Positions 1 to 64,000 of a DNA stretch of 64,000 nt are shown piece after piece. Numbering within the stretch: position 1 is the first letter of the stretch; each line of letters starts with the position of its first letter. The notes under the pieces were generated by a model. The model had not been told where the DNA came from. It worked only from the letters and a program-made list of their open reading frames with translations, and did no database searches. The DNA comes from Methanomassiliicoccales archaeon. Its GTDB lineage: Archaea > Thermoplasmatota > Thermoplasmata > Methanomassiliicoccales > UBA472. A program made the translations under genes and the position numbers. The stretch covers positions 1 to 64,000 of the forward strand of contig DASXVU010000030.1 of assembly GCA_036504055.1 (NCBI GenBank), given 5' to 3'.

Positions 1-92
1 TGAGAACAAAGAAGTCGGTACTAATGAGCCAGGCGAAAAGCGAGAATAGACCCGTTATTCGGTCAGAATTTGGGCAAGCTGGATAAAGAAGA

Positions 93-169
93 TGGCGGGC
101 CCGATGGGATTCGAACCCATGGCCTATCGGTTAAGAGCCGATCGCTCAACCTAGCTGAGCTACGGGCCC
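93..169 (-). tRNA. tRNA-Lys (anticodon CTT)
   Basis: Reverse-strand cloverleaf with a 7-bp acceptor stem (GGGCCCG/CGGGCCC), a T-arm carrying GGTTCGAATCC and a five-pair anticodon stem closing the loop CTCTTAA, so the anticodon is CTT and the isotype Lys. The discriminator base is G, and CCA appears genomically encoded (positions 95-93 on the minus strand). I see no intron. A TATA-like stretch (minus strand, about 193-203) lies about 25-30 bp upstream of the mature 5' end. Confidence 0.95.
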
Positions 170-247
170 CGCGGAATCGTGGTATCGGTTGAAAATACAT
201 AAACATATCGCCCGGCCGACCAAAAAATGTCACCGATCCATGGCAGG

Positions 248-940
248 TTAGTGCATGCCATTGATGCTCGGTACGATCTCTATGGCCTTGCCGTTCTTCA
301 CCAGTTCGCAGCCGACCGATGCCGGAAGACTGACCACATCCTCCTTTGCGAAAACGTAGACCCTTGCCCCCACCGGCCATGAGGGAATGTCCTGAATGAT
401 CCGGACAAAGACGTTGAGACCGGACGCCGCGCCGCTTTGGCCGGCCGACCCGGGCACATTTCCTCTTGCCAGGGATTCCGCCTCCATTGTTGCCACCAAC
501 CCGCAGACCGAGTCGTCGGCCGACGTTCTCATCGGGACATAGCCCTGTCCTTCGATCGTTGCCGCCTTTACCACTTTCAACCGGTCGGCGATGTCGTCGA
601 AGAAGTGTTTTTCCTCCTCGGTCAGCCTCGAGATGTCCACCTTGCCTCCGTTCGACTCGCGCAGCGCCATCAGCATCACCTTCTTCTGCCGGAACTGGAA
701 GATCTGGTTCCCTTTCTGTGTGACCTTCTTGATCTCATTAGCCATGGACGACGCCTTCGTGGAGTAGGGGTCGCGCCTGATCTCGTCCTCGCTCTCATTC
801 TTCATCCGCTCGATGTACTCGCGGAGGGACGGGTAGAAATCCTTTCTTATCTCGCTTATCTCGGTCGAACCCTGTTCCGTCCGGTATATCTTTGTGATAT
901 CATTGTAATTAAGGGGCGGCAGCTGACCGTTGCTCATCAT
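248..940 (-). CDS. Archaeal GINS complex subunit (Gins51-like)
   Basis: 230 residues. An alpha-helical A domain with a YPSLREYIERM-type helix near residues 37-47 is followed by a linker. A small beta-rich C-terminal B domain (about residues 175-230) contains DVVSLPASVGCELVKNGKAIEI. This order, A domain then B domain, is that of archaeal GINS51/Sld5-Psf1-like proteins, which join MCM helicase to the replisome. The middle (about 150-172) is Gly/Ala/Ser rich and probably flexible. It starts with two ATGs (940 and 937); a TATA-like AAATACAAT about 25 bp upstream suggests a nearly leaderless mRNA. It is divergent from the DUF167 gene. Confidence 0.85.
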   Translation of the reverse strand: MMSNGQLPPLNYNDITKIYRTEQGSTEISEIRKDFYPSLREYIERMKNESEDEIRRDPYSTKASSMANEIKKVTQKGNQIFQFRQKKVMLMALRESNGGKVDISRLTEEEKHFFDDIADRLKVVKAATIEGQGYVPMRTSADDSVCGLVATMEAESLARGNVPGSAGQSGAASGLNVFVRIIQDIPSWPVGARVYVFAKEDVVSLPASVGCELVKNGKAIEIVPSINGMH

Positions 941-1047
941 CGGATAGATTTGGTTGATTGTATTTGAGGGTTCTCCAGCAGGATTTCTCCTCCTTTGATG
1001 ATAGCCAAAGGGGAACCTTTTTTTAAGGGGCAGGAGCTTGCTCGCCC

Positions 1048-1341
1048 GTGGATTTCTCCAAGGCTGTCCGGGAGACCAAGGAGGGCACGGAGATCGACGT
1101 CATGGTCTCCCCTCACTCGAACTCGTCCGGAATCCAAGGCATCGATGAGTGGAGAAACCGCATAATCGTGAAGATCAGGGCACCGCCTGAGGCAGGCAAG
1201 GCAAACAAAGAGCTCATCGAACTCTTCTCGGGATTGCTGGGCACGGCCGAGTTGGGACGGGGGTCGACCAACCGCATGAAGACGGTCTTGGTCCGTAGGC
1301 AACGGGATGAGGTGCTCAGGATCCTGGAGGGTAAGGCATGA
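1048..1341 (+). CDS. DUF167 / YggU-family protein
   Basis: 97 residues with the family hallmark of a basic patch followed by the PPEAGKANKELIELF helix (about residues 46-60). YggU proteins are small conserved alpha/beta proteins of unknown biochemical role. The start is GTG at 1048: a TATA-like TTTTTTAAGG centred near 1023 puts the predicted transcript start on the start codon. The gene overlaps the toprim gene by 4 bases (ATGA), so the two are probably translated together. Confidence 0.85.
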   Translation: MDFSKAVRETKEGTEIDVMVSPHSNSSGIQGIDEWRNRIIVKIRAPPEAGKANKELIELFSGLLGTAELGRGSTNRMKTVLVRRQRDEVLRILEGKA

Positions 1342-1760
1342 TGCGCCGGCCGAAAGAGGCGTTGGAACAGCTCACGGCCATTCTGGATGAGCTGGAATCC
1401 AGACCTGAAGATGTGGTGCTGCTGGTAGAGGGCAAACGTGACCGGGGCGCATTGAACCTGTTGGGCGTGAGGGGAGAGATCATACAGGTTCAATCAAGCG
1501 ACGGGATATTGGGCATAGCGGAGGACCTGGCGCTCAGGAAGAAGAAAGCCATCATCCTCACCGACTGGGATAGGAAGGGAGGACAGCTCTGCCTTTTGTT
1601 GAAGAACGCTCTGAGGGCGAACGCCATCGAGCATGAGGCGACCACCCGTTCCCGCCTGGTCCACGTGGTGGGAGGGGAGATAAAGGATGTCGAATCCCTG
1701 CCCTCGTTCTTCTCAAGACTGGTGGCCCAGGTCAATGGACCGGCCGCGGTCGAATCCTGA
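1338..1760 (+). CDS. Toprim-domain protein (UPF0292-like)
   Basis: 140 residues. The core is a toprim fold: VLLVEGKRDRGAL (about residues 27-39) supplies the catalytic Glu, and IILTDWDRKG (about 71-80) the DxD metal-binding pair. Small archaeal toprim proteins resemble the nicking and primase cores of RNase M5 and DnaG, but no zinc-binding or helicase-interacting region is visible. The role is probably nucleic-acid cleavage or nucleotidyl transfer; the substrate is unknown. Start overlaps the upstream DUF167 stop. Confidence 0.8.
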   Translation: MMRRPKEALEQLTAILDELESRPEDVVLLVEGKRDRGALNLLGVRGEIIQVQSSDGILGIAEDLALRKKKAIILTDWDRKGGQLCLLLKNALRANAIEHEATTRSRLVHVVGGEIKDVESLPSFFSRLVAQVNGPAAVES

Positions 1761-1804
1761 GCAATTATCTATTTATCGGCCCCGATGCGTAGTCGTTGAC
1801 CGTA

Positions 1805-3127
1805 ATGACCATCGACGGCAGGATGTTGAAGGAGCTGGGCATCGGGGACGTGGAAGCACTTTTCGCCGATATCCCGAAGGATATCCGGAAGGACCGGTTC
1901 GATCTGCCAGATGGTCTTGACGAACGCGAAGTGGTCAGGGCCATAAGGGAGATGCTGTCGGCCGACCTGAACTCGGAAAAGGCCCCCTGCTTCCTTGGGG
2001 CGGGGATCTACGACCATTTCATCCCGGCAGCCGTCAAGAGCATCGTCATGCGCTCGGAGTTCATCACCGCCTACACGCCCTATGAGGCCGAGATAAGCCA
2101 GGGTATGCTCCATTCCATGTTCGAGTACCAGAGCCTGGTCTCTGAGCTCACCGGAATGGACGTGGTCAATTCATCGAACTATGATGCCTCGACGGCGCTG
2201 GGCGAGGCGGCCACGATGTGTCATCGTATCCTCCCGAAGAAACGGTTCCTGATCCCGGAGGCCATGTCCTGGGAGAAGAAGAGCGTCCTTCGCAACTATC
2301 TCCGGGGTCCTGGCCTGGAAGCGGTCGAATATGGCTATGACCCATACACCGGCGGCCTCGACCCCGTTTCTCTCGCGGAGAAGATGGACGACAACGTCTG
2401 CGGAGTCTATGCCGAGGTACCGAACTTCTTCGGTACCATCGATCCGGCGGTCATGCGGCTCAAGGAGATGTTTCCGAGCGTGCCTGTGGTCATAGGCGTG
2501 GACCCAATCTCCCTCGGGTTGCTCACTCCTCCCGGAGAGTACGGGGCGGACATCGTGATAGGCGAAGGCCAATCACTCGGGTCCCCGATGAACTTCGGCG
2601 GCCCCCTTCTGGGCATCTTCGCCTGCCGGAAGGAACATGTCAGGAAGATGCCTGGACGCCTGATCGGTATGACCAGGGACAATGCCGGGGAAAGGGCGTT
2701 CTGCATGACCCTGCAGACCAGGGAACAGCACATCCGCCGGTCAAAGGCGACATCGAACATCTGTACCAATGAGGCACTGATGGCGGTGGCGGCGGCGGTC
2801 TACCTGAGCGTGGTCGGACCGAAAGGGCTGGAGGCGATCGCCAAGGCCAACATCAGCAATGCCAGGAACCTGATGACCAGGATCGATGAGCTCCCCGGGT
2901 TCGACGCCCCGGCCTTCAAGGCATACCATTTCAACGAGTTCGTAGTCCGCACCAGCGTCCGGCCGGAAAAGCTCAACAAGCATCTCGCCAGGAAAGGGAT
3001 CATCGGCGGTCTCGATCTGGGACGCCATATACCCCGCATGAACGAGCACATGCTGTTCGCCACCACCGAAATGCACTCCGAGGAGGACCACGACAAACTG
3101 ATCGCCGCCCTCCGGGAGGTGGCGTGA
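1805..3127 (+). CDS. gcvPA: Glycine dehydrogenase (decarboxylating) subunit 1, P-protein alpha half
   Basis: N-terminal half of split P-protein, about 440 residues. With GcvPB it decarboxylates glycine and passes the aminomethyl group to lipoyl-H protein. Recognisable family stretches are FLGAGIYDHFIPAAV near the N-terminus and the later QTREQHIRRSKATSNICTNEAL. A TTG at 1796 is in frame, but the ATG at 1805 is preferred: a TATA-like TTATCTATTTATC lies 25-40 bp upstream, fitting a near-leaderless mRNA. The stop overlaps the gcvPB start. GcvT and GcvH are not in the window, so the rest of the system must lie elsewhere. Confidence 0.95.
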   Translation: MTIDGRMLKELGIGDVEALFADIPKDIRKDRFDLPDGLDEREVVRAIREMLSADLNSEKAPCFLGAGIYDHFIPAAVKSIVMRSEFITAYTPYEAEISQGMLHSMFEYQSLVSELTGMDVVNSSNYDASTALGEAATMCHRILPKKRFLIPEAMSWEKKSVLRNYLRGPGLEAVEYGYDPYTGGLDPVSLAEKMDDNVCGVYAEVPNFFGTIDPAVMRLKEMFPSVPVVIGVDPISLGLLTPPGEYGADIVIGEGQSLGSPMNFGGPLLGIFACRKEHVRKMPGRLIGMTRDNAGERAFCMTLQTREQHIRRSKATSNICTNEALMAVAAAVYLSVVGPKGLEAIAKANISNARNLMTRIDELPGFDAPAFKAYHFNEFVVRTSVRPEKLNKHLARKGIIGGLDLGRHIPRMNEHMLFATTEMHSEEDHDKLIAALREVA

Positions 3128-4599
3128 TGTATCGGCAGGCCAGGTACGATACCAGGACGGTGTTCGAGCTGGGAGGGGGTTCCGACCCCTGTGTCCGGCT
3201 GAAGAAGGACCTGGAGGACGCGGTCCCGGACGGGATGATGAGAAAGGGGCTTTGCCTTCCAGAAGTGCCGGAGAGAGATGTGGTGATGCACTACGTCAAC
3301 CTGTCCCAGCGCAACTTCTCGGTGGACAACGGACTGTATCCGCTCGGCTCCTGCACCATGAAGTACAACCCCAAGTTCGCCGACATACTGGCCTCGATGC
3401 CTTCGGTGACGTCCATCCATCCGTACCAGGACGATGACACCGTCCAGGGGGCGCTCCGGCTCATGCACCGGCTCGAACAGGCTCTCTGCGCCATATCCGA
3501 TATGGATGCGGTCACCCTGCAGCCGGCCGCCGGTGCCCACGGGGAGTTCACCGGCATGCTGATCGCCAAGGCATACCACAAGGCGAACGGGCAGGACAGG
3601 ACGGAGGTCGTCATACCCGATTCGGCCCATGGGACGAACCCCGCCAGCGCCGCCATGGCCGGCTTCGGGGTGCTGGAGATCCCTTCCAACCCAGATGGCT
3701 GCGTGGACATCGAGGCGCTCAAGAACGCCGTTTCCCATAAGACCGCGGCGTTCATGATCACCAACCCCAACACGCTAGGCATCTTCGAGGACCAGATAAG
3801 GGAGATCGCGGACATCGTTCACGATTCCGGGGCCCTTCTTTATTATGATGGGGCCAATTTCAACGCGATCTTGGGGATGACCTCCCCGGGCAAGATGAAT
3901 TTCGACATAATGCACTTCAACCTGCACAAGACGTTCGCCACACCCCATGGGGGCGGGGGTCCGGGAGCGGGACCGGTAGGAGTCAGGGAGCACCTGACGA
4001 AGTTCCTGCCAGTGCCGAGGGTGGTGGAAAGGGATGGCAAATATCGGCTCGACTACGACAGACCGGACAGCATCGGCAAGGTGCGGGCGTTCCATGGCAA
4101 CTTCGCAGTGCTGGTGCGTGCCTACGCCTACATCCTTAGGCATGGGGCGGACGGCCTGAGCGAGATATCGCAGGCCGCGGTCCTGAACTCGAACTATTTG
4201 AAGTCCAAGCTTACCGGGGAGTTCGACCTTCCCTATCGAACGCTGCGCAAGCATGAGTTCGTCATCAGCGCCAGGAGGCAAGCGAAGGACCGGAAGGTCA
4301 AGGCCCTGGACATCGCCAAAAGACTTCTGGACTATGGTTACATGGCACCGACGATCTACTTCCCGTCACTGGTGGAGGAGGCGCTGATGATAGAGCCCAC
4401 CGAGACCGAGACCAAAGAGACCCTGGACCGGTTCGCGGACACCCTCATCCAGATATCGAGAGAGGACCCGGAGGTGGTCCACGCCGCGCCCAGCAACACT
4501 TCGGTCGGCAGGGTCGATGAACTGTTCGCCGCCCGGAACCTGATACTCACCTGGAAGGATTACCTGGCGATTGAGAAAGAGGAAAAGGGGTCCCGCTGA
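3127..4599 (+). CDS. gcvPB: Glycine dehydrogenase (decarboxylating) subunit 2, P-protein beta half
   Basis: About 490 residues, PLP-binding half of split P-protein. The Schiff-base lysine is in HFNLHKTFATPHGGGGPG (Lys near residue 268), followed by the glycine-rich phosphate loop. LGSCTMKYNPK and AHGEFTGM are further P-protein signatures. The TGATG overlap with gcvPA indicates translational coupling and equal stoichiometry. An alternative GTG at 3124 would add one residue. Confidence 0.96.
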   Translation: MYRQARYDTRTVFELGGGSDPCVRLKKDLEDAVPDGMMRKGLCLPEVPERDVVMHYVNLSQRNFSVDNGLYPLGSCTMKYNPKFADILASMPSVTSIHPYQDDDTVQGALRLMHRLEQALCAISDMDAVTLQPAAGAHGEFTGMLIAKAYHKANGQDRTEVVIPDSAHGTNPASAAMAGFGVLEIPSNPDGCVDIEALKNAVSHKTAAFMITNPNTLGIFEDQIREIADIVHDSGALLYYDGANFNAILGMTSPGKMNFDIMHFNLHKTFATPHGGGGPGAGPVGVREHLTKFLPVPRVVERDGKYRLDYDRPDSIGKVRAFHGNFAVLVRAYAYILRHGADGLSEISQAAVLNSNYLKSKLTGEFDLPYRTLRKHEFVISARRQAKDRKVKALDIAKRLLDYGYMAPTIYFPSLVEEALMIEPTETETKETLDRFADTLIQISREDPEVVHAAPSNTSVGRVDELFAARNLILTWKDYLAIEKEEKGSR

Positions 4600-4639
4600 A
4601 CAACAGAATATTATTAGCCATCGTTCTTATGAGGAGGCG

Positions 4640-5299
4640 ATGAACAGTTCGCTCGGGTCCGAGGCAGGCGTGGCCCATCTGTCCGTGGCAACCAAGGTCA
4701 CAGGTCGCTTCTTCGTTTTCGAGGGCATCGACGGCGGGGGAAAATCCACCATCGCAAGGATGCTGAATGACAAGCTGATCGAGTCCTTCGGCCGGGAGAC
4801 GGTGCTCACCGCGGAACCGAGCGGCTCATGGATCGGCGATTGCGTCCGCCGGGCCAACAAGGAGGACGTCAACGACTTCGCCGAGGCGTTGCTGTTCATG
4901 GCCGACCGGGCCCAGCACACCCAGGAGATCGCCAGGTCGGTGGACCAGGGTAAGATCGTCATCTGCGACCGTTATTACATATCCACACTGGCATACCAGG
5001 GTGTAACGCTTGAACGCCTGGTGCCTGATGCGGTCCTCTGGCTGAGGGCGGTCAACGCGCCGATCATACGACGCCCGGACATCACATTCTACTTCATGAT
5101 CGAACCGGAGAAGGCGATGGAGCGCATGAAGGACCGGGACGAGAAGAGCAAGTTCGAGAAGCTGGGTTTCCTTAGGAAGGTGGCTTCGATATACAAGGAG
5201 ATGTCAGTCTCCGACCCCAGTGCCCATGTCATTGACGCCTCCCGACCGTTGGAGGACGTGTTCGCTGAAGTGCTCAAGGCGGTACAGCAGAACGTTTAA
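4640..5299 (+). CDS. tmk: Thymidylate kinase
   Basis: 219 residues, phosphorylates dTMP to dTDP. The P-loop EGIDGGGKST is at about residues 28-37 and the DRYY substrate motif follows at about 112-115. The ORF is open further upstream, but the ATG at 4640 is chosen. It follows GAGGAGGCG directly and sits about 28 bp after the TATA-like AATATTATTA near 4612. The roughly 22 residues before the P-loop beta strand are longer than in compact bacterial Tmk. Family assignment is firm; whether it also uses dUMP cannot be judged. Confidence 0.92.
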   Translation: MNSSLGSEAGVAHLSVATKVTGRFFVFEGIDGGGKSTIARMLNDKLIESFGRETVLTAEPSGSWIGDCVRRANKEDVNDFAEALLFMADRAQHTQEIARSVDQGKIVICDRYYISTLAYQGVTLERLVPDAVLWLRAVNAPIIRRPDITFYFMIEPEKAMERMKDRDEKSKFEKLGFLRKVASIYKEMSVSDPSAHVIDASRPLEDVFAEVLKAVQQNV

Positions 5300-5323
5300 G
5301 TCCGAGGGTGGAGTTGGTAGAGC

Positions 5324-6511
5324 ATGCATCCCTCCGAGGCCATACGCTGCGCCAAAAGCAAGAAATTGTTCGGCAGGCGCATTGTTCTGGGGATCACTGG
5401 TTCGATCGCGGCCGTGGAATGCCTGGAGCTCGCCCGGGAATTGATCAGACACGGGGCGGAAGTGCACGCTGTCCTCTCCTCGGAAGCACGGAAGATCATC
5501 ACACCCTGCTCTATGGTCTTTGCCACCGGAAACGAAGCTATCACCGACCTCGACGGATGGGTGCAGCATGTGGACCTGTTAGGCAGCGCCCAGGACAGGG
5601 TCGATCTGCTTCTTATCGCACCATGCACCGCCAACACCATCTCAAAGATATCCTGCGGGATCGATGACACACCGGTTACGACGATGGCCACGACGGCGCT
5701 GGGCTCCAAGACACCGATCATGATCGCCCCTGCCATGCACGCGGCGATGTACGACAACCCCATAGTCCAGACCAACATCAGCGCCCTGAAGTACATCGGA
5801 TTGGAGTTCGTCGGGCCCCGGATGGAGGAGGGGAAGGCCAAGGTGGCCACCAACGAGGAGATCGTGGAGGCCGTCCTCCGACGCCTGGGAAAGGGCGACT
5901 ACCGGGGCAAGAAGGTCCTGGTCATCGGAGGTTCCTCCGAGGAGCCGATCGACGACATGAGGGTCATAACCAACCGCGGCACGGGAGAGACGGCCGTGGA
6001 ACTGGCAAAAGCGGCCCATGAACGGGGCGCGGACGTGGAGCTGTGGATGGGGCGGTGCTCGGTCGCTTTGCCCTCGTACATACCGACCAGGCGTTTCGTG
6101 ACGGTGGAGGACCTGGTGAAGATGGTGCCCCTGGTAGCCCACGACATGGTGTTCGTTCCAGCGGCCCTGTCCGATTTCGCTCCGAAGAGGACCGCGGGCA
6201 AGATATCATCCGAACCGAAGGAACTTGAGCTTTCCTTGGAACCGGTGGTGAAGGTCCTGCCGCTGCTCAGGAAGAAGAAGGTCAAACTGATCGGCTTCAA
6301 GGCCGAGAGCGGGATGGGCGAGACCGAACTGGTGGTAAAGGCCGAACAGCGGCTCAAGCAGCACAAGCTCGATGCCATCGTGGCCAATGACCTGACCGAG
6401 GTCCGACCGGGATTGACGTCGGTCCTGTTCATAACCAGCAAGGGGAAGTATGTGAGGCTGACCGGGACCAAAAGGGAGGTCGCTGACCTGCTCCTGGACA
6501 AGGCGGCATGA
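5324..6511 (+). CDS. coaBC: Bifunctional phosphopantothenoylcysteine decarboxylase / phosphopantothenate-cysteine ligase
   Basis: 395 residues. The N-terminal flavoprotein CoaC domain (about 1-185) has GITGSIAAVE, the PAMHAAMYDNP active-site segment and an APCTANT strand. The CoaB ligase domain (about 195-395) starts VLVIGGSSEEPIDDMRVITNRGTGE and ends with the DAIVANDL motif. Together they make 4'-phosphopantetheine from 4'-phosphopantothenate. A TATA-like element near 5296 places the transcript start at the ATG. The next gene, pantoate kinase, begins 3 bases after the stop, so two CoA-pathway steps are co-transcribed. Confidence 0.95.
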   Translation: MHPSEAIRCAKSKKLFGRRIVLGITGSIAAVECLELARELIRHGAEVHAVLSSEARKIITPCSMVFATGNEAITDLDGWVQHVDLLGSAQDRVDLLLIAPCTANTISKISCGIDDTPVTTMATTALGSKTPIMIAPAMHAAMYDNPIVQTNISALKYIGLEFVGPRMEEGKAKVATNEEIVEAVLRRLGKGDYRGKKVLVIGGSSEEPIDDMRVITNRGTGETAVELAKAAHERGADVELWMGRCSVALPSYIPTRRFVTVEDLVKMVPLVAHDMVFVPAALSDFAPKRTAGKISSEPKELELSLEPVVKVLPLLRKKKVKLIGFKAESGMGETELVVKAEQRLKQHKLDAIVANDLTEVRPGLTSVLFITSKGKYVRLTGTKREVADLLLDKAA

Positions 6512-6514
6512 ACC

Positions 6515-7378
6515 ATGAGGAGGGCCATCGCATTCTGCCCAGGGCACATCACCGGATTCTTCCAGATCATCGAGCATGACAATATCTTCGCCGCCGGCTC
6601 CAGAGGGGCAGGCTTCTGCACCGAACTGGGAGCAAGGAGCGAGGTCTGGATCACCGATGGCGAGGGCAGCATCGAGGTGATCATCAACGGTAAGCCCATG
6701 TTCGCCCCGGTGACCGAATACGCTCTGAGAAGGATATTGAAGACCGAACCTTACGATCTGAACGTGGTGACGACGCTCGGCCTGCCGATATCGCAGGGAT
6801 TCGGCACCAGTGCGGCCGGGGCCCTATCCGCGACCCTGGCATTGTGCAAGCTCCTGGACCGTCCATCCCACGAAGGGTTCGAGGCGGCCCATGAATCCGA
6901 GATAGTCAACCACACCGGCATGGGAGATGTGTCCGCGCTGTTTCGCAGCGGAATGACGTTCCGCAGGAAGGAGGGCCTGCCGCCACTGGGAAAGGTGGAC
7001 AGGTTCGACGGTGAACCGGAGGTGGTCCTCTGCGAGATAGGACCGCCGATAAAGACCAGTGACGTCCTTACCGATGAACGGATGAAAGAAAGGATCAACG
7101 CCATAGGCAAGAAATGCCTGGAAGAGTTTGAGCACGGCACTGGCCTGTCCGAGTTCTGCCGGTTGTCCAAACGTTTCGCCATCGAGAGCGGTATCGCATC
7201 CCCCGAATCGTTGAAGGCGATCGCAGCAGCGGAGAAATTCGGGCAGGCCAGCATGTCGATGCTTGGCAACTCCATATTCGCTTTCGGAGAGGTCGGCCGC
7301 CTAGAGGAGGTCCTCAGCAGGTTTGGGCCTGTCTACCGTAGCAAGGTGGATGTCCAAGGTCCAAGATCGATCCAATGA
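6515..7378 (+). CDS. Pantoate kinase (archaeal GHMP family)
   Basis: 287 residues. GHMP-kinase signature: the ATP-binding loop PISQGFGTSAAGALSATLA lies near residues 89-107. FCPGHITGFFQI at the N-terminus and the TGMGDVSALF segment are typical of archaeal pantoate kinase (PoK), which phosphorylates pantoate before beta-alanine condensation, replacing the bacterial PanC/PanK order. Adjacency to coaBC supports the call. The partner phosphopantothenate synthetase (PPS) is not in the window. Confidence 0.88.
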   Translation: MRRAIAFCPGHITGFFQIIEHDNIFAAGSRGAGFCTELGARSEVWITDGEGSIEVIINGKPMFAPVTEYALRRILKTEPYDLNVVTTLGLPISQGFGTSAAGALSATLALCKLLDRPSHEGFEAAHESEIVNHTGMGDVSALFRSGMTFRRKEGLPPLGKVDRFDGEPEVVLCEIGPPIKTSDVLTDERMKERINAIGKKCLEEFEHGTGLSEFCRLSKRFAIESGIASPESLKAIAAAEKFGQASMSMLGNSIFAFGEVGRLEEVLSRFGPVYRSKVDVQGPRSIQ

Positions 7379-7425
7379 AAATAGTTCTTTAGAAATATCG
7401 AATAAACAGATGACGTGCCGATCCC

Positions 7426-8730
7426 ATGCCCTCTCAAAGGCGGAAGAAGTACAGGGCGACATCCCAGGACCTGATGAACTACATCTCACGCGGGATCGCC
7501 GACCAGCAACTGCATTTCGTCATCCGGTGCGCGGCCCAACTGGATGAGGGAAGGCTGCGCAAAGCGGTGGACCTCTGTGTTGTGGCTCACCCGGTCCTCG
7601 GCTGCCTTCTCGATGAAACGGGCAAGGAACCGTTTTGGAGGCCGGTCGACCGCTCCGAGGGATGGGGCTTTTCCGTGGCCGAAGGGTCCGATATCGACAA
7701 ACAATTGAACGATTTCATCCTGGTTCCGGGGGACCCGAGGAAGGACCCTTTGGCCCAGGTCAGATTGTTCCGCGGAATGAAGGACACGCTGTGCGTCAAG
7801 ATGAACCATGTCTGCGCCGACGGGGCAGGAACCCGTAACTATGCATATCTTCTGGTCAGCATCTACAACGCCCTCGGGAGGGACCCCGGATTCGTTCCCA
7901 AAATAGACGAACGGGAACGCAGCATGCGTTCGGTGCTGAACAAGTACGGACTGGGCATGAGGATCGGGCTCGCCCGGGCTGCGATGAGGTTCATGCGCAA
8001 GGCGAACACTCAGGTCGGCCGTTCGTGGCAGTTGCCAGTGAAATCCTCATCGAACACGAGAAGGACCATGGCGGTAAGACGGATCGACGAAGCTTGGGGA
8101 ATAAGGATCACAGATATTGCGAAACAGCATGATGCCACTCTTAACGACATGTTGCTGGCAGCGTACTTCCGTACGCTTTTCAAGATCATCCCGGTGGACG
8201 GCAGCGCGCCCGTTCCATTGCAGGTCTCCGTTGACCTGAGACGGTACAATCCGGTAACGACGGACGTCATAGGCAACCTGAGTTCTGCCATATTCGCGGC
8301 CATACCGCCCACCAGCGCGGAGGAGTTCTTCAAGACGCTGGAGAGGGTCAAAGAAGTGATGAACCGGCAGAAGGCCAGATCGCCATTGGTCGGCGCCTAC
8401 GCCATCGGCATTCCCTTCCGCTTCATGAACTACCCCAAGGCCAGTGCAGCGATGCAACAGATGACCGCGGGCCGGGCGAACAAGGGCGTAGCTATGCCGC
8501 TACTATCGAACTTCGGGAAACTGGAACCGGAACGGTTGGCCTTCGATGGGTCGGACCCAACGGACGCCTACATCACCACACCGATCATGTTCCCGCCATA
8601 CCTGATGCTCGGGGTGACCGGTTACCGTGGCTCCCTGACACTGACCTCCGGATACTGCCGCGATGGCGTCGGCAATGACAGCGTGGAAAGAATATTGGAC
8701 CTGGTCCTGGAAGAGCTTCCGGGAAAGTGA
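7426..8730 (+). CDS. Stand-alone condensation-domain / acyltransferase-fold protein
   Basis: 434 residues. The HxxxDG-type catalytic motif appears as His128-Val-Cys-Ala-Asp132-Gly in KMNHVCADGAG, with a second conserved-looking VSVDLRRYNP segment (about 268-277). This is the fold of NRPS condensation domains, chloramphenicol acetyltransferase and wax-ester synthases. No carrier protein, adenylation domain or thioesterase is nearby, so it is probably a free acyltransferase with unknown acyl donor and acceptor. A TATA-like AAATATCGAATAAAC 25 bp upstream makes the ATG the likely transcript start, so the gene is separate from the CoA operon. Confidence 0.75.
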   Translation: MPSQRRKKYRATSQDLMNYISRGIADQQLHFVIRCAAQLDEGRLRKAVDLCVVAHPVLGCLLDETGKEPFWRPVDRSEGWGFSVAEGSDIDKQLNDFILVPGDPRKDPLAQVRLFRGMKDTLCVKMNHVCADGAGTRNYAYLLVSIYNALGRDPGFVPKIDERERSMRSVLNKYGLGMRIGLARAAMRFMRKANTQVGRSWQLPVKSSSNTRRTMAVRRIDEAWGIRITDIAKQHDATLNDMLLAAYFRTLFKIIPVDGSAPVPLQVSVDLRRYNPVTTDVIGNLSSAIFAAIPPTSAEEFFKTLERVKEVMNRQKARSPLVGAYAIGIPFRFMNYPKASAAMQQMTAGRANKGVAMPLLSNFGKLEPERLAFDGSDPTDAYITTPIMFPPYLMLGVTGYRGSLTLTSGYCRDGVGNDSVERILDLVLEELPGK

Positions 8731-8733
8731 TCC

Positions 8734-9030
8734 TCACTCGTAAAGGGTGAAAAGCTGGTCATCCCCGCCGACGTCGAACAGACCGATCCGGGCCCCACAG
8801 TCGAGCCATCCATGGGCATAGTTGACACAGGCAAAGGCATTGATGAAGTCGCCTACCTCACGGAAGTGCTTGGCGTCGTTGTAATAGGTCGTCGCCATCT
8901 CCAGGAACGATTCGGCCAGCTTCCGGTTGAATGAGCGTTCTGGCGGAGAGACCCGGATCATGTCCAGGGCCCGCCTGGTTATGCCCAGATAGCGGTCCAG
9001 GTGCTCATCGGTGATCTGGTCCCGCCTCAT
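8734..9030 (-). CDS. DUF357-family small helical protein
   Basis: 98 residues, mostly helical, matching the archaeal DUF357 pattern: a first helix with RYLGITRRAL, then SFLEMATTYYNDAKHF and the A-C-VNYAHGWLDCGARIGLF helix. The family is found widely in Euryarchaeota with no assigned activity. It begins 2 bases after the HerA-like stop, so it probably shares that transcript. Partnership in DNA repair is only a contextual guess. Confidence 0.8.
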   Translation of the reverse strand: MRRDQITDEHLDRYLGITRRALDMIRVSPPERSFNRKLAESFLEMATTYYNDAKHFREVGDFINAFACVNYAHGWLDCGARIGLFDVGGDDQLFTLYE

Positions 9031-9032
9031 CT

Positions 9033-10721
9033 CTAACCCTTCGTAGGGATGATCTCGACGCTTTCTCCGCCATGTCTCGATTCACGGGGCCTGACCTCGA
9101 CGAACAAAGGCATCTGGATGTTTCCACCGACGATCAGCGCGACACCGATCGGCAGGCGCTGGATGTCATCCTCCATTCCCTCCGACAGCCCTTCCACCGA
9201 AGAAAGGATCGCCTTCAGGTCGTTGGGGTTGGTCACCTTGAGGATCATCTGGGTGTTGCACTGTGACAGGACGTTCTTGTCGATCTTGGCCGCCCTCTGC
9301 GAAATGATGGTGAGACCCAGACCGAATTTCCTGCCCTCGGCGGCAATTGTCCGGAATATCTTCGATGAAGCCGCCAGTCCCTGCTGTGGGCACCAGTTGT
9401 GAGCCTCCTCGGCCACCAGCATCATCGGCGGGATCTTCCCGATCTTGCGCAGCTCGAACAGTGCCGTACAGATACGGTTGACGATGAGCTCAGAGATGTC
9501 TGGAGGAGTCCCACGGAGATTGATGATGGTCATCTTGCCCTGCACAACCAGCTCGTCGATGCGGGTCCCCTGGGGAGCGAATATGTTGACCTCGTTGAGG
9601 TACTCCAGCTCGGCGATCAGGGAGTTGTTGGCGGCATCCTCCTCAGCCTCCAGCATGGCAATGATGTCCTTGAGCCCGAAATCCTTCTTGACCGATTTGA
9701 CCGAATCGATCGCCTTGCGGAGAGCGGTCAGGAACACCTTCCCGTTCTTGATCTGGGTCAGTCCCAGCAGCTCGCGGGCGTCGATGTTCGCGAGGGTGAA
9801 CTTGAGAGGTTTGGCGCTCTTGTTGACGGAAACGTCCGTCGCGAACTCCTGGATCTTTTCCCCGAAGCCCTGGGGAAGGATGTGGAAGTCCTTGCCGCCC
9901 TTTGGCGCAGAGCCGATGTCCCGCATCGCGGAATACTCCCCATGCGGGTCGATGACCATGACCGTGACGTCGTGCTTCATCAGTTCCTCGATCAGGTCGC
10001 CGCACAGGAACGATTTGCCCCCTCCGGTCTTGGCAAGGATGGAAACGTGCTTCTGCACCATGGCGTTGATGTCCACCTCGACCCGGATATCATGGCCAAA
10101 CAAGTAGCCCAGATAGGCGCCGGTCTTGGTGTGCTCCTTCAGACCGATGCAATCCTTGATCAGCTCATCCCTGGCCCGGAAGACCATGTCCCCTGCCTTG
10201 AACGGTGAGCGGGGCACCTGCAACAGTCCTCTGTCATCACGGAAACCGACGATGTTGACCGTCGCGGCCACCATCTCGTCGATGTCCACATTCATCCCTT
10301 CGGAGATCTTCTTGGCCTTTTCAATGGTCAGGTCGGTCTTCCTCTCTACGTCGACCACCTGACCCAGCACCCAACCGTCGTGAAGATGCTTGATCTGGAT
10401 ATACTCCATCTTCTCTATGTCCCCGTCGACCCGGAAATGGAGCTCGGTGGATCCGACGTTACCGTAGATGATGCCGACACCATCGAGGTCGCCGTACTTT
10501 TCGTCCTTGACGATGTGCTTGGAAGGCGCCCTCACCTTCGCCGGGGCAAGCTCAGAAGGGTGGACCAACGGCTCCGCTTCGACTGGATCGTCGGTACCTG
10601 GGTCCTCAATGATCGCCTCTGGCTTCGGCTCGAGGTCGAGCTTGTCCTCTTCCTCAGAGAAGGCATGGCCTGGTGTAGATTCAAAATCTGAATTGGTTTG
10701 CATTCCCATCCTGACCGACAT
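9033..10721 (-). CDS. HerA-like DUF87 ATPase/helicase
   Basis: About 562 residues from the ATG at 10721. An acidic N-terminal region and a HAS-barrel-like domain precede a P-loop AKTGGGKSF (about residues 230-238). A Walker-B-like MMLVAEEAHNW and an arginine-finger region near SQRAAKIDKNV follow. HerA hexamers translocate DNA and usually act with NurA, Mre11 and Rad50, but none of those genes is adjacent. The ORF extends to a TTG at 10751, which would overlap the TATA-like AATAAATATG near 10740; ATG 10721 or 10709 is therefore preferred. Confidence 0.85.
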   Translation of the reverse strand: MSVRMGMQTNSDFESTPGHAFSEEEDKLDLEPKPEAIIEDPGTDDPVEAEPLVHPSELAPAKVRAPSKHIVKDEKYGDLDGVGIIYGNVGSTELHFRVDGDIEKMEYIQIKHLHDGWVLGQVVDVERKTDLTIEKAKKISEGMNVDIDEMVAATVNIVGFRDDRGLLQVPRSPFKAGDMVFRARDELIKDCIGLKEHTKTGAYLGYLFGHDIRVEVDINAMVQKHVSILAKTGGGKSFLCGDLIEELMKHDVTVMVIDPHGEYSAMRDIGSAPKGGKDFHILPQGFGEKIQEFATDVSVNKSAKPLKFTLANIDARELLGLTQIKNGKVFLTALRKAIDSVKSVKKDFGLKDIIAMLEAEEDAANNSLIAELEYLNEVNIFAPQGTRIDELVVQGKMTIINLRGTPPDISELIVNRICTALFELRKIGKIPPMMLVAEEAHNWCPQQGLAASSKIFRTIAAEGRKFGLGLTIISQRAAKIDKNVLSQCNTQMILKVTNPNDLKAILSSVEGLSEGMEDDIQRLPIGVALIVGGNIQMPLFVEVRPRESRHGGESVEIIPTKG

Positions 10722-10874
10722 ATCAAGCGGATGGAATAAATATGTTTGCAACTCAGTCGTGGATGCATTGTAACAATCGCCTTGACCAGGAATTTAAGTT
10801 CTAAGAGGTCCCGTCAGTGACCAAAAAACATCAGGAAATGCGATTGGATTAATTATCCGAAGCAGCATGACTGA

Positions 10875-11732
10875 ATGATAAGAATGCTTGTTGTTGGAGG
10901 ATCGGCATCGACCAAACTGGCCATGGACCTGGCCACGGAATTGAATGCTGAATACATAGCAGCGACGGTCAAGCGGTTCCCAGACGGGGAATGCTACGTT
11001 CGCATCGAGAAGGAATCCCTGGATGACGACGTCGTCATAGTTCAGAACTCCTACCCCGATGAGAAGATGATCGAGCTGTTCCTGCTGCAGGACGCCGCTA
11101 TAGGCCTGGGGGCCAAGAAGGTCACCAATGTCATCCCCTACTATGGATATGCCAGGCAGGATGAGCGTTTCAACAAGGGAGAACCCCTGTCGGCCCGGGT
11201 AATGGTCGACCATATTCAGATGAACGCGGACAAGGTCATCCTTGTCGATATCCATAACCATGCGATGCTGGACTGGTTCGACCAGGCGGAGGTCATCGAT
11301 ACCCATGCCGCCCCGGCCATCGGCAGGTTCTACAAGGAACAGGGCATCGATCTCGTGCTTGCGCCGGATGAGGGGGCGCTCAAGCGGGCGGGTTGGGTCG
11401 CCGAGGTGCTCAACTGCGAGTGGGACTACCTGGTTAAGACCCGGCTATCCGGTACGAACGTCCATATGACGCCCAAGAACATCGACGCCAAGAACAAGAA
11501 GGTACTGATCGTCGATGATATCATCTCCACCGGCGGAACGATCGTGGCCGCCACCGAGGAACTGAGGCGCCTGGGTGCCAGGAGCGTCAGCGCGGCCTGC
11601 ACCCACGGCCTCTTTGTGGGAGGAGCACTGGACCGGCTGAAGAAGTATTGTGATAAGATCACCGCGGCCAACACGCTGGAGAGCGAGGTCTCGGTCATCT
11701 CAGTGGCGCCGGAAGTGGCCAAGGCCGTGTGA
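10875..11732 (+). CDS. prs: Ribose-phosphate pyrophosphokinase
   Basis: 285 residues, the short archaeal type. It transfers pyrophosphate from ATP to ribose-5-phosphate, making PRPP. YYGYARQDERFNKGEP is the ATP/flexible-loop region and VLIVDDIISTGGTI is the PRPP-binding loop. A TATA-like ATTAATTATCC centred at about 10852 predicts transcription starting at the ATG. PRPP feeds the purine genes found further along. Confidence 0.95.
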   Translation: MIRMLVVGGSASTKLAMDLATELNAEYIAATVKRFPDGECYVRIEKESLDDDVVIVQNSYPDEKMIELFLLQDAAIGLGAKKVTNVIPYYGYARQDERFNKGEPLSARVMVDHIQMNADKVILVDIHNHAMLDWFDQAEVIDTHAAPAIGRFYKEQGIDLVLAPDEGALKRAGWVAEVLNCEWDYLVKTRLSGTNVHMTPKNIDAKNKKVLIVDDIISTGGTIVAATEELRRLGARSVSAACTHGLFVGGALDRLKKYCDKITAANTLESEVSVISVAPEVAKAV

Positions 11733-11735
11733 TGC

Positions 11736-12734
11736 TCAAACATTGAAGGCTTCGAGAAGAACAAAGACCATGACCGCTGAGACCAGTGCGGTCACCGCGC
11801 CATACCGATTGATGAAGTTGACCCTTCTTGGATGGCGAAAGAAATCCGTCTCCACCACCCCCAAAACGGTCACTGCTATGGTCAGACCCAAGAATACATA
11901 GACCGATATGATCAGCTCGTCGAAGATGCTGAAAGAGCTCATCGGCGGCAGGGTCGACTGCTGCCCATAGTAGAAAAGGACTGCCGAGATGATCATGCTT
12001 GAGTTGAGACCCAGCCTGAGCCCGATATTCGATTCCTTCGTCTCGCGGAAGAAGAAAGAGAGGCTGGAGACCATGCAGAATATGATCGGGGGCAGGATTA
12101 TCTGGATCGCCGCCGGGAGGCTGTCCCGCTCCACCTGGATGGCAAAGGTCGCCTGGGAATATGTCTCTCCGAACGTATACGCGTGTTCGCCCACGGAGTA
12201 GTCCACATCCATTATCCTCCAGCCGGGGATGACCACGCTGGAACCGTCGTAGCCGCTGTAGTCCGATGCCCAGACATAGTGCAGCTCGGTCTCGTTGAGG
12301 ACAGCATCCTCCAGCTCCACCTTCAACCCACCGGACTCGAACGGATACTCATTGAGATCTGGTGGTATGAACAGGTCGGCCCTGAGCCGGAACCATTGTT
12401 CCTTGATGTCTCCACTGGTATTATCGATTATCTTCTGGAAAGCGTTGGCATAGGCAGGATGACCGTTCATGATCTCGAAGTTCATGCTGCTGATGTTCGG
12501 ATCGGTCCAAATGAACCAAAGATAGAAATCGAAAGAGTATGCCCCTTTGCCGAAATCGAAGTTGCTGATGCCGTTGACATAGATGCCCACCAGGACATCG
12601 GTCGTGTTCAGGGATGGTACGGTCTTCACCAATGAAGGCGCGATATCCGCCTGTCCTTCCGAGTTGGACGCCATGGCGAAGGTACCGATAGTGAGCAATG
12701 CCACCAAGACCACAATAGCCAGCCCTCGCCGCAT
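11736..12734 (-). CDS. Pentameric ligand-gated ion channel (Cys-loop receptor family) homologue
   Basis: About 332 residues. Signal peptide (RRGLAIVVLVALLTIGTFAMA), then a beta-rich extracellular ligand-binding-like domain of about 190 residues with SFDFYLWFIWTDP, a hallmark near loops D/A of prokaryotic pLGICs. Four membrane helices follow: IQIILPPIIFCMVSSLSFFF, the presumed pore M2 (SSMIISAVLFYYGQQS), a third with SVYVFLGLTIAVTVLGVVE and a C-terminal one. No Cys-loop disulphide pair is seen, as in bacterial relatives. The ATG at 12734 is chosen: a TATA-like element at 12761-12766 predicts transcription beginning there; an upstream GTG at 12785 is in frame. Ligand unknown. Confidence 0.75.
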   Translation of the reverse strand: MRRGLAIVVLVALLTIGTFAMASNSEGQADIAPSLVKTVPSLNTTDVLVGIYVNGISNFDFGKGAYSFDFYLWFIWTDPNISSMNFEIMNGHPAYANAFQKIIDNTSGDIKEQWFRLRADLFIPPDLNEYPFESGGLKVELEDAVLNETELHYVWASDYSGYDGSSVVIPGWRIMDVDYSVGEHAYTFGETYSQATFAIQVERDSLPAAIQIILPPIIFCMVSSLSFFFRETKESNIGLRLGLNSSMIISAVLFYYGQQSTLPPMSSFSIFDELIISVYVFLGLTIAVTVLGVVETDFFRHPRRVNFINRYGAVTALVSAVMVFVLLEAFNV

Positions 12735-12852
12735 GGTATCTTTCAATGTAGGGCCTGGAGTATATTGTTGTTGGTTGGGAAGCACTCAGTTCGAGATGTA
12801 ACTATTAAGTCACGAATCACATTTCCACCCCAATCGAAGCCAAGGTGTCCTG

Positions 12853-14250
12853 ATGAAGAAAGAGGAAGACTTCAGCGAATGGTACAACGAGATTGTCGAG
12901 CTTGCCAACCTGACCGACAAGCGATACCCGATCAAGGGCATGAACGTCTGGACACCCTATGGCTGGAAGATCATGCGTCACATCGACACATACATCCGGC
13001 AGGAGTGCGACGCCACCGACCACGGTGAGGTTAACTTCCCCCTGTTGATACCGGAGACAGAGTTCCAGAAGGAGAAGGACCACATCAAGGGGTTCGATGC
13101 TGAGGTCTACTGGGTGACGCATGCCGGCCTCAATGAACTGGACATCCGTCTTTGCCTCAGACCCACCTCGGAGACGGCGATGTATCCGATATTCGCACTT
13201 TGGGTCCGCTCGCACACCGACCTGCCGCTCAAGACCTACCAACTGGTCAACACCTTCCGTTACGAGACCAAGCAGACCAGGGCGTTCATTCGGGTCCGGG
13301 AGATCCACTTCTTTGAATCCCACACCTGTCACGTAGACGAGGCGGATGCGCAGAAGCAGGTGGAAGAGGACTTCGTCATCCTGAAGAACATCATGGCCAA
13401 GCTCTGCCTGCCCTACTCGCTGCTGAAGAGGACCGACTGGGACAAGTTCCCTGGCGCTTACTATACGGTGGGCGTGGACACCCTTATGCCGGAGGGCAAG
13501 TCGCTGCAGCTGGGCTCGATCCACCACTACCGGGAGAACTTCTCCAGGCCATTCGACATCAAGTACGAGGATGTCAACGGACAGATGCAATACTGCCATC
13601 AGACCACGTTCGGTATGAGCGAGCGCCTGGTCGGAGCGGTGGTAGGTGTCCATGGCGATGATAAGGGATTGGTCCTGCCGCCGGCGGTGGCACCTTTCCA
13701 GGTCGTCATCATACCGATCCTGGCAAAGGGCAACGTCGAAGCGGTGGCAGCGGAAGCGGAGAAGCTGAAGGCCGAGCTGACGGCCGCCGGAGTGCGGGTC
13801 AAGCTGGACGATTCCAACGACCGTCCGGGCAGCAAGTTCTACAACTGGGAGATCAAGGGAGTCCCGTTCCGCCTGGAACTGGGGATGAGGGACATCGAGG
13901 GAGGCAAGGTCGCCTATGCCAAGCGGAACGACGGAAAGAAGGGATCGTTCGCCCGTGCCACATGTGTACAGGAGGTCAAGGCCATGCTCGACACCATCAT
14001 GACCGAGATGCTCGAGGGAGCCCAGAAGCGGATGAAGGACTCGTACGTCACTATCTTCTCGCTGGACAATATCCCCGGAAAGACGCTGAGGTTCGGATGG
14101 TGCGGCGATGCCGAATGCGGACACACCTTGGAGCAGAAGACCGAGCTCAAACTGTTGGGAACACCTTACATCCAAGAGGAGTTCCACGGCAAATGCATTG
14201 TCTGCGGCAAGGACACCGATAAGGTCGCCTATGCCTCGAAGGCGATGTAA
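12853..14250 (+). CDS. proS: Prolyl-tRNA synthetase (archaeal/eukaryotic type)
   Basis: 465 residues, class II. Motif 2 is in the region TYQLVNTFRYETKQTRAFIRVREIHFFE, motif 3 near QTTFGMSERLVGA. An anticodon-binding domain follows, then the extra C-terminal zinc-binding domain with Cys pairs (CGDAECGH and CIVCGK) typical of archaeal ProRS. There is no bacterial editing insertion. A GGTG Shine-Dalgarno lies about 6 bases before the ATG and a TATA-like ACTATTAAG near 12805. Confidence 0.97.
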   Translation: MKKEEDFSEWYNEIVELANLTDKRYPIKGMNVWTPYGWKIMRHIDTYIRQECDATDHGEVNFPLLIPETEFQKEKDHIKGFDAEVYWVTHAGLNELDIRLCLRPTSETAMYPIFALWVRSHTDLPLKTYQLVNTFRYETKQTRAFIRVREIHFFESHTCHVDEADAQKQVEEDFVILKNIMAKLCLPYSLLKRTDWDKFPGAYYTVGVDTLMPEGKSLQLGSIHHYRENFSRPFDIKYEDVNGQMQYCHQTTFGMSERLVGAVVGVHGDDKGLVLPPAVAPFQVVIIPILAKGNVEAVAAEAEKLKAELTAAGVRVKLDDSNDRPGSKFYNWEIKGVPFRLELGMRDIEGGKVAYAKRNDGKKGSFARATCVQEVKAMLDTIMTEMLEGAQKRMKDSYVTIFSLDNIPGKTLRFGWCGDAECGHTLEQKTELKLLGTPYIQEEFHGKCIVCGKDTDKVAYASKAM

Positions 14251-14262
14251 AACCCTTTGAAT

Positions 14263-14276
14263 TCCTTTCTTTTTCT
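14263..14276 (+). terminator. T-rich terminator after proS
   Basis: Pyrimidine/T-rich run (CCTTTCTTTTTC) starting 12 bases after the proS stop, of the kind that ends archaeal transcripts without a strong hairpin. Confidence 0.5.
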
Positions 14277-14357
14277 AATAAATGACCAGTTATTAGAGAG
14301 CAAGAGCTGACCAGAAGAACTATCAAAAATACCAAGCGGAACTTGTCGGGAGAACTC

Positions 14358-14567
14358 TCAATCCTTTCTCAGCCTGGTGAGCAGGATGCCGAATACTCCG
14401 AAGAGGACCATGACGATGACCAAGGAATACAATCCTATGTACTTCGGGTCGAAGAAGTTCCAACCGTTGAACCCGATTCCCCAGGCGACATACAATGCAA
14501 TACCGCCGATGAGCAATAGGACTGAGATACCCATCATGATTCTTTTGGGGAAGGTGTTCTCTTCCAT
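14358..14567 (-). CDS. Small two-helix membrane protein, unknown
   Basis: 69 residues from the ATG at 14567. Two hydrophobic helices (about residues 10-27 and 41-61) are separated by a short loop with GFNGWNFFDPKY, and the protein ends in a basic tail. I do not recognise the family. The start is supported by a TATA-like CTATTAATAG centred near 14596, 29 bp upstream. An upstream in-frame ATG at 14579 would add four residues. Confidence 0.6.
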   Translation of the reverse strand: MEENTFPKRIMMGISVLLLIGGIALYVAWGIGFNGWNFFDPKYIGLYSLVIVMVLFGVFGILLTRLRKD

Positions 14568-14697
14568 CAAGGGCGCCAAAATGCGGTCAGCCTATTAATA
14601 GATTGGGCTACGCCCCATGGATGCTGGAGGATGGCCACTGACCGACGGCCGTGACACTTAGGCGATGAGAACAAAGAAAGAAAAGAAAGGGGAGGGC

Positions 14698-15225
14698 CTA
14701 CGCCGTGAACCATTGTTTGACATTGGGCCGGAACAGGTACCACACGATGAACAGAGAGAAGAGTATGGAGATTGCCACTGTTATCAGGCTCGTTCCCCCT
14801 ATGATTCCGATCGCGTTCCCGATGATGGACAAGACCAGGAAGACAATGGCCAGCATTCTAGCCCAGTTCTTTCCCTTAAGGAAGGCCCATGCCAGTACAA
14901 GTGAGATAATGGCCATGATAAGGAATAACAATCCCAACACCCCGAAGAACACTGGGGCGTTGTTGATGACCCAGTCGGGCACTGAAGTGCCTATCCTATT
15001 CCTGATGTCGGTGACGTTGATCAAGGCCGCTAGGAGGAAGAAGCCTAATGCCAGGATCAGTTCCAATACGCCTCCCAATATCTGAAGGATGGCTAGAATG
15101 GTTACTCCAACAGGCCTATTCCTCACCGGTTGTTGGAATGGTTGGTACATGGGAGCGGGTGCGGGCGGGGGTGCAGGATATGGTTGATAAGGCTGAGTTG
15201 GCTGAGTTGGTTGATTTGCGGTCAT
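14698..15225 (-). CDS. Small multi-spanning membrane protein with Pro/Gln-rich N-terminus
   Basis: 175 residues from the ATG at 15225. A Pro/Gln/Thr-rich leader (about residues 1-35, PTQPTQPYQPYP-like) is followed by four hydrophobic segments beginning PVGVTILAILQILGGVLELI. The open frame extends far upstream but reads as non-coding. The start at 15225 follows a TATA-like ACATATAG about 25 bp upstream, consistent with a leaderless mRNA. No named function. The Pro-rich cytoplasmic tail resembles small stress or scaffolding membrane proteins, but that is only a resemblance. Confidence 0.65.
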   Translation of the reverse strand: MTANQPTQPTQPYQPYPAPPPAPAPMYQPFQQPVRNRPVGVTILAILQILGGVLELILALGFFLLAALINVTDIRNRIGTSVPDWVINNAPVFFGVLGLLFLIMAIISLVLAWAFLKGKNWARMLAIVFLVLSIIGNAIGIIGGTSLITVAISILFSLFIVWYLFRPNVKQWFTA

Positions 15226-15338
15226 GGATACCAGCTTGTATCTCCCTGCTATATGTAAATTTACGAGCCCCCGGAATTCTCTATTTGGAATCAAGACCGT
15301 CCTGATCGTTCTGGTCGGAGATCCAGGGAAGAGTTTGC

Positions 15339-16361
15339 CTAACGATGTTTTCCTGGCAATACGCTTCCGACCATGGCGATAATGGGCCCCAAGATCAGAC
15401 CGGCCCAGACGAAGAGGCCGATGAGGCCGATTATGAACAATTCGACTCTGCTTCTTTGGGTCAAAGGCCTGCGAAGTGCCATACGGATGAGGAACGAACC
15501 GAGCAATATAGGGGCGGCGATGAAAATCAAGGTCACCAGCACTTCCGCGACCAGTCCAGCTTGGGAAATGGCGATCAAGGTCTGGATCATAGTGTTCGTG
15601 GCTGTGCCCAAGAACAGAAGACCGGATAACAGAGCAGCCCCCTGAGGCAGGCCAATCGTCATGAGCGCTTCCTTTTTCCAAAGATAAAGTCCCGCCAATC
15701 CGACCATGAACACCGCTACCATCGGGATGAATATCTGGACCAATGATTGTCCCTCCCATTGATAGACGTTAAGCAGACTGAAAGGGATGGCGAGGAACTC
15801 CGTCAGGGTGAATGATTCTATGTAGCCGACGGCCAGACCGTAATCTCCATGCACCGGTGCGAGGGCTGCATCCTGATAAACCACAACATAATATCGTCCA
15901 TCTGCAGCGGCCGGTGCATCGAACGTTGCCAGGTTCATGAACGTTCCAGGAGAGAATGATTCATAGGTAGGACCGCTCGGAAATGTACCATTTACCACTT
16001 TCCATCCGTAGCCTATCGGTATCTCCACCGATGTGGGGAGGGTGCCATTCTCTTCCATGAAAGGCCCCAGTATGGCCATGTTCGGCTGGAACTCGGATCC
16101 TCTCTCATCCGTCGGGACGATGAGATTGAGGTACAACCGGTCACCCGCCTTCAGGTCCAAAGCGTAGTAATGAAAGACTCCTTCTTCCAGATGGGTGTAG
16201 ATCGCCCATGATTTTGAGGGATTGTCCACGTGGGCCGCATTGGCCAGAGAAGTGTTGTCATTGGGGAACGCGGGTGAGTGTGCGGTCACCGCCTGCGAGA
16301 TCAATGGCAGCGAGGATGCTGCAAATATCAAAATGATCATGACCAACATCGTTCTGCGCAT
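15339..16361 (-). CDS. Surface protein with secreted domain and C-terminal membrane helices
   Basis: 340 residues. A signal peptide (about 1-27) is followed by an extracellular domain of about 170 residues with a beta-sandwich look (GVFHYYALDLKAGDRLYLNLIVPT and GRYYVVVYQDAA). This resembles the pre-peptidase-C-like jelly-roll style. About five hydrophobic segments occupy residues 195-335. Family not recognised. It may be a surface sensor or an anchoring protein. Divergent from the zinc-ribbon gene. Confidence 0.65.
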   Translation of the reverse strand: MRRTMLVMIILIFAASSLPLISQAVTAHSPAFPNDNTSLANAAHVDNPSKSWAIYTHLEEGVFHYYALDLKAGDRLYLNLIVPTDERGSEFQPNMAILGPFMEENGTLPTSVEIPIGYGWKVVNGTFPSGPTYESFSPGTFMNLATFDAPAAADGRYYVVVYQDAALAPVHGDYGLAVGYIESFTLTEFLAIPFSLLNVYQWEGQSLVQIFIPMVAVFMVGLAGLYLWKKEALMTIGLPQGAALLSGLLFLGTATNTMIQTLIAISQAGLVAEVLVTLIFIAAPILLGSFLIRMALRRPLTQRSRVELFIIGLIGLFVWAGLILGPIIAMVGSVLPGKHR

Positions 16362-16482
16362 GATGAATCATTCCAGTGGATAGTTCATCATCCTTTCGAA
16401 ATCGACAATAGACTCACAGTAGGATTTTCTTGAATCTAAATTAAAATAAGATGAATGCATATACATTTCGGGTCGATGGGGA

Positions 16483-16923
16483 ATGGACACCGAAATCATC
16501 CTAGAGATAATATTGATCTGGCTTATCATTGGGGTTGTCATTGGAGGCTGGATATCGATCGATACGTTCAGAAGGAAGGTCGAGGGGGCCAGGTGGGTGG
16601 CCGCAGGAGTGTTCCTGAGCGTGATCGGGCTGGTGCTCTATCTTTACATGCGCAAGAGGGCTGACGGGACCAAATCGCCGGAGTTCCGCGCCTCCCCAGA
16701 ATACAAGGTCCCTTCAACGCCATCGGCGGAACCGGTCCAATCGAGCGAAACGCCAAAGCAGGAAGTAGCTGAGGAAGCCAAGACGGAGGAACGCTCCCAG
16801 TATAGTTCTTGGCCGTCGGTGATCAAGGAACAGATCGAAGGAGCCCCCCGCTGCCCGAAATGCGGAGTGGCCGCCAGCGGCTTTGATGTGTTCTGCGCGG
16901 AGTGCGGTGCCAAAATAAAATGA
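16483..16923 (+). CDS. Membrane-anchored zinc-ribbon protein
   Basis: 146 residues. Two N-terminal hydrophobic helices (about 4-25 and 39-56), a charged Pro/Ser/Glu-rich linker, then a C-terminal zinc ribbon with CPKCG and CAECG pairs (about residues 125-143). Such proteins usually place a zinc ribbon in the cytoplasm next to the membrane; no function is assigned. A TATA-like ATTAAAATAAG lies upstream near 16445. Confidence 0.65.
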   Translation: MDTEIILEIILIWLIIGVVIGGWISIDTFRRKVEGARWVAAGVFLSVIGLVLYLYMRKRADGTKSPEFRASPEYKVPSTPSAEPVQSSETPKQEVAEEAKTEERSQYSSWPSVIKEQIEGAPRCPKCGVAASGFDVFCAECGAKIK

Positions 16924-16963
16924 GAGTAATACTTTTTATCAGGACCGCGCAATCAGCAGTGCG

Positions 16964-17728
16964 ATGAAGGAAGGGCAGCTGGTCTATCTCTTGGATGAAA
17001 GAGGACGCAAATACTGGACGAACGTCCGCCCGGAGATGCTGAAGATCCAAGGGCTGGGCGCTCTCGACGGCAACAAGCTTCTGGCACTCGAGTCAGGTTC
17101 CAAGGTCTCCTTCGCCGGTATTGAATTCTATGTGATGGTCCCGGGAAACCCGGAACTGATGGAATCGGTGGATCGCAGCGCTCAGGTCATCATAGCCAAG
17201 GATGCGGCCACGATCCTGTTCAATCTTGACGTCAAGTCCGGCGACACCATTCTGGAGGCTGGACTCGGCTCAGCCTCGTTGACAATGCCGCTCCTGAATG
17301 TCGTAAGGCCGGCCGGGAAGGTCATCTCCGTAGAGCTGCGGGATGATTTTGCGACCAAGGGACGCAGGAACGTGGAGCGCACCGGATTCCAGGATAACTG
17401 GAGGCTGATGATCGGTGACGTCCGTAACATCGATGTCGGAGAACCTGTGGACGCGGCCATCCTGGACATGCCTAACCCCTGGGAGGCGGTGGACAATGTC
17501 AAACGATTCCTGAAACCGGGGGGACGGTTCTGCGGGTATGTGCCCAACACAAACCAGTTGGAATCGACAGTGAAGAAGCTGCGCACTTCCGGATTCATCG
17601 AAGTGGTTGCACTGGAGAACATCCAACGGACCATGGACGTGCACGAGGGTGGTGTTAGGCCCTCGTTCGATATGTTAGGACATACAGGGTACCTAGTGTT
17701 CGGAAGACTGACCATAACCTTACTCTGA
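16964..17728 (+). CDS. trmI: tRNA (adenine-N1)-methyltransferase, TrmI family
   Basis: 254 residues. A short N-terminal beta domain is followed by a Rossmann methyltransferase. The SAM-binding motif is DTILEAGLGSASLTMPLL (near residues 92-109), an acidic loop VISVELRDD follows, then AAILDMPNPWEAV, the TrmI motif IV. The enzyme makes m1A57/58 in the T-loop of archaeal tRNAs. A TATA-like CTTTTTATC 30 bp upstream supports the start. Confidence 0.87.
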   Translation: MKEGQLVYLLDERGRKYWTNVRPEMLKIQGLGALDGNKLLALESGSKVSFAGIEFYVMVPGNPELMESVDRSAQVIIAKDAATILFNLDVKSGDTILEAGLGSASLTMPLLNVVRPAGKVISVELRDDFATKGRRNVERTGFQDNWRLMIGDVRNIDVGEPVDAAILDMPNPWEAVDNVKRFLKPGGRFCGYVPNTNQLESTVKKLRTSGFIEVVALENIQRTMDVHEGGVRPSFDMLGHTGYLVFGRLTITLL

Positions 17729-17947
17729 ACTACCGCGAAAGAAGGATTTCAACGATGGGTCTTAAGGCAAAGGGGACCGGAACCAGGGAGAAAAGGGTCC
17801 TTAGGACCTTGAGCCCATCCGGACAGGCAAATCACTGACCGAGGAAATGATGGAACGATCGTCCAGGAAATGAGTGCGGGCTTAAGCTTCCGATATGCCA
17901 GGCCGGTAGGCAAAGCATAATAACGACCCAGACCTTTGCTTGAACAG

Positions 17948-18601
17948 ATGAGCTTCGAATTTGCCATCACCGTTTTCGCCGCGATCTTCGCCATCGTGAA
18001 CCCGATAGGCAACATCCCGGTATTCGTCGCGATCACCCAGGATTACACCCCGGAACAGAAGCGGCGTGTCATCCGAAAGGTATGCATCGTGGCCGTCAGT
18101 GTCCTGCTGGCCTTTGGCATCTTCGGCAACTACATCTTCGCGATTTACGGAATAACCATTCCGGCTTTCAAGATCGCCGGAGGGATGCTGCTTTTCTCCA
18201 TCGCGTTCACCATGACGCGCGGGCAGGTTCCCCGCTCCAAGCTCACCGGCGAAGAGAGCGAGGAGGCAATGGAGAAGGAGGAGGTTGGAGTGGTGCCCCT
18301 GGGCATACCGCTATTCGCCGGCCCGGGAGCCATCACCACGGTGATGATCTACATCTCCCTGGCGACCACCTCGAACGAGGTCGTGTTCGACCTGGCCTCG
18401 ATATTCATCTCGATTATCCTCACCATAATTGCGAGCTATTTCCTGCTCAGATACGCCGAGCCGATCTTCTCGAGAATGGGGAAGAGCGGCGCCGGGGCGT
18501 TCACCAGGATCATGGGTCTGCTTCTGGCAGCGATCGCCATCGAATTCATAATCACCGGAACGTTCAGTGCGATCGATTCATACTACCACATCGTCCACTA
18601 G
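17948..18601 (+). CDS. MarC-family integral membrane protein
   Basis: About 217 residues from the ATG at 17948, with about six membrane helices. NPIGNIPVFVAIT near residues 18-30 is the MarC signature, repeated in weaker form as VPLGIPLFAGPGAITTVM in the second half. Members were once linked to multiple antibiotic resistance, but the role is unknown. A TTG at 17936 is in frame; the ATG is preferred because of the TATA-like CATAATAACG about 30 bp upstream. Confidence 0.85.
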   Translation: MSFEFAITVFAAIFAIVNPIGNIPVFVAITQDYTPEQKRRVIRKVCIVAVSVLLAFGIFGNYIFAIYGITIPAFKIAGGMLLFSIAFTMTRGQVPRSKLTGEESEEAMEKEEVGVVPLGIPLFAGPGAITTVMIYISLATTSNEVVFDLASIFISIILTIIASYFLLRYAEPIFSRMGKSGAGAFTRIMGLLLAAIAIEFIITGTFSAIDSYYHIVH

Positions 18602-18659
18602 GCAACGTGGCAGGGAGAAGATTATTAACCGGCAGTCGATACGAGAATCCGGTGCGTCA

Positions 18660-18902
18660 ATGGTCGTGGCAGAGATCCGGATAGAGCTCAAGCAGGGCGT
18701 GGCCGACCCCGAAGGCCAGAACACCAGGAAAGCGCTCGAACTGCTCGGTTTCAAGGGCATAAAGGGAGTTCGTTCGATCAAGACCTTCGAGGTCGAACTG
18801 GACCTGCCGGCCGATGAGGCGAAGAAGCAGGCAGATGAGATGTGCCGCAAGCTCCTGGCCAACCCGGTGATCCAGAAGTTCAAAGTCGAGATCAAGCAGT
18901 GA
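18660..18902 (+). CDS. purS: Phosphoribosylformylglycinamidine synthase, PurS subunit
   Basis: 80 residues. The small bridging subunit of the PurSLQ complex, which converts FGAR to FGAM in purine synthesis. The EIRIELKQGVADPEGQNTRKALELLGF opening is the PurS signature. The ATG at 18660 is chosen because a TATA-like GATTATTAAC near 18625 precedes it and an upstream extension is not PurS-like. purL starts 6 bases after the stop. Confidence 0.93.
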   Translation: MVVAEIRIELKQGVADPEGQNTRKALELLGFKGIKGVRSIKTFEVELDLPADEAKKQADEMCRKLLANPVIQKFKVEIKQ

Positions 18903-18907
18903 GAACA

Positions 18908-21235
18908 ATGGCGATCGACCAGTTGCTGAAAAGGCGGGCGGTGCCGTTCGAGCTATTCGACGTCGACCTATTCTCGGCCAACGACGAGCAGCTCAAGGAA
19001 CTGAGCACCAAGCTAGGGCTTAATCTGTCCATCGATGAGATGAAGAGGGTCCGGGAATATTTCCAGAAGCGTGGGAGCATACCCACGGATATCGAGATCC
19101 AGTCCATCGCGCAGGCGTGGAGCGAGCATTGCTGTTACAAGAGCTCCAAAGTGTTCCTGCGGGAGCACATCTTCAACATAAAACACCCAGACATACTGTC
19201 CAAGGGCGATGCCGGGGTGATGGTCTTCGATGATGAGTATGGATACGCGCTCCGCATCGAATCGCACAACCATCCTTCGGCCATCGAACCGTACGGTGGT
19301 GCGGCCACCGGCATAGGTGGCATAGTCCGTGATGTGCTGTGCATGGGTGCGCAGCCCATCGCCCTTATCGACCCGCTGTTCTTCGGCCCCATCGACTACA
19401 AGGGAGAGATGCCGGCCGGTTCAAAATCCCCCAAGTACCTGGTGGGCGGGGTGGTCGCGGGGATACGCGACTATGGCAACCGGATCGGGATACCCTGCGT
19501 CTGCGGGGGACTGTACTTCGACGAATCGTACGTGGGCAACTGCCTGGTCAACGTCGGCTGCGTCGGCATCGTGAAACGCAAGGACCTGGTGAACAATGCG
19601 GTCAAGGGCACCGAGGACGTGCTCATCCTGGTCGGAGGGAAGACCGGCAGGGACGGTATCCACGGCGTCACCTTTGCGTCGGCCGAACTGAAATCGACCT
19701 CCGAGGAGGAATCGAGAGGCTCGGTCCAGCTGGGCGATCCGATCACCAAGGAACCGCTCATACACGCATGTCTCGAGGTCAACTCGAAAGGGCTCATCCA
19801 CGGAATGAAGGACCTGGGAGGGGGCGGGCTCTCCTGCGTCGTGGGGGAGATGGCGCTTTCCGGCGGATGCGGTGCGGTCGTGGACCTGGAACAGGTCCCG
19901 CTGAAGGAGACGGGCGTGGCCCCGTGGGAGATGTGGGTCTCAGAATCACAGGAAAGGATGATGCTGGCGGCGCCGGAAGAGAACGTCCAGGACATCCTGG
20001 ACATATTCGCTTTGTGGGATGTCAACGCCTCTGTCATCGGCAGAGTGGTGGAAGGCAACCACGTCAAGCTGATCTATCACGGCGTGCAGGTCTTCGACAT
20101 CGACCTGGAGTTCCTGACCAAGGGTCCTGAGTACTGCCGGCCCAGCAAGGTCAGTTCGCCATCGGCGACGGTCCATTCCGTCCCTAACGTACCGGAGGAC
20201 ATGAACGAGGTCCTGATGGCTCTGTTGTCGGAACCGAACATCGCCTCCAAGGAATGGGTCGTCCGGATGTACGACCACGAGGTCCGCGGCAACACCGTCG
20301 TCAAGCCCATGCAGGGCAAGATGAACAAGCGCGGACCGTCGGATGCCACCGTGCTCAAGCCGCTGGACCATTCATACCGCGGTCTTTCGCTGGCCATCGG
20401 GGTCAATCCCTGGTTCACCGCATTGGACCCTTACAAGGGAGGACAGGCCTCGGTGGATGAGGCTTGCCGCAACATCGTGGCGGTGGGGGGGACACCGCAT
20501 TCGCTCACCAACTGCCTGAACTTCGGCAATCCGGAGAAGCCGGAAAGGTTGGGCGAACTGAAGGAGGCCATCGCCGGCCTGGCCAACATCGCCATCGAGC
20601 TCGGTCTGGCGGTCCCGTCCGGGAACGTAAGCCTATATAATGAGACCTCCAGGGGGCCGTGCCTTCCGACCGCCACGGTATTGGGACTGGGCATCGTGGA
20701 GGACGTTCGGAATGTCGTCACCACCGATCTGAAGAAAGAGGGGAATCCACTTTTCCTGGTAGGCACGACGAAAGAGGAGATGGGCGGATCGGCCCTCTAC
20801 CGCAGATTCGGCGGGAAGGGCGGGCTGGTCCCGAGCGTGGACCCCAGAAGGCTGAAGAGCTCGATCAAGCTCATGAACGAGTGCATGAAGGATGGCATGG
20901 TCCGTTCCTGTCATGACCTGTCGGACGGAGGGTTCGCAGTGGCAATGGCAGAGATGTGCATCGCCGGGGACATCGGAGCGGACATCGATGTCAGCTCCAT
21001 GGGCGACATGCCGAACATGGTGCGCCTATTCTCAGAGTCGAACACCCGCTGGATAGTGGAGGTCGACAAAGGCCGCGAGAAGGAGTTCATCGACCACATG
21101 ACCATCCCGATCGCGCGACTGGGTCACGTGGGCGGTTCGGATCTCACGATCAAGGGCAAGGGCGCCCTCATAACTCTGTCGGTCGATTCATTAAGGAAGT
21201 GCTGGTCAGAACCGTTGTGGAAGCTGTTGGGGTGA
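18908..21235 (+). CDS. purL: Phosphoribosylformylglycinamidine synthase, PurL subunit
   Basis: 775 residues from the ATG at 18908, the small-PurL length. It contains the ESHNHPSAIEPYGGAATGIGG segment that binds ATP and substrate, an EHCCYKSSK stretch near the N-terminus, and the internal repeat of two AIRS-like halves (second half near MNKRGPSDATVLKP). It aminates FGAR using ammonia from PurQ. The second gene of a purS-purL-purQ operon with very short spacers. Confidence 0.97.
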   Translation: MAIDQLLKRRAVPFELFDVDLFSANDEQLKELSTKLGLNLSIDEMKRVREYFQKRGSIPTDIEIQSIAQAWSEHCCYKSSKVFLREHIFNIKHPDILSKGDAGVMVFDDEYGYALRIESHNHPSAIEPYGGAATGIGGIVRDVLCMGAQPIALIDPLFFGPIDYKGEMPAGSKSPKYLVGGVVAGIRDYGNRIGIPCVCGGLYFDESYVGNCLVNVGCVGIVKRKDLVNNAVKGTEDVLILVGGKTGRDGIHGVTFASAELKSTSEEESRGSVQLGDPITKEPLIHACLEVNSKGLIHGMKDLGGGGLSCVVGEMALSGGCGAVVDLEQVPLKETGVAPWEMWVSESQERMMLAAPEENVQDILDIFALWDVNASVIGRVVEGNHVKLIYHGVQVFDIDLEFLTKGPEYCRPSKVSSPSATVHSVPNVPEDMNEVLMALLSEPNIASKEWVVRMYDHEVRGNTVVKPMQGKMNKRGPSDATVLKPLDHSYRGLSLAIGVNPWFTALDPYKGGQASVDEACRNIVAVGGTPHSLTNCLNFGNPEKPERLGELKEAIAGLANIAIELGLAVPSGNVSLYNETSRGPCLPTATVLGLGIVEDVRNVVTTDLKKEGNPLFLVGTTKEEMGGSALYRRFGGKGGLVPSVDPRRLKSSIKLMNECMKDGMVRSCHDLSDGGFAVAMAEMCIAGDIGADIDVSSMGDMPNMVRLFSESNTRWIVEVDKGREKEFIDHMTIPIARLGHVGGSDLTIKGKGALITLSVDSLRKCWSEPLWKLLG

Positions 21236-21239
21236 TCAA

Positions 21240-22079
21240 ATGAGAGCGGAAGAGGTCAAGGTCTGCGTCATCAGGATCGAAGGCACCAACTGCGAGGACG
21301 AGTGCGCCCGGGCGTTCAGCTCGGTCGGCGCCAGCGCCGAGAAGGTACACCTCAAGCAATTGCTGGGCCAGTGCCCGGCGGCGATGAGGAGGGACCTGAA
21401 CGACTATCACATCCTGGCGTTCCCTGGAGGTTTCTCCGCCGGCGACTACGTCCGGGCTGGAGCGATCTTCGCGGCGCGCATGAAGTCTGGTCTGTCGAAG
21501 GACCTGATCAAGTTCATCGAGTCCGGTAGGCCGGTCATCGGCATATGCAATGGATTCCAGATCCTGGTGGAGCTGGGAGCGCTGCCGGCATTGGACGGCG
21601 AGGCGATGTCGGAACAACCGGAGGCGGCGCTCTACACGAACTCATCCGGACGCTTCGAATGCATACCTACACTGCTGAAGCACGAGAACAGGGGCAAATG
21701 CGTGTTCACGACCGACATCCCGAAGCATGAGACGGTCATGTTCCCCTGCGCGCACGCCGAGGGCAAGCTGATGTTCCCCAAGGAGTCGGAGGATTCCATC
21801 CTGGACAAGATGGAGCACAACGACCAGGTGGTGTTCAAGTACGTGGACGAGAAGGGCGATTATGCCGGTTATCCCTGGTGCCCCAACGGGTCGGTCAGGA
21901 ACATAGCCGGCATAAGCAATGTGCATGGGAACGTGTTCGGGCTGATGCCCCACCCAGAAAGGGTGTTCGACCGACTTACCCATCCGGATTGGACCAGGAC
22001 CGGAGATAACCCGGTCGCGTCCGGTGACGGACGCGTGGTATTCGAGTCGGCGTTGAAGACCGTTCTGAAAAAGAACTGA
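21240..22079 (+). CDS. purQ: Phosphoribosylformylglycinamidine synthase, PurQ glutaminase subunit
   Basis: 279 residues, class I glutamine amidotransferase. The catalytic Cys is in PVIGICNGFQILVE; the His-x-Glu pair is in GLMPHPERVFD near the C-terminus. It releases ammonia from glutamine for PurL. It is longer than the roughly 225-residue bacterial PurQ, with insertions around residues 120-200. It follows purL by 4 bases. Confidence 0.95.
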   Translation: MRAEEVKVCVIRIEGTNCEDECARAFSSVGASAEKVHLKQLLGQCPAAMRRDLNDYHILAFPGGFSAGDYVRAGAIFAARMKSGLSKDLIKFIESGRPVIGICNGFQILVELGALPALDGEAMSEQPEAALYTNSSGRFECIPTLLKHENRGKCVFTTDIPKHETVMFPCAHAEGKLMFPKESEDSILDKMEHNDQVVFKYVDEKGDYAGYPWCPNGSVRNIAGISNVHGNVFGLMPHPERVFDRLTHPDWTRTGDNPVASGDGRVVFESALKTVLKKN

Positions 22080-22083
22080 ACGT

Positions 22084-22758
22084 TCAGATCAGCGAGACCC
22101 TGACCTCGATCGGGTCGTTGTCGTTCAATCCGAGCGTCCGGCGCAGGTGGTACTTGCACAGTATCTCGAGCACGTCGCTATAGTGGGACCGGGACGGTAT
22201 GACCACCGCGCACTCGACGTTCTGAATGGTCGCTAGATGGCACTGGACATCACCGAAGGTACGTCCGTTCCTCTCGAAGCCCTTCACGATGAGGGCCTTG
22301 GTCTGCCTCAGGGTGTCGACCTTGTGCACTTCGGACGGGTTCACCTTGACGTTCAGCGTTCCCTCATAGGGCGTGAAACCCAGCTTCTCGGTGAACTGCT
22401 CGATGTATCCCGGCTGCGTCACGTAGTACTGGCCTTCGCCCATTCCGGTTATGACCGTTCCCTTGATGACCAGCTCGTCCTTCATCTCGAAGATGCGCTG
22501 GTATTCGGTGTATTCCTTGCGCAGCATGTCGACGCCTTTGTCGGTCAACCGGATGCGCTGCCTTCTGGCCCCCAGGTCACGGCTTATGAAGCCTCCGTCA
22601 AGGAGTTCCAGTATCCGTTTTGATGCCGATTGCTGGCTCATGTCCAGCATCTCCCCTAGCTCGCGCGAGGATATCGCCACATAGTCATGCATGCCGCCCA
22701 TTAGGGCGATCCGCCTGAGAGCGAGTATGAACTTCTCGTCCGTCTCTTCTTCCACCAT
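22084..22758 (-). CDS. ribK: CTP-dependent riboflavin kinase with N-terminal winged helix
   Basis: 224 residues from the ATG at 22758. A MarR-like winged-helix domain (about 10-85; SSRELGEMLDMSQQSASKRI) is fused to an archaeal RibK domain (about 90-224; GEGQYYVTQPGYIEQF and GFTPYEGTLNVKV). RibK makes FMN from riboflavin using CTP; the DNA-binding half suggests an enzyme-regulator of flavin genes. GGAGTGGAT directly before the ATG is a good Shine-Dalgarno, so the longer GTG-started frame to 22815 is not preferred. Confidence 0.88.
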   Translation of the reverse strand: MVEEETDEKFILALRRIALMGGMHDYVAISSRELGEMLDMSQQSASKRILELLDGGFISRDLGARRQRIRLTDKGVDMLRKEYTEYQRIFEMKDELVIKGTVITGMGEGQYYVTQPGYIEQFTEKLGFTPYEGTLNVKVNPSEVHKVDTLRQTKALIVKGFERNGRTFGDVQCHLATIQNVECAVVIPSRSHYSDVLEILCKYHLRRTLGLNDNDPIEVRVSLI

Positions 22759-22931
22759 ATCCACTCCAGATTTTGCGCCGGCCCGTAAGCCGAGCGTGAA
22801 CGGGACTACCACCAATAAAATGTGTAGCTAATCAATCTTGTTGTTCCCCGGATGAAATATGAGAATGAGGTTGACGATTGTTCGAGGATACAGTTTATTA
22901 CCGAGGGGCATAATCGGCCTCCGGTGAGAGC

Positions 22932-23750
22932 ATGGGAAGACATGTGATTGAAGCTCTTGGCAAGACGCGAGTTGTCGTTGAGGACGGAAAAGTGACCGAG
23001 GTTGGCAAGCCGGAAGTGGAGTATTGCCCTCTTTTCGCCAAACATCGCGGGATCCAACAGATAACGCCGGAAGTGGTCCGGGAGAACGTGGAGTTCCGGA
23101 TCAGGGACTTCGGTATGTGCACCGAGGCTCGAAATATGCGGATGAAGGATTTCCTTTCGTTCGGGGTGTCCGAACTCATGGGCATGGCCCTGTCCAAGGG
23201 CATGATCGACGCCGCCGTCATAGTTTGTGAGGGTGCGGGGACCGTCGTTGTCACCGACCCAGAGCTTGCACAGGGCATCGGGGGAAGGATCTCCGGAATA
23301 TTGGAGACGTCACCGATCGAGAGCGTCATTCAGGCCATAGGGAAGGATCGTGTGCTCGACCCGAAGACGGCCAAGATCGACCAGGTCAGCGGAGTGCAGA
23401 GGGCCCTGGACCTCGGTTTCAGAAGGATCGGCGTCTCAGTGGCGACTGGTAAGGATGCGGAGACCATCCGCAAGAAGTTGGAAGACTCCGCGGTCATATT
23501 TGCGGTCCACACCAGCAAAGTGTCGAGGAGCGATGCGATCAAGTTCCTGAAGAACTGCGACATCGTCACGGCGTGCGCCTCCAAGGAAGTGCGCAAGCTC
23601 ATGTCCGAGGTCGATGTCATGAGATATGGCAACAAGGTCCCGATCTATGCAGTGTCAGATACCGGAAAGAGGATCATGACCGCAAGACTGGAACAGACCA
23701 AGGTTCCGCCTGCGACCGGCCCGGAAGACCCGCCCAAACCGCTGATCTAA
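22932..23750 (+). CDS. Methanogenesis marker protein 8 (DUF2099)
   Basis: 272 residues. HVIEALGKTRVVVEDGKVTEV, VEYCPLFAKHRGI and FRIRDFGMCTEAR match the DUF2099/methanogenesis-marker-8 pattern, with conserved cysteines in YCPLF, GMCTEAR and CEGAG. The family is nearly confined to methanogens and relatives, and its biochemical role is not settled. Its presence is the best single hint in this window that the host is a methanogen. A TATA-like TTTATTACC near 22895 precedes it. The 3' end overlaps the convergent PIN gene by 4 bases. Confidence 0.82.
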   Translation: MGRHVIEALGKTRVVVEDGKVTEVGKPEVEYCPLFAKHRGIQQITPEVVRENVEFRIRDFGMCTEARNMRMKDFLSFGVSELMGMALSKGMIDAAVIVCEGAGTVVVTDPELAQGIGGRISGILETSPIESVIQAIGKDRVLDPKTAKIDQVSGVQRALDLGFRRIGVSVATGKDAETIRKKLEDSAVIFAVHTSKVSRSDAIKFLKNCDIVTACASKEVRKLMSEVDVMRYGNKVPIYAVSDTGKRIMTARLEQTKVPPATGPEDPPKPLI

Positions 23751-24109
23751 AGTTGGTCGTCTTCCAGATAGAGATGCGTGCGAGACCTTAGGAAAATGCA
23801 CTTGATGCCTGCCTTGCGGAGCTTCGCACGCATCAACGCATCATTGGTGACCACGTATGCATTCAGGTCGATCGCGGCGGCAATTATACCCTCGTCGCCC
23901 TGGATCGCCGTCTCGTAGCGCTTGTATTTGCCGGCCAGCTGCAACGCGACGTTCTTGAACTTGTTCTTGGAACGTTTCAGCTCGCCTATGGCCGGTCCAG
24001 GGACATACGCTTCATAGGTGCCCAAAAGATGTTGGAGCTCAAGATCCACGTTGATCTTGAACTCGAAGGGCATGAGAAGCGCGTTCGTGTCAAGGACCAC
24101 TTTCTGCAT
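23747..24109 (-). CDS. PIN-domain RNase (Fcf1/Utp24-like archaeal family)
   Basis: 120 residues. VVLDTNALLMPFEF at the N-terminus and later Asp/Glu residues (GDEGIIAAAIDLNAYVVTNDALMR) give the acidic PIN-nuclease site. The third gene of the rps6e-aIF2gamma operon, a context shared in many archaea and usually taken to mean a role in rRNA processing rather than a toxin. No antitoxin is nearby. Confidence 0.85.
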   Translation of the reverse strand: MQKVVLDTNALLMPFEFKINVDLELQHLLGTYEAYVPGPAIGELKRSKNKFKNVALQLAGKYKRYETAIQGDEGIIAAAIDLNAYVVTNDALMRAKLRKAGIKCIFLRSRTHLYLEDDQL

Positions 24110-24115
24110 GAAGGC

Positions 24116-25351
24116 CTACTGGATTATGCCGAAGCCGATAAGGCGCCACTTGCCGGTGATCTTCCTCGAAACGGCTACCCGCTGGCCCTTCTCGGCGCAG
24201 ACCGGTATCTTCAACACGACCTCGGACTCGTTCCCCCTGGCGGAGGTGACGACACCGACCGTGGTGGCCGTACCGACGCTGAGCATGAGCGGTTCGTTGG
24301 TCTTGATGTTGTCCACCGCCAGGTCCTCGGCCGCTCCGACCACGCGTTCCAGAAGAGTGGTCGCCATGATGATCTTGTGCAACACTGGCGGCAACGTGCC
24401 CGGTTTGCCTACGACCCGTCCGGTAAGGCCATCCGACTTGGTCAATGCTGGGTCCAGCTTGGTCCCGATGGCGATGAGTCCGCCCGGTTTCGCCTTCTGC
24501 AGCTCGGTACCGCCGGCGTGAAGTGACTCGATGGTGGTGATGATCTTTTCCCAGGCGACCTTGCCGCCGGTGAGCTCGACCTTGCGGCCCGGAGCGATCT
24601 CGATCTCCTCACCGATCTCCAGCTTCCCCTGGATGATGGATCCGCCCAGGACGCCGCCCTTCAGTTCTTCCGGGCCGCTTCCTGGCTGGTTGATATCGAA
24701 TGAACGGGCCACATACATCCTGGCCGGCCCCTTGCCTTCGTGCTTCGGGGTCGGTATGTACTTCTCGATGGCCTCGATAAGTTTGTCGATGTTGACATCG
24801 TGGTGGGCGGACACCGGTATGATCGGCGCGTTCTCGGCGATGGTGCCCTTGACGAACGCCTTGATCTGCTTGTAGTTGTCCAGCGCCTCTTCCTTGGTGA
24901 CGATGTCTATCTTGTTCTGGACGATAATGATGTTCTCGACGCCGATGATGGACAGCGCCATGAGATGTTCCTTCGTCTGCGGCTGCGGGCAAGGCTCGTT
25001 CGCCGCCACCAACAGCAGCGCCCCGTTCATCATGGCCGCGCCTGAAAGCATCGTCGCCATGAGGGTTTCGTGACCTGGAGCATCCACGAACGACACCGAT
25101 CGCAGGAACTCGGCCTTTCCGCCGCATTCCTTGCACTCTGGCCTGCTCGTGTATGCCTTCGTGTCGCCGCACTTGGGACATTTATAAAATGATACGTCCG
25201 CGTATCCCAGCCTGATCGAGATCCCTCTCTTGATCTCTTCCGAATGACGGTCCGTCCACTCCCCGCTAAGCGCTTTGGTCAGCGTGGTCTTTCCATGGTC
25301 GACGTGACCGATCATGCCGATGTTGATCTCCGGCTGGTGGGCCATACTCAT
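24116..25351 (-). CDS. eif2g: Translation initiation factor aIF2 subunit gamma
   Basis: 411 residues, GTPase that carries Met-tRNAi to the small ribosomal subunit. G1 is [10 protein letters not shown] near residue 15, G3 is DAPGHETLM and G4 is NKID. The zinc knuckle [21 protein letters not shown] (two Cys pairs) lies between G1 and G3, as in archaeal aIF2-gamma and unlike SelB. Overlaps rps6e by 4 bases (ATGA). Confidence 0.97.
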
Positions 25352-25743
25352 TGCTTAGGCTCCTCTTTCTTTATGAGGTCTTCGATGGGCTTGGAGCCCT
25401 GGGTCGAGATCTTCATGTTGAGCTGAACCGTGTCCGGAGCGATGGTATTGCCCCTCATGGACTTCCGCCTCCTCAATCCGCCCTCGGTCGTCTGGAATCC
25501 AGTGCTCGTGGCGGTGAGCAGCCTCTTTCTCCTCGGTCCCGGTAGGTCCTTCCTCATCGGGAAGCCGTCCTTGTCACTTCCACCAGTGATCGCGAGCTTG
25601 TAGCCTGGAAGTCCAACGAAGATGCCGTCAACGACATCCCCGATCTTCTTCCCGATCAGGGAGTTGGCGTGGTGCCCGGATACGGACACCTGGTACGACT
25701 TACCGTTCTTTCCATCATTAATAACGGCTTTAAATTCAACCAT
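25348..25743 (-). CDS. rps6e: Ribosomal protein S6e
   Basis: 131 residues, archaeal-length S6e without the eukaryotic phosphorylated tail. [33 protein letters not shown] and [10 protein letters not shown] are family hallmarks. First gene of the S6e-aIF2gamma-PIN operon. A TATA-like GTTATTTAAGG (near 25780-25790, minus strand) gives a short leader. The sequence downstream of residue 105 is more variable. Confidence 0.95.
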
Positions 25744-25872
25744 ACTAACACCTGTGAGTATCTCGCCCTAATGTAGTTCGCCTTAAATAACTATTGGTGT
25801 CATGAATGCCACATTATAGCGCAGGATATCCATGGTCGCCAGCAGAGCCGGGGAACCGGTCGTGAACACCTT

Positions 25873-25922
25873 GGGCGGCCGACCGCAAAACGGATGACGG
25901 CCTAGCATCGGCATGGCCGCCC
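25873..25922. repeat. 8-bp GC-rich inverted repeat in the rps6e / small-gene intergenic region
   Basis: The gap 25744-26080 has no convincing gene except promoters at both ends. It holds a perfect inverted repeat, GGGCGGCC (25873-25880) and GGCCGCCC (25915-25922), with a 34-base interior that can fold further. A TTAAACATTTA stretch follows at 25926-25937. It could be a structured RNA or simply the end of one, and is noted as unexplained. Confidence 0.4.
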
Positions 25923-26080
25923 GGCCTTAAACATTTACTCGTTTCACATCACTTCTGGCTCAACATTTGAAATGAATGAATTATCATCTACCGTTGGTGC
26001 AGTGTATAACGGGTCCCTAACGGAAGTAAGGAAGGCAAATAATATTACTCCGGACTTGAAATGTTGATTAACTGATATCC

Positions 26081-26218
26081 ATGGCTAAAAAAACCAGTCC
26101 TGCCGATAAGAAATCGAATAAGGATACCGACGATACCGCCTCGAAGCTGGCCGCTCACAAGACCCAGGACCAGCTGAACCCGCATCATCAGAATGCGAAG
26201 CCGAAGGGGAAGAAGTAA
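26081..26218 (+). CDS. 45-residue highly charged small protein, unknown
   Basis: Lys/Asp/Asn/Gln-rich protein of 45 residues. It starts MAKKTSPADKKSNKD and ends NPHHQNAKPKGKK, with no hydrophobic core, and is probably intrinsically disordered and basic at both ends. A TATA-like AATAATATTA centred near 26042 lies about 39 bp upstream of the ATG. GC-rich third positions (gcc, aag, ctg, acc) suggest real coding sequence. I do not recognise a family; nucleic-acid binding is possible from charge only. Confidence 0.5.
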   Translation: MAKKTSPADKKSNKDTDDTASKLAAHKTQDQLNPHHQNAKPKGKK

Positions 26219-26429
26219 GGTTCACGAGCAATGGCTTCGCGGACTGCTACCCTTCAAGGGAAAGGGTCCATGAAAGCATATATGGACCCGTAACGGCCTG
26301 TTGAACCTCCAATCCCCCTTGTTCCCGAGCCCGAGCGAAACCCTGCTTTGTCGACCGGGGGCCGTTCAGGGATCGAATCCTAGCATTGCGAAAAGGATTA
26401 ACGAGCGGATGACCTGTGACCTTTTCACA

Positions 26430-27482
26430 ATGCACTCCAACCTTCGTCCGGTGGTCATAGTCACTGCGTCAGCTGCCTTGTTCGGGGTAAGCGCGCCTTT
26501 GGCGAAGTCACTGGTCCAAGGAATGCCCCCGACAGAGCTGGCGGGGCTCCTCTATCTCGGCGCGTTCCTGGGCTTGGGCTTCTTCGCGGTCTCGAAGAGC
26601 CTCCTGAGACAGAAGGGGAGTTACGAGCCCGTCACCCGCATGGACACGAAATGGCTGGCCGGTTCCATAGTGTCTGGTGGCATCGTAGCCCCGATCCTGA
26701 TGGTCACGGGTCTGACGCTGATCTCGGGCTTCACCGCCTCGTTATTGCTTAACCTCGAGGGGGTCTTCACGGCATTGCTGGCGGTCACGATCTTCCGGCA
26801 GAAGGAGGGAAAACGGCTATGGGCCGCCCTCCTCATGATGACGCTGGCCAGCATTCTTCTCACGTACGACCCCGTCAACGGGGGTTTCCGGCTGGAAGGA
26901 ACACTTTTCCTGGCGGGGGCCATGCTCTGTTGGGGACTTGACAACAATCTTACCCAGAGAATCTCCGGAAAGGACCCGGTCCAGATATCGATGGCCAAAG
27001 GCGCCGTTGCGGGGAGCGCGTCCATCGGCATCACGCTGCTTCTCGGCTCCCAGATTGTCATAGGTCCGGAAATGGTCTACGCGCTGATACTGGGCGCGTT
27101 CAGCTACGGAGCCTCGTTGGTCCTGTTCATATTGGCCCTTAGCAAGATGGGCTCGGCCAGGACGGCGGCGCTGTTCGCGGTGGGCCCCTTCATCGGGGCA
27201 TTGGTGTCCATTCCACTTCTGGGCGAATCGATTCAGTGGTTGATGCTGCCATCAGCGGTCCTGATGGCAACCGCCGTTTGGATGATCACCGGGGAGAAGC
27301 ATGTGCATGAGCATCGTCACCAGGCGGTCATCCACTCCCACCCTCATGATAATGATGACCCACATCATCGCCACCACCCAGGAGAGACGATCGAGGAGAC
27401 CCATTCCCATATGCACACCCATGAGGAGACGGTGCACAGCCACTCTCATTGGCCGGACACATCGCATCAGCACGAGCATTGA
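26430..27482 (+). CDS. EamA/DMT-family transporter with His-rich C-terminal tail
   Basis: About 350 residues from the ATG at 26430 (ATG 26409 is also possible). Ten hydrophobic segments in two EamA repeats, starting VVIVTASAALFGVSAPLAKSL and again near LAGAMLCWGLDNNLTQRI. After the last helix a tail of about 60 residues is crowded with His (HVHEHRH, HSHPHDNDDPHHRHH, HSHMHTHEE), an obvious metal-binding region. DMT proteins export or import small metabolites; the tail suggests a divalent metal (Ni, Co or Zn) is substrate or regulator. The ORF reads further upstream without transporter-like content. Confidence 0.8.
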   Translation: MHSNLRPVVIVTASAALFGVSAPLAKSLVQGMPPTELAGLLYLGAFLGLGFFAVSKSLLRQKGSYEPVTRMDTKWLAGSIVSGGIVAPILMVTGLTLISGFTASLLLNLEGVFTALLAVTIFRQKEGKRLWAALLMMTLASILLTYDPVNGGFRLEGTLFLAGAMLCWGLDNNLTQRISGKDPVQISMAKGAVAGSASIGITLLLGSQIVIGPEMVYALILGAFSYGASLVLFILALSKMGSARTAALFAVGPFIGALVSIPLLGESIQWLMLPSAVLMATAVWMITGEKHVHEHRHQAVIHSHPHDNDDPHHRHHPGETIEETHSHMHTHEETVHSHSHWPDTSHQHEH

Positions 27483-27550
27483 TGCTATTGTCTCATGGTC
27501 GATGATAATCTTATAAAGAAGGGGCTGTCCTACTCAAACAGAGGAATTCG

Positions 27551-28309
27551 ATGAGAAAATCTATCATGATATTGGCGTCCATCTTAGCGTTGTCCTGCCT
27601 GATCCTGAGCGCAGCGGTCCCGGCCTTGGCTGCCGACCCTTTGCGCAGGGAGGTCCGGACGGGCAGTTCCACTGTCGGTCTTAACAGCTATTCGGTCATC
27701 GGAGAGTTCACCACCGACCAGAGCCTGGCAGTGACACCGGACATATCGTACACCGTGTTCACCATCGGCGACAACGGCCCGGTCTATTACGATATCCTGC
27801 TCATGGACCAGGCGAACTACACCAAATACCAGAACAACGGCAACTTCTCCTACATCGCTGCCGGATCGAAGATCGGCCAGTCAGTGCAATCGGTCTCTGT
27901 ATCCACCCTGCCACTGGCCCAGCAGACACATTATTTCCTGGTGGCGGACAATACCAACCTGCCGGCAGGCGGTTCCACTCCGACCCAGGAACTGCGTGTC
28001 GGGTACGTCCTCACCGGATACGATATGTCCATCCAGTTCCCGTCGAATAACCCGGTGGCTATCGGATTGGCAGTACTTGCTGTCATGGCGATACTGGCGA
28101 TCATCGTGGTCGTCCTGCTCGTCCTGTATTTCGTTACCAGAAAGAAGAAGACGACCCCGACCCCACCGATGGCGGCGCCGATGGTGACACCGATGCCAGT
28201 TCAGCCAGTGATCAAACCGATGACACCGGAGGGCAACTGCCCGGTCTGCGGAAAACCGGTGAGCGCGGATTTCATGGTATGTCCGAACTGCGGAAATCGT
28301 TTGAAATGA
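27551..28309 (+). CDS. Secreted/membrane protein with cytoplasmic zinc ribbon
   Basis: 252 residues. A signal peptide (SIMILASILALSCLILSAAVPALA) is followed by an outer domain of about 140 residues and one membrane helix (about 171-196, IGLAVLAVMAILAIIVVVLLVLYFV). A Pro/Met-rich linker leads to a C-terminal zinc ribbon (CPVCGKPVSADFMVCPNCG). The layout places a zinc ribbon inside and a sensor-like domain outside. Function unknown. A TATA-like CTTATAAAG near 27512 precedes it and a hairpin terminator follows. Confidence 0.7.
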   Translation: MRKSIMILASILALSCLILSAAVPALAADPLRREVRTGSSTVGLNSYSVIGEFTTDQSLAVTPDISYTVFTIGDNGPVYYDILLMDQANYTKYQNNGNFSYIAAGSKIGQSVQSVSVSTLPLAQQTHYFLVADNTNLPAGGSTPTQELRVGYVLTGYDMSIQFPSNNPVAIGLAVLAVMAILAIIVVVLLVLYFVTRKKKTTPTPPMAAPMVTPMPVQPVIKPMTPEGNCPVCGKPVSADFMVCPNCGNRLK

Positions 28310-28313
28310 ACAA

Positions 28314-28338
28314 GGGGGCATCAACCCCCGATCCTTTT
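28314..28338. terminator. Hairpin terminator between convergent genes
   Basis: GGGGG (28314-28318) and CCCCC (28325-28329) with a six-base loop, followed by CCTTTTTCT. It sits between the convergent 27551 gene and aIF5B. The T-run is on the plus strand, so it mainly serves the plus-strand gene. Confidence 0.65.
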
Positions 28339-28347
28339 TCTAAAAAC

Positions 28348-30096
28348 TCACATTCCCCAGAAGCGGTCCTTCTTCCGCTTTATCTCGAGGGTCTCGTCCA
28401 GCACCATCTTCTCGTCGGTGTTGAGATCGTAATCGGCCAGGCCTTTGACCTCCGATTCCAGGATATCCACGTACAGTATCGAATCGACGTCGATCTGGCG
28501 GCCCACCGTCGGACCGTCGATGGATATGGCGATCTCCTGCCCGGAGATACCTTCCTTCAGGATGTCCTCGTTGTCGCGCAGGCTCTTGATCTTGCCGATC
28601 TCGTTTCCATCCTTGTCGATCAGCCTCTGGCCGTTCCTGATTCGTCCGGCCAGAACGCGTACGCCGACGATGGCCGGTTTGCTGACCCGGAAGACGCAGT
28701 TGGGAAGCAACCGGATCTTGCCTGGGAAGGCGGTCAATGACCGCTTCTCCAGTTCTGCCTTGTGCTTCTCTTCCGCCACCCATTTCTGATAGTCTTCGAT
28801 CAGTCCGTAGACGATGTCGTTCAGGAAGATCTTGCCCGGGTAATTTGGCAGCGCTTCCTTGGCGTCGACAAGCATATCGATGTTGAAGCCCAGCACTGCC
28901 CGGTGGAGTTCGTCATTGTATGAGGACACCTCGATGAGGTCCCTCCTGGAAACGTCCCCTACCTCGTACTTGCGGATCGGGATCCCGGCTTTGGCCGCCT
29001 CGAACGCCAGAGCCTCCAGGGAACCGATGGCATCAGCCTTTATCATGACGCCAGAGTCGACCGTTTCGATGTTCACCTTGGTCTCCTTGGTTATCTCTTC
29101 CAGGACCGCCTTCTCATTGCCTTTGATCACCCGCAACGGAGCACCAGCAATGACCCCTTCCAATGTCTGGCACATGACCTTCACGCCTGCCGCGGCGGTG
29201 ACCTCGGTCACGGACCCGAACTTGTCCCGCGGGTCCCGGATCTCGTCCAGCGGCTTCGGTTTCAGGATGGCCTTGACCTTGGTTATGACCGGTTTGTTCC
29301 TGGTGCCCAGGGCGACCACGTCTCCCCGGTGGAGGGTACCTGCGTAGAGGATGACATCGACCGTCGGTCCGAGCCCCTTCTCCTCCTTGACCTCCAGGAT
29401 CGTGCCTTTGGCCGGACCCTCCTCGGTCTTCAGTTCGCTCTCCAGGAACCTTTGGGCCAGTCCCACCAGGACCAGCAACAGGTCGGGTATGCCCTCCCCG
29501 GTCTTGGCTGAGATGGGGATGAGCGCGATGTTCTTGGTGAAATCCTCGATCCGGTCATAGCGGTCAGCGGAGAGACCTTCCATGGCCAACCTGCCGGAGA
29601 TATCGTACAACCGGTTGTTGAGGTTCTCCTTGGCGTTCTCCGGCTGCTCCTTCTCGGAAAATATGAAAGGGGACTTGGGGTGAGATATCCAGCCATCCAC
29701 CAGATCGATCTTGTTGAGGGCTATGATGAAGGGCGTCTTGAAACGCCTGAGGATGTTGATGGATTCGACGGTCTGCGGCTTCAGCCCTTCATTGATGTCG
29801 ATGACCAAGATGGCGATGTCCGCCAGGGAACCGCCCCTCGCGCGCAGTGAAGTGAATGACTGGTGTCCCGGTGTATCGATGAACAATAGGCCAGGCACAC
29901 CGAACTTCCTCTTCCCCATCAGCTGGGCGCACACCTTCTCGATATGCTCCAGCGGCACCTCGGTCGCTCCGATGTGCTGGGTGATGAAACCGGCCTCGCG
30001 TGACATTACGGCGGTGCCGCGGATGTAATCAAGCAGGCTGGTCTTGCCATGGTCGACGTGACCAAGTACACTGACTATAGGCTGCCTGATGCTCAT
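28348..30096 (-). CDS. infB: Translation initiation factor aIF5B (IF2-like GTPase)
   Basis: 582 residues from the ATG at 30096. G1 is [10 protein letters not shown] near residue 12, G3 DTPGHQSF, G4 NKID. Domains II-IV of IF2/eIF5B follow, ending with the long-helix domain III and a C-terminal beta barrel. It promotes subunit joining in initiation. The frame extends to 30150, but a TATA-like AGAAATACAT centred near 30122 predicts transcription starting at the 30096 ATG. It may thus be a separate unit from ndk, with T-rich sequence between them. Confidence 0.96.
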   Translation of the reverse strand: MSIRQPIVSVLGHVDHGKTSLLDYIRGTAVMSREAGFITQHIGATEVPLEHIEKVCAQLMGKRKFGVPGLLFIDTPGHQSFTSLRARGGSLADIAILVIDINEGLKPQTVESINILRRFKTPFIIALNKIDLVDGWISHPKSPFIFSEKEQPENAKENLNNRLYDISGRLAMEGLSADRYDRIEDFTKNIALIPISAKTGEGIPDLLLVLVGLAQRFLESELKTEEGPAKGTILEVKEEKGLGPTVDVILYAGTLHRGDVVALGTRNKPVITKVKAILKPKPLDEIRDPRDKFGSVTEVTAAAGVKVMCQTLEGVIAGAPLRVIKGNEKAVLEEITKETKVNIETVDSGVMIKADAIGSLEALAFEAAKAGIPIRKYEVGDVSRRDLIEVSSYNDELHRAVLGFNIDMLVDAKEALPNYPGKIFLNDIVYGLIEDYQKWVAEEKHKAELEKRSLTAFPGKIRLLPNCVFRVSKPAIVGVRVLAGRIRNGQRLIDKDGNEIGKIKSLRDNEDILKEGISGQEIAISIDGPTVGRQIDVDSILYVDILESEVKGLADYDLNTDEKMVLDETLEIKRKKDRFWGM

Positions 30097-30224
30097 ATCC
30101 AATCGGATTATGGCAAATGTATTTCTATCTTTCTTAGCACCGACGAACAATCGGGATGGATAGTGGGAATACGACTAGAAAAATGAGAATGGAAGAAGGT
30201 TAGGAAAACGTTTTGCCAGTCGGT

Positions 30225-30677
30225 TCACTCGAACAGCCAGGAGCTGACGTTGTACTTGTAGTCCTGGAGCTCGTAGTCGTTGAAGAACAGGTTGATCTCC
30301 CGCTTCGCCGATTCCGGGGAATCGGAGCCGTGGATCAGGTTCCTGCCCGTCTGCTGCGCCAGGTCGCCCCGGATCGTTCCAGGGGAGGCTTCCTTGGGAT
30401 TGGTCTTGCCCATCATCGTCCTTAGTGTGGCGACGATGTCGTCCCCTTCCCAGACCATTACAAGCACCGGACCGGAGGTCATGTACTCGATCAGGCCGTT
30501 GAAGAAGCCCTTTCCCTTGTGCTCCCCATAATGGCGCTCGGCCAGTTCCTTTGGGATCCTCATGAACTTCATTGCGACCGGCTTGAAGCCCTTGGCCTCG
30601 ATCCGGCCCAATATCTCGCTCATGAGCCCGCGCTGGATAGCGTCCGGCTTAAGCATAACGAACGTGCGCTCGATCAT
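30225..30677 (-). CDS. ndk: Nucleoside diphosphate kinase
   Basis: 150 residues. [15 protein letters not shown] opens the protein. The catalytic-His neighbourhood is [16 protein letters not shown], the classical Ndk active-site motif. It makes NTPs from NDPs. It follows rpl24e in the usual archaeal L7Ae-S28e-L24e-Ndk order. ATG 30677 is chosen over the upstream in-frame ATG at 30698, because homologues begin at the MIERTF position. Confidence 0.96.
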
Positions 30678-30694
30678 CTGGTTTTCGCCCCAGA

Positions 30695-31069
30695 TCACGC
30701 TTCAGGGGCCTTGGCCTTCGCCTTGGCTTCCTTTGGCTTCTTTTCCTTCTTGGGCTTGGCCTCGGCTGCGGGAACGACTGCGGTCTCCTCCGGAGCCGGG
30801 AGAGCCTTGGGCTCTACCGGTGCCAGCTCTGCCTTTGCGGCAGCGTCGTCCGCTGCCTTCAGGTTGCGGGCATCCGTGGCGAGGTTCTTGCGTGCGGTGT
30901 ACGCGGCGGTCCAGGTGACCTTCCTCGGGACGCGGCCCATGTCGATCATGTTCTTGGAGCACTTGTTGCTGCAGAACAGATACGTGGTTCCGTCCTTCTT
31001 GACGTACATCTTACCGGTGCCTGGCTCGATCGATGCTCCACAGAAGGAGCATATCTTTTGCTCAACCAT
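30695..31069 (-). CDS. rpl24e: Ribosomal protein L24e with long Ala/Lys/Glu-rich tail
   Basis: 124 residues. The first 60 residues are a standard L24e with zinc-binding cysteines ([11 protein letters not shown] and FCSNKCSKN). After about residue 62 comes a low-complexity tail of roughly 60 residues rich in Ala, Lys, Glu and Pro (for example [20 protein letters not shown]). Archaeal L24e is normally near 55-70 residues, so the tail is an extension resembling a histone-H1-like tail. Confidence 0.92.
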
Positions 31070-31087
31070 TTTATGTCACCGTCCAGT

Positions 31088-31300
31088 TTACCGAATAGAT
31101 AGCTTGCGGGCCTCTCTCGAGGTCTCCCTTAGCATTAGGATGTCGCCCATGCGCACTGGCCCCATGATATTCCTGGTGATGATCCTCCCCTTGTCGCGAC
31201 CGTCTAGTACACGGACCTTGACCTGGGTAGCCTCACCCGTCATCCCGGTGCGGCCGATGATCTCGACCACTTCCGAGGCGATGCTCTCTTCATCCACCAT
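31088..31300 (-). CDS. rps28e: Ribosomal protein S28e
   Basis: 70 residues. [41 protein letters not shown] is the S28e OB-fold signature. Sits between rpl7ae and rpl24e with gaps of 16 and 18 bases in the conserved archaeal ribosomal operon. Confidence 0.96.
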
Positions 31301-31316
31301 GGTTTAGCACCTTACC

Positions 31317-31694
31317 TTACTTCGCTGCCCTGAGCTTCCTGGCGTTCTCGACGAGGTTGTCCAGCACTGGCTTCCCCTTTCCGGCGTCCAGTATTGCGAT
31401 GGACGCGGTGGGCTTTTCCAGTCCGCACGCGTTGCCGAGCTCCGCCTTGGATGCTACGTAGACGTACGGGACGTTACGCTCCTCGCACAGGAGGGGCATG
31501 TGAGCCAGGATCTCTGGGGGCTGGACGTCCTCAGCCATTACGATAAGGACCGCCTCTCCTCGCTCGACAAGCTTGGTGACCTCGTTGGTCCCCTTCTTGA
31601 TCTTGCCGGTGTCGCGAGCAAGCTCGACGACCTCGTAGGCCTTGTCCTGCAGTTCCTTTGTCATCTCGAATCTAACGAATGCTGGTTTTGCCAT
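31317..31694 (-). CDS. rpl7ae: Ribosomal protein L7Ae
   Basis: 125 residues. L7Ae binds kink-turns in 23S rRNA, box C/D and H/ACA guide RNAs and RNase P. KKGTNEVTKLVERGEAVLIVMAEDVQPPEILAHMPLLCEE is the RNA-binding family core. First gene of the operon. The start is preceded by GAGGTG, and the leader can fold into a kink-turn-like structure, suggesting autoregulation. Confidence 0.96.
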   Translation of the reverse strand: MAKPAFVRFEMTKELQDKAYEVVELARDTGKIKKGTNEVTKLVERGEAVLIVMAEDVQPPEILAHMPLLCEERNVPYVYVASKAELGNACGLEKPTASIAILDAGKGKPVLDNLVENARKLRAAK

Positions 31695-31700
31695 TATTTC

Positions 31701-31739
31701 ACCTCATTCGGATGTTAAACATCCTCATCATTCATTGGT
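31701..31739 (-). promoter_or_regulatory. Kink-turn-like fold in the L7Ae mRNA leader
   Basis: On the minus strand the leader reads ...GAT GA GGATG TTTAA CATCC GA ATGAGGTG. A 5-bp stem (GGATG/CATCC) is flanked by tandem G-A/A-G pairs and a three-base bulge (GAT), the layout of a kink-turn, which L7Ae binds. The 3' side runs into the GAGGTG Shine-Dalgarno, and an upstream ACC could pair with its GGT. Seen: the stem and GA pairs. Inferred: L7Ae binding and repression. Confidence 0.55.
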
Positions 31740-31767
31740 AGAATGCGGAATGTGCCAAAGTCATGGT

Positions 31768-31780
31768 GATATTTATAACT
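31768..31780 (-). promoter_or_regulatory. Promoter of the L7Ae operon
   Basis: AGTTATAAATATC on the minus strand is a clear TATA box; a start about 25 bp downstream (near 31750) gives a 56-base leader that includes the kink-turn-like fold. Confidence 0.6.
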
Positions 31781-31863
31781 TGTCGGGTGGTCCCATAGGA
31801 GGTAGTTTGGACAATGGCCAGGCGACGACAAGGACTTCTTTGATAAGACCATTTCGGATATGT

Positions 31864-33306
31864 TTACGGACCAACCTTCCTGTGCAACCAATGGTCTACC
31901 AACCACATCGAGCCAAGCAGGCCGACCAACAGGTCCACTCCTACCAATATGAACACGTATGCCATCGTGGTGGACATTCCTGGCTTGTAGATGGCGGTGA
32001 TCGAGTTGCCGGTCACCTCGATTATTGTATCATTTGCCAGCAAAAAGCTGGTATTGAAGTTGGTATCCAGGTCCAGACCGTACCTCCATTCTGTGGAACC
32101 ATGGCTGCCGATCAGCACTATCGAATCGTTCTTTTGGACCAGCAGGCCGTCCCCATAAATACCCATGATCCAAACCACACCCGTTTCGTTGGATCGATAG
32201 GCTCGACCGTCCGGACCTACTGCCCATATCATTCTGGCTTCATCTTCGAGATAGGCCGTGTCTCCATTGACAAATACATTACCGACCGCCCCTTGGAATT
32301 CCGTTCTGAACCGGAAAGCACTATCGCTTGTTCTTCGCGCACTCAGCGTGGTGTTGCTGATATTGCCGTGATCATCGATGGAGCGACTGAAGCTGTAGTT
32401 CACGGTCTGTATTGTAATCATCCAGTCATTCAATTGCTCTTGCGGTTGGATAGGTTCCGTCGGTTCCATCGTCCAATTCTTTTGCAGATCCTTGGTCAAT
32501 CCCATTTCGACGTAAAACGGGCCGCTGAGGGAATTGTCATTAATGAATGGTATTGTGATCGTTCCGTTTTTCTCCAGATTTATGAAGTTAATAAAGTTAA
32601 CAGAGCCTGAAATTATGGATGAATATGAGAACGCATTCCTTTTGCCGAGGATCGATCCGTCCGATGATATCGAAATTAGCTCATCAAAGGCAAGGTCATC
32701 ATAAAGGCTGATGGCATTCTTCGATCCGACCCCGTGGTCGATCAGGACAGTCCCATCGGTGCACGATCCCCATAAATTCACCGAGCCATTATCCGTATAC
32801 CTCCAATTCACCCAACCATTACTGTTAAGGCAAAGCACTGTGCCTGTCATGGATCCGTTTGCGATATGCAAGTAGAGATTGCGATCATATCCGGTGTCGC
32901 ACCTGTCCATGCCCGCTTCTGTGAAGCTCCATTTCAGACCTCCGTTCTTCTTAAGGCATTCCAGTGTCGTGGTTCCGTTATGCTTGTCGATCAAAAGGAG
33001 ATCGTCCATGTAATATTGATTGTAGGAAACCAAAGAGGTGTATGGATGTTCCCAGACCACTCTGTTGTTCGAATCGATGGATCTTATCTTCAGATCATCC
33101 ACATCATTCATGATTATCGAGTCGTTCGTATGAGAGACCACTTGACCCTGGTTGGTTTCCATGTCTATCTTCCATTTGATACCCATGCCTCCGGTCGCTC
33201 TTTCCTCATCAAGGAGACCGATCCCAATGATACCAGATGATACCAGAAATAAAGCGATGAGCACGAATATCGCCAAGAGCTTGAGATTCCGACCTATCTT
33301 ATCCAA
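31864..33306 (-). CDS. Secreted PQQ-like beta-propeller protein, membrane anchored at both ends
   Basis: 480 residues. An N-terminal hydrophobic anchor (LLAIFVLIALFLVSSGIIGIGLL) is followed by repeated motifs ending in aromatic-Trp patterns (KWKIDMETN, GGLKWSFTEAG, GWVNWRYTDNG). These are typical of PQQ/WD-like propeller blades, outside the cell. A C-terminal helix (about 447-472) and a short basic tail complete the protein. Base composition is lower in GC than its neighbours. The start is TTG at 33306, about 9 bases after a predicted transcript start from TATA-like GAATAAATATC. Function unknown; surface binding or signalling is plausible. Confidence 0.65.
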   Translation of the reverse strand: MDKIGRNLKLLAIFVLIALFLVSSGIIGIGLLDEERATGGMGIKWKIDMETNQGQVVSHTNDSIIMNDVDDLKIRSIDSNNRVVWEHPYTSLVSYNQYYMDDLLLIDKHNGTTTLECLKKNGGLKWSFTEAGMDRCDTGYDRNLYLHIANGSMTGTVLCLNSNGWVNWRYTDNGSVNLWGSCTDGTVLIDHGVGSKNAISLYDDLAFDELISISSDGSILGKRNAFSYSSIISGSVNFINFINLEKNGTITIPFINDNSLSGPFYVEMGLTKDLQKNWTMEPTEPIQPQEQLNDWMITIQTVNYSFSRSIDDHGNISNTTLSARRTSDSAFRFRTEFQGAVGNVFVNGDTAYLEDEARMIWAVGPDGRAYRSNETGVVWIMGIYGDGLLVQKNDSIVLIGSHGSTEWRYGLDLDTNFNTSFLLANDTIIEVTGNSITAIYKPGMSTTMAYVFILVGVDLLVGLLGSMWLVDHWLHRKVGP

Positions 33307-33350
33307 TCTGCTTCCCAGTATGAGAGGCTGTGACTGATATTTATTCTACC

Positions 33351-33367
33351 GTATATATTGTATATAC
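33351..33367. promoter_or_regulatory. 17-bp palindrome upstream of the propeller-protein gene
   Basis: GTATATA-TTG-TATATAC, arms of 7 bp with a three-base centre, immediately upstream of the TATA-like element of the 33306 gene. It also lies in the tail of the degraded Mop sequence. It is an operator-like position, but AT-rich enough to arise by chance. Confidence 0.35.
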
Positions 33368-33379
33368 TGGAATGGGAAT

Positions 33380-33569
33380 GAATCTCGAAAGACATGCTCG
33401 CTGAAGCCCACCGAGACCTCGTTCCCTAGTATCAGGTCCTTCGTTTCACCGATGCCTTGGTGGCGACGGTCATGATCGTTGGGGGAGGCTGTCTTTCATC
33501 CTTACCTTGGATGTGACGGCCCCGTTCTCTACCGCTTCAATCGTCGGCTGATCTGGTTATTGCGTTCAT
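33380..33569 (-). pseudogene. Frameshifted Mop/TOBE (molybdate-binding) domain remnant
   Basis: Directly after modC (ATG at 33569, one base past its stop) the minus strand reads as a small molybdenum-binding (Mop) domain, but spread over three frames. First comes RNNQISRR, then IEAVENGAVTSKVRMKDSLPQ, then TIMTVATKASV, then IGETKDLILGNEVSVGFSEHVF. The order matches Mop/TOBE domains (ARNQ-x-GTV, then GAVxxxVxM, then VATKASVxxLxL, then GxEVxxxFxxxxV). At least two or three frame changes break it. Either it is a decayed molbindin or TOBE tail, or the sequence has indel errors. Confidence 0.6.
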
Positions 33570-33570
33570 T

Positions 33571-34377
33571 TCACTTTCTTGCCTCCAGATCATTTCCATT
33601 CTGTCCACTGCACGTCTGTGGGAGGGACAATCCGTGAATCGATGGCCGTTCCTCCGACGTCTGCCATGAGAGTGAGGAGACTGGCAGGGTCATTCCTATG
33701 CTTGCGATGGCCTCGCTGGGTTTCCCGCGTTTCACTATCCTGCCCTGATCCAACAGGCAAGCGCTATCTCCCAGCTCCACCGCATCCCCGATATCATGAG
33801 TGACGATGATGCACGGGGTCCTGGTCCTTCGGATCAATGTCCTGATCTCTTTTCGGATCGTCGTCTGGGCGCCCGTGTCGAGGGCGTTCAGCGGCTCGTC
33901 CAGGAGGAAAATGTTGGGTCCCAGGACAAGCGTCCTTAGCAGGGCCACTTGCTGCCTCTGGCCCCCGGAAAGGTTCGATATCCGCACATCCTTGAGCTCC
34001 CATAGGGAATATTCCTCCATGTAGGGACGGACAGTCTCGATGATCTCCTTTTCTCTAAGCCTCTTGACCTTAAGGCCAAAGGCCAGGTTCCCTAACACCG
34101 TCATATGTGGGAATAGGGCATAGTTCTGGAACATGAAACCAGTGCCGCGCTGGTCGACCGGGAGGTTGATGCCCGCCTCGGAATCGAACAGGACGCTCCC
34201 GTTTATCACGATCCTGCCGCTGTCAGGTTGCATGAGTCCGGCGACCATCTTCAGTATGGTCGTCTTCCCGGATCCATTTCTACCGAACAGCACATGGATG
34301 TCCTCATCTTTGACCATCATATCGACGTCTAGGACGTAGTCCCTGAGCTGCTTCTTGACCCTGATCTCAACTGACAT
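33571..34377 (-). CDS. modC: Molybdate/tungstate ABC transporter ATP-binding protein
   Basis: 268 residues. Walker A FGRNGSGKTTIL near residue 31, signature LSGGQRQQVALLRTL, Walker B NIFLLDEPLNALD and the H-loop IIVTHDIGDAVE. The C-terminal part after about 220 is short and lacks a complete TOBE domain; a broken Mop-like sequence lies directly downstream. Overlaps modB by 11 bases. It supplies molybdate for the nitrogenase cofactor; tungstate selectivity cannot be excluded. Confidence 0.88.
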   Translation of the reverse strand: MSVEIRVKKQLRDYVLDVDMMVKDEDIHVLFGRNGSGKTTILKMVAGLMQPDSGRIVINGSVLFDSEAGINLPVDQRGTGFMFQNYALFPHMTVLGNLAFGLKVKRLREKEIIETVRPYMEEYSLWELKDVRISNLSGGQRQQVALLRTLVLGPNIFLLDEPLNALDTGAQTTIRKEIRTLIRRTRTPCIIVTHDIGDAVELGDSACLLDQGRIVKRGKPSEAIASIGMTLPVSSLSWQTSEERPSIHGLSLPQTCSGQNGNDLEARK

Positions 34378-35206
34378 TGGCCATCCTCCTGCCCAGCAAT
34401 TTTACAGAAAGGATAACTGCGAAGGAAATTGCTACCAGAACGATCGATATGGACAAGGCCGGCCCGATGTCGCCTTCGAACGATGAGTAAATGGCCAGAG
34501 GCATGGTCTGGGTCACCCCTGGCATGTTGCCAGCGAACATAATGGTCGCCCCGAACTCCCCAAGCGCCCGGGCCCAGGCCATGATGGCGCCGGACAGCAG
34601 GCCGCTCGAAGCTAGGGGCAGGGATATGCGGGAGAATGTGTTCCAACGGGACGAACCCATGGTCCGGGCTGTTTCCTCATACTCTATATCCACTCCCTGA
34701 AAGCTCATCCGTGCCTGACGGATATAGAACGGTGAGGAGACGAACACCTGGGCCAGCACCACTGCGAATGTGGTGAAGGCGATGTCCACCCCGAACAAAT
34801 GGAAGTATTGTCCAATGATCCCGCGCCTGCCGAACGCCATTAGCAAGGCAAGACCCGCCACGGCCGGAGGTAGGACGGCCGGGATATCGGTGATGGTGTC
34901 AACCAGCATCCTGCCCCGATACTCGAACCTTGCGTTGATGTAAGCGATCGGGGTGCCGAAAAGCAATACGATGATCGTGCTCGCTGTGGCAGTGATCAGA
35001 CTGAGCCATAACGCGTCGGCAACGGTTGGGTCGTTCAGGGATGTTAGAAAATCCCCAAGGGATATCTTGAGAAAAAGGGAGGCGATGGGGATCGAGATAA
35101 AGGCTAGGGCTAACACTATGATCACGCCCAGCAACAGGCGGCCGGCGTAGCTGCCCATCTTGTTCCCCCATTTTCTTGCCCTCGCCTCTGTTTCTTGCAT
35201 CTTCAC
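34367..35206 (-). CDS. modB: Molybdate/tungstate ABC transporter permease
   Basis: 279 residues with six membrane helices. The EAA loop region reads EYEETARTMGSSRWNTFSRISLPLA, the motif that contacts ModC. AVLPPAVAGLALLMAFG is characteristic of ModB. Gap to modA is 25 bases; overlap with modC 11 bases. Confidence 0.9.
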   Translation of the reverse strand: MKMQETEARARKWGNKMGSYAGRLLLGVIIVLALAFISIPIASLFLKISLGDFLTSLNDPTVADALWLSLITATASTIIVLLFGTPIAYINARFEYRGRMLVDTITDIPAVLPPAVAGLALLMAFGRRGIIGQYFHLFGVDIAFTTFAVVLAQVFVSSPFYIRQARMSFQGVDIEYEETARTMGSSRWNTFSRISLPLASSGLLSGAIMAWARALGEFGATIMFAGNMPGVTQTMPLAIYSSFEGDIGPALSISIVLVAISFAVILSVKLLGRRMANVS

Positions 35207-35231
35207 AACTCGGCAGACCTATTTTCTTGGC

Positions 35232-36050
35232 TCATTCCACTGTGATGAAACCGTATTTGGCCATTACCGCCTGACCGTCTGGTGACATCACATAGCCTAT
35301 GAAACCAGATGCCTCGGTCGGATGGGCGAAGGAAACAAGCCCACCTATCGGATAAACAGCGATAACATTGTAAGCGTCCGAGATCGGTATCTGGGTGACC
35401 TTCGACCCTGCCCCTGCCGCATCGGTGGTATAGACTATTCCAGCGTCCGCCTCTCCTAATGATATCTTTGTGACGATGTTGTTCACAGAGGATTCCTGTG
35501 ACACCACGTTGCCCATGACCTTGGTCTGGAAATCGGTGAACTCCGAGCTGCTGTTCGATATCGATCTCATGAAGGTCCTGGTGTAATTGCCGATGGGGAC
35601 ACTGGTGTCTCCGATCACGATCTTGATCCCGGATTTCGTGAGATCGGAAAGGGAGATCACCCCGGCTGTGTTTGAAGACGGGACAATGACCACCAAGCGG
35701 TTCTTAGCGAATGTCTGAATGGTCGAGTTATCGATCATATCGGCGGTCGCCACCGCATTCAGATTCTTGTAATCGGCAGAGGCGAATACATCTGCGGTGG
35801 CACCGTTAAGGAGCTGTGTCTTGAGGTTGGCAGATCCGTCAAAGTTGAAATTCAGCTTGATGTTGGTGTGATTTGCTTCATAGTTGTTTCCCATTTCAGT
35901 GAAGGCCGCTTTCAGGGAAGCCGCGGCGAACACGGTGACCTCTGTCTTGTTCGCCGACGGTTGGGTGCTTAAGGAAACGCCAGCGACGACTATTGCGACG
36001 ATGACCAGCACTACGGCGATGACGGTCAAGGCCTTCTTGTTCAATGCCAT
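35232..36050 (-). CDS. modA: Molybdate/tungstate-binding lipoprotein-like protein
   Basis: 272 residues. An N-terminal anchor/signal (LTVIAVVLVIVAIVVAGVSL) is followed by the ModA fold: TVFAAASLKAAFTEMG (ligand loop), DGSANLKTQLLNGATADVFASAD and FTDFQTKVMGNVVSQESSVNNIVTKISLGEADAGIVYTTDA. No lipobox Cys is seen, so it is anchored by the N-terminal helix. GGAGG lies 8 bases before the ATG. Confidence 0.93.
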   Translation of the reverse strand: MALNKKALTVIAVVLVIVAIVVAGVSLSTQPSANKTEVTVFAAASLKAAFTEMGNNYEANHTNIKLNFNFDGSANLKTQLLNGATADVFASADYKNLNAVATADMIDNSTIQTFAKNRLVVIVPSSNTAGVISLSDLTKSGIKIVIGDTSVPIGNYTRTFMRSISNSSSEFTDFQTKVMGNVVSQESSVNNIVTKISLGEADAGIVYTTDAAGAGSKVTQIPISDAYNVIAVYPIGGLVSFAHPTEASGFIGYVMSPDGQAVMAKYGFITVE

Positions 36051-36145
36051 ATCAGATCCTCCATTTTCCTGTATTCGTTATCCCTAGTTTTTCCAATCCA
36101 GATGCATTTCGACCAGGTTCGTATATCATGGGAATTTCCTCTTTT

Positions 36146-36778
36146 TCAACCATTTATCTTGATCAGTTTGAGATGGACCTCGTTCAGCCCCAGCCTCGCG
36201 GTCTCAATCTTGAACCCTACCGTGCGGGATTCCATCTCGATCCACGGGGGCGCGTGATCGCAAACGATCTCCAGAGTGGCGAACTTTCCCTTCCGGATGA
36301 AGGATTGAAGGATCTGCTTGCTGCTTAGTTCAGGCCTCTTTCCCTGTGTCTCCTTGATCGAGATGAAGAAGTTGCCGGGTGTGCTCTCCAGCGGGACAGG
36401 GACGGCCGCGGTCAGAGGAGTTGCCGCCTCGTTGCGGTCCTTCTCATTCTCTGACCAGACCTGTTCCAGGAACGTGTCCGGCTTTCCTGGGATCTCCCAT
36501 ACGTTGAACTGTGCCTTCTCCAGTTCATAGAACAGGGCCCCGCTGGCCGAACGGGCTACGAATATCTTGCATGGTTCCATGAACTTGAGGAGTTCCCCGA
36601 CCTTGCTCCTCATCTCGCCCAATCCTTTGGTCGGGTCCACTTTGAAGTCCATCTCCCGGTCCTTCACCCACACCCCTTTGTCCCGTCTGTAGACGACCAC
36701 TGTCCCAGGCCGGTTGAGAGGGATCGTGGCGCCGTCCTCAACGATGGCGGCGACCTCATGAGCATCATTTTCGCACAT
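36146..36778 (-). CDS. AnfO-like nitrogenase accessory protein
   Basis: 210 residues. The opening AAIVEDGATIPLNRPGTVVVYRRDKGVWVKDREMDF and the middle KFMEPCKIFVARSASGALFYELEKAQFNVWEIPG match the AnfO family, first named from iron-only nitrogenase clusters and also seen in some archaeal nif loci. The exact biochemical role is unknown; a link to cofactor handling is often supposed. It lies between the ferredoxin and modA, in line with the nif operon. Confidence 0.72.
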   Translation of the reverse strand: MCENDAHEVAAIVEDGATIPLNRPGTVVVYRRDKGVWVKDREMDFKVDPTKGLGEMRSKVGELLKFMEPCKIFVARSASGALFYELEKAQFNVWEIPGKPDTFLEQVWSENEKDRNEAATPLTAAVPVPLESTPGNFFISIKETQGKRPELSSKQILQSFIRKGKFATLEIVCDHAPPWIEMESRTVGFKIETARLGLNEVHLKLIKING

Positions 36779-36791
36779 CTTTCCAGATCCC

Positions 36792-37103
36792 TTATTTCAA
36801 CATCAGGCGTTCCACTGCATTGCCGCCCTCGATGTGCTGGTCCAGTATCTCTTCGACGTCTCCCGGTGTGACGGAACCATACCACACATTGTCCGGGTAG
36901 ACCACCACGATGGGCCCTTTCTCACAGATGCCGTAGCATCCGGTGTTCGTGACGAAGACCTCGTTGCTGATCTCCCGGTCAGATATCTCCTCGTTGAACT
37001 TTGCCAGCACATCCACACCGGCCTTGGAGTGACAGAATCCTTTCTGTTGGCCGTTCGAACGCGAGCTGGTGCATACGAAAATATGGTGCTTCGGTTTTTG
37101 CAT
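36792..37103 (-). CDS. Thioredoxin-like [2Fe-2S] ferredoxin
   Basis: 103 residues from the ATG at 37103. Cys11-X12-Cys24 and a later Cys-X3-Cys (GCYGIC) form the four ligands of thioredoxin-fold [2Fe-2S] ferredoxins, such as the FeSII (Shethna) type that occurs with nitrogenases. The frame extends into nifN but the chosen ATG is the first sensible one; it starts 1 base after the nifN stop. Possible roles are an electron donor or protection of nitrogenase. Confidence 0.82.
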   Translation of the reverse strand: MQKPKHHIFVCTSSRSNGQQKGFCHSKAGVDVLAKFNEEISDREISNEVFVTNTGCYGICEKGPIVVVYPDNVWYGSVTPGDVEEILDQHIEGGNAVERLMLK

Positions 37104-37104
37104 G

Positions 37105-38481
37105 TCATTTACCTCCCTTTTCGAACAATTCCTGTTTCTTCCTTTGGCGATATGTGCCGTACTTTGATTCGAGCAGAGTGTTGGTGAACCGGTCAAGGAA
37201 GGCCAAGGTCCCGGCATATCCGGCGGAAAGGATCCTCTGCCCTCCGACCCGGTCGTTTATTGGATATCCGACCCGGACGAGCGGTATCCCTTGCCTTTCG
37301 GTCAGCACCTTCCCGCCCGAATGACCGATGGCGATGTTGACGCCGGAACGGACACATGCCTCTTCGATGGAGGCAAAATCGGCCTCCCCGATCAGCTCAG
37401 GCTGCTCGTCCTCTGGGAACAACGGAGCGATGAGGTCCTTCAGCCTGGAGATCTGGGTCCCTGATGCGACGACTGCCGGGAAAGCGCCGTTCTCTGCGCA
37501 CAAGGTTGTGAACGCGTAGACCAGTTCCGGCTCGCCATAGACAGCCGGCAGCCCTTCCGCGTTATACTTATGGGAATCGGCCATGGCATCCAGCAACCAC
37601 CCCCTCTCCAAGGTCAAGCTCTCTGGGACCGTTCTTCCCGTCAACTCCCGCAAGGTCTTCAAGAAAAGATCTGTGCTCTCCAGCCCTATCGGAAGAGGCA
37701 GGTTGTACAATGGCACCCCGAACTCTCCCTCCAAGAAGGCACCCGGTGAAATGTTGGCTGGGCAGGTCCTCCCGAACTGGATGGTGGCTGACGCCCCGCC
37801 CATCCGTTCTATCGATCGGGTAGGGGTGCCGCCGGAGGGGATCTTCTGGTACCTTCCCCCGAAAGGGCGGTCCAAGGTCATGGAATAATCCGGGATCAGT
37901 GTATGCTCGATCCCCATCAGAACAAGCATTCTTTTGATCTCACGAATGTCCGCTGGGCTGATGTGCGGTACTATGATATTGATGCCCTGATGCTTCTCTA
38001 AAAGCGATGCATAATGTTGGACCACCGCCTTGGTTGCCGCCCAGAAACCTTCCGAATGACTACCCGCATAGGATGGCGTGGAAACTGGAATGAAGTCAAC
38101 CTGACAGTCAGGACGCGCATTTTGATACTTCTGGACCATCCCCTTCACATCGTCACCTATCGTCTCCGACAGGCAGGTGGTGACGATCCCCAGTACTTTG
38201 GGCCGGTACACGCGAAGGACATTGTCCATGGCCTTGTGGAGGTTCGGCTCACCGCCGAATATGGTCTGCTTCTCGTTCAAAGCGGAGGAGGCGATGTCCA
38301 CCGGCTCATTGAAATGTTCCACATTGGCCAGGCGCATGTAGGTGCTGCACCCTTGGGAGCCGTGGACAAGGACCATCGCCCCTTCGATCCCCTTGAATGC
38401 GATCACACCGCCCAATGGCATGCACATGTTGCACTGGTTCTCATTGACCTGCTTCGCCCGAAAGGTCTCGTTGGCGATCAT
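37105..38481 (-). CDS. nifN: Nitrogenase cofactor scaffold protein NifN
   Basis: 458 residues, NifK-like half of the NifEN scaffold on which the NifB-derived cluster is matured. QVNENQCNMCMPLGGVIAFKGIEGAMVLVHGSQGCSTYMR carries the N-terminal cysteines, and VTTCLSETIGDDV the third. Its place after nifE and 4-base overlap (ATGA) separate it from nifK; the NxCxxCMPLGG region is also NifN-like. Confidence 0.88.
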   Translation of the reverse strand: MIANETFRAKQVNENQCNMCMPLGGVIAFKGIEGAMVLVHGSQGCSTYMRLANVEHFNEPVDIASSALNEKQTIFGGEPNLHKAMDNVLRVYRPKVLGIVTTCLSETIGDDVKGMVQKYQNARPDCQVDFIPVSTPSYAGSHSEGFWAATKAVVQHYASLLEKHQGINIIVPHISPADIREIKRMLVLMGIEHTLIPDYSMTLDRPFGGRYQKIPSGGTPTRSIERMGGASATIQFGRTCPANISPGAFLEGEFGVPLYNLPLPIGLESTDLFLKTLRELTGRTVPESLTLERGWLLDAMADSHKYNAEGLPAVYGEPELVYAFTTLCAENGAFPAVVASGTQISRLKDLIAPLFPEDEQPELIGEADFASIEEACVRSGVNIAIGHSGGKVLTERQGIPLVRVGYPINDRVGGQRILSAGYAGTLAFLDRFTNTLLESKYGTYRQRKKQELFEKGGK

Positions 38482-39866
38482 TGCCGTTCCCTCTCTGGCA
38501 GGACCTGCCTAAGATGCTTCCAGACCGGAGAGCAGGCGCTGATGTACACTTCACGAGCGAACCGCAACGCGCCCTCATATCCGGCCAGCGCGTCCTTGCG
38601 GTCATGGTTGTGATCGATGAAGCCGATGCCCAGCTTATAGGCCAGGGTACGCTCCTTCACCCCTCCGGCCATGACGTCGATCTTTTTCTCGAGAAGGAAC
38701 CGCTCCAGCTCTGCTGGGTTGGCGTCGTCGATGATTACGGTACCATCCTCTAGCATGCCGCTGAGGGTCTGATACTCCTCAGAACGCCCGGTCTGGGTGC
38801 CGACGACCACAACCTCGACCCCCAGCTCATTTAGCTGACGTACTATGGCCATGGCCTTGAATGCCCCTCCGACGTAGATGGCCGCCCTCTTTCCCCGCAG
38901 CTTGTCGCGGTAACGTTCCAGCTGCGGCCGTAGCATGCTGGTCTCACGCTCGATCAGTTCCTCGGCCCGCTTCGAGACCTGATCGTCGCCATAGAATCTG
39001 GCGATGCTGCGCAGGCTGGTGGCGATGTTCTCGCTGCCGAAGAAGTTCACGTCCAGACAGGGTATGCCGAACTCCTTTTCCATCTGGGAGGCTAACCAGT
39101 GCATGGAGCCGGTGCATTGGACCAGGTTGAGCCGGGCTTCCGGTGCCTTCTTCAATGCCTCAACGGATGAATCGCCGGTGAAGGCGACGTTGATCTCGAT
39201 CCCGATCTCCCTGAGATACCGCTCCACTATCCATTTCTCACCTCCGAGGTTGTACTCACCCAGGAAGTTCACGGTGTTGTTCTTCTTGATCTTGGTCCCT
39301 TCCTTGGGGCGGATCAGCCTTAGCAGCGCCTCGGCAGCGGCGCGGTATCCGACTATCTTGTTTCCGGAGACGAATCCAGTCGATTCCACTGGGATCACGT
39401 CTATGCCGTACACCCGCGAGGCCTCCTTGCACACCGCGATGATATCGTCTCCGATGACCCCGACCACGCAGGTAGAGTAGACGAAAATAGCCGGCGGCCG
39501 GTACTTTGAGACGATCTCGTCGATACATTCCGCCAGCTTCTTCTCGCCTCCGAAGATCACGTCCCTCTCCCGAAGGTCTGTGGAGAAGCTGTTGCGGTAC
39601 ATCTCAGAACCGCTGGACAGACTCCCGCGTATGTCCCAGGTGAAGGTGGCGCAACCTATCGGGCCATGCACCAGGTGGACCGCGTCAGTGACCGGGTTGA
39701 GCACGACCCGCGCCCCGCAATAGACGCAGGCCCTCTGGCTCACCGACCCGGCAAGACTGTCGTTCCCGCAGCTCACATGGCTCTTGCTCTTCCCCTTGGT
39801 GACGATCGAACCCTGACGTTCTTCGATGCACACGGTCTGGGCGGAAGACCCGCAGTTGGTACCCAT
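38478..39866 (-). CDS. nifE: Nitrogenase cofactor scaffold protein NifE
   Basis: 462 residues, NifD-like half of NifEN. QRACVYCGARVVLNPVTDAVHLVHGPIGCATFTWDIRG and the STCVVGVIGDD loop carry the cluster cysteines. The segment equivalent to the NifD cofactor site reads LNLVQCTGSMHWL, still with Cys. The first about 30 residues, rich in Cys/Gly, are not conserved. Second of the nifKEN genes, gap 25 bases from nifK. Confidence 0.9.
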   Translation of the reverse strand: MGTNCGSSAQTVCIEERQGSIVTKGKSKSHVSCGNDSLAGSVSQRACVYCGARVVLNPVTDAVHLVHGPIGCATFTWDIRGSLSSGSEMYRNSFSTDLRERDVIFGGEKKLAECIDEIVSKYRPPAIFVYSTCVVGVIGDDIIAVCKEASRVYGIDVIPVESTGFVSGNKIVGYRAAAEALLRLIRPKEGTKIKKNNTVNFLGEYNLGGEKWIVERYLREIGIEINVAFTGDSSVEALKKAPEARLNLVQCTGSMHWLASQMEKEFGIPCLDVNFFGSENIATSLRSIARFYGDDQVSKRAEELIERETSMLRPQLERYRDKLRGKRAAIYVGGAFKAMAIVRQLNELGVEVVVVGTQTGRSEEYQTLSGMLEDGTVIIDDANPAELERFLLEKKIDVMAGGVKERTLAYKLGIGFIDHNHDRKDALAGYEGALRFAREVYISACSPVWKHLRQVLPERERQ

Positions 39867-39891
39867 GCTATTTACTCCAGTCCGGTCCCGG

Positions 39892-41268
39892 TCACAGCAC
39901 CAGCTCGAAGTCCTCGTCCAGGCTGTCCCGGTCCCTCCTTTCCAGAAGGGTGTTGCTTATCATCTCGATCAGGCGCATACAGCCGCGGTAGCCTACTATT
40001 GGCATCAACGGGTGGACGGCGCGATCCAGCACCGGGAACCCCACCCGCACCAGCGGTATGTCCTCTGCCCGGGAGATGTACTTGCCATACGAGGTCCCGA
40101 TCAGCAGGTCCACCGGAGATTGTTTGATCCATTGGTGCAGATCGAAGAGATCTCCTTCAGCCTTTACCTTCCGCTCGGTTATCCCGGCCCCGTCCAGCAT
40201 CTTGTTGATCCGGATCTCGAATTGGGGCCCCGGCGTACCGGTCAGCACATAAACCGGCCTCATGCCCATGGTGAGCAGGAATTCGGTGAGCGGGATGACT
40301 ATGTCCGGATCACCGAATACCGCCACCCTCTTCCCCTGATAGTGGAAATGGGTGTCGATCAGGGTATCAACCACCTGGCCCCTCTCGATGGTCAATTCAT
40401 CCGGCACTTTGACCCCGAATCCCTTTTTGAGGGCCATTATGAGATCATCGGTCGCCTTTACACCGATCGGGATGTCCAGTGGGACGCATGGTACGCCGCA
40501 CTTCTCCTGGAGGGCGATGCCGGCCGCATCCGACGAGTATGATCCCAGCGACAGGGTCATCTTGGAGTTGCCCGAGTCCCTGATCTGGGCCACGGTCGTT
40601 CCGCCCTTGGGATACATCTCGTACTTGTTGGTGAGCGGTGAGTCCAGTACGTCCGTTGTGTCCGGGAACATGGTGAAGTCGATGCCCATGTCGTGAACGA
40701 TCCGCTTCATCTCCCTCATGTCCCCCGGGTTGACGAAGCCGGGGATCAGGTTGACCCTTTCTTTACGGGCACCTCCGTCAAATTGGGCCAAGTACGTGAC
40801 CATCGCCTTGCACATGTTGCTGAAGCCGGTCACGTGCGAGCCCTTATAGCTGGGTGTGTTGGCGTGTATCACGCATTTTCCTTCGGGCACCTCTGACTGC
40901 TTGATCATCGTGGCGACATCGTCACCGATGGTCTCAGAAAGGCAGGTCGTGTGCACGGCCATTATTTCCGGGTTGTAGATCTCGAACACGTTCTTGATCG
41001 AGGTCTTGAGGTTGGCCGCTCCGCCGAAGACCGAGGTGCCCTCGGTGAACGAGCTAGACGTGGCCAGCACCGGGTCGCGGAAGTGCCGGGAGAGGTGCAT
41101 GCGGTGATAGGCGCAGCATCCCTGGGAACCATGGCTGTGCGGCAGGCATCCGTGAATGCCTAAGGAAGCGTACATCGCCCCGATCGGCTGGCAGGTCTTG
41201 GCCGGGTTGATCTTGCCGACAGTGTGCTCTACCGTTTCCTTGGGGACGCATTCAAGCATCGGGGACAC
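39892..41268 (-). CDS. nifK: Nitrogenase molybdenum-iron protein beta chain
   Basis: 458 residues, short NifK without the long N-terminal extension of proteobacterial forms, as is usual in methanogens. P-cluster cysteines are visible in TCQPIGAMYASLGIHGC, HGSQGCCAYHR and VHTTCLSETIGDD. Start overlaps the nifD end by 17 bases, so the two subunits are translationally coupled. Confidence 0.94.
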   Translation of the reverse strand: MSPMLECVPKETVEHTVGKINPAKTCQPIGAMYASLGIHGCLPHSHGSQGCCAYHRMHLSRHFRDPVLATSSSFTEGTSVFGGAANLKTSIKNVFEIYNPEIMAVHTTCLSETIGDDVATMIKQSEVPEGKCVIHANTPSYKGSHVTGFSNMCKAMVTYLAQFDGGARKERVNLIPGFVNPGDMREMKRIVHDMGIDFTMFPDTTDVLDSPLTNKYEMYPKGGTTVAQIRDSGNSKMTLSLGSYSSDAAGIALQEKCGVPCVPLDIPIGVKATDDLIMALKKGFGVKVPDELTIERGQVVDTLIDTHFHYQGKRVAVFGDPDIVIPLTEFLLTMGMRPVYVLTGTPGPQFEIRINKMLDGAGITERKVKAEGDLFDLHQWIKQSPVDLLIGTSYGKYISRAEDIPLVRVGFPVLDRAVHPLMPIVGYRGCMRLIEMISNTLLERRDRDSLDEDFELVL

Positions 41269-42874
41269 CTCCCTTGGGTTCAGCCTCTTCCCATGGCGCC
41301 TCGACCAGCTTCCAGGCCGGGGTGGTCATGGCGTTCACGACCTCACGCGCGAATACGATGGCCCCGGTGAAGCCGGCATAGGGGCCGCTGTAGTCGTAGG
41401 AGTGCAATTGCTTCGCTGGCACGCCCATCTTGTGGATGACGTACTTGTCCCTGACCCCGGAGAAGAACAGGTCCGGCTTGAGGATCTTTATCAGGTCCTC
41501 GATCTCATGATGATTAAAGTCGTCGATCATGATCTGGCCATCCTTCATGCAGGAGTACATCCCCTCGTAGTAGTTCAGCGACACCTTCTTCTTCAGTTCC
41601 TCGAATTTCTCCTTGGACATGCTGAGATGAACGTGGCCTTCGCGGAACAGTTCCTGGTCCGGTTCGATGTGGAGCTCGGGAATGTTCTTCTGGTCCGCGT
41701 CCGGTTGGATGGAAGGGATGACCTCCCTTCCTTCGTAGTCATCGCGGTGGGCGAACTCGTATCCGGCCACCACCACCTCCATCCCCAGGTCCCTGAGGAG
41801 GTATTGATAATGGTGGCTGCGGGACCCGCCCACCAGGGTGAACGCGGTCTTGCCGGTGCATATCTTGCGGTACTGTTCGATCGCCGGCATGATGCGTGCC
41901 GTCTCGCGGGCGATGACCTCTTCGGTCCTTTGGGTGAGGGCCTCGTCCTGGAAGCACTGGGCCAGCTGGCGCAGCGATTGTGCGGTGCTCTCCACGCCGA
42001 TGAAGTTGACCTTTATCCATGGTGTTCCGTACTTGGTCTCCATCATCTCGGCGATGTAATTGATCGAACGGTGGCACTGGACCAGGTTCAGGTCGGCCAG
42101 GTGCAGGTTGCGGATATCCTGGTAGCTGGTGTCACCGGTCAGGACGCAGTTGATGTCATAACCGATGTCCTTGAGGATGCGTTCCAACTCCCATCCATCC
42201 CCGCCGATGTTGTATTCTCCAAGGATGTTGATCACATGCTTGCCGACCTTCTCCCTGGCCCCCTTCCCGACCACGAACGCCATGAGGTTGTTGTTCGCGA
42301 TGTGGTGGCCGCCCGATTGGCTGACCCCTTTGTATCCTTCGCAGTTGAAGGATAGGACCTGGATGCCGTGCTTCGCCTCGGCCGCCTTGGCCACTGCGTT
42401 GATGTCGTCCCCGATCAGTCCGATGGGGCAGGTCGAGCAGATGCTTATGGCGCTCGGATGGAATGTGTTGACCACTTCGTCGATCATCGCCGCCAGCTTC
42501 TTCTCTCCACCGAAAACGATGTCGCTTTCCTGCATATCGGTGGTGAAGCACATGCTGTTGAGCATCTTCTCGGGTGGAGTGTCGTCATCGGCCCGAGCCT
42601 TGTTGCGCCTGGTGCCCCAGGCATAGTAACTGCAGCCGACAGGCCCGTGGACTATATGGGCCATGTCCTTTATCGGGCCGAGGACCACGCCCTTGCACCC
42701 TGCATAGCAGCAGCCGCGCTGCGTGAGTATGCCGGGGATGGTGCGGGTGTTGGCCTCGATCTGCTGCGGTGCCGCCGCCTGGTCCTTGATAACTATGTGT
42801 TTTTTCCGGTTCTTCTTGACCTTGTCCGGATACTTGGAGTACATGCCCTCGAGTTCGGCTTCGTTGATGGTCAT
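41252..42874 (-). CDS. nifD: Nitrogenase molybdenum-iron protein alpha chain
   Basis: 540 residues. P-cluster cysteines in QRGCCYAGCKGVVLGPIKD and HGPVGCSYYAW plus CSTCPIGLIGDD. The FeMo-cofactor Cys is in NLVQCHRSINYI and the cofactor His in LHSYDYSGPYAGF. The residues equivalent to Gln191 and His195 are in VSQSGGHHIANN, and the position equivalent to Val70 is Val (KGVV). All catalytic landmarks needed for a functional nitrogenase are therefore present. Distinguishing Mo from V or Fe-only type rests on the operon: nifEN present, no anfG/vnfG. Confidence 0.95.
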   Translation of the reverse strand: MTINEAELEGMYSKYPDKVKKNRKKHIVIKDQAAAPQQIEANTRTIPGILTQRGCCYAGCKGVVLGPIKDMAHIVHGPVGCSYYAWGTRRNKARADDDTPPEKMLNSMCFTTDMQESDIVFGGEKKLAAMIDEVVNTFHPSAISICSTCPIGLIGDDINAVAKAAEAKHGIQVLSFNCEGYKGVSQSGGHHIANNNLMAFVVGKGAREKVGKHVINILGEYNIGGDGWELERILKDIGYDINCVLTGDTSYQDIRNLHLADLNLVQCHRSINYIAEMMETKYGTPWIKVNFIGVESTAQSLRQLAQCFQDEALTQRTEEVIARETARIMPAIEQYRKICTGKTAFTLVGGSRSHHYQYLLRDLGMEVVVAGYEFAHRDDYEGREVIPSIQPDADQKNIPELHIEPDQELFREGHVHLSMSKEKFEELKKKVSLNYYEGMYSCMKDGQIMIDDFNHHEIEDLIKILKPDLFFSGVRDKYVIHKMGVPAKQLHSYDYSGPYAGFTGAIVFAREVVNAMTTPAWKLVEAPWEEAEPKGGVPDA

Positions 42875-42886
42875 TGATGAATCACC

Positions 42887-43306
42887 TTACCATATGGCTG
42901 CCTCGCCGGATTCCCCGGTGCGCACCCGAACGACGTCCAGGATGGGCAGCACCAGTATGATGCCGTCACCCACTGCCTTCTCCGACTTGTTGGCCGTGGT
43001 TATCGCGCTGACTATCCTTGGGACATCCTCATCATAGGCCAGAATGGTGAAGAGCCTCCGCGGGAACGGCCTCGATCCATCGAGGAAGCTGGTCACCTGA
43101 TGCTCCGTATCGGCTGGGTCATTGATGTCGTCGTGCGCCATCTCCATCAGTTCCTTCTTGTGCTCCTCGAGGACCTCCGGCCTGGGGACCGGCTTTCCGC
43201 GGCCAAGGACCTTGACCGCTGTGAACCCGGCCACTCCCGCATCGATGAGCGCCTTCTTTGTCGCGCTCGTCCTGTTCATCCGTACAAGTGCCATTATTTC
43301 CTTCAT
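42887..43306 (-). CDS. nifI2: Nitrogen-regulatory PII-like protein NifI2
   Basis: 139 residues. KEIMALVRMNRTSATKKALIDAGVAGFTAVKVLGRGK is a PII opening with a long T-loop insertion, and GDGIILVLPILDVVRVRTGESGEAAIW is the C-terminal PII signature. In methanogens NifI1/NifI2 bind NifDK and shut off activity when ammonia appears, relieved by 2-oxoglutarate. Located between nifI1 and nifD. Confidence 0.93.
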   Translation of the reverse strand: MKEIMALVRMNRTSATKKALIDAGVAGFTAVKVLGRGKPVPRPEVLEEHKKELMEMAHDDINDPADTEHQVTSFLDGSRPFPRRLFTILAYDEDVPRIVSAITTANKSEKAVGDGIILVLPILDVVRVRTGESGEAAIW

Positions 43307-43318
43307 CTCGACACCTCG

Positions 43319-43645
43319 TTACAGCCCCTTCCCGCCGCGGGAGATGGTGTAGGCCTCTTCGACCGAGCTCACGAATATCTTGCCGTCCCCGAACATCCCG
43401 CTCTCCCCGGTCTTCGCGGCCTTCAGTATGGTCTCGATTATGGTCTTCTTCCCCTCGTCGTGGATCACCACCATGATCATTGTTTTCGGTATCTCGTCGT
43501 AGACGACGTTGCCCACTTTGAGGCCTTTCTGTTTTCCGCGTCCGACCACATCCACGATGGTGGCGGCTGGGAATCCTTCGGCCCACAGGGCGCCCAATAC
43601 CTCATCCTTCTTCTCCGGGCGTACGATGGCTCTGATCAGTAACAT
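43319..43645 (-). CDS. nifI1: Nitrogen-regulatory PII-like protein NifI1
   Basis: 108 residues from the ATG at 43645. LLIRAIVRPEKKDEVLGALWAEGFPAATIVDVVGRGKQKGL opens the PII fold, and GESGMFGDGKIFVSSVEEAYTISRG is the family end. GGAGGCC precedes the chosen start, 6 bases from the ATG; the frame extends 6 residues further. First of the nifI pair after nifH. Confidence 0.94.
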   Translation of the reverse strand: MLLIRAIVRPEKKDEVLGALWAEGFPAATIVDVVGRGKQKGLKVGNVVYDEIPKTMIMVVIHDEGKKTIIETILKAAKTGESGMFGDGKIFVSSVEEAYTISRGGKGL

Positions 43646-43675
43646 TTGTCTGGCCTCCTTCACATGTTCCTATTT

Positions 43676-44533
<858 letters not shown>

Positions 44534-44548
44534 TCATCAATCAGGAAA

Positions 44549-44575
44549 AATGTCTGGACATTGCCAGAATAATGA
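44549..44575 (-). promoter_or_regulatory. nifH promoter with palindromic operator candidate
   Basis: Minus-strand TATA-like AATCATTATTCT lies near 44567-44575. Immediately downstream the sequence AATGTC-N2-GACATT (44549-44562) is a perfect 14-bp palindrome covering the predicted transcript start (near 44546). A repressor bound there could block initiation. It does not match the NrpR consensus I know (GGAA-N6-TTCC). Confidence 0.5.
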
Positions 44576-44770
44576 TTCGGTCGAGCCGTTCCGTGACAGC
44601 TCCGATATCCTGAACTCTCCCGATCAAAGACCGGACGCTTCCTCCGGAATTGGGGCGGAGCATTGGGACGCCCTTCCATCCCCTTCGAACAACCGCCCTC
44701 ACCGATCGCTCTCATCTGTCTACTCTCGAAGCAATAGGTTGTGGATCTCATTGTATGTCCTGCTTCGTCC

Positions 44771-44848
44771 ATGTACAATTAGCTAATAAAGTATTTGATT
44801 CCTAGATGTATGAGCATAATTACTATCATAATGCAGACGATTGTACAT
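44771..44848. repeat. 9-bp inverted repeat in the nifH / ThiN-AIRS intergenic region
   Basis: ATGTACAAT (44771-44779) and ATTGTACAT (44840-44848) are perfect inverted copies 60 bp apart; each contains the palindrome TGTACA. They lie in a 693-bp AT-rich gap (44498-45190) that otherwise holds only the nifH promoter, a TATA-like TTTTTATCAATAT (about 45150-45162) for the plus-strand gene and no credible ORF. The spacing would allow looping by a regulator. Confidence 0.45.
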
Positions 44849-45190
44849 TGATTGAATCGATAATTAGATGTGTTCATCGAAGCATTTCTAAACCCAAATT
44901 GATGGCCAGTCGAGATGATGATACCTTGGAAGGGTTGCTTTCCCATCGATAGAGTTTTGTTAGAATATCAGAAATCTCGGCGTATCTACGATTCTTAAAA
45001 TAATCAGAATCGATAAACCAACATCTACAATACCGACTAACTGGATACATTGATGGATGGTTCTAGAATGATTATGCTGGATACTCAAACTTGCATAGAT
45101 TATAAATGAGATCAGGTCGGATGCAACCTGCCAATCAGTCACATGAACAACATTTTTTATCAATATCCAGTATAGGCATTTAGTGCTCCC

Positions 45191-46825
45191 ATGATCTATG
45201 ACAAAGAACAGATCGAAATGCAGGGCCGGATGAAGATCGCCTTGGATATCCTCGAGAGCTGTGAGGAATTCGTTTCGATCATCCCTGAGGTACGAACAAA
45301 CCTGGTGTACACGAGGGAAAAGCCGCGGGACCGATCCGATGTCCTGGCGGTCACTGGAAGAATAACGGCTGTCGGAGGAAGACCGTACGCCTCCGGAAAA
45401 GCGTCTTTCGGGGCGTCAAGTCACATGGCCAGGTTTCTAATAGCGGTGCATGAGAAATTCCCCCAAGTCAGGGCTGGCATCAACTTCGCGAACGACAAGG
45501 ACTTGGTCCCCTTCCTGGAATCCTACGCCAAAAAGAAAGGATGGATACTGTGCGCCATTGATCGATCGCACGAACCCCAGGAGATCGTGGATATCGAGGG
45601 CATGTCCGTGCCTTGGAAGGCCAAGGAGGTTCTGAGGATATGCGGGGACAGACTGCCCAAATTGGCATATGAGAACGGAGCCGTCGGAAAGGAACCGGTA
45701 ACAGCCTTGCTCGGAGAGGACCCGATCGAAGTGGTAGAGCAGGTCTGCGAACTGGCCAGGGAATATGCCAAGCAAAGGAATCCTGTCGCGGAGGTCAAGG
45801 TGGGCAAGCTCACTCCAGAGGCCCTCGAACGGCTCATACTTCCTCACGTTGGAATGATCAACAGCTCCGTCATAGTTCCGCCCAAGGCCGGCGTCGATTC
45901 GGGAGTCATAGACATCGGGAACGGAAACGTGCTGGTGATAGCCGAGGACCCGATCTTCACCTTGCCTGGTCTGCCTCTGTCATTCTTCGGCTGGGCAACG
46001 GTGCAAATTGGGGCCAGCGATGTAGCGGTCATGGGCGTCAAGCCCCAATTCATGACCTACACACTATTGCTGCCACCCACGGCAGGCGACCGGGACGTGA
46101 CCGAGATCGTAAGCTCAGTTGATAAGGCAGCCAAGGAGCTCGGCATATCCATAGTTGGCGGGCATACGGCATACTATCCTGGCATCACCTCACCTCTGGT
46201 CGGCGGAGTGACGGTGTTCTCAATAGCCAAGAAGGAAGAGCTCATCACCCCGATGGGAGCGAAGCCGGGCGACGATGTCATCCTGACCAAGGGACCGGGC
46301 ATTGAGGCCGTGGGTGCGCTCGCGATCCTGATGAGGGAAAAGCTTAGACCGGCCATCGGAAATGAGCTGCTGGCAAAGGCGGAAGCACTGGCCTATCGAA
46401 TGACGGTTGTGGAGGACGCCGAAATAGCCAGGGGCAAAGGGGGCGTGACCAGCATGCATGACGCCACAGAAGGAGGGGTCATGGGAGGGCTATTCGAAGT
46501 GGCCAAGGCGAGCGATGTGGGTATGAGGTTGGATGAACGTCTCATGGTATATCCGCCCGAGGTCAGGGCGGTCTGTGAACATCTGGGCATCGATCCCTTG
46601 AAGGTTATCTCGGAAGGTTCGCTCATCATCACCTGCAAGCCCGACAGTTCAGAGAAGATCCTGACCGGCCTAAGGGAACGATCGATAGACGCTTCGGTGA
46701 TCGGTAAGGTGACCGGAAGGAAGGAGGAACGCCTGATCACCAGAATGGACGGCACGGACGAGAACCTGGCCGTACCCGCGGTGGACGAGTTCTGGCCTAT
46801 GTTCTTCAAAGCCCTTCAGGGATAG
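45191..46825 (+). CDS. ThiN domain fused to an AIR-synthase-related (HypE/ThiL-like) domain
   Basis: 544 residues. The first about 190 match ThiN, the archaeal thiamine-phosphate synthase domain (SDVLAVTGRITAVGGRPYASGKASFGASSHMARFLIAVHEK and GINFANDKDLVPF). The rest is an AIRS/HypE-type ATP-binding enzyme (GWATVQIGASDVAVMGVKPQFMTYTLLLP and SIVGGHTAYYPGITSPLVGG). Together they suggest a two-step enzyme for a thiamine or related phosphate, but no partner is near. ThiN is more often fused to ThiD or a helix-turn-helix. Leaderless start supported by the TATA box about 30 bp upstream. Confidence 0.78.
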   Translation: MIYDKEQIEMQGRMKIALDILESCEEFVSIIPEVRTNLVYTREKPRDRSDVLAVTGRITAVGGRPYASGKASFGASSHMARFLIAVHEKFPQVRAGINFANDKDLVPFLESYAKKKGWILCAIDRSHEPQEIVDIEGMSVPWKAKEVLRICGDRLPKLAYENGAVGKEPVTALLGEDPIEVVEQVCELAREYAKQRNPVAEVKVGKLTPEALERLILPHVGMINSSVIVPPKAGVDSGVIDIGNGNVLVIAEDPIFTLPGLPLSFFGWATVQIGASDVAVMGVKPQFMTYTLLLPPTAGDRDVTEIVSSVDKAAKELGISIVGGHTAYYPGITSPLVGGVTVFSIAKKEELITPMGAKPGDDVILTKGPGIEAVGALAILMREKLRPAIGNELLAKAEALAYRMTVVEDAEIARGKGGVTSMHDATEGGVMGGLFEVAKASDVGMRLDERLMVYPPEVRAVCEHLGIDPLKVISEGSLIITCKPDSSEKILTGLRERSIDASVIGKVTGRKEERLITRMDGTDENLAVPAVDEFWPMFFKALQG

Positions 46826-46862
46826 TGCTGCTGGATCTCACCGATGATACGGTTTGCCCGGC

Positions 46863-47261
46863 CTACTGACGAGTACTATCCCTGAACTCGGCCAGCACCC
46901 GGTAGGCCACGGCTTGGCTGGAGGTCATCGCCATCATCGCCCCGACCATGACCGCATCGAACATCTCGTCCTCGCTCGCTCCATACTTCGAGGCCTGCTT
47001 GAAGTGGACCATCAAACAATGTTCTGCACCCAGCGCCGACCCCGCCGCGATAGATGCCAGCTCCATTGTCTTCTGGTCCATGAACTTCGGTTTGAACAGG
47101 ATAGCGCTGGAGAGTTCGGAATAAGGGATGAACATGTCTGGGCGGCTGGAAAGCACCTCCGATACCACCGGGATCTGCCCGTAGACCTTCCTGACCCGGT
47201 CCAGGACCCTCTGAACGCGCTCTTCGCTATAGCGGTCACCCTCGGGATTGCCCTCTGCCAT
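46863..47261 (-). CDS. AhpD-like carboxymuconolactone decarboxylase family protein
   Basis: 132 residues, all helical, with DQKTMELASIAAGSALGAEHCLMVHFKQASKYGASEDEMFDAVMVG, the CMD/AhpD core. The usual Cys-x-x-Cys pair is reduced to Cys-x-x-x-His (EHCLMVH), so a peroxidase role is uncertain. Function in the archaeon unknown. Confidence 0.82.
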   Translation of the reverse strand: MAEGNPEGDRYSEERVQRVLDRVRKVYGQIPVVSEVLSSRPDMFIPYSELSSAILFKPKFMDQKTMELASIAAGSALGAEHCLMVHFKQASKYGASEDEMFDAVMVGAMMAMTSSQAVAYRVLAEFRDSTRQ

Positions 47262-47329
47262 GGTGGCCCGAAGGCGGTGCGATGGAATAATCCTTTCACT
47301 CCGTTACGGCAACGGTCATCTACGTGGGC

Positions 47330-48316
47330 TTAGGCACCGTCCGAATTCCTTTCGATTATCCTGAGGTACAAGAAGGTGGCCCATCTGGAGGGAGCCTTCT
47401 TCTGACCGAACTCCCAATCCCGGTAATCCTGCCATATCGACTCGGGTGTCAGTCTTCCCTGGTGGTCCGCCTTGGATGTCAATACCGACATCATGTCAGC
47501 ATATCGGAGATCGGAACGGACTCCACTGAACCGGCTGAGCACATCAGCGACGTGAAGTATGTCGTACCAGACCAGGGGTGCCTTCACCTTGCGGAAATCG
47601 GTTCCCATATAGAACTGGTATGGATGCCTCTCCCGGGAGTCCTTCCACAGGTCCAGCAGGCACTCCGTTCCAAACTTCGCCGCGTCGCTGGAGGCCAGGC
47701 CGGGGAATTCGGACATGACCCTCAACGATATCAGGGTGGCATATGGGCATGGGTCTTCCTTCCTGCCCGGTCCACGGAATTTACCGATCTCTTTGGACCC
47801 TTTGCACCGCCATCCTTTCTCGGATGACAGGGCCGCGATGTTCAGGGCGGCACGGACGACCCGGGGATCCTCGGCCAGGCCCATTTGGGCTAACGAGCTG
47901 ACTATCATCGGTGCGTCGCAGATGACCCAAGCCATCTCTTCGACGCCGGAGCCGCCAAAGTGCTTGGGGATGACCATCGGCACCCGGAACTGCCCTTCCT
48001 CCGAGATGTTCGCCATCAAACGGTCGATCGCGACCCTCACCTCAAGGTCACCGGCCTTCAGCCCTACATCGGACAGGAACTCCAGGATATGGATGGGATG
48101 CGATGGTGACCGGTGGCTGTTGAGAGGACGCCAAGGAGCCGCAACGATCGACACCAGTGACCTGATCTTCGGATCGGAGAGCATGGCGGTCCGGGCGGCC
48201 ACGACCTCGTGATCGGACCGGTCTAGATGAAGGAGATCGAGCATCGTCCGGTACCTCACGTACGGTGGCCCTCCCATCAGCCATTCGATCGTTCCTTTCC
48301 CGATCCTTTGCGTCAT
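47330..48316 (-). CDS. Helical-repeat protein of unknown function (prenyltransferase-like toroid)
   Basis: 328 residues. Opening GKGTIEWLMGGPPYVRYRTMLDLLHLD and C-terminal APSRWATFLYLRIIER are seen in some bacterial/archaeal proteins resembling squalene-cyclase or prenyltransferase alpha/alpha repeats. No catalytic Asp-rich motif is visible. GLASSDAAKFGTECLLDLWKDS and similar helices repeat. Function unknown. Confidence 0.55.
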   Translation of the reverse strand: MTQRIGKGTIEWLMGGPPYVRYRTMLDLLHLDRSDHEVVAARTAMLSDPKIRSLVSIVAAPWRPLNSHRSPSHPIHILEFLSDVGLKAGDLEVRVAIDRLMANISEEGQFRVPMVIPKHFGGSGVEEMAWVICDAPMIVSSLAQMGLAEDPRVVRAALNIAALSSEKGWRCKGSKEIGKFRGPGRKEDPCPYATLISLRVMSEFPGLASSDAAKFGTECLLDLWKDSRERHPYQFYMGTDFRKVKAPLVWYDILHVADVLSRFSGVRSDLRYADMMSVLTSKADHQGRLTPESIWQDYRDWEFGQKKAPSRWATFLYLRIIERNSDGA

Positions 48317-48334
48317 GCATACCCAGCAAGTTCT

Positions 48335-49306
48335 TCAGAACACGTGCAGGTCGTCCTTGTCATGGTGCAGCTGCATCTCTTCCTGCTTGAATATCGCGCA
48401 CACCGGTTCCTCGATCTCGTGCCCGTAGTTCCGGTACCATTTATCGCATAGCCAGCGCTGCAGCGTCTTGATGTCGTCGTCGCCCATGTGACGGAAGCGG
48501 CCCTGCAGTTTCAGGTATTCGGTCACCGGAAGCATCTGTTTCGGCTTGTAGGTGGTGCGCGACTCGCCCTCTTCATACTCGAACAGCGTCCACATGCCCG
48601 TTTCCACCGCGAGCTTGGCGATCTCCATGCTCATGGCCGATTCATACTTCCACCCAGGGACGCAGGGGGTAAGTATGTGCAGGAATCGGAACCCGGACAT
48701 GCGTTTCGCCTTGTCCACCTTCCTAACGAAATCGTTGAAGTGGGCGATCGAAAGCGTTGCCGCATAGGGTGGGTCGTGCGCCTCCACGATCTTCATCAGG
48801 TCCTTCTTGAAGGTCCTCTTTCCCTGTACCTTGCTGCCGACCGGCGAGGTCGTGGTCCAGGCACCGAACGGGGTGGATGAGGAGCGCTGTATCCCGGTGT
48901 TCATGAACGCCTCGTTGTCCACGCAGACGTACACGATGTCCTCGTTCCGGTCCAGGGCGCTGGAGAGGGCCTGTAGCCCGATGTCGAACGTACCACCGTC
49001 TCCGGCTATGCCCACCACCAACGATTTCTTTCCCCGGCGTCGGTATGCCGCCCTGATCCCGGTGGTGACCGCTCCGGTGTTCTCGAACGCGGTGAAGAAG
49101 TAGGGTGTCCGGAAGGATGAGGTCGGATATTGGGCGCTGAACACGACCGCACAGCTGGCCGGGACATAGACGGTGGCGTCCGGTCCGAGGATGCGCATCA
49201 CGTTCTTGATGGCTATGGCCACGCCACAGCCGGGGCAGGCGCCATGGCCGCTCATGAAGAACTCGTTCCGCTTGATGTCCTTGAGACCGTGCATCTCCTC
49301 CATCAC
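48335..49306 (-). CDS. porB: 2-oxoacid (pyruvate) ferredoxin oxidoreductase beta subunit
   Basis: 323 residues, TPP-binding. GHGACPGCGVAIAIKNVM holds cluster-ligand cysteines; GIAGDGGTFDIGLQALSSALDRNEDIVYVCVDNEAFMNTG is the TPP motif (GDG...N). The downstream IQRSSSTPFGAWTT is typical of pyruvate enzymes. It overlaps porA by 4 bases. Pyruvate is the most likely substrate. Confidence 0.92.
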   Translation of the reverse strand: MMEEMHGLKDIKRNEFFMSGHGACPGCGVAIAIKNVMRILGPDATVYVPASCAVVFSAQYPTSSFRTPYFFTAFENTGAVTTGIRAAYRRRGKKSLVVGIAGDGGTFDIGLQALSSALDRNEDIVYVCVDNEAFMNTGIQRSSSTPFGAWTTTSPVGSKVQGKRTFKKDLMKIVEAHDPPYAATLSIAHFNDFVRKVDKAKRMSGFRFLHILTPCVPGWKYESAMSMEIAKLAVETGMWTLFEYEEGESRTTYKPKQMLPVTEYLKLQGRFRHMGDDDIKTLQRWLCDKWYRNYGHEIEEPVCAIFKQEEMQLHHDKDDLHVF

Positions 49307-50475
49307 ATGTCACCCCTCAGATCATGCCAGTAAACATCGCGTTCGGGCGTCTTCTCCATGCTGTCCTCGACCACCTGGAACACTTTGGAGAGGATCTCCG
49401 GCGTGAGGTCCCGTCCTCCCAGTCCGGCGATATGGTCGGTGACCGGCAGAACGCTCCCGTATAGGGCGTTCCTCACCTCGGTGAATACCGGTCCATATGA
49501 GTTGAATGAAACGGAACGGTCGAACACCCCCAATGCCTTGAGACCGGACACCGCCTCGATAAGCTCCCCCTTAGGGAATGGCCTCATGAAGCGAATCCGG
49601 ATCAGACCCGCCTTCTTACCCTCCGCCCTCAGCCGGTCCACGACCAGGCGGGACGTTGTGGCGGCGGTGCCGATCGCCACGATGGCATATTCCGCCCCAT
49701 CCATCCGGTACAGGTCCAGCAGATCGCCATAGGAACGGCCGAAGCGTTTACTGAAATCGATATCGATCTCTTTGATAGCAATCTTTGCCGAATCGATCGC
49801 CCGGTCCAGCTGGTACCTCATCTCCGTGGCGTACTCCGGCGGGCAGATAGGGTTCATAACGATCGGATCGTCCGGATCCAGTACGTTCACCGGGACATAT
49901 TTCGGCAGGAAACCGTCCACAGCCGCCTGATCGGGTATGTCGACGCGCTCCACGGTGTGCGAAAGCACGAAACCGTCCAGGCATATCATCACCGGCAGCA
50001 TGACCCGGTGGTCCTCGGCCAGGCGGAACGCCTGCAGGGTCATGTCCAGTGCTTCCTGGTTATTCTCAACGTAGCACTGCAGCCAGCCCGATTCCCTCTC
50101 CGGCATCGAGTCATTGTGCTCCAGCCATATACCGGCCGCGGCGCCGAGGGAACGATTCGCGTTGGCCATGACCACTGGCAGCCGGATCTGAGGTGCGGCG
50201 TAAAGCATCTCATGCATCAACGCCAGTCCCTGCGATGCTGTGGCGGTGAACGTCCTTACGCCCCCGGCACTGGCCCCGACCGCCACGCTCATGACGCTGT
50301 GCTCGCTCTCCACCGGGATGAAATCGGCGTCCATCTCACCGTTGTTGACGAACTCGGCGATCTGTTCCACGATCAGTGTCTGCGGGGTGATAGGGAACGC
50401 CGGAACGACCTCCACCCTTGCCAGCCTGGCACCCCACGCCACAGCGTGATCGCCGCTGATGACCTTGACTACCAT
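49303..50475 (-). CDS. porA: 2-oxoacid (pyruvate) ferredoxin oxidoreductase alpha subunit
   Basis: 390 residues. AVAWGARLARVEVVPAFPITPQTLIVEQIAEF and TFTATASQGLALMHEMLYAAPQIRLPVVMANANRSLG are PorA signatures. The enzyme interconverts pyruvate and acetyl-CoA plus CO2 using ferredoxin. Middle gene of porGD-porA-porB. Confidence 0.94.
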   Translation of the reverse strand: MVVKVISGDHAVAWGARLARVEVVPAFPITPQTLIVEQIAEFVNNGEMDADFIPVESEHSVMSVAVGASAGGVRTFTATASQGLALMHEMLYAAPQIRLPVVMANANRSLGAAAGIWLEHNDSMPERESGWLQCYVENNQEALDMTLQAFRLAEDHRVMLPVMICLDGFVLSHTVERVDIPDQAAVDGFLPKYVPVNVLDPDDPIVMNPICPPEYATEMRYQLDRAIDSAKIAIKEIDIDFSKRFGRSYGDLLDLYRMDGAEYAIVAIGTAATTSRLVVDRLRAEGKKAGLIRIRFMRPFPKGELIEAVSGLKALGVFDRSVSFNSYGPVFTEVRNALYGSVLPVTDHIAGLGGRDLTPEILSKVFQVVEDSMEKTPERDVYWHDLRGDM

Positions 50476-51371
50476 TCCTTAACCCCCTTGACCATCTCGA
50501 TGGCGTTCACCGGACATACCTGGGCGCATATGCCGCAGCCTTTGCAGTACCGGAAATCCCACTTCTCATAATCATCCTCGAGGCGATGTATGCATCCTTC
50601 CGGACAGCTGAACCAGCAGCGAAGGCAGCGGATACACTTCTCTTTCAGATAGTGGGGCGAGCTTGTCCTCCAGGTCCCGGTCATGTTCTGCCAGGAACTG
50701 CCCGGGCCGACATTGACCTTGCCGTATGACCCAGAAGGAAGCGTGACGCCTATCGGTATGTCCTGCCAGTTCGGCATCCACATCTCCCGGTGGGCGATCT
50801 CGCGGTTGCCCTTGCAGGTGCCCACCTTGGTCCGGTCGAACGATGCCTGGGCTGCGGCGGCATTTATCTCGGCGGCCGCAGGACCGAGCCTCTCCCCGAA
50901 CCGGTCCGCTATCGCTGCCTTGATCGACCTCAGGGAGACCAGGTCCTGGACCTTGGCCATGGAGCCCAGGATGGATGTGTTAACGATGGGGGCCTTGATG
51001 TGCTCCAGGGCAACGGCGGTAGCATCGACCGTGGCGCAACGGACGGAAACGCCCAGATCGACCTCCTCCGGCCCTTTCCGGGTATTGACAACGGCGGAAC
51101 CCTCCGGCTTCAACCCATCTCCCACTGGGTCAATGTCGAGCAAGGACTCGTCCAGTATGACCAACATGTCCGGCCGGTATATCTGGGACTTGATCCGGAT
51201 CTTCTGGTCGTCGATCCGTGCGAATGCCCTCACCGGTGCCCCGCGTCTTTCCGCGCCAAAGAACGGGAACGCCTGGGCCTCAAGGCCCTCGATGACCGCT
51301 GCCTCGGCGAATGCCTGAGCCGCCATGACCGCTCCCTGACCGCCGCGACCGTGAAAACGAACCTCGAACAT
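50469..51371 (-). CDS. Pyruvate ferredoxin oxidoreductase gamma-delta fusion
   Basis: 300 residues from the ATG at 51371. The gamma domain (about 1-180; FEVRFHGRGGQGAVMAAQAFAEAA) continues into a delta domain with two 4Fe-4S motifs (CIRCLRCWFSCPEGCI and CKGCGICAQVCPVNA). The subunits are separate (PorG and PorD) in many methanogens, so this is a fusion. A TATA-like GATTATATACTTA near 51403-51412 precedes it. Begins the por operon. Confidence 0.9.
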   Translation of the reverse strand: MFEVRFHGRGGQGAVMAAQAFAEAAVIEGLEAQAFPFFGAERRGAPVRAFARIDDQKIRIKSQIYRPDMLVILDESLLDIDPVGDGLKPEGSAVVNTRKGPEEVDLGVSVRCATVDATAVALEHIKAPIVNTSILGSMAKVQDLVSLRSIKAAIADRFGERLGPAAAEINAAAAQASFDRTKVGTCKGNREIAHREMWMPNWQDIPIGVTLPSGSYGKVNVGPGSSWQNMTGTWRTSSPHYLKEKCIRCLRCWFSCPEGCIHRLEDDYEKWDFRYCKGCGICAQVCPVNAIEMVKGVKEW

Positions 51372-51492
51372 GGTACAACACTGGGTTGACAATTGGTCAT
51401 GTAAGTATATAATCATGCACTGGCTGGTTTGACCAGGCGAAATGTCGGGTAATTCACAACGTTGAAATATGCACGGCTCCGAAGACTAACAG

Positions 51493-51921
51493 ATGGTCGA
51501 TCATGAAAAGGTAAGCCTGGAGATCTCGAGGGAGACCCGGGACAGGCTCCTTGCGGTCATGAAGACGCTCCACACCACAGACATGGAGACGTTCCTGAAC
51601 GACCTGCTGGAGGGCATCGAGACTCATGGCAGGAGGCACCGGGTCCAGTCCTACGAGGTAGTGGAAAGGCTGTTCACAGCGACCTGTCCGATCAAGGAAC
51701 ATAAGATAATACAAGGGGAAGGGGAGCGCTGCGAGTACTGCGGAGAGATCCTCCTGGATCAAGGCAAGACGATCTGCACATATTGCGGTTCCCGGGAGAT
51801 CCATTTCATGGCCAGCTGCCCCCGGCATAAAAGCGGGGTGAACGTGGTCGACTGTTCGAAATGCGAGAGCGGTGTGGTTGACCCAGGTAAGAAGGCGGTC
51901 ACCTGCCGATTCCTGGGATGA
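51493..51921 (+). CDS. Multi zinc-knuckle protein with ribbon-helix-helix-like start
   Basis: 142 residues. The first about 50 (KVSLEISRETRDRLLAVMKTLHTTDMETFLNDLL) look like a ribbon-helix-helix DNA-binding segment. Cysteine pairs CEYCG, CTYCG and CSKCE give about three zinc knuckles. Probably a DNA- or RNA-binding regulator. A TATA-like TTGAAATATGC 25 bp upstream gives a leaderless start. Confidence 0.6.
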   Translation: MVDHEKVSLEISRETRDRLLAVMKTLHTTDMETFLNDLLEGIETHGRRHRVQSYEVVERLFTATCPIKEHKIIQGEGERCEYCGEILLDQGKTICTYCGSREIHFMASCPRHKSGVNVVDCSKCESGVVDPGKKAVTCRFLG

Positions 51922-51974
51922 ACGAGATTACCCTCGATCTGAATAATATCTTACTAGCCCAATAAGTTGAGTAT

Positions 51975-51990
51975 TAATGGAGATCCATTA
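51975..51990. promoter_or_regulatory. 16-bp palindrome in the AT-rich region
   Basis: TAATGGA-GA-TCCATTA, arms of 7 bp with a 2-bp centre, in the gap between the zinc-knuckle gene and a secreted-protein gene. It has the same N2-centred layout as the nifH palindrome. The rest of the 51922-52233 gap is AT-rich with no ORF. Confidence 0.4.
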
Positions 51991-52130
51991 TTTGCATGAC
52001 TCTTATAGCCCCTCCATTATTGTATTTTAAACAGGCTTATTTCGTTTTTTGTTTATAACATTTGAGTCGTTTTATATATATTATTGTTACATTTAGAAAG
52101 TGATTGCACAATATATACATAGTATTGGGT

Positions 52131-52147
52131 CCCATAATATTTATGGG
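52131..52147 (+). promoter_or_regulatory. Palindrome over the promoter of the 52234 gene
   Basis: CCCATAA-TAT-TTATGGG, perfect 7-bp arms with a 3-base centre. It covers the TATA-like ATAATATTTAT and so is placed to control TBP binding. A small hairpin CCCC-GAA-GGGG (52217-52227) lies directly before the start ATG and could affect translation. Confidence 0.45.
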
Positions 52148-52233
52148 GAAGCTGAGAGAAATGGTAATGGTCGATAATAAATACTACTGAATTAAGGCCT
52201 TTCATTTTTAATTAGCCCCCGAAGGGGAAGAGT

Positions 52234-52968
52234 ATGGAGAAGAAAATCTCGATAAGTAAATCATTATTTGGAATGTTTGCTGTGGGAATTGTGGTGCTGA
52301 TGATATTAGCACCATCAGTCGAGGCGATATCCAACACATATACACCATCATATGGAAGATATGGAGCTACAGGGTATGGCGATTCATGGAAGAACGGCTA
52401 TTGGTCTGGCCATTTTGATGATTGCAGCCCTTACTTCAATATCGATACTGGAAATGGAGGATTGAAGTTTGATGCTATTGATTTCACACCATCACCTAAT
52501 AATAATATCGTTGGGGAATTCAAGGAATATTTTGGTATGAACATCAATCATTCCCCGCGATCCTCCTCATATTGTCGCGTTGATTTCAATTGGCATACAA
52601 TATTCGCTATGCAGGGTTCTATCAATGGATATACGGTTCCTTTGTGCAATCTTTACATGGAAGTATATGCAACCGCTAGAGTATGGGATATTACCGGGGG
52701 ATTCTGGGCCTGCAATGAAGTATGGTTGACAGTATTCAGCCATAACCAAAATGGTGTAAGCAGTTGGTATTCTGGACAGGACATTACCTTCTCAGTATCA
52801 TGCTATGCATCGATGCAAGTGGGTCATGTTTATCGGTTAGTGACTAGCGTAGGGGGCTATTGTACGGGTTTTATACCGTCCTGGACTGATAACCAATTGG
52901 ATTTTTATCTAGATATCAATAGCCAGCCAAACATGGCCCATTTGAACTATGTGAAGGTGACATATTGA
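52234..52968 (+). CDS. Secreted protein, low GC, unknown
   Basis: 244 residues with a signal peptide (MFAVGIVVLMILAPSVEA, cleaved near residue 30). The mature part is rich in Tyr, Ser, Asn and Trp with a few Cys (for example DDCSPYF, SYCRVDF), and has no membrane helix at the end, so it is probably secreted or surface-bound. Family not recognised. AT content is well above the neighbouring genes, which hints at recent acquisition. Followed by a strong hairpin terminator. Confidence 0.65.
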   Translation: MEKKISISKSLFGMFAVGIVVLMILAPSVEAISNTYTPSYGRYGATGYGDSWKNGYWSGHFDDCSPYFNIDTGNGGLKFDAIDFTPSPNNNIVGEFKEYFGMNINHSPRSSSYCRVDFNWHTIFAMQGSINGYTVPLCNLYMEVYATARVWDITGGFWACNEVWLTVFSHNQNGVSSWYSGQDITFSVSCYASMQVGHVYRLVTSVGGYCTGFIPSWTDNQLDFYLDINSQPNMAHLNYVKVTY

Positions 52969-53002
52969 ATTAGATCTAGAATATGGATAGTACCTTCGTA
53001 AG

Positions 53003-53032
53003 ATCCGGATCTAATTTAGATCCGGATTTTTT
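53003..53032 (+). terminator. Hairpin terminator after the secreted-protein gene
   Basis: ATCCGGATCTAA (53003-53014) and TTAGATCCGGAT (53016-53027) form a long perfect stem, followed by TTTTTCC. The loop would be a few bases after fraying. It is the strongest terminator in the window. Confidence 0.75.
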
Positions 53033-53438
53033 CCATTTTTCCTTCTTATTGTTAATAAAAATTTGAAAGATAATTGAGCCAATCAATTTAATACTCATTA
53101 ATAATGATTAATACCCCCATCTAACCTTTACCAAAGTATTTGATACAACTCACGATTTTCTTAAATCCAAATTTCTCGACTGATTTCTTATGGCAACACT
53201 ATCTTACACGGGCTGGACCTCCACCTTTTTCCTGCGACATGAGAACGCTAAAAAAGATTGAGGCAGGTCCGTGACAATGGGCCAAGTGGCCATACTGCGA
53301 CTCTGAACGCGAATAGAAGCTTGTCCGACCAAATCTCAATCAAAATCATACTCGGCGGAGGGGTGAAGAAATAAAAAATAGGTGTCGAGGGAATCCTTAC
53401 TCGCGAATGACCCCGTCAACATAGAAGAGGAAGAAAAT
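53033..53438. other. Gene-free AT-rich gap
   Basis: About 400 bases between the terminator of the secreted-protein gene and the end of ilvE. Only AT-rich sequence with TTAATAATGATTAAT-type repeats near 53095-53112 and one 23-codon ATG frame at 53190. I see no feature I can support. Confidence 0.5.
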
Positions 53439-53459
53439 AATGGCCACCTTTCTGGCGGC
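53430..53459 (-). terminator. Terminator after ilvE
   Basis: On the minus strand GCCGCC-AGAAA-GGTGGC (about 53443-53459, one G-U pair) is followed by CATTATTTTCTTCC, a hairpin with a T-rich tail just after the ilvE stop. Confidence 0.5.
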
Positions 53460-53466
53460 TCCTTTC

Positions 53467-54393
53467 TTACTGGACATAGTCCAGCCAAGATTCGTACATC
53501 GGGTCCTTCCCGCTCACCGCGGCGCTGAAGGCCTGCTGCAGCTGCTTGGTGATCGGTCCGGCCTTGCCCGTTCCGATCGAGATGTCGTCGATGTAGCTGA
53601 TCGGGGTGATCTCCGCCGCCGTGCCGGTCATGAAGACCTCATCGGCCAGATACAGCTCGGACCGGGTCATCGACTTCTCGATGATATCATAGCCCAGGTT
53701 CTTGGCTATGGTGGAGACCGAGTCCCGGGTTATGCCCTCCAGAATCCCTGCCGACAACGGCGGGGTGTACAGCACACCCTTCTTGACCATGAAGATGTTC
53801 TCCCCGGTCCCTTCGGCCACTTCCCCGTCGGCGTTGAGCATCAGTGCCTCATCGAATCCCCGGTGGACCGCCTCCAGCTTTGCAACCACCGAGTTGATGT
53901 AGTTACCGCAGATCTTGGCGTTGAGCATGGCGGACCGGTTACCAGGTTTCTCCCATGTCGACGTGATGATCTTGGCACCGGACTCAAGCTGCTCCTTGCC
54001 CATGTAGGCGCCCATGTGGGTGGCGACTATGGAGACCTTGGTCGGCATCTTGGTCGGGTTAAGTCCGATCTTACCCTCCGGGTTCGCCCCATAGTACGCC
54101 AACGGTCTGAGATAGTCATCCTCCGGGTTACTGGATCGGACGACCGCCTTGGACGCCTCAGATAGCTCATCCATCGTGAACGGGATGTTCAGCCAGATGA
54201 CCTTCGCGGAGTTGTAGAACCGGACCATGTGCTCCTGCAGACGGAATATCGCCTTTCCCTTGGGCGTGTTGTAGATACGGATGCCCTCGAACACACCGCC
54301 CCCGTAGTGCAAGCCATGGGTCAGGATATGCACGTTGGCATCCTCCCAGTTAACCAGCTTTCCATCCATCCAGATCTTTGATTTGTTTGTCAT
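53467..54393 (-). CDS. ilvE: Branched-chain amino-acid aminotransferase
   Basis: 308 residues, fold-type IV PLP transaminase. VHILTHGLHYGGGVFEGIRIY opens it; the PLP-binding Lys is in SAMLNAKICGNYINSVVAK; DEALMLNADGEVAEGTGENIFMVK is the signature stretch. It makes Val, Leu and Ile. GGAGGG lies 6 bases before the ATG. It ends an operon with ilvN, under the leader-peptide element upstream. Confidence 0.95.
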   Translation of the reverse strand: MTNKSKIWMDGKLVNWEDANVHILTHGLHYGGGVFEGIRIYNTPKGKAIFRLQEHMVRFYNSAKVIWLNIPFTMDELSEASKAVVRSSNPEDDYLRPLAYYGANPEGKIGLNPTKMPTKVSIVATHMGAYMGKEQLESGAKIITSTWEKPGNRSAMLNAKICGNYINSVVAKLEAVHRGFDEALMLNADGEVAEGTGENIFMVKKGVLYTPPLSAGILEGITRDSVSTIAKNLGYDIIEKSMTRSELYLADEVFMTGTAAEITPISYIDDISIGTGKAGPITKQLQQAFSAAVSGKDPMYESWLDYVQ

Positions 54394-54443
54394 TTTGAAC
54401 CCTCCTTTTGTGATACTTCTAATATTGTTTGATGGCGGTCACA

Positions 54444-54806
54444 TCAGATAGCGTTGACCGCTTTTATGAACTTGTCAGGTTTGGCGTTGTCGACCATCGA
54501 ATCGACCTCTTCGATGCTGCCGATCAACCGTACCCTTCCGAAGGAGTTGCTCGCCAACGCGTACGATTCCTGCCTGGTCTCATCGACCAGCTCACATTGG
54601 ATTATATCGTGAAGCCGTGAGAGCGCCTCGACCGACCTCTCGGCCTGGACCTTGTCCACGATGGTCAGGACCACCCGCGCCTTTCCCGGGATCTCACACT
54701 TGCCTACCACGATCGTTTCGACGTTGATCTTCCTCCGGGTGAACTCCTGGAGTATTCGCTGCATCACGCCGAACTCGTCGTTGACGACCATTGACATTAC
54801 TTGCAT
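54444..54806 (-). CDS. ilvN: Acetolactate synthase small (ACT-domain) subunit
   Basis: 120 residues from the ATG at 54806. An ACT domain QVMSMVVNDEFGVMQRILQEFTRRKINVETIVVGKCEIPGKARVVLTI, then a C-terminal helix and strand. It would sense Val and regulate the large subunit IlvB, which is not in the window. GGTGA Shine-Dalgarno lies in the end of the preceding ORF, one base from its stop. Longer than a single ACT domain but shorter than two-ACT IlvN (about 160). Confidence 0.87.
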   Translation of the reverse strand: MQVMSMVVNDEFGVMQRILQEFTRRKINVETIVVGKCEIPGKARVVLTIVDKVQAERSVEALSRLHDIIQCELVDETRQESYALASNSFGRVRLIGSIEEVDSMVDNAKPDKFIKAVNAI

Positions 54807-54807
54807 C

Positions 54808-55068
54808 TTACTCACCCTTCCCTTTCTTTTTCGAACTCGACGATGTCGATGAAACCTCATAGTTGCGAACCGAATGGTTCTTCTTGATGGGGTGATAGTA
54901 GCCCTCGTCGCTTTTGCCGTTATCCGACCCCATGGGATACTTCGGGGTCGACAGCCAGGACATCGAGAACTGCCCGTCGTCATCGTTCATTACGTGTTTC
55001 GGTTTCTTCCTCTCGCCACCTGCGACCATGCCGGAGATGAGGAACTTGAGCATGACTTTTGATACCAT
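54808..55068 (-). CDS. 86-residue hydrophilic protein in the ilv operon, unknown
   Basis: Starts at ATG 55068 and stops one base before ilvN, so it is positioned for coupled translation. The N-terminus is hydrophobic/Met-rich (VSKVMLKFLISGMVAGG); the remainder is Lys/Ser/Asp-rich (for example STSSSSKKKGKGE). I do not recognise it. It occupies the place where ilvB is normally found. It could be a spurious ORF, but no other frame in this stretch is more gene-like and its stop/SD arrangement fits ilvN. Confidence 0.45.
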   Translation of the reverse strand: MVSKVMLKFLISGMVAGGERKKPKHVMNDDDGQFSMSWLSTPKYPMGSDNGKSDEGYYHPIKKNHSVRNYEVSSTSSSSKKKGKGE

Positions 55069-55093
55069 AGGCTAAACCTTCTAGGCGATAATT

Positions 55094-55120
55094 AGGGACC
55101 GACCCTCAGGAGAGTCTCCC
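55094..55120 (-). promoter_or_regulatory. Candidate attenuator hairpins between leader ORF and ilv operon
   Basis: Between the leader stop and the operon the minus strand has two overlapping small hairpins that cannot form together. One is GACTCT-CCTG-AGGGTC (55116-55101); the other is AGGG-TCGGT-CCCT (55106-55094). GACCC in leader codons 6-8 could also pair with GGGTC here. No T-run follows, so if it acts it may do so by RNA structure near the next start rather than by classic termination. Confidence 0.4.
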
Positions 55121-55123
55121 TTT

Positions 55124-55189
55124 TCAGATACCCAATACCAGCTGCTCGACCACTACGATAAGTACTGGGGTCTGAGCAACGCTGAGCAT
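55124..55189 (-). CDS. Branched-chain-rich leader peptide of the ilv operon (ilvL-like)
   Basis: 21-codon ORF, ATG at 55189, stop TGA at 55126-55124. Twelve of 21 residues are branched-chain: 6 Val, 4 Leu, 2 Ile. The core reads PVLIVVV and the end LVLGI. Three of the six Val codons are GTA. A TATA box TTAAATATA (55218-55210) is centred 25 bp upstream of the ATG, so the mRNA should start at this codon, a leaderless leader ORF. Downstream lie alternative hairpins and the 86aa-ilvN-ilvE genes. The analogy is to enterobacterial ilvL; attenuation in archaea by this route is inference. Confidence 0.7.
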   Translation of the reverse strand: MLSVAQTPVLIVVVEQLVLGI

Positions 55190-55209
55190 CGTCGATGGAT
55201 TGTAAGGAT

Positions 55210-55218
55210 TATATTTAA
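55210..55218 (-). promoter_or_regulatory. Promoter of the ilv leader and operon
   Basis: Minus-strand TTAAATATA in an AT-rich context, the only clear TATA box upstream of the operon, 25 bp before the leader ATG and about 145 bp before the 86-residue ORF. Confidence 0.6.
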
Positions 55219-55282
55219 CAATTTTGATTGTTGAACACTATCTCTGATCTTTAGAGAAATACGAAAGGCCAAATAAAGAATA

Positions 55283-55322
55283 GGATTCAAATATTTGAAA
55301 ATTCCATTCACTATTTGAATCC
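55283..55322. promoter_or_regulatory. 11-bp inverted repeat between the ilv operon and a secreted-protein gene
   Basis: GGATTCAAATA (55283-55293) and TATTTGAATCC (55312-55322) are perfect inverted copies 18 bases apart. The left arm overlaps a second 14-bp palindrome TTCAAATATTTGAA (55286-55299). It sits about 70 bp upstream of the ilv TATA box and about 45 bp upstream of the TATA-like GTAAATATAC (near 55371-55380) of the divergent gene, so it could serve either. Confidence 0.5.
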
Positions 55323-55483
55323 ATACATAAATATAGCCAGTATATTGATATTATTAGAGTATAACCTATTGTAAATATACCGAATAATTCTATTGATTTT
55401 TGGGGAATTTGGAGGATAGAATGCTATTCTAAGTCAGTCTAACGCATGCATCAAGACCTACCATGCTCCCTGGAAGGAGTAAT

Positions 55484-56704
55484 ATGTTCAATAGAGGCAA
55501 AGAAAAAAAATTGAATCGTATAATATGTCTAGGAGTATTGATACTGATGGTGTCGCCCCTATTATTGACGGCACAGAACACTCAGGCAGTCGGATACAGT
55601 GTGACGTTTAATAATAAGAACGACCTCAGTCCGGCCACTTTAAACATCTCATGGTCGAAGCCCTCTGGCACACCCAACTTCTATGTCGTTCTTTATGACA
55701 GTCATAGAAATGTGCTTGGTCAATGGACCGCGAGCGGTTTGAGCGGGACAATACAATATGATATGAGATTATCCCATGTATCGGGTTGGTGTCAAGTCAG
55801 ACTGTTCGATCCCTATTACAATCTGTATGCAACCGACATGATGAAAACTGGATTTGTCGTATATTCTTGGAGTTCATTTCCCCAAGCCAATCTGAATCCG
55901 AACACAAATAGGGTTAGTACGGTGGCCAATGCGATGACTGCAAACGATCCCTGCCTTTTGTCGATTTCTGCACAAGTAAGAGGGTTCCAGCCAACGTGGG
56001 ATGGACGTCCAATGCTCGACACCGAGATTGTCACTTATTGGAAAGACTTTAGTTATCAGAGTATTTACGACAAACAGGATCTCAAGGAAATTAAGGTCTA
56101 TGTCAACAAATTGGCATCGTGGAATGCTAACGAAGGCTGGGGCAGCGTATTATATGGAAGTGCGTCAGGATATTCGCAATCCTATGCTGACATGACTTAT
56201 GCCAATACCAATGTATACGCGGCCGCGGTCACACCAAATTCGTATTTTGGTGAGCTAGGGAATTTCGAACCCGGATACTACGCAGGTGTTCATCCTGGGA
56301 ATGATGCGTTTCAAGCCCTTGATGGTACAGTGAAGGTGTGTTATCCTAATGGACCCCCATTCTCTGAAAGCTTCATCGTCAATGGAGGTCAAGATGACAC
56401 CGGATCCCTTGAAAAATGGCGTGATAATGGTAATCCAGGAATCCCCAATGGGGGACATTTTGTCCAATCATCGTTCACAAACAATGCTTTGGCTTGGTGC
56501 AGATGGAATAGTTTCCAATTGATGCCTGAGGATAGAAGCAATGAAGCGATTGGATTCAATCATGCCTTACTAGGGATGGGGTCGCATGTTGGTTATGTGT
56601 TTGAAATTTGGGCAGAGGCAAAATACTGGAATTTCGTCGGAGGCAGTCCAAATACTCCTTCGACTCTTTCAACACCCCATATCTATCTCTGTGTAACCCC
56701 GTAA
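55484..56704 (+). CDS. Secreted protein, low GC, unknown
   Basis: 406 residues from the ATG at 55484. A signal peptide (IICLGVLILMVSPLLLTAQNTQA) is followed by a beta-rich mature part with many Asn, Ser, Tyr and Trp. The first part (SVTFNNKNDLSPATLNISWSKPSG) looks like a small Ig/fibronectin-like strand pattern. No membrane helix near the C-terminus. Like the 52234 gene it is AT-rich, secreted and ends at a strong terminator; the two are not obviously homologous but are alike in style. Shine-Dalgarno AAGGAG lies 5 bases before the ATG. Confidence 0.65.
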   Translation: MFNRGKEKKLNRIICLGVLILMVSPLLLTAQNTQAVGYSVTFNNKNDLSPATLNISWSKPSGTPNFYVVLYDSHRNVLGQWTASGLSGTIQYDMRLSHVSGWCQVRLFDPYYNLYATDMMKTGFVVYSWSSFPQANLNPNTNRVSTVANAMTANDPCLLSISAQVRGFQPTWDGRPMLDTEIVTYWKDFSYQSIYDKQDLKEIKVYVNKLASWNANEGWGSVLYGSASGYSQSYADMTYANTNVYAAAVTPNSYFGELGNFEPGYYAGVHPGNDAFQALDGTVKVCYPNGPPFSESFIVNGGQDDTGSLEKWRDNGNPGIPNGGHFVQSSFTNNALAWCRWNSFQLMPEDRSNEAIGFNHALLGMGSHVGYVFEIWAEAKYWNFVGGSPNTPSTLSTPHIYLCVTP

Positions 56705-56716
56705 ACAATTTCGAAC

Positions 56717-56741
56717 CGAGGTCTATGACCTCGATTTTTTT
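56717..56741 (+). terminator. Hairpin terminator after the secreted-protein gene
   Basis: CGAGGTC-TAT-GACCTCG (56717-56733), 7-bp stem with a 3-base loop, followed by ATTTTTTTAT. Confidence 0.75.
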
Positions 56742-56863
56742 ATATCACAGATTAATGAACAATTCATCCTTTATAATTAGGCCAGGTTTTCAGTAGAAGA
56801 AACAATCTTGATCGTTATGATGCTGCCCATTCAGCAGAATGTTGTATGCCGAGAGATTTCGTT

Positions 56864-57658
56864 CTAATTACTCTCGTCCTTGGTTTCACACAATGGCACT
56901 GGTTCCCTATACTCGCCTTCCTTCAGTATCCTCTTAAGGAACGAGCGGGTCCTTTCATTCTTAGGATTCGTGAACATCTCCTCAGGAGTGCCTTCCTCAG
57001 CGATCACTCCTTGATCCATGAATATGACCCTGTCGGCCACCTCTCTGGCGAAGCCCATCTCATGGGTCACGACGACCATAGCCATACCCGATGTGTTTGC
57101 GAGGTTTTTCATGACCTCCAGGACCTCCCCGATCAGCTCAGGATCCAAGGCTGAAGTAGGTTCATCGAACAGGATCACTTTCGGGTTCATGGCGAACGCT
57201 CTGGCGATAGCGACTCTTTGCTGCTGCCCGCCAGACAGCTGTCCCGGGAAGGCGTCAGCCTTATCATCCAGACCGACCCTATGCAACGCATCAAGGGTTA
57301 TCTTCTCTGTTTCCTCATGACTCAGTTTCTTGACCTTTCTGAGCGCCAAGGAAACGTTGTCCTTGGCAGTCAGGTGCATGAAGAGATTGAAGCTCTGGAA
57401 GACCATCGTCATATGAGAACGGATCAGGTCGATGTCAATCCCTTTCTGCATTATACTATAACCTTCGAAGATCACATCGCCAGAATCAGGGTCTGTCAGA
57501 CGGTTCATGCACCTCAATAAAGTGCTTTTACCGCTGCCTGAGACTCCAATAATGACAACGACCTCGTTCGGCATTATTTTGACCGAAATGCCTTTCAGTA
57601 CCTCATTATCCCCAAACCTCTTGTGAATGTCCTTCATTTCGATAAGAGGCGTTACCAT
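56864..57658 (-). CDS. Polar amino-acid ABC transporter ATP-binding protein (GlnQ-like)
   Basis: 264 residues. Walker [18 protein letters not shown], signature [15 protein letters not shown] and Walker [21 protein letters not shown]-type regions match GlnQ/HisP proteins ([21 protein letters not shown]). Third gene of the transporter, directly following the permease with no gap. Substrate (Gln, Glu, Arg or similar) not determinable. Confidence 0.93.
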
Positions 57659-58414
57659 TTACCCACTCTCCATGTATCCGGGAATACGATATTTTCGTTC
57701 GACCAGGCCCATGATATTTGAGGTCGCATAAGTCAAAGTAAAATAGACCAAAGCCAGGAATGGGAATATTATGAAAGGCTGGAAAGTTTGGGCTTCAAGA
57801 ATATTGCCTAATTTGGTAAGCTCAACCAAGCTGATGACGTAAGCTAGAGATGAATCCTTGATCACTGTCACATACTCGTTAGTAATTGGCGGGATAATGA
57901 GCCTAAAGCTCTGGGGAAGAATAACATGCCTCATTGCCTGGAAATAAGACATACCGGACGATCTTGCCGCTTCCATCTGCCCTTTTGGAATCGATTGAAT
58001 CCCGCCTCGGATGATTTCAGCCTGGTATGCTCCGCTGTTCATTCCTAGAGCGAATATTATCGTTGGTAACGCATCGATGTTGATGTGAAGAGCTGGCAAT
58101 CCATAATAGATGAAGAATATCTGAATGAGAAGAGGAGTCCCGCGAAGGATTTCCACATACACCGTTGAAATTCCTTTTATAAAGAAATTGTTAGAGATCC
58201 TCCCCAAACCTACAATTATTCCTATTGCATAACCTATCACGATTGAAAAAATGGATATCTCCAATGTCACCAATATGGCATTGATGAACCGGTCTGAGTT
58301 TGAAGTAATAATCGAGGAGCCGGACGCGAGAACATAGGCAATTATGATCACTATTATGACCGCGATCGTGGTCAGCGTTCTTTTTTGGGTCAACATGTTC
58401 TGCCTTAGGTTCAC
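57659..58414 (-). CDS. Polar amino-acid ABC transporter permease
   Basis: 251 residues, about five membrane helices. VEILRGTPLLIQIFFIYYGLP and QAEIIRGGIQSIPKGQMEAARSSGMSYFQAMRHVILPQSFRLIIPP are the amino-acid permease signatures, the latter being the EAA loop. Second gene of the transporter operon. Confidence 0.93.
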   Translation of the reverse strand: MNLRQNMLTQKRTLTTIAVIIVIIIAYVLASGSSIITSNSDRFINAILVTLEISIFSIVIGYAIGIIVGLGRISNNFFIKGISTVYVEILRGTPLLIQIFFIYYGLPALHINIDALPTIIFALGMNSGAYQAEIIRGGIQSIPKGQMEAARSSGMSYFQAMRHVILPQSFRLIIPPITNEYVTVIKDSSLAYVISLVELTKLGNILEAQTFQPFIIFPFLALVYFTLTYATSNIMGLVERKYRIPGYMESG

Positions 58415-58459
58415 GGGTTCAGCCTCCTCGGAAAAATGTTAAAAGGGGTTTGATAAAGT

Positions 58460-59335
58460 TTAGACCAGTTTCCACTTCACCATCAGAGCCTGCATTTCTC
58501 CGCTGGTAATCATCCCGTTGATGGTTTTATCTACGATGGCCTTCAAATCGGTGGAGCCCAAGTTCATGGCCACACCGTAAGGCTCAACTCCAGGGATAAC
58601 CGCCGCAACTTTTACTGCTCCAGCAGTCTTATCCACATATGCAGCGCAGGTGGAGTTGTCGATGATGAAGATATCGGAGTGTCCCGAGATGACGTCTTGG
58701 ACGCAGCCGTCTATTGTGTCTAAGGAGGTCGGAGTCGAAATTAATCCTTTTGAGGTCAAATTCTTCTGAACCCAGTCCTCCGAAGTTGTTCCAGTGTTCA
58801 CGACTATCTTCTTACCTGCCAGGTCAGAGATATTGTGCACACTGTCAAAAGATGACCTTACCAGAAGGCCCAATCCACCTTGCATCATGTAATACGGGGT
58901 GCTGAACAGGACTGATTTATTCCTAAGGTCAGTTATCGTCATTCCAGAAAGGCTCATGTCGATTGACTTAGTCTGTAATGCGGCTGGGATATTCTTAAAA
59001 ACGTAGTCCTTTACCTCAAGCTGAATGCTCATATTGAGGGACTTAGAAACATTCTCAGTAATCTTCTGTGCCAAATCGATATCGAATCCAACAATGTTTG
59101 TTCCATTATAGGATTCGAATGGGTCGAAAGAAGCCTCGGTTGCCATTACGATCTTTCCTTGCTTCTTGATCTTGTCGAGGGTGCTCTCATTTGAATTGAG
59201 GAACCCACCCATGACCACTACCAAGACAAGAAGGACCACAACGACGACGGCCGCCAAAGCGACCATCCAGGTCTTTTTGCCCTTCTTGATTGGGGCTTGC
59301 GCTGGTGACGGAGTTTTCTCCGCAGATTCTGTCAT
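58460..59335 (-). CDS. Amino-acid-binding protein, membrane anchored
   Basis: 291 residues from the ATG at 59335. A cytoplasmic Lys-rich start, a membrane anchor (WMVALAAVVVVVLLVLVVVMGG), then a family-3 solute-binding fold: GKIVMATEASFDPFESYNGTNIVGFDIDLAQKI, and SIDMSLSGMTITDLRNKSVLFSTPYY. The frame runs upstream without sense. A TATA-like TTTAAATTTG centred near 59363 is 28 bp upstream, so the start is leaderless. First gene of the amino-acid uptake operon. Confidence 0.9.
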   Translation of the reverse strand: MTESAEKTPSPAQAPIKKGKKTWMVALAAVVVVVLLVLVVVMGGFLNSNESTLDKIKKQGKIVMATEASFDPFESYNGTNIVGFDIDLAQKITENVSKSLNMSIQLEVKDYVFKNIPAALQTKSIDMSLSGMTITDLRNKSVLFSTPYYMMQGGLGLLVRSSFDSVHNISDLAGKKIVVNTGTTSEDWVQKNLTSKGLISTPTSLDTIDGCVQDVISGHSDIFIIDNSTCAAYVDKTAGAVKVAAVIPGVEPYGVAMNLGSTDLKAIVDKTINGMITSGEMQALMVKWKLV

Positions 59336-59555
59336 GATTCTGCCGATTGTTATTATCAAATTTAAAAGTACGTCCGACACGAACCACTGGTTAATGTCAA
59401 ATATTGGACATTTTTCTGGCTTATTCTCACTTTTGATACTGATGATCATCGTGCTTTCAACCCAGGCTTTACTAATTCCGAAATCAATTAGGAATCGAGG
59501 ATTACGATCATCGAAGGGCAAGTGGAAATACACCAAACGGAATACCGAGGAGGTT

Positions 59556-60581
59556 ATGAACGAGAAGGTGCTCATAAGGAGCAAGGCGCCGTTGAGGATG
59601 AGCTTCGCCGGAGGCGGGACCGATGTCTCACCGTACAGCGAGGAGAGGGGGGGCATCGTCCTCAGCACGACCATCGACAAGTACGCCTATTGCACCATAT
59701 CGCCTCGCTGCGACAGCGAGATCACCATCAAATCGCTCGACTTCGGCAAGACCGAAACCTGGCAGGCCAACGGCAACCTGATGCGCTATGATGGCAACCT
59801 GGACATCATCAAGGCGGTGCTGAAGCACTTCGATGTGAAGCAGGGATTCGACATGTTCCTGCACTGTGAGGCGCCGCCAGGGTCCGGACTGGGCGGATCG
59901 TCCACGGTCATCGTCTCCATCATCGGCGCCACCGCCGAATGGTTGGGAATACCATTATCTCAATACGAGATCGCCCGGCTGGCATACGTGCTCGAACGGG
60001 AGGAGCTCAAGTTCCAGGGCGGGAAGCAGGACCAGTATGCGGCGGTGTTCGGCGGCTTCAACTACATGGAGTTCAAAGGCAGCGATGTGATCGTGACGCC
60101 GCTGCGCATCAAGAACGACATACTGAACGAGCTGCACTACAACCTCCTCCTCTGCTACACCGGCAGGACTCGCGATTCTGGCAACATCATCCAGGAGCAG
60201 AAGAGGGGCTACTCCCAGGGCAAGGAGCAGGTCATCTCCGCGCTGGACAACGCGAAACGTCTGGCCACCGAGACCAAGGACGCACTGATGAAGGGCGAGA
60301 TCCATCGCATCGGCGAACTGCTGGACGAGTCCTGGCAGTTCAAGAAGCGTTTCACCGAATCGATATCCAACGAATACATAGACAAGATATACAGCACCGC
60401 CCGGTCCAACGGGGCCATCGGCGGCAAGATCTCTGGGGCGGGGGGCGGAGGTTTCATGTTCTTCATTTGCGAGTACGATAAGAAACATCTGGTGGCGAAT
60501 GAGCTGCAGAAGCTGGGAGTGGAGAGCGTCCCGTTCAACTTCGACAAGTACGGGCTGCAGACCTGGAGGTACCGCACATGA
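59556..60581 (+). CDS. hddA: D-glycero-D-manno-heptose 7-phosphate kinase (GHMP, HddA-like)
   Basis: 341 residues from the ATG at 59556. GHMP kinase motifs: KAPLRMSFAGGGTDVSPYSEERGG, PPGSGLGGSSTVIVSIIGA (ATP loop) and KISGAGGGGFMFFICE. The GGGTD start and length match heptose kinases of the HddA type, which phosphorylate O-1. Shine-Dalgarno GAGGAGGT precedes it. It overlaps the GmhA-GmhB fusion by 4 bases. Confidence 0.85.
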   Translation: MNEKVLIRSKAPLRMSFAGGGTDVSPYSEERGGIVLSTTIDKYAYCTISPRCDSEITIKSLDFGKTETWQANGNLMRYDGNLDIIKAVLKHFDVKQGFDMFLHCEAPPGSGLGGSSTVIVSIIGATAEWLGIPLSQYEIARLAYVLEREELKFQGGKQDQYAAVFGGFNYMEFKGSDVIVTPLRIKNDILNELHYNLLLCYTGRTRDSGNIIQEQKRGYSQGKEQVISALDNAKRLATETKDALMKGEIHRIGELLDESWQFKKRFTESISNEYIDKIYSTARSNGAIGGKISGAGGGGFMFFICEYDKKHLVANELQKLGVESVPFNFDKYGLQTWRYRT

Positions 60582-61615
60582 GCGGCCTGGTGGGGAAGGA
60601 GCTGGAAGAAAGCTCCAGAACGCTGGCGTCGATAGACCCAAAACAAATCTGGGACATCGCCAACGCGCTGGTGAAGGTGTTCCGTGCCGGCGGCAAGCTG
60701 ATCGTCTTCGGCAACGGCGGCAGCGCGGCGGACGCGCAGCACCTGGCAGCGGAGTTCTCCGGGCGCTACCTGATGGAGCGCGCCCCGATGAATGCGATCG
60801 CCCTGACCAACCTTTCCAGCATCACCGCGATCGGCAACGACTACAGCTACGACCTGATCTTCTCTAGACAGGTGGAGGCCTATGCCACTGACAAGGACGC
60901 GGTCATCGGCATCAGCACCAGCGGCAACTCCAAGAACGTGCTGCTGGCGATCGCCAAGGCGAAGCAGCTGGGCGCGGTCACCATCGGCTTCACCGGGACC
61001 AGGGGAAGGCTGAAGGACGAGGTCGACCTGGCGCTGACCGTCCCCTCCGAGAAGACCCCGCGCATACAGGAGGGATATTTCGCCTCGGGGCACATCATCT
61101 GCGGGCTGGTCGAGAAGGGCGTCTTCGGCCGGAAAGCGGTGTTCATCGACCGGGACGACACGGTTGCGAAGGACGTTCCATATTGCAGCAGGCCAGAGGA
61201 TCTCAAGCTGTTCCCCGGGGTCGGCAGGTCGATAAAGGAACTGAACGACGCCGGCTACCTGGTGATACTGGTCACCAACCAGTCCGGGGTGGCCCGCGGG
61301 TATTTCTCGCTGGAGACGCTGGACCGGATCCACGCCAAGCTGAAGGAGGACGTGGCTGCAGATGGCGGCAGCATCGACGCGGTCTATTTCTGCCCGCATC
61401 ATCCGGACGATCGCTGCCAGTGCCGCAAACCTCAACTGGGGCTGATCGAGCAGGCCATGCGGGACTTCGACATCGACCTGGCCGGTTCGTTCGTCATCGG
61501 CGACAGCGAGCACGATGTGGAGATGGGACGGAAGGCAGGATGCCGGACGTTCAGGGTCAGAGGTGAACAGGATTTCAACCTGGCCGTGGTAAAGATACTT
61601 AACGGCATCGATTGA
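60578..61615 (+). CDS. Fused phosphoheptose isomerase and heptose bisphosphate phosphatase (GmhA-GmhB)
   Basis: 345 residues. The N-terminal about 185 are a SIS-domain GmhA (GGKLIVFGNGGSAADAQHLAAEFSGRY, ISTSGNSKNVLLAI, FASGHIICGLVE). The rest is a HAD phosphatase of the GmhB type: FIDRDDTVAKDVPYCSRPEDL, VTNQSGVARGYF, and the zinc loop CPHHPDDRCQCRKP. The first HAD motif reads DRDDT rather than the usual DRDGT. Together with HddA it can take sedoheptulose-7-phosphate to heptose-1-phosphate; the nucleotidyltransferase (HddC) is not in the window. Confidence 0.88.
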   Translation: MSGLVGKELEESSRTLASIDPKQIWDIANALVKVFRAGGKLIVFGNGGSAADAQHLAAEFSGRYLMERAPMNAIALTNLSSITAIGNDYSYDLIFSRQVEAYATDKDAVIGISTSGNSKNVLLAIAKAKQLGAVTIGFTGTRGRLKDEVDLALTVPSEKTPRIQEGYFASGHIICGLVEKGVFGRKAVFIDRDDTVAKDVPYCSRPEDLKLFPGVGRSIKELNDAGYLVILVTNQSGVARGYFSLETLDRIHAKLKEDVAADGGSIDAVYFCPHHPDDRCQCRKPQLGLIEQAMRDFDIDLAGSFVIGDSEHDVEMGRKAGCRTFRVRGEQDFNLAVVKILNGID

Positions 61616-61618
61616 AGC

Positions 61619-62500
61619 TCAGGAGTTCATGGTCTTGGTCGACTCCACCATGCTCCACATGACCTTGTCGCCCTTGTCCAGCTTCACGTAGATGCTGGCA
61701 TAGACCCTGGCCAGCATCTCCATCCCCATGGCCGTTGCCATCCTGATGAAATGCCTGGAATTGTCCTTAAGGAATCCCAGGTATGCTTGGAACAGGAACC
61801 GGCTATCCCAGGTCGGGATGTCGAAGTCGAACAGCCGTTTCATATAACGCTCACCTATGTTAACCCTGGTGCGCTGCTTCCAATAGTCCCGAACCGTGTC
61901 TGGACCCTTATTGACCACTATCGCCCTCGGTTCATATTCGGTGCGATATCCGCGCTTTTCAAGGTCCATCCGTACCAGGTCCTCATCCGATTGCATGCCG
62001 GTGGGGATCTGGATACGCAGGTTACGGAATGCGATGGCCTCCCCGACCTTGGGATAGATCAATGAAAGACGGTGGTGCATATCCCACAGCATGTAGACCG
62101 CAAAACCGGGAATGGTGTCCCGGCGATTGACCGGCATGGGCCTACCACCGACCACTCCCACCTTGGGATCGTCGAAATGGGAGACCAGATAATCGAGCGC
62201 ACCATCACCCAGGTTGTTATCGGCATTGACCAGGACGAGAATATCTCCCTTGGCGGTGGCCATGAAGGCGTTGACCGCAGAGTTCTTTCCTTCTCTCTTC
62301 TCCTGTCTCAGGAGACCGATTCGTCCTTCTTTAGTCGCATATTCCATGACGATGCCATCGGTGCCGTCGGTGCTACCGCTCGAGACCACAATTATTTCTT
62401 GGATGATGCCATGGACTGTCTGGGCCAGTATCGAATCGAGGGTGCGGCGTATGTTTTTCTCCTCGTTGTAGGCACATACTCCTATCGACACTGACAGCAT
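61619..62500 (-). CDS. Family 2 glycosyltransferase
   Basis: 293 residues from the ATG at 62500. GT-A fold: SVSIGVCAYNEEKNIRRTLDSILAQ at the start, IIVVSSGSTDGTDGIV, then DILVLVNADNNLG (DxD-like). The C-terminal region has a hydrophobic segment. The frame extends upstream to 62638, but a TATA-like CAAATATTGAC about 28 bp before 62500 supports the shorter start. Probably adds sugar to surface glycan; convergent with the heptose genes. Confidence 0.83.
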   Translation of the reverse strand: MLSVSIGVCAYNEEKNIRRTLDSILAQTVHGIIQEIIVVSSGSTDGTDGIVMEYATKEGRIGLLRQEKREGKNSAVNAFMATAKGDILVLVNADNNLGDGALDYLVSHFDDPKVGVVGGRPMPVNRRDTIPGFAVYMLWDMHHRLSLIYPKVGEAIAFRNLRIQIPTGMQSDEDLVRMDLEKRGYRTEYEPRAIVVNKGPDTVRDYWKQRTRVNIGERYMKRLFDFDIPTWDSRFLFQAYLGFLKDNSRHFIRMATAMGMEMLARVYASIYVKLDKGDKVMWSMVESTKTMNS

Positions 62501-62693
62501 CTTCCTCAGATAGTCCAAGTCAATATTTGAATCGTTTGGGGGAGCTTGTTTGAATCCCAGGATCCGATGCCTGATCATGTCTGGATGCCAAATTTCACAT
62601 AAGGATAGCGCCCCGGTCCCAAGGCTCTTTTCCAACAATTCAATGAACGATAATTATTAAATATACATCACATTTTCTCATAGGGGATAGTTC

Positions 62694-63800
62694 ATGAACG
62701 CTTGGTCGGAGGATTCATTTTCCATCATCTTACCTACTCTCAATGAGAGTGAGAACATCCTCCCGATGATGGAGACATTGAACACACTCTATCCGGCAGC
62801 CGGAATCATCGTCGTCGATGACCACTCCAGGGATGGAACGGCCGACATAGCGCTCGAGTACGGGAAGAAAAGGGGCAACGTACAAGTGGTGCAAAGGGAC
62901 CCGTCCGACCGAGGACTCACCGCCTCCATAATGGACGGAATAATGCATGCCCGCACCAAGTACTTCGTCGTTCTTGACTCGGATTTCCAACATCCTCCGG
63001 AATCGATAGCCGGGTTGATCAAGGAACTGATCAACGGCAATGACCTGGCCATAGGGGTGAGGCAGGACAAGATGGAGCTCTCATTCTCCCGGAAATGGGC
63101 TTCCATAGGGGCTCATGCCATGGCCAACTCCTATCTGCATGCCAAGAGGCAGCCGACCTCCAGGGACACCATGTCCGGATTCTTTGCTGGCCATTCCGAT
63201 CTATGCCAAAAGGTGATCGAGGCCAAGGGCAACAAGTTCGAGAGGGCCGGTTTCAAGGGGCTTTTCGACCTGCTCAAGTTCATGCCCCGCGACATCAAGA
63301 TAGCGGAGGTCGAGTTCAAGTTCAACTCCCGGAGGGCGGGAGAATCCAAGCTGAGCTCCCGTATCATTCTGTCCATAATGCGCCAGTGCGGCATCGGAGG
63401 CAAGCTCCTCGCCTACACTTCGATGTTCTTCCTCACGAACATGATCGGCCGCTTCATAGCGGCCTCCGGACTGGGGCTGCTGTTCACCTTCTGGTTCTTG
63501 GACTGGATCGGGGTCGGGGCCACCTGGAACTCGACCTTGATCGTGTCGACCATAGCCTCGTTGATCTTTGCGGTCGCCTACATCGTGTTCGCCAACAAGG
63601 TCATGTTCACTCATGGGAGCAGGAAAGGGCTATTGCTCGGGTCGAAGCTTGTCGCAACCGGTTTCAGCGGTTACCTGATCAGCCTGTACATATTCTACAT
63701 CGCCTTCTCCACCGTCACCGAGATCCAGATGGTCTCGATATTCTTCGGTTTCGGCATAGGCTACGCGTTCGACGCGGTCGGAGCCAGCATCAGGGCGTGA
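62694..63800 (+). CDS. Dolichol-phosphate-mannose-synthase-like glycosyltransferase with GtrA-like membrane domain
   Basis: 368 residues. The N-terminal about 235 are a GT2/DPMS domain (SIILPTLNESENILPMMETL, IIVVDDHSRDGTADIA, FVVLDSDFQHPPESI). The C-terminal about 125 have four membrane helices of the GtrA type. It probably makes or flips a polyprenyl-phosphate sugar. TATA-like TTATTAAATATAC lies 25-40 bp upstream of the ATG. Confidence 0.87.
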   Translation: MNAWSEDSFSIILPTLNESENILPMMETLNTLYPAAGIIVVDDHSRDGTADIALEYGKKRGNVQVVQRDPSDRGLTASIMDGIMHARTKYFVVLDSDFQHPPESIAGLIKELINGNDLAIGVRQDKMELSFSRKWASIGAHAMANSYLHAKRQPTSRDTMSGFFAGHSDLCQKVIEAKGNKFERAGFKGLFDLLKFMPRDIKIAEVEFKFNSRRAGESKLSSRIILSIMRQCGIGGKLLAYTSMFFLTNMIGRFIAASGLGLLFTFWFLDWIGVGATWNSTLIVSTIASLIFAVAYIVFANKVMFTHGSRKGLLLGSKLVATGFSGYLISLYIFYIAFSTVTEIQMVSIFFGFGIGYAFDAVGASIRA

Positions 63801-63803
63801 AGA

Positions 63804-64000
63804 TCAACTGTTGGCCTCGTTCTTGACCACTAGTTTGAGGGCGTCGAGATATCCCCTGATATAGGAACGGAACGCTCCCTTGGACCTCTGGGCCGATATG
63901 ATCAGGAAATAATATGGCAACAGGATGAACGTCTGGCCCATGGCGCAGGAGATCTTTGTGATGCCCCGTTTCCTCTTTTTGACCAGCAACAGCATGTTCC
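63804..64000 (-). CDS. Partial protein, C-terminal end (probable glycosyltransferase or membrane protein)
   Basis: Reading frame open to the window edge, so the start lies outside. The visible about 65 residues contain a basic stretch (VKKRKRGITK), a hydrophobic segment (GQTFILLPYYFLIISAQ) and an amphipathic end (RSYIRGYLDALKLVVKNEAN). Similar ends occur in surface-glycan glycosyltransferases, which fits its neighbours, but the family cannot be shown from this piece. Confidence 0.5.
   Translation of the reverse strand, partial: NMLLLVKKRKRGITKISCAMGQTFILLPYYFLIISAQRSKGAFRSYIRGYLDALKLVVKNEANS

Follow-up and report, generated by a model that had tools for sequence, protein, structure and literature searches.

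The 64,000-nucleotide stretch of DNA analysed here (the window), which we judge from named relatives to lie in the order Methanomassiliicoccales, carries on its minus strand a short open reading frame followed by a gene for an 86-residue protein, ilvN and ilvE, in the order that the original prediction had given (Table 1). The short reading frame, at 55189-55124 (-), translates over 21 codons into MLSVAQTPVLIVVVEQLVLGI and stops at TGA. Leucine, isoleucine and valine make up 12 of the 21 residues, including the run V-L-I-V-V-V and a C-terminal end of Leu-Val-Leu-Gly-Ile directly before the stop codon, and GTA codons stand at positions 9, 12 and 18. These coordinates, this composition and the three GTA codons had all been called correctly, as had the TATA box, TTAAATATA at 55218-55210 (-), the centre of which lies 25 bp 5′ of the leader ATG. 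Because the box is centred at that distance, transcription is predicted to begin at the ATG or within a few nucleotides of it, that is, to yield a leaderless transcript.

Table 1. Positions of the promoter, leader, RNA stems and following genes in the window
Feature	Position	Strand	Basis or remark
TATA box TTAAATATA	55210..55218	-	sequence; box position consistent across leaders
Leader ORF MLSVAQTPVLIVVVEQLVLGI, 21 codons	55124..55189	-	sequence; kept in 20/20 readable family genomes
S1 5′ arm GTTGCTC, codons 4-6	55174..55180	-	pairs with 55147-55141 in the ORF fold
S1 3′ arm GAGCAGC, codons 15-17	55141..55147	-	ORF fold
S2 hairpin AGGGAGACTCTCCTGAGGGTCGGTCCCT, -12.2 kcal/mol, starts 2 nt past the leader stop	55094..55121	-	
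Linker from S2 to next gene, Shine-Dalgarno-like AGAAGG at 55082-55077	55069..55093	-	sequence
86-aa ORF, first gene after the leader, conserved small protein, function unassigned	54808..55068	-	
ilvN-like ACT-domain protein, 120 aa, acetolactate synthase small subunit-like	54444..54806	-	Pfam ACT_AHAS_ss
ilvE, branched-chain aminotransferase	53467..54393	-	NCBIfam TIGR01122

The identities of the genes behind the leader are of unequal firmness. The ilvE product matches TIGR01122 at 402 bits (E 1.4e-120; cut-off 245.55). The ilvN-like protein matches ACT_AHAS_ss (E 3.9e-13) and, at only 120 aa, reaches 39.1 bits against TIGR00119, under the cut-off of 56.9 for a full acetolactate synthase small subunit. 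Profile searches of the 86-aa ORF returned no Pfam or NCBIfam match; tblastn finds its homologues at the same place across the window's family, where it holds the slot taken by ilvB in the operons of outgroups (L028, L031). On the opposite strand the operon is flanked by two ORFs without a Pfam match, at 55463-56704 (+) and 52234-52968 (+), whose N-termini resemble signal peptides; in some relatives, L022 among them, the leader is instead directly preceded by an amino-acid ABC transporter.

Comparison across genomes shows that the leader is not peculiar to this locus. A short ORF with a TATA box at the same place and distance precedes ilvN in all 20 genomes of the window's family with readable upstream sequence, for example as MGALSIRTDIVLVQRVLGI, MSSPAAWGIVLSGAVSLQVLVI and MCSAAPRSVIVVYVSGQLVI. 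In two relatives with the gene order ilvB-ilvN-ilvE (L028, L031) the leader is located before ilvB, and within the window's family the ilvB genes carry leaders of their own that start with GTG, such as VSNNSTNAIVVLRLGVVVVI and VRTHITCSGRLDVLVGTVIVVLG. In the genome from which the window comes, two ilvB genes stand in tandem, each behind a leader of its own (VSSTTCQNAVLLLRVDAVLLVL and VSGITCETGVLILRVSVVMTVI), in addition to the leader in the window; these tandem loci are L106 and L121 on contig C16, and each of their leaders has a post-stop hairpin. Altogether we collected 72 leaders, 58 of them from the window's order, that represent at least seven family-level groups and several orders of the class Thermoplasmata, and all precede ilvN or ilvB. 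The original prediction had asked whether relatives keep the Val/Leu/Ile richness along with a TATA box at a fixed distance, and both recur in the 72 leaders, the independent ilvB leaders included. Taken together, these comparisons strongly support a branched-chain leader peptide before the ilv genes on what is predicted to be a leaderless archaeal transcript.

Within the order, the family-level groups f1, f3, f5 and f6 have ilvB leaders. In f2, 19 of 20 sampled ilvB regions (L241-L260) have none, and the sole leader among the sampled loci sits at a second ilvB copy, L255. By our own reading of its named loci, f2 contains the Methanomethylophilaceae, and ilvB leaders thus appear to have been mostly lost there. 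Outside the order but in the same class, leaders are present in groups f8, f24 and f13 (for example MLESAGQGKLVPILVVLGVLVDLRILRP and MARSAYSKELAILGLLLGVLVVLRIESP), and none were found before ilvB in groups f22 and f27 or at the one ilvB inspected from another class of the phylum (L281). Neither direct inspection nor a combined scan for TATA box, ORF and hairpin found a leader at leuA and trpE loci, and the combined scan found none at ilvD and hisG loci. At L122, the second ilvB of genome G009, a leader-like end (PVVLSVVV*) and S2 are present with no ATG, GTG or TTG at the expected distance, so this leader may have decayed or may use another start codon. Because the leaders recur before several genes and seem mostly lost in one gut-dwelling family, they can be tested by comparison.

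The shared anatomy of the leaders is specific in frame, in length and in position. All 72 are open frames of 19–30 codons, with a Leu/Ile/Val content of 0.44 in frame (the two remaining frames have 0.19 and 0.15), and these residues are most regular near the end: counted back from the stop codon, they occupy codon -3 in 93% of leaders, -4 in 82%, -10 in 79% and -9 in 74%. In the 57 leaders for which a TATA box was recognised, it starts at -27 to -36 from the start codon, with a mode of -31. The post-stop hairpin S2 starts at -1 to +3 nt relative to the stop codon's end in the 58 leaders of the order and within about 4 nt of the stop codon over all 72. Between TATA box and start codon, the N-type promoters (e.g., L002, L010 and L016) have a conserved ATACA element. 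When 1.19 Mb were scanned on both strands for a TATA box, an ORF of 12–38 codons and a post-stop hairpin of at most -9 kcal/mol, 43 matches emerged: 38 are leaders rich in Leu/Ile/Val at ilvN or ilvB, and a further two (L037, L053) also precede ilvB. A chance origin can be ruled out by this near-specificity of the combined scan and by the recurrence of the arrangement in 72 leaders.

It is worth considering whether the conserved entity might be a structured RNA or a protein-binding site, somewhat like a riboswitch, within which the ORF is incidental. Features of this kind are indeed present: S2 is conserved in the order together with a VATYG motif, found no more than 14 nt 3′ of S2 in 38 of 72 leaders versus 5.2 ± 2.3 in shuffled linkers, and the leader is constrained at the nucleotide level. 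In leaders of the order the motif often reads CATTGT or GATTGT and stands 1–4 nt after S2; its equivalent in the window is TATCG. However, an incidental ORF would sit poorly with an open frame, lengths that are multiples of three, a Leu/Ile/Val composition specific to one frame and a start codon at a fixed distance from the TATA box. Nor did any Rfam covariance model reach its gathering score in the 14 loci searched, the best matches of the window being to unrelated snoRNAs (E 3.9), and we regard this explanation as highly improbable.

Almost as little credence attaches to the converse possibility, that the leader ORF encodes a functional small protein acting in trans, such as a micro-subunit or an inhibitor, and exerts no regulation in cis. 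The peptide is well conserved within genus g7 (IVLVQRVLGI), as such a protein would be. Yet across groups both the sequence and the length of the leader drift, and nothing but the richness in Leu/Ile/Val, the position of the end and the RNA stems is retained; different leaders stand before ilvN and ilvB in one genome, and the position of S2 is tied to the stop codon. The silent sites also speak against it: in g7, the share of comparisons with a difference at four-fold sites is 7.7% in the second half of the leader and 40% in ilvN, and the nucleotides of the leader are therefore under a constraint beyond that on the peptide.

Two stems were considered in the RNA: S1, formed between the 5′ and 3′ halves of the ORF, and S2, the hairpin after the stop codon. 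S2 is present in all 72 leaders. Compared with dinucleotide shuffles, the 36 nt after the stop have a mean folding z of -2.68, with control windows at 0.05; the signal is weaker in f8, f13 and f24 (-0.7 to -1.0), and S2 of the window taken alone is moderately unusual (z -1.5). For the ORF fold, synonymous redraws that preserve the peptide gave a weakly positive result (mean z about -0.7). The hairpins that had been proposed to follow the stop codon as mutually exclusive alternatives were not borne out: the window has one long hairpin, at 55121-55094, and the alternative GGAG-ACT-CTCC is weaker and not conserved.

Since short bulged stems misalign in MAFFT and RNAalifold, and RNAalifold on MAFFT alignments was uninformative for them, coevolution was assessed by comparing the duplex energy of each arm with its own partner and with partners swapped between families. 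For S1 the own partner was better in 10 of 10 family groups (mean z -1.66), and the same was true of S2 in 10 of 10 groups (mean z -1.60), its arms being taken in fixed windows and not picked by folding. Compensatory equivalents of S1 can also be seen by eye, such as GCTGCCC/GGGCAGC in L013, ACCGC/GCGGT in L006 and GCGCTG/CAGCGC in L002. Eight other pairings, including those resembling an antiterminator and those that would mask a Shine-Dalgarno sequence, behaved like random partners (mean z -0.12 to +0.33), and a version of the comparison confined to the window's family agreed; among the pairings that scored in this way were the 3′ half of the ORF with the 5′ arm of S2 (mean z 0.23, no coevolution) and the 5′ half of the ORF with the linker. 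Hence, of the leader-peptide reading in the original prediction, the leader before ilv genes, on an mRNA predicted to be leaderless, stands by comparison, whereas the switch proposed with it does not, as only S1 and S2 coevolve.

This result bears directly on the suggestion, made in that prediction, of a classical transcription attenuator of the trp/ilv type with antiterminator and intrinsic terminator hairpins. Such a device would present, as the leaders do, a leader peptide with stems 1:2 and 3:4 immediately upstream of biosynthetic genes, but a coevolving 2:3 pairing is missing, S1 and S2 do not overlap and are therefore not mutually exclusive, and a U-run of at least five after S2 is absent in 71 of 72 leaders. 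Within 14 nt after S2 the longest T-run is 1–3 in 70 of the 72, four in one and five in one. We accordingly hold a classical attenuator to be very unlikely. With no antiterminator pairing and, except in one leader, no such U-run, the leaders have no recognised expression platform.

A better case, although still an unlikely one, can be made for Shine-Dalgarno masking, in which the 3′ arm of S2 (CCTC/CCCC) would act as an anti-Shine-Dalgarno sequence that is either locked in S2 or paired with a downstream GAGG, depending on the position of the ribosome on the leader. In nearly all leaders of the order the 5′ arm of S2 is purine-rich and the 3′ arm pyrimidine-rich, the bottom pairs of S2 are an almost invariant GAGG:CCTC in B-type leaders, and in most leaders S2 lies 25–34 nt before the next start codon, all of which fits masking. 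Against it, the 3′ arm of S2 does not coevolve with the linker (mean z 0.14 over families), and the Shine-Dalgarno sequence of group f6, AAGGTGAT, is a poor match to that arm. Furthermore, the predicted cost of opening the next ribosome-binding site is 7.0 kcal/mol in the free RNA and 7.5 kcal/mol with a ribosome at the stop codon (mean of 48), and between ribosome positions this predicted cost shifts on average by at most about 0.5 kcal/mol, so that no ribosome-dependent masking is predicted.

The reading that we consider likely is a cis-acting leader peptide attenuator of the branched-chain genes, in which the ribosome would sense charged Val-, Leu- and Ile-tRNA and S2 would serve as the switch. 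The promoter would start transcription at the first codon of the leader, and a ribosome would initiate directly on the leaderless 5′ end; its speed over the Val/Leu/Ile codons, with clusters at about -10/-9 and -4/-3, would then report the charging of the three tRNAs. S1 would be fully formed only without a ribosome on the leader, a ribosome stalled at the terminal hungry codons would remove S1 and bring its leading edge next to S2, and a ribosome reaching the stop codon would melt the base of S2. Ribosome position would in this way set the state of S2, and S2 would in turn decide the expression of what follows, which is 86aa-ilvN-ilvE in the window and ilvB at other loci; a scarcity of branched-chain amino acids would be expected to lift repression, a sign that is taken from physiology. 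What the sequences themselves show is the conserved ORF, the placement of its codons, the position of the promoter and the stems S1 and S2; we infer the translation of the leader, the stalling, S2 as effector, the sign of the switch and the level at which it acts.

Folding with the ribosome footprint masked gives this scheme some shape. In these predictions both S1 and S2 are formed when no ribosome is present, S1 is lost and S2 has a pair probability of 0.81 with a ribosome at codon -4, and the pair probability of S2 falls to 0.04 with a ribosome at the stop codon. Since S2 is intact in the hungry state with the footprint used, the sign of the switch is not obvious: with that footprint S2 would be intact on starvation and would be an ON signal, and ribosomes pausing mainly at codons -2/-1 would instead melt S2 and make it an OFF signal. 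Given the flat opening cost and the lack of U-runs in all but one leader, we favour an action of S2 on RNA polymerase, for example by governing whether the termination factor FttA gains access, or on the stability of the transcript, over Shine-Dalgarno masking. The mutual exclusion of the ribosome and aCPSF1/FttA at the archaeal RNA polymerase has been discussed (PMC8116511).

It is informative to set these leaders beside known systems in which a leader ORF governs the genes behind it. Peptide-based attenuation is a textbook bacterial mechanism that relies on close coupling of transcription and translation. The enterobacterial ilvL, ilvB leader and leuL attenuators use a Shine-Dalgarno sequence, a 2:3 antiterminator and a U-tract terminator, none of which was detected in the archaeal leaders; what is common to both is a leader peptide of cognate codons directly before the cognate operon and a stem 1:2 in the leader. 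The macrolide-induced erm translational attenuators mask the Shine-Dalgarno sequence of the next gene, and they too have a leader ORF and hairpins before the regulated gene, but no ribosome-dependent masking is predicted for the archaeal leaders. Leader peptides of the TnaC type block the access of Rho. In common with these, the relevant position of the ribosome would be at the end of the leader, beside RNA that would load a termination factor; unlike them, the archaeal leaders have no arrest-peptide motif and no defined FttA site. The candidate for the factor would be aCPSF1/FttA, which has been discussed as a Rho-like factor of archaea (PMC8116511).

The nearest described system is the ilvBNC attenuator of the bacterium Corynebacterium glutamicum, with the IlvL peptide MTIIRLVVVTARRLP (PMC11857589, which cites Morbach et al. 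2000). Its transcript is leaderless, with a start site 1 nt from the ATG, and its leader of 15 codons lies in a 292-nt leader region that forms three hairpins, among them an antiterminator overlapping an intrinsic terminator, with the control codons in the middle of the leader (PMC11857589). A Val/Leu/Ile leader peptide before acetolactate synthase genes and a first hairpin over the 5′ region of the leader are common to both systems, and the archaeal transcripts are predicted to be leaderless as well. In contrast, the two stems of the archaeal leaders do not overlap, their control codons come last in the ORF, and their hairpin at the stop codon lacks a U-run.

No leader-peptide attenuation in archaea was found in the literature searched, which comprised open-licence papers, or in Rfam. 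From their sequences, the archaeal leaders look like a version of the bacterial sensing of amino-acid shortage by a slowed ribosome. On balance, we lean towards the view that they constitute the first amino-acid attenuator regulon of the ribosome-sensing kind in Archaea, and that this regulon is ancestral to much of the Thermoplasmata and present at two or three acetolactate synthase loci per genome, with a new kind of platform that would consist of a single hairpin at the stop codon and would dispense with antiterminator, U-tract and Shine-Dalgarno masking. If this is true, a conserved set of leaders on leaderless mRNAs would mean that archaea sense amino acids through the speed of the ribosome, and one can imagine the leaders as a natural reporter of archaeal transcription-translation coupling and possibly of FttA-dependent termination.

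One further observation concerns trpE, which in the window's family is seemingly itself leaderless (L158-L172). Its TATA box lies within a near-palindrome (in L158, AATGATTAAATATAATCATT), possibly an operator that overlaps the promoter.
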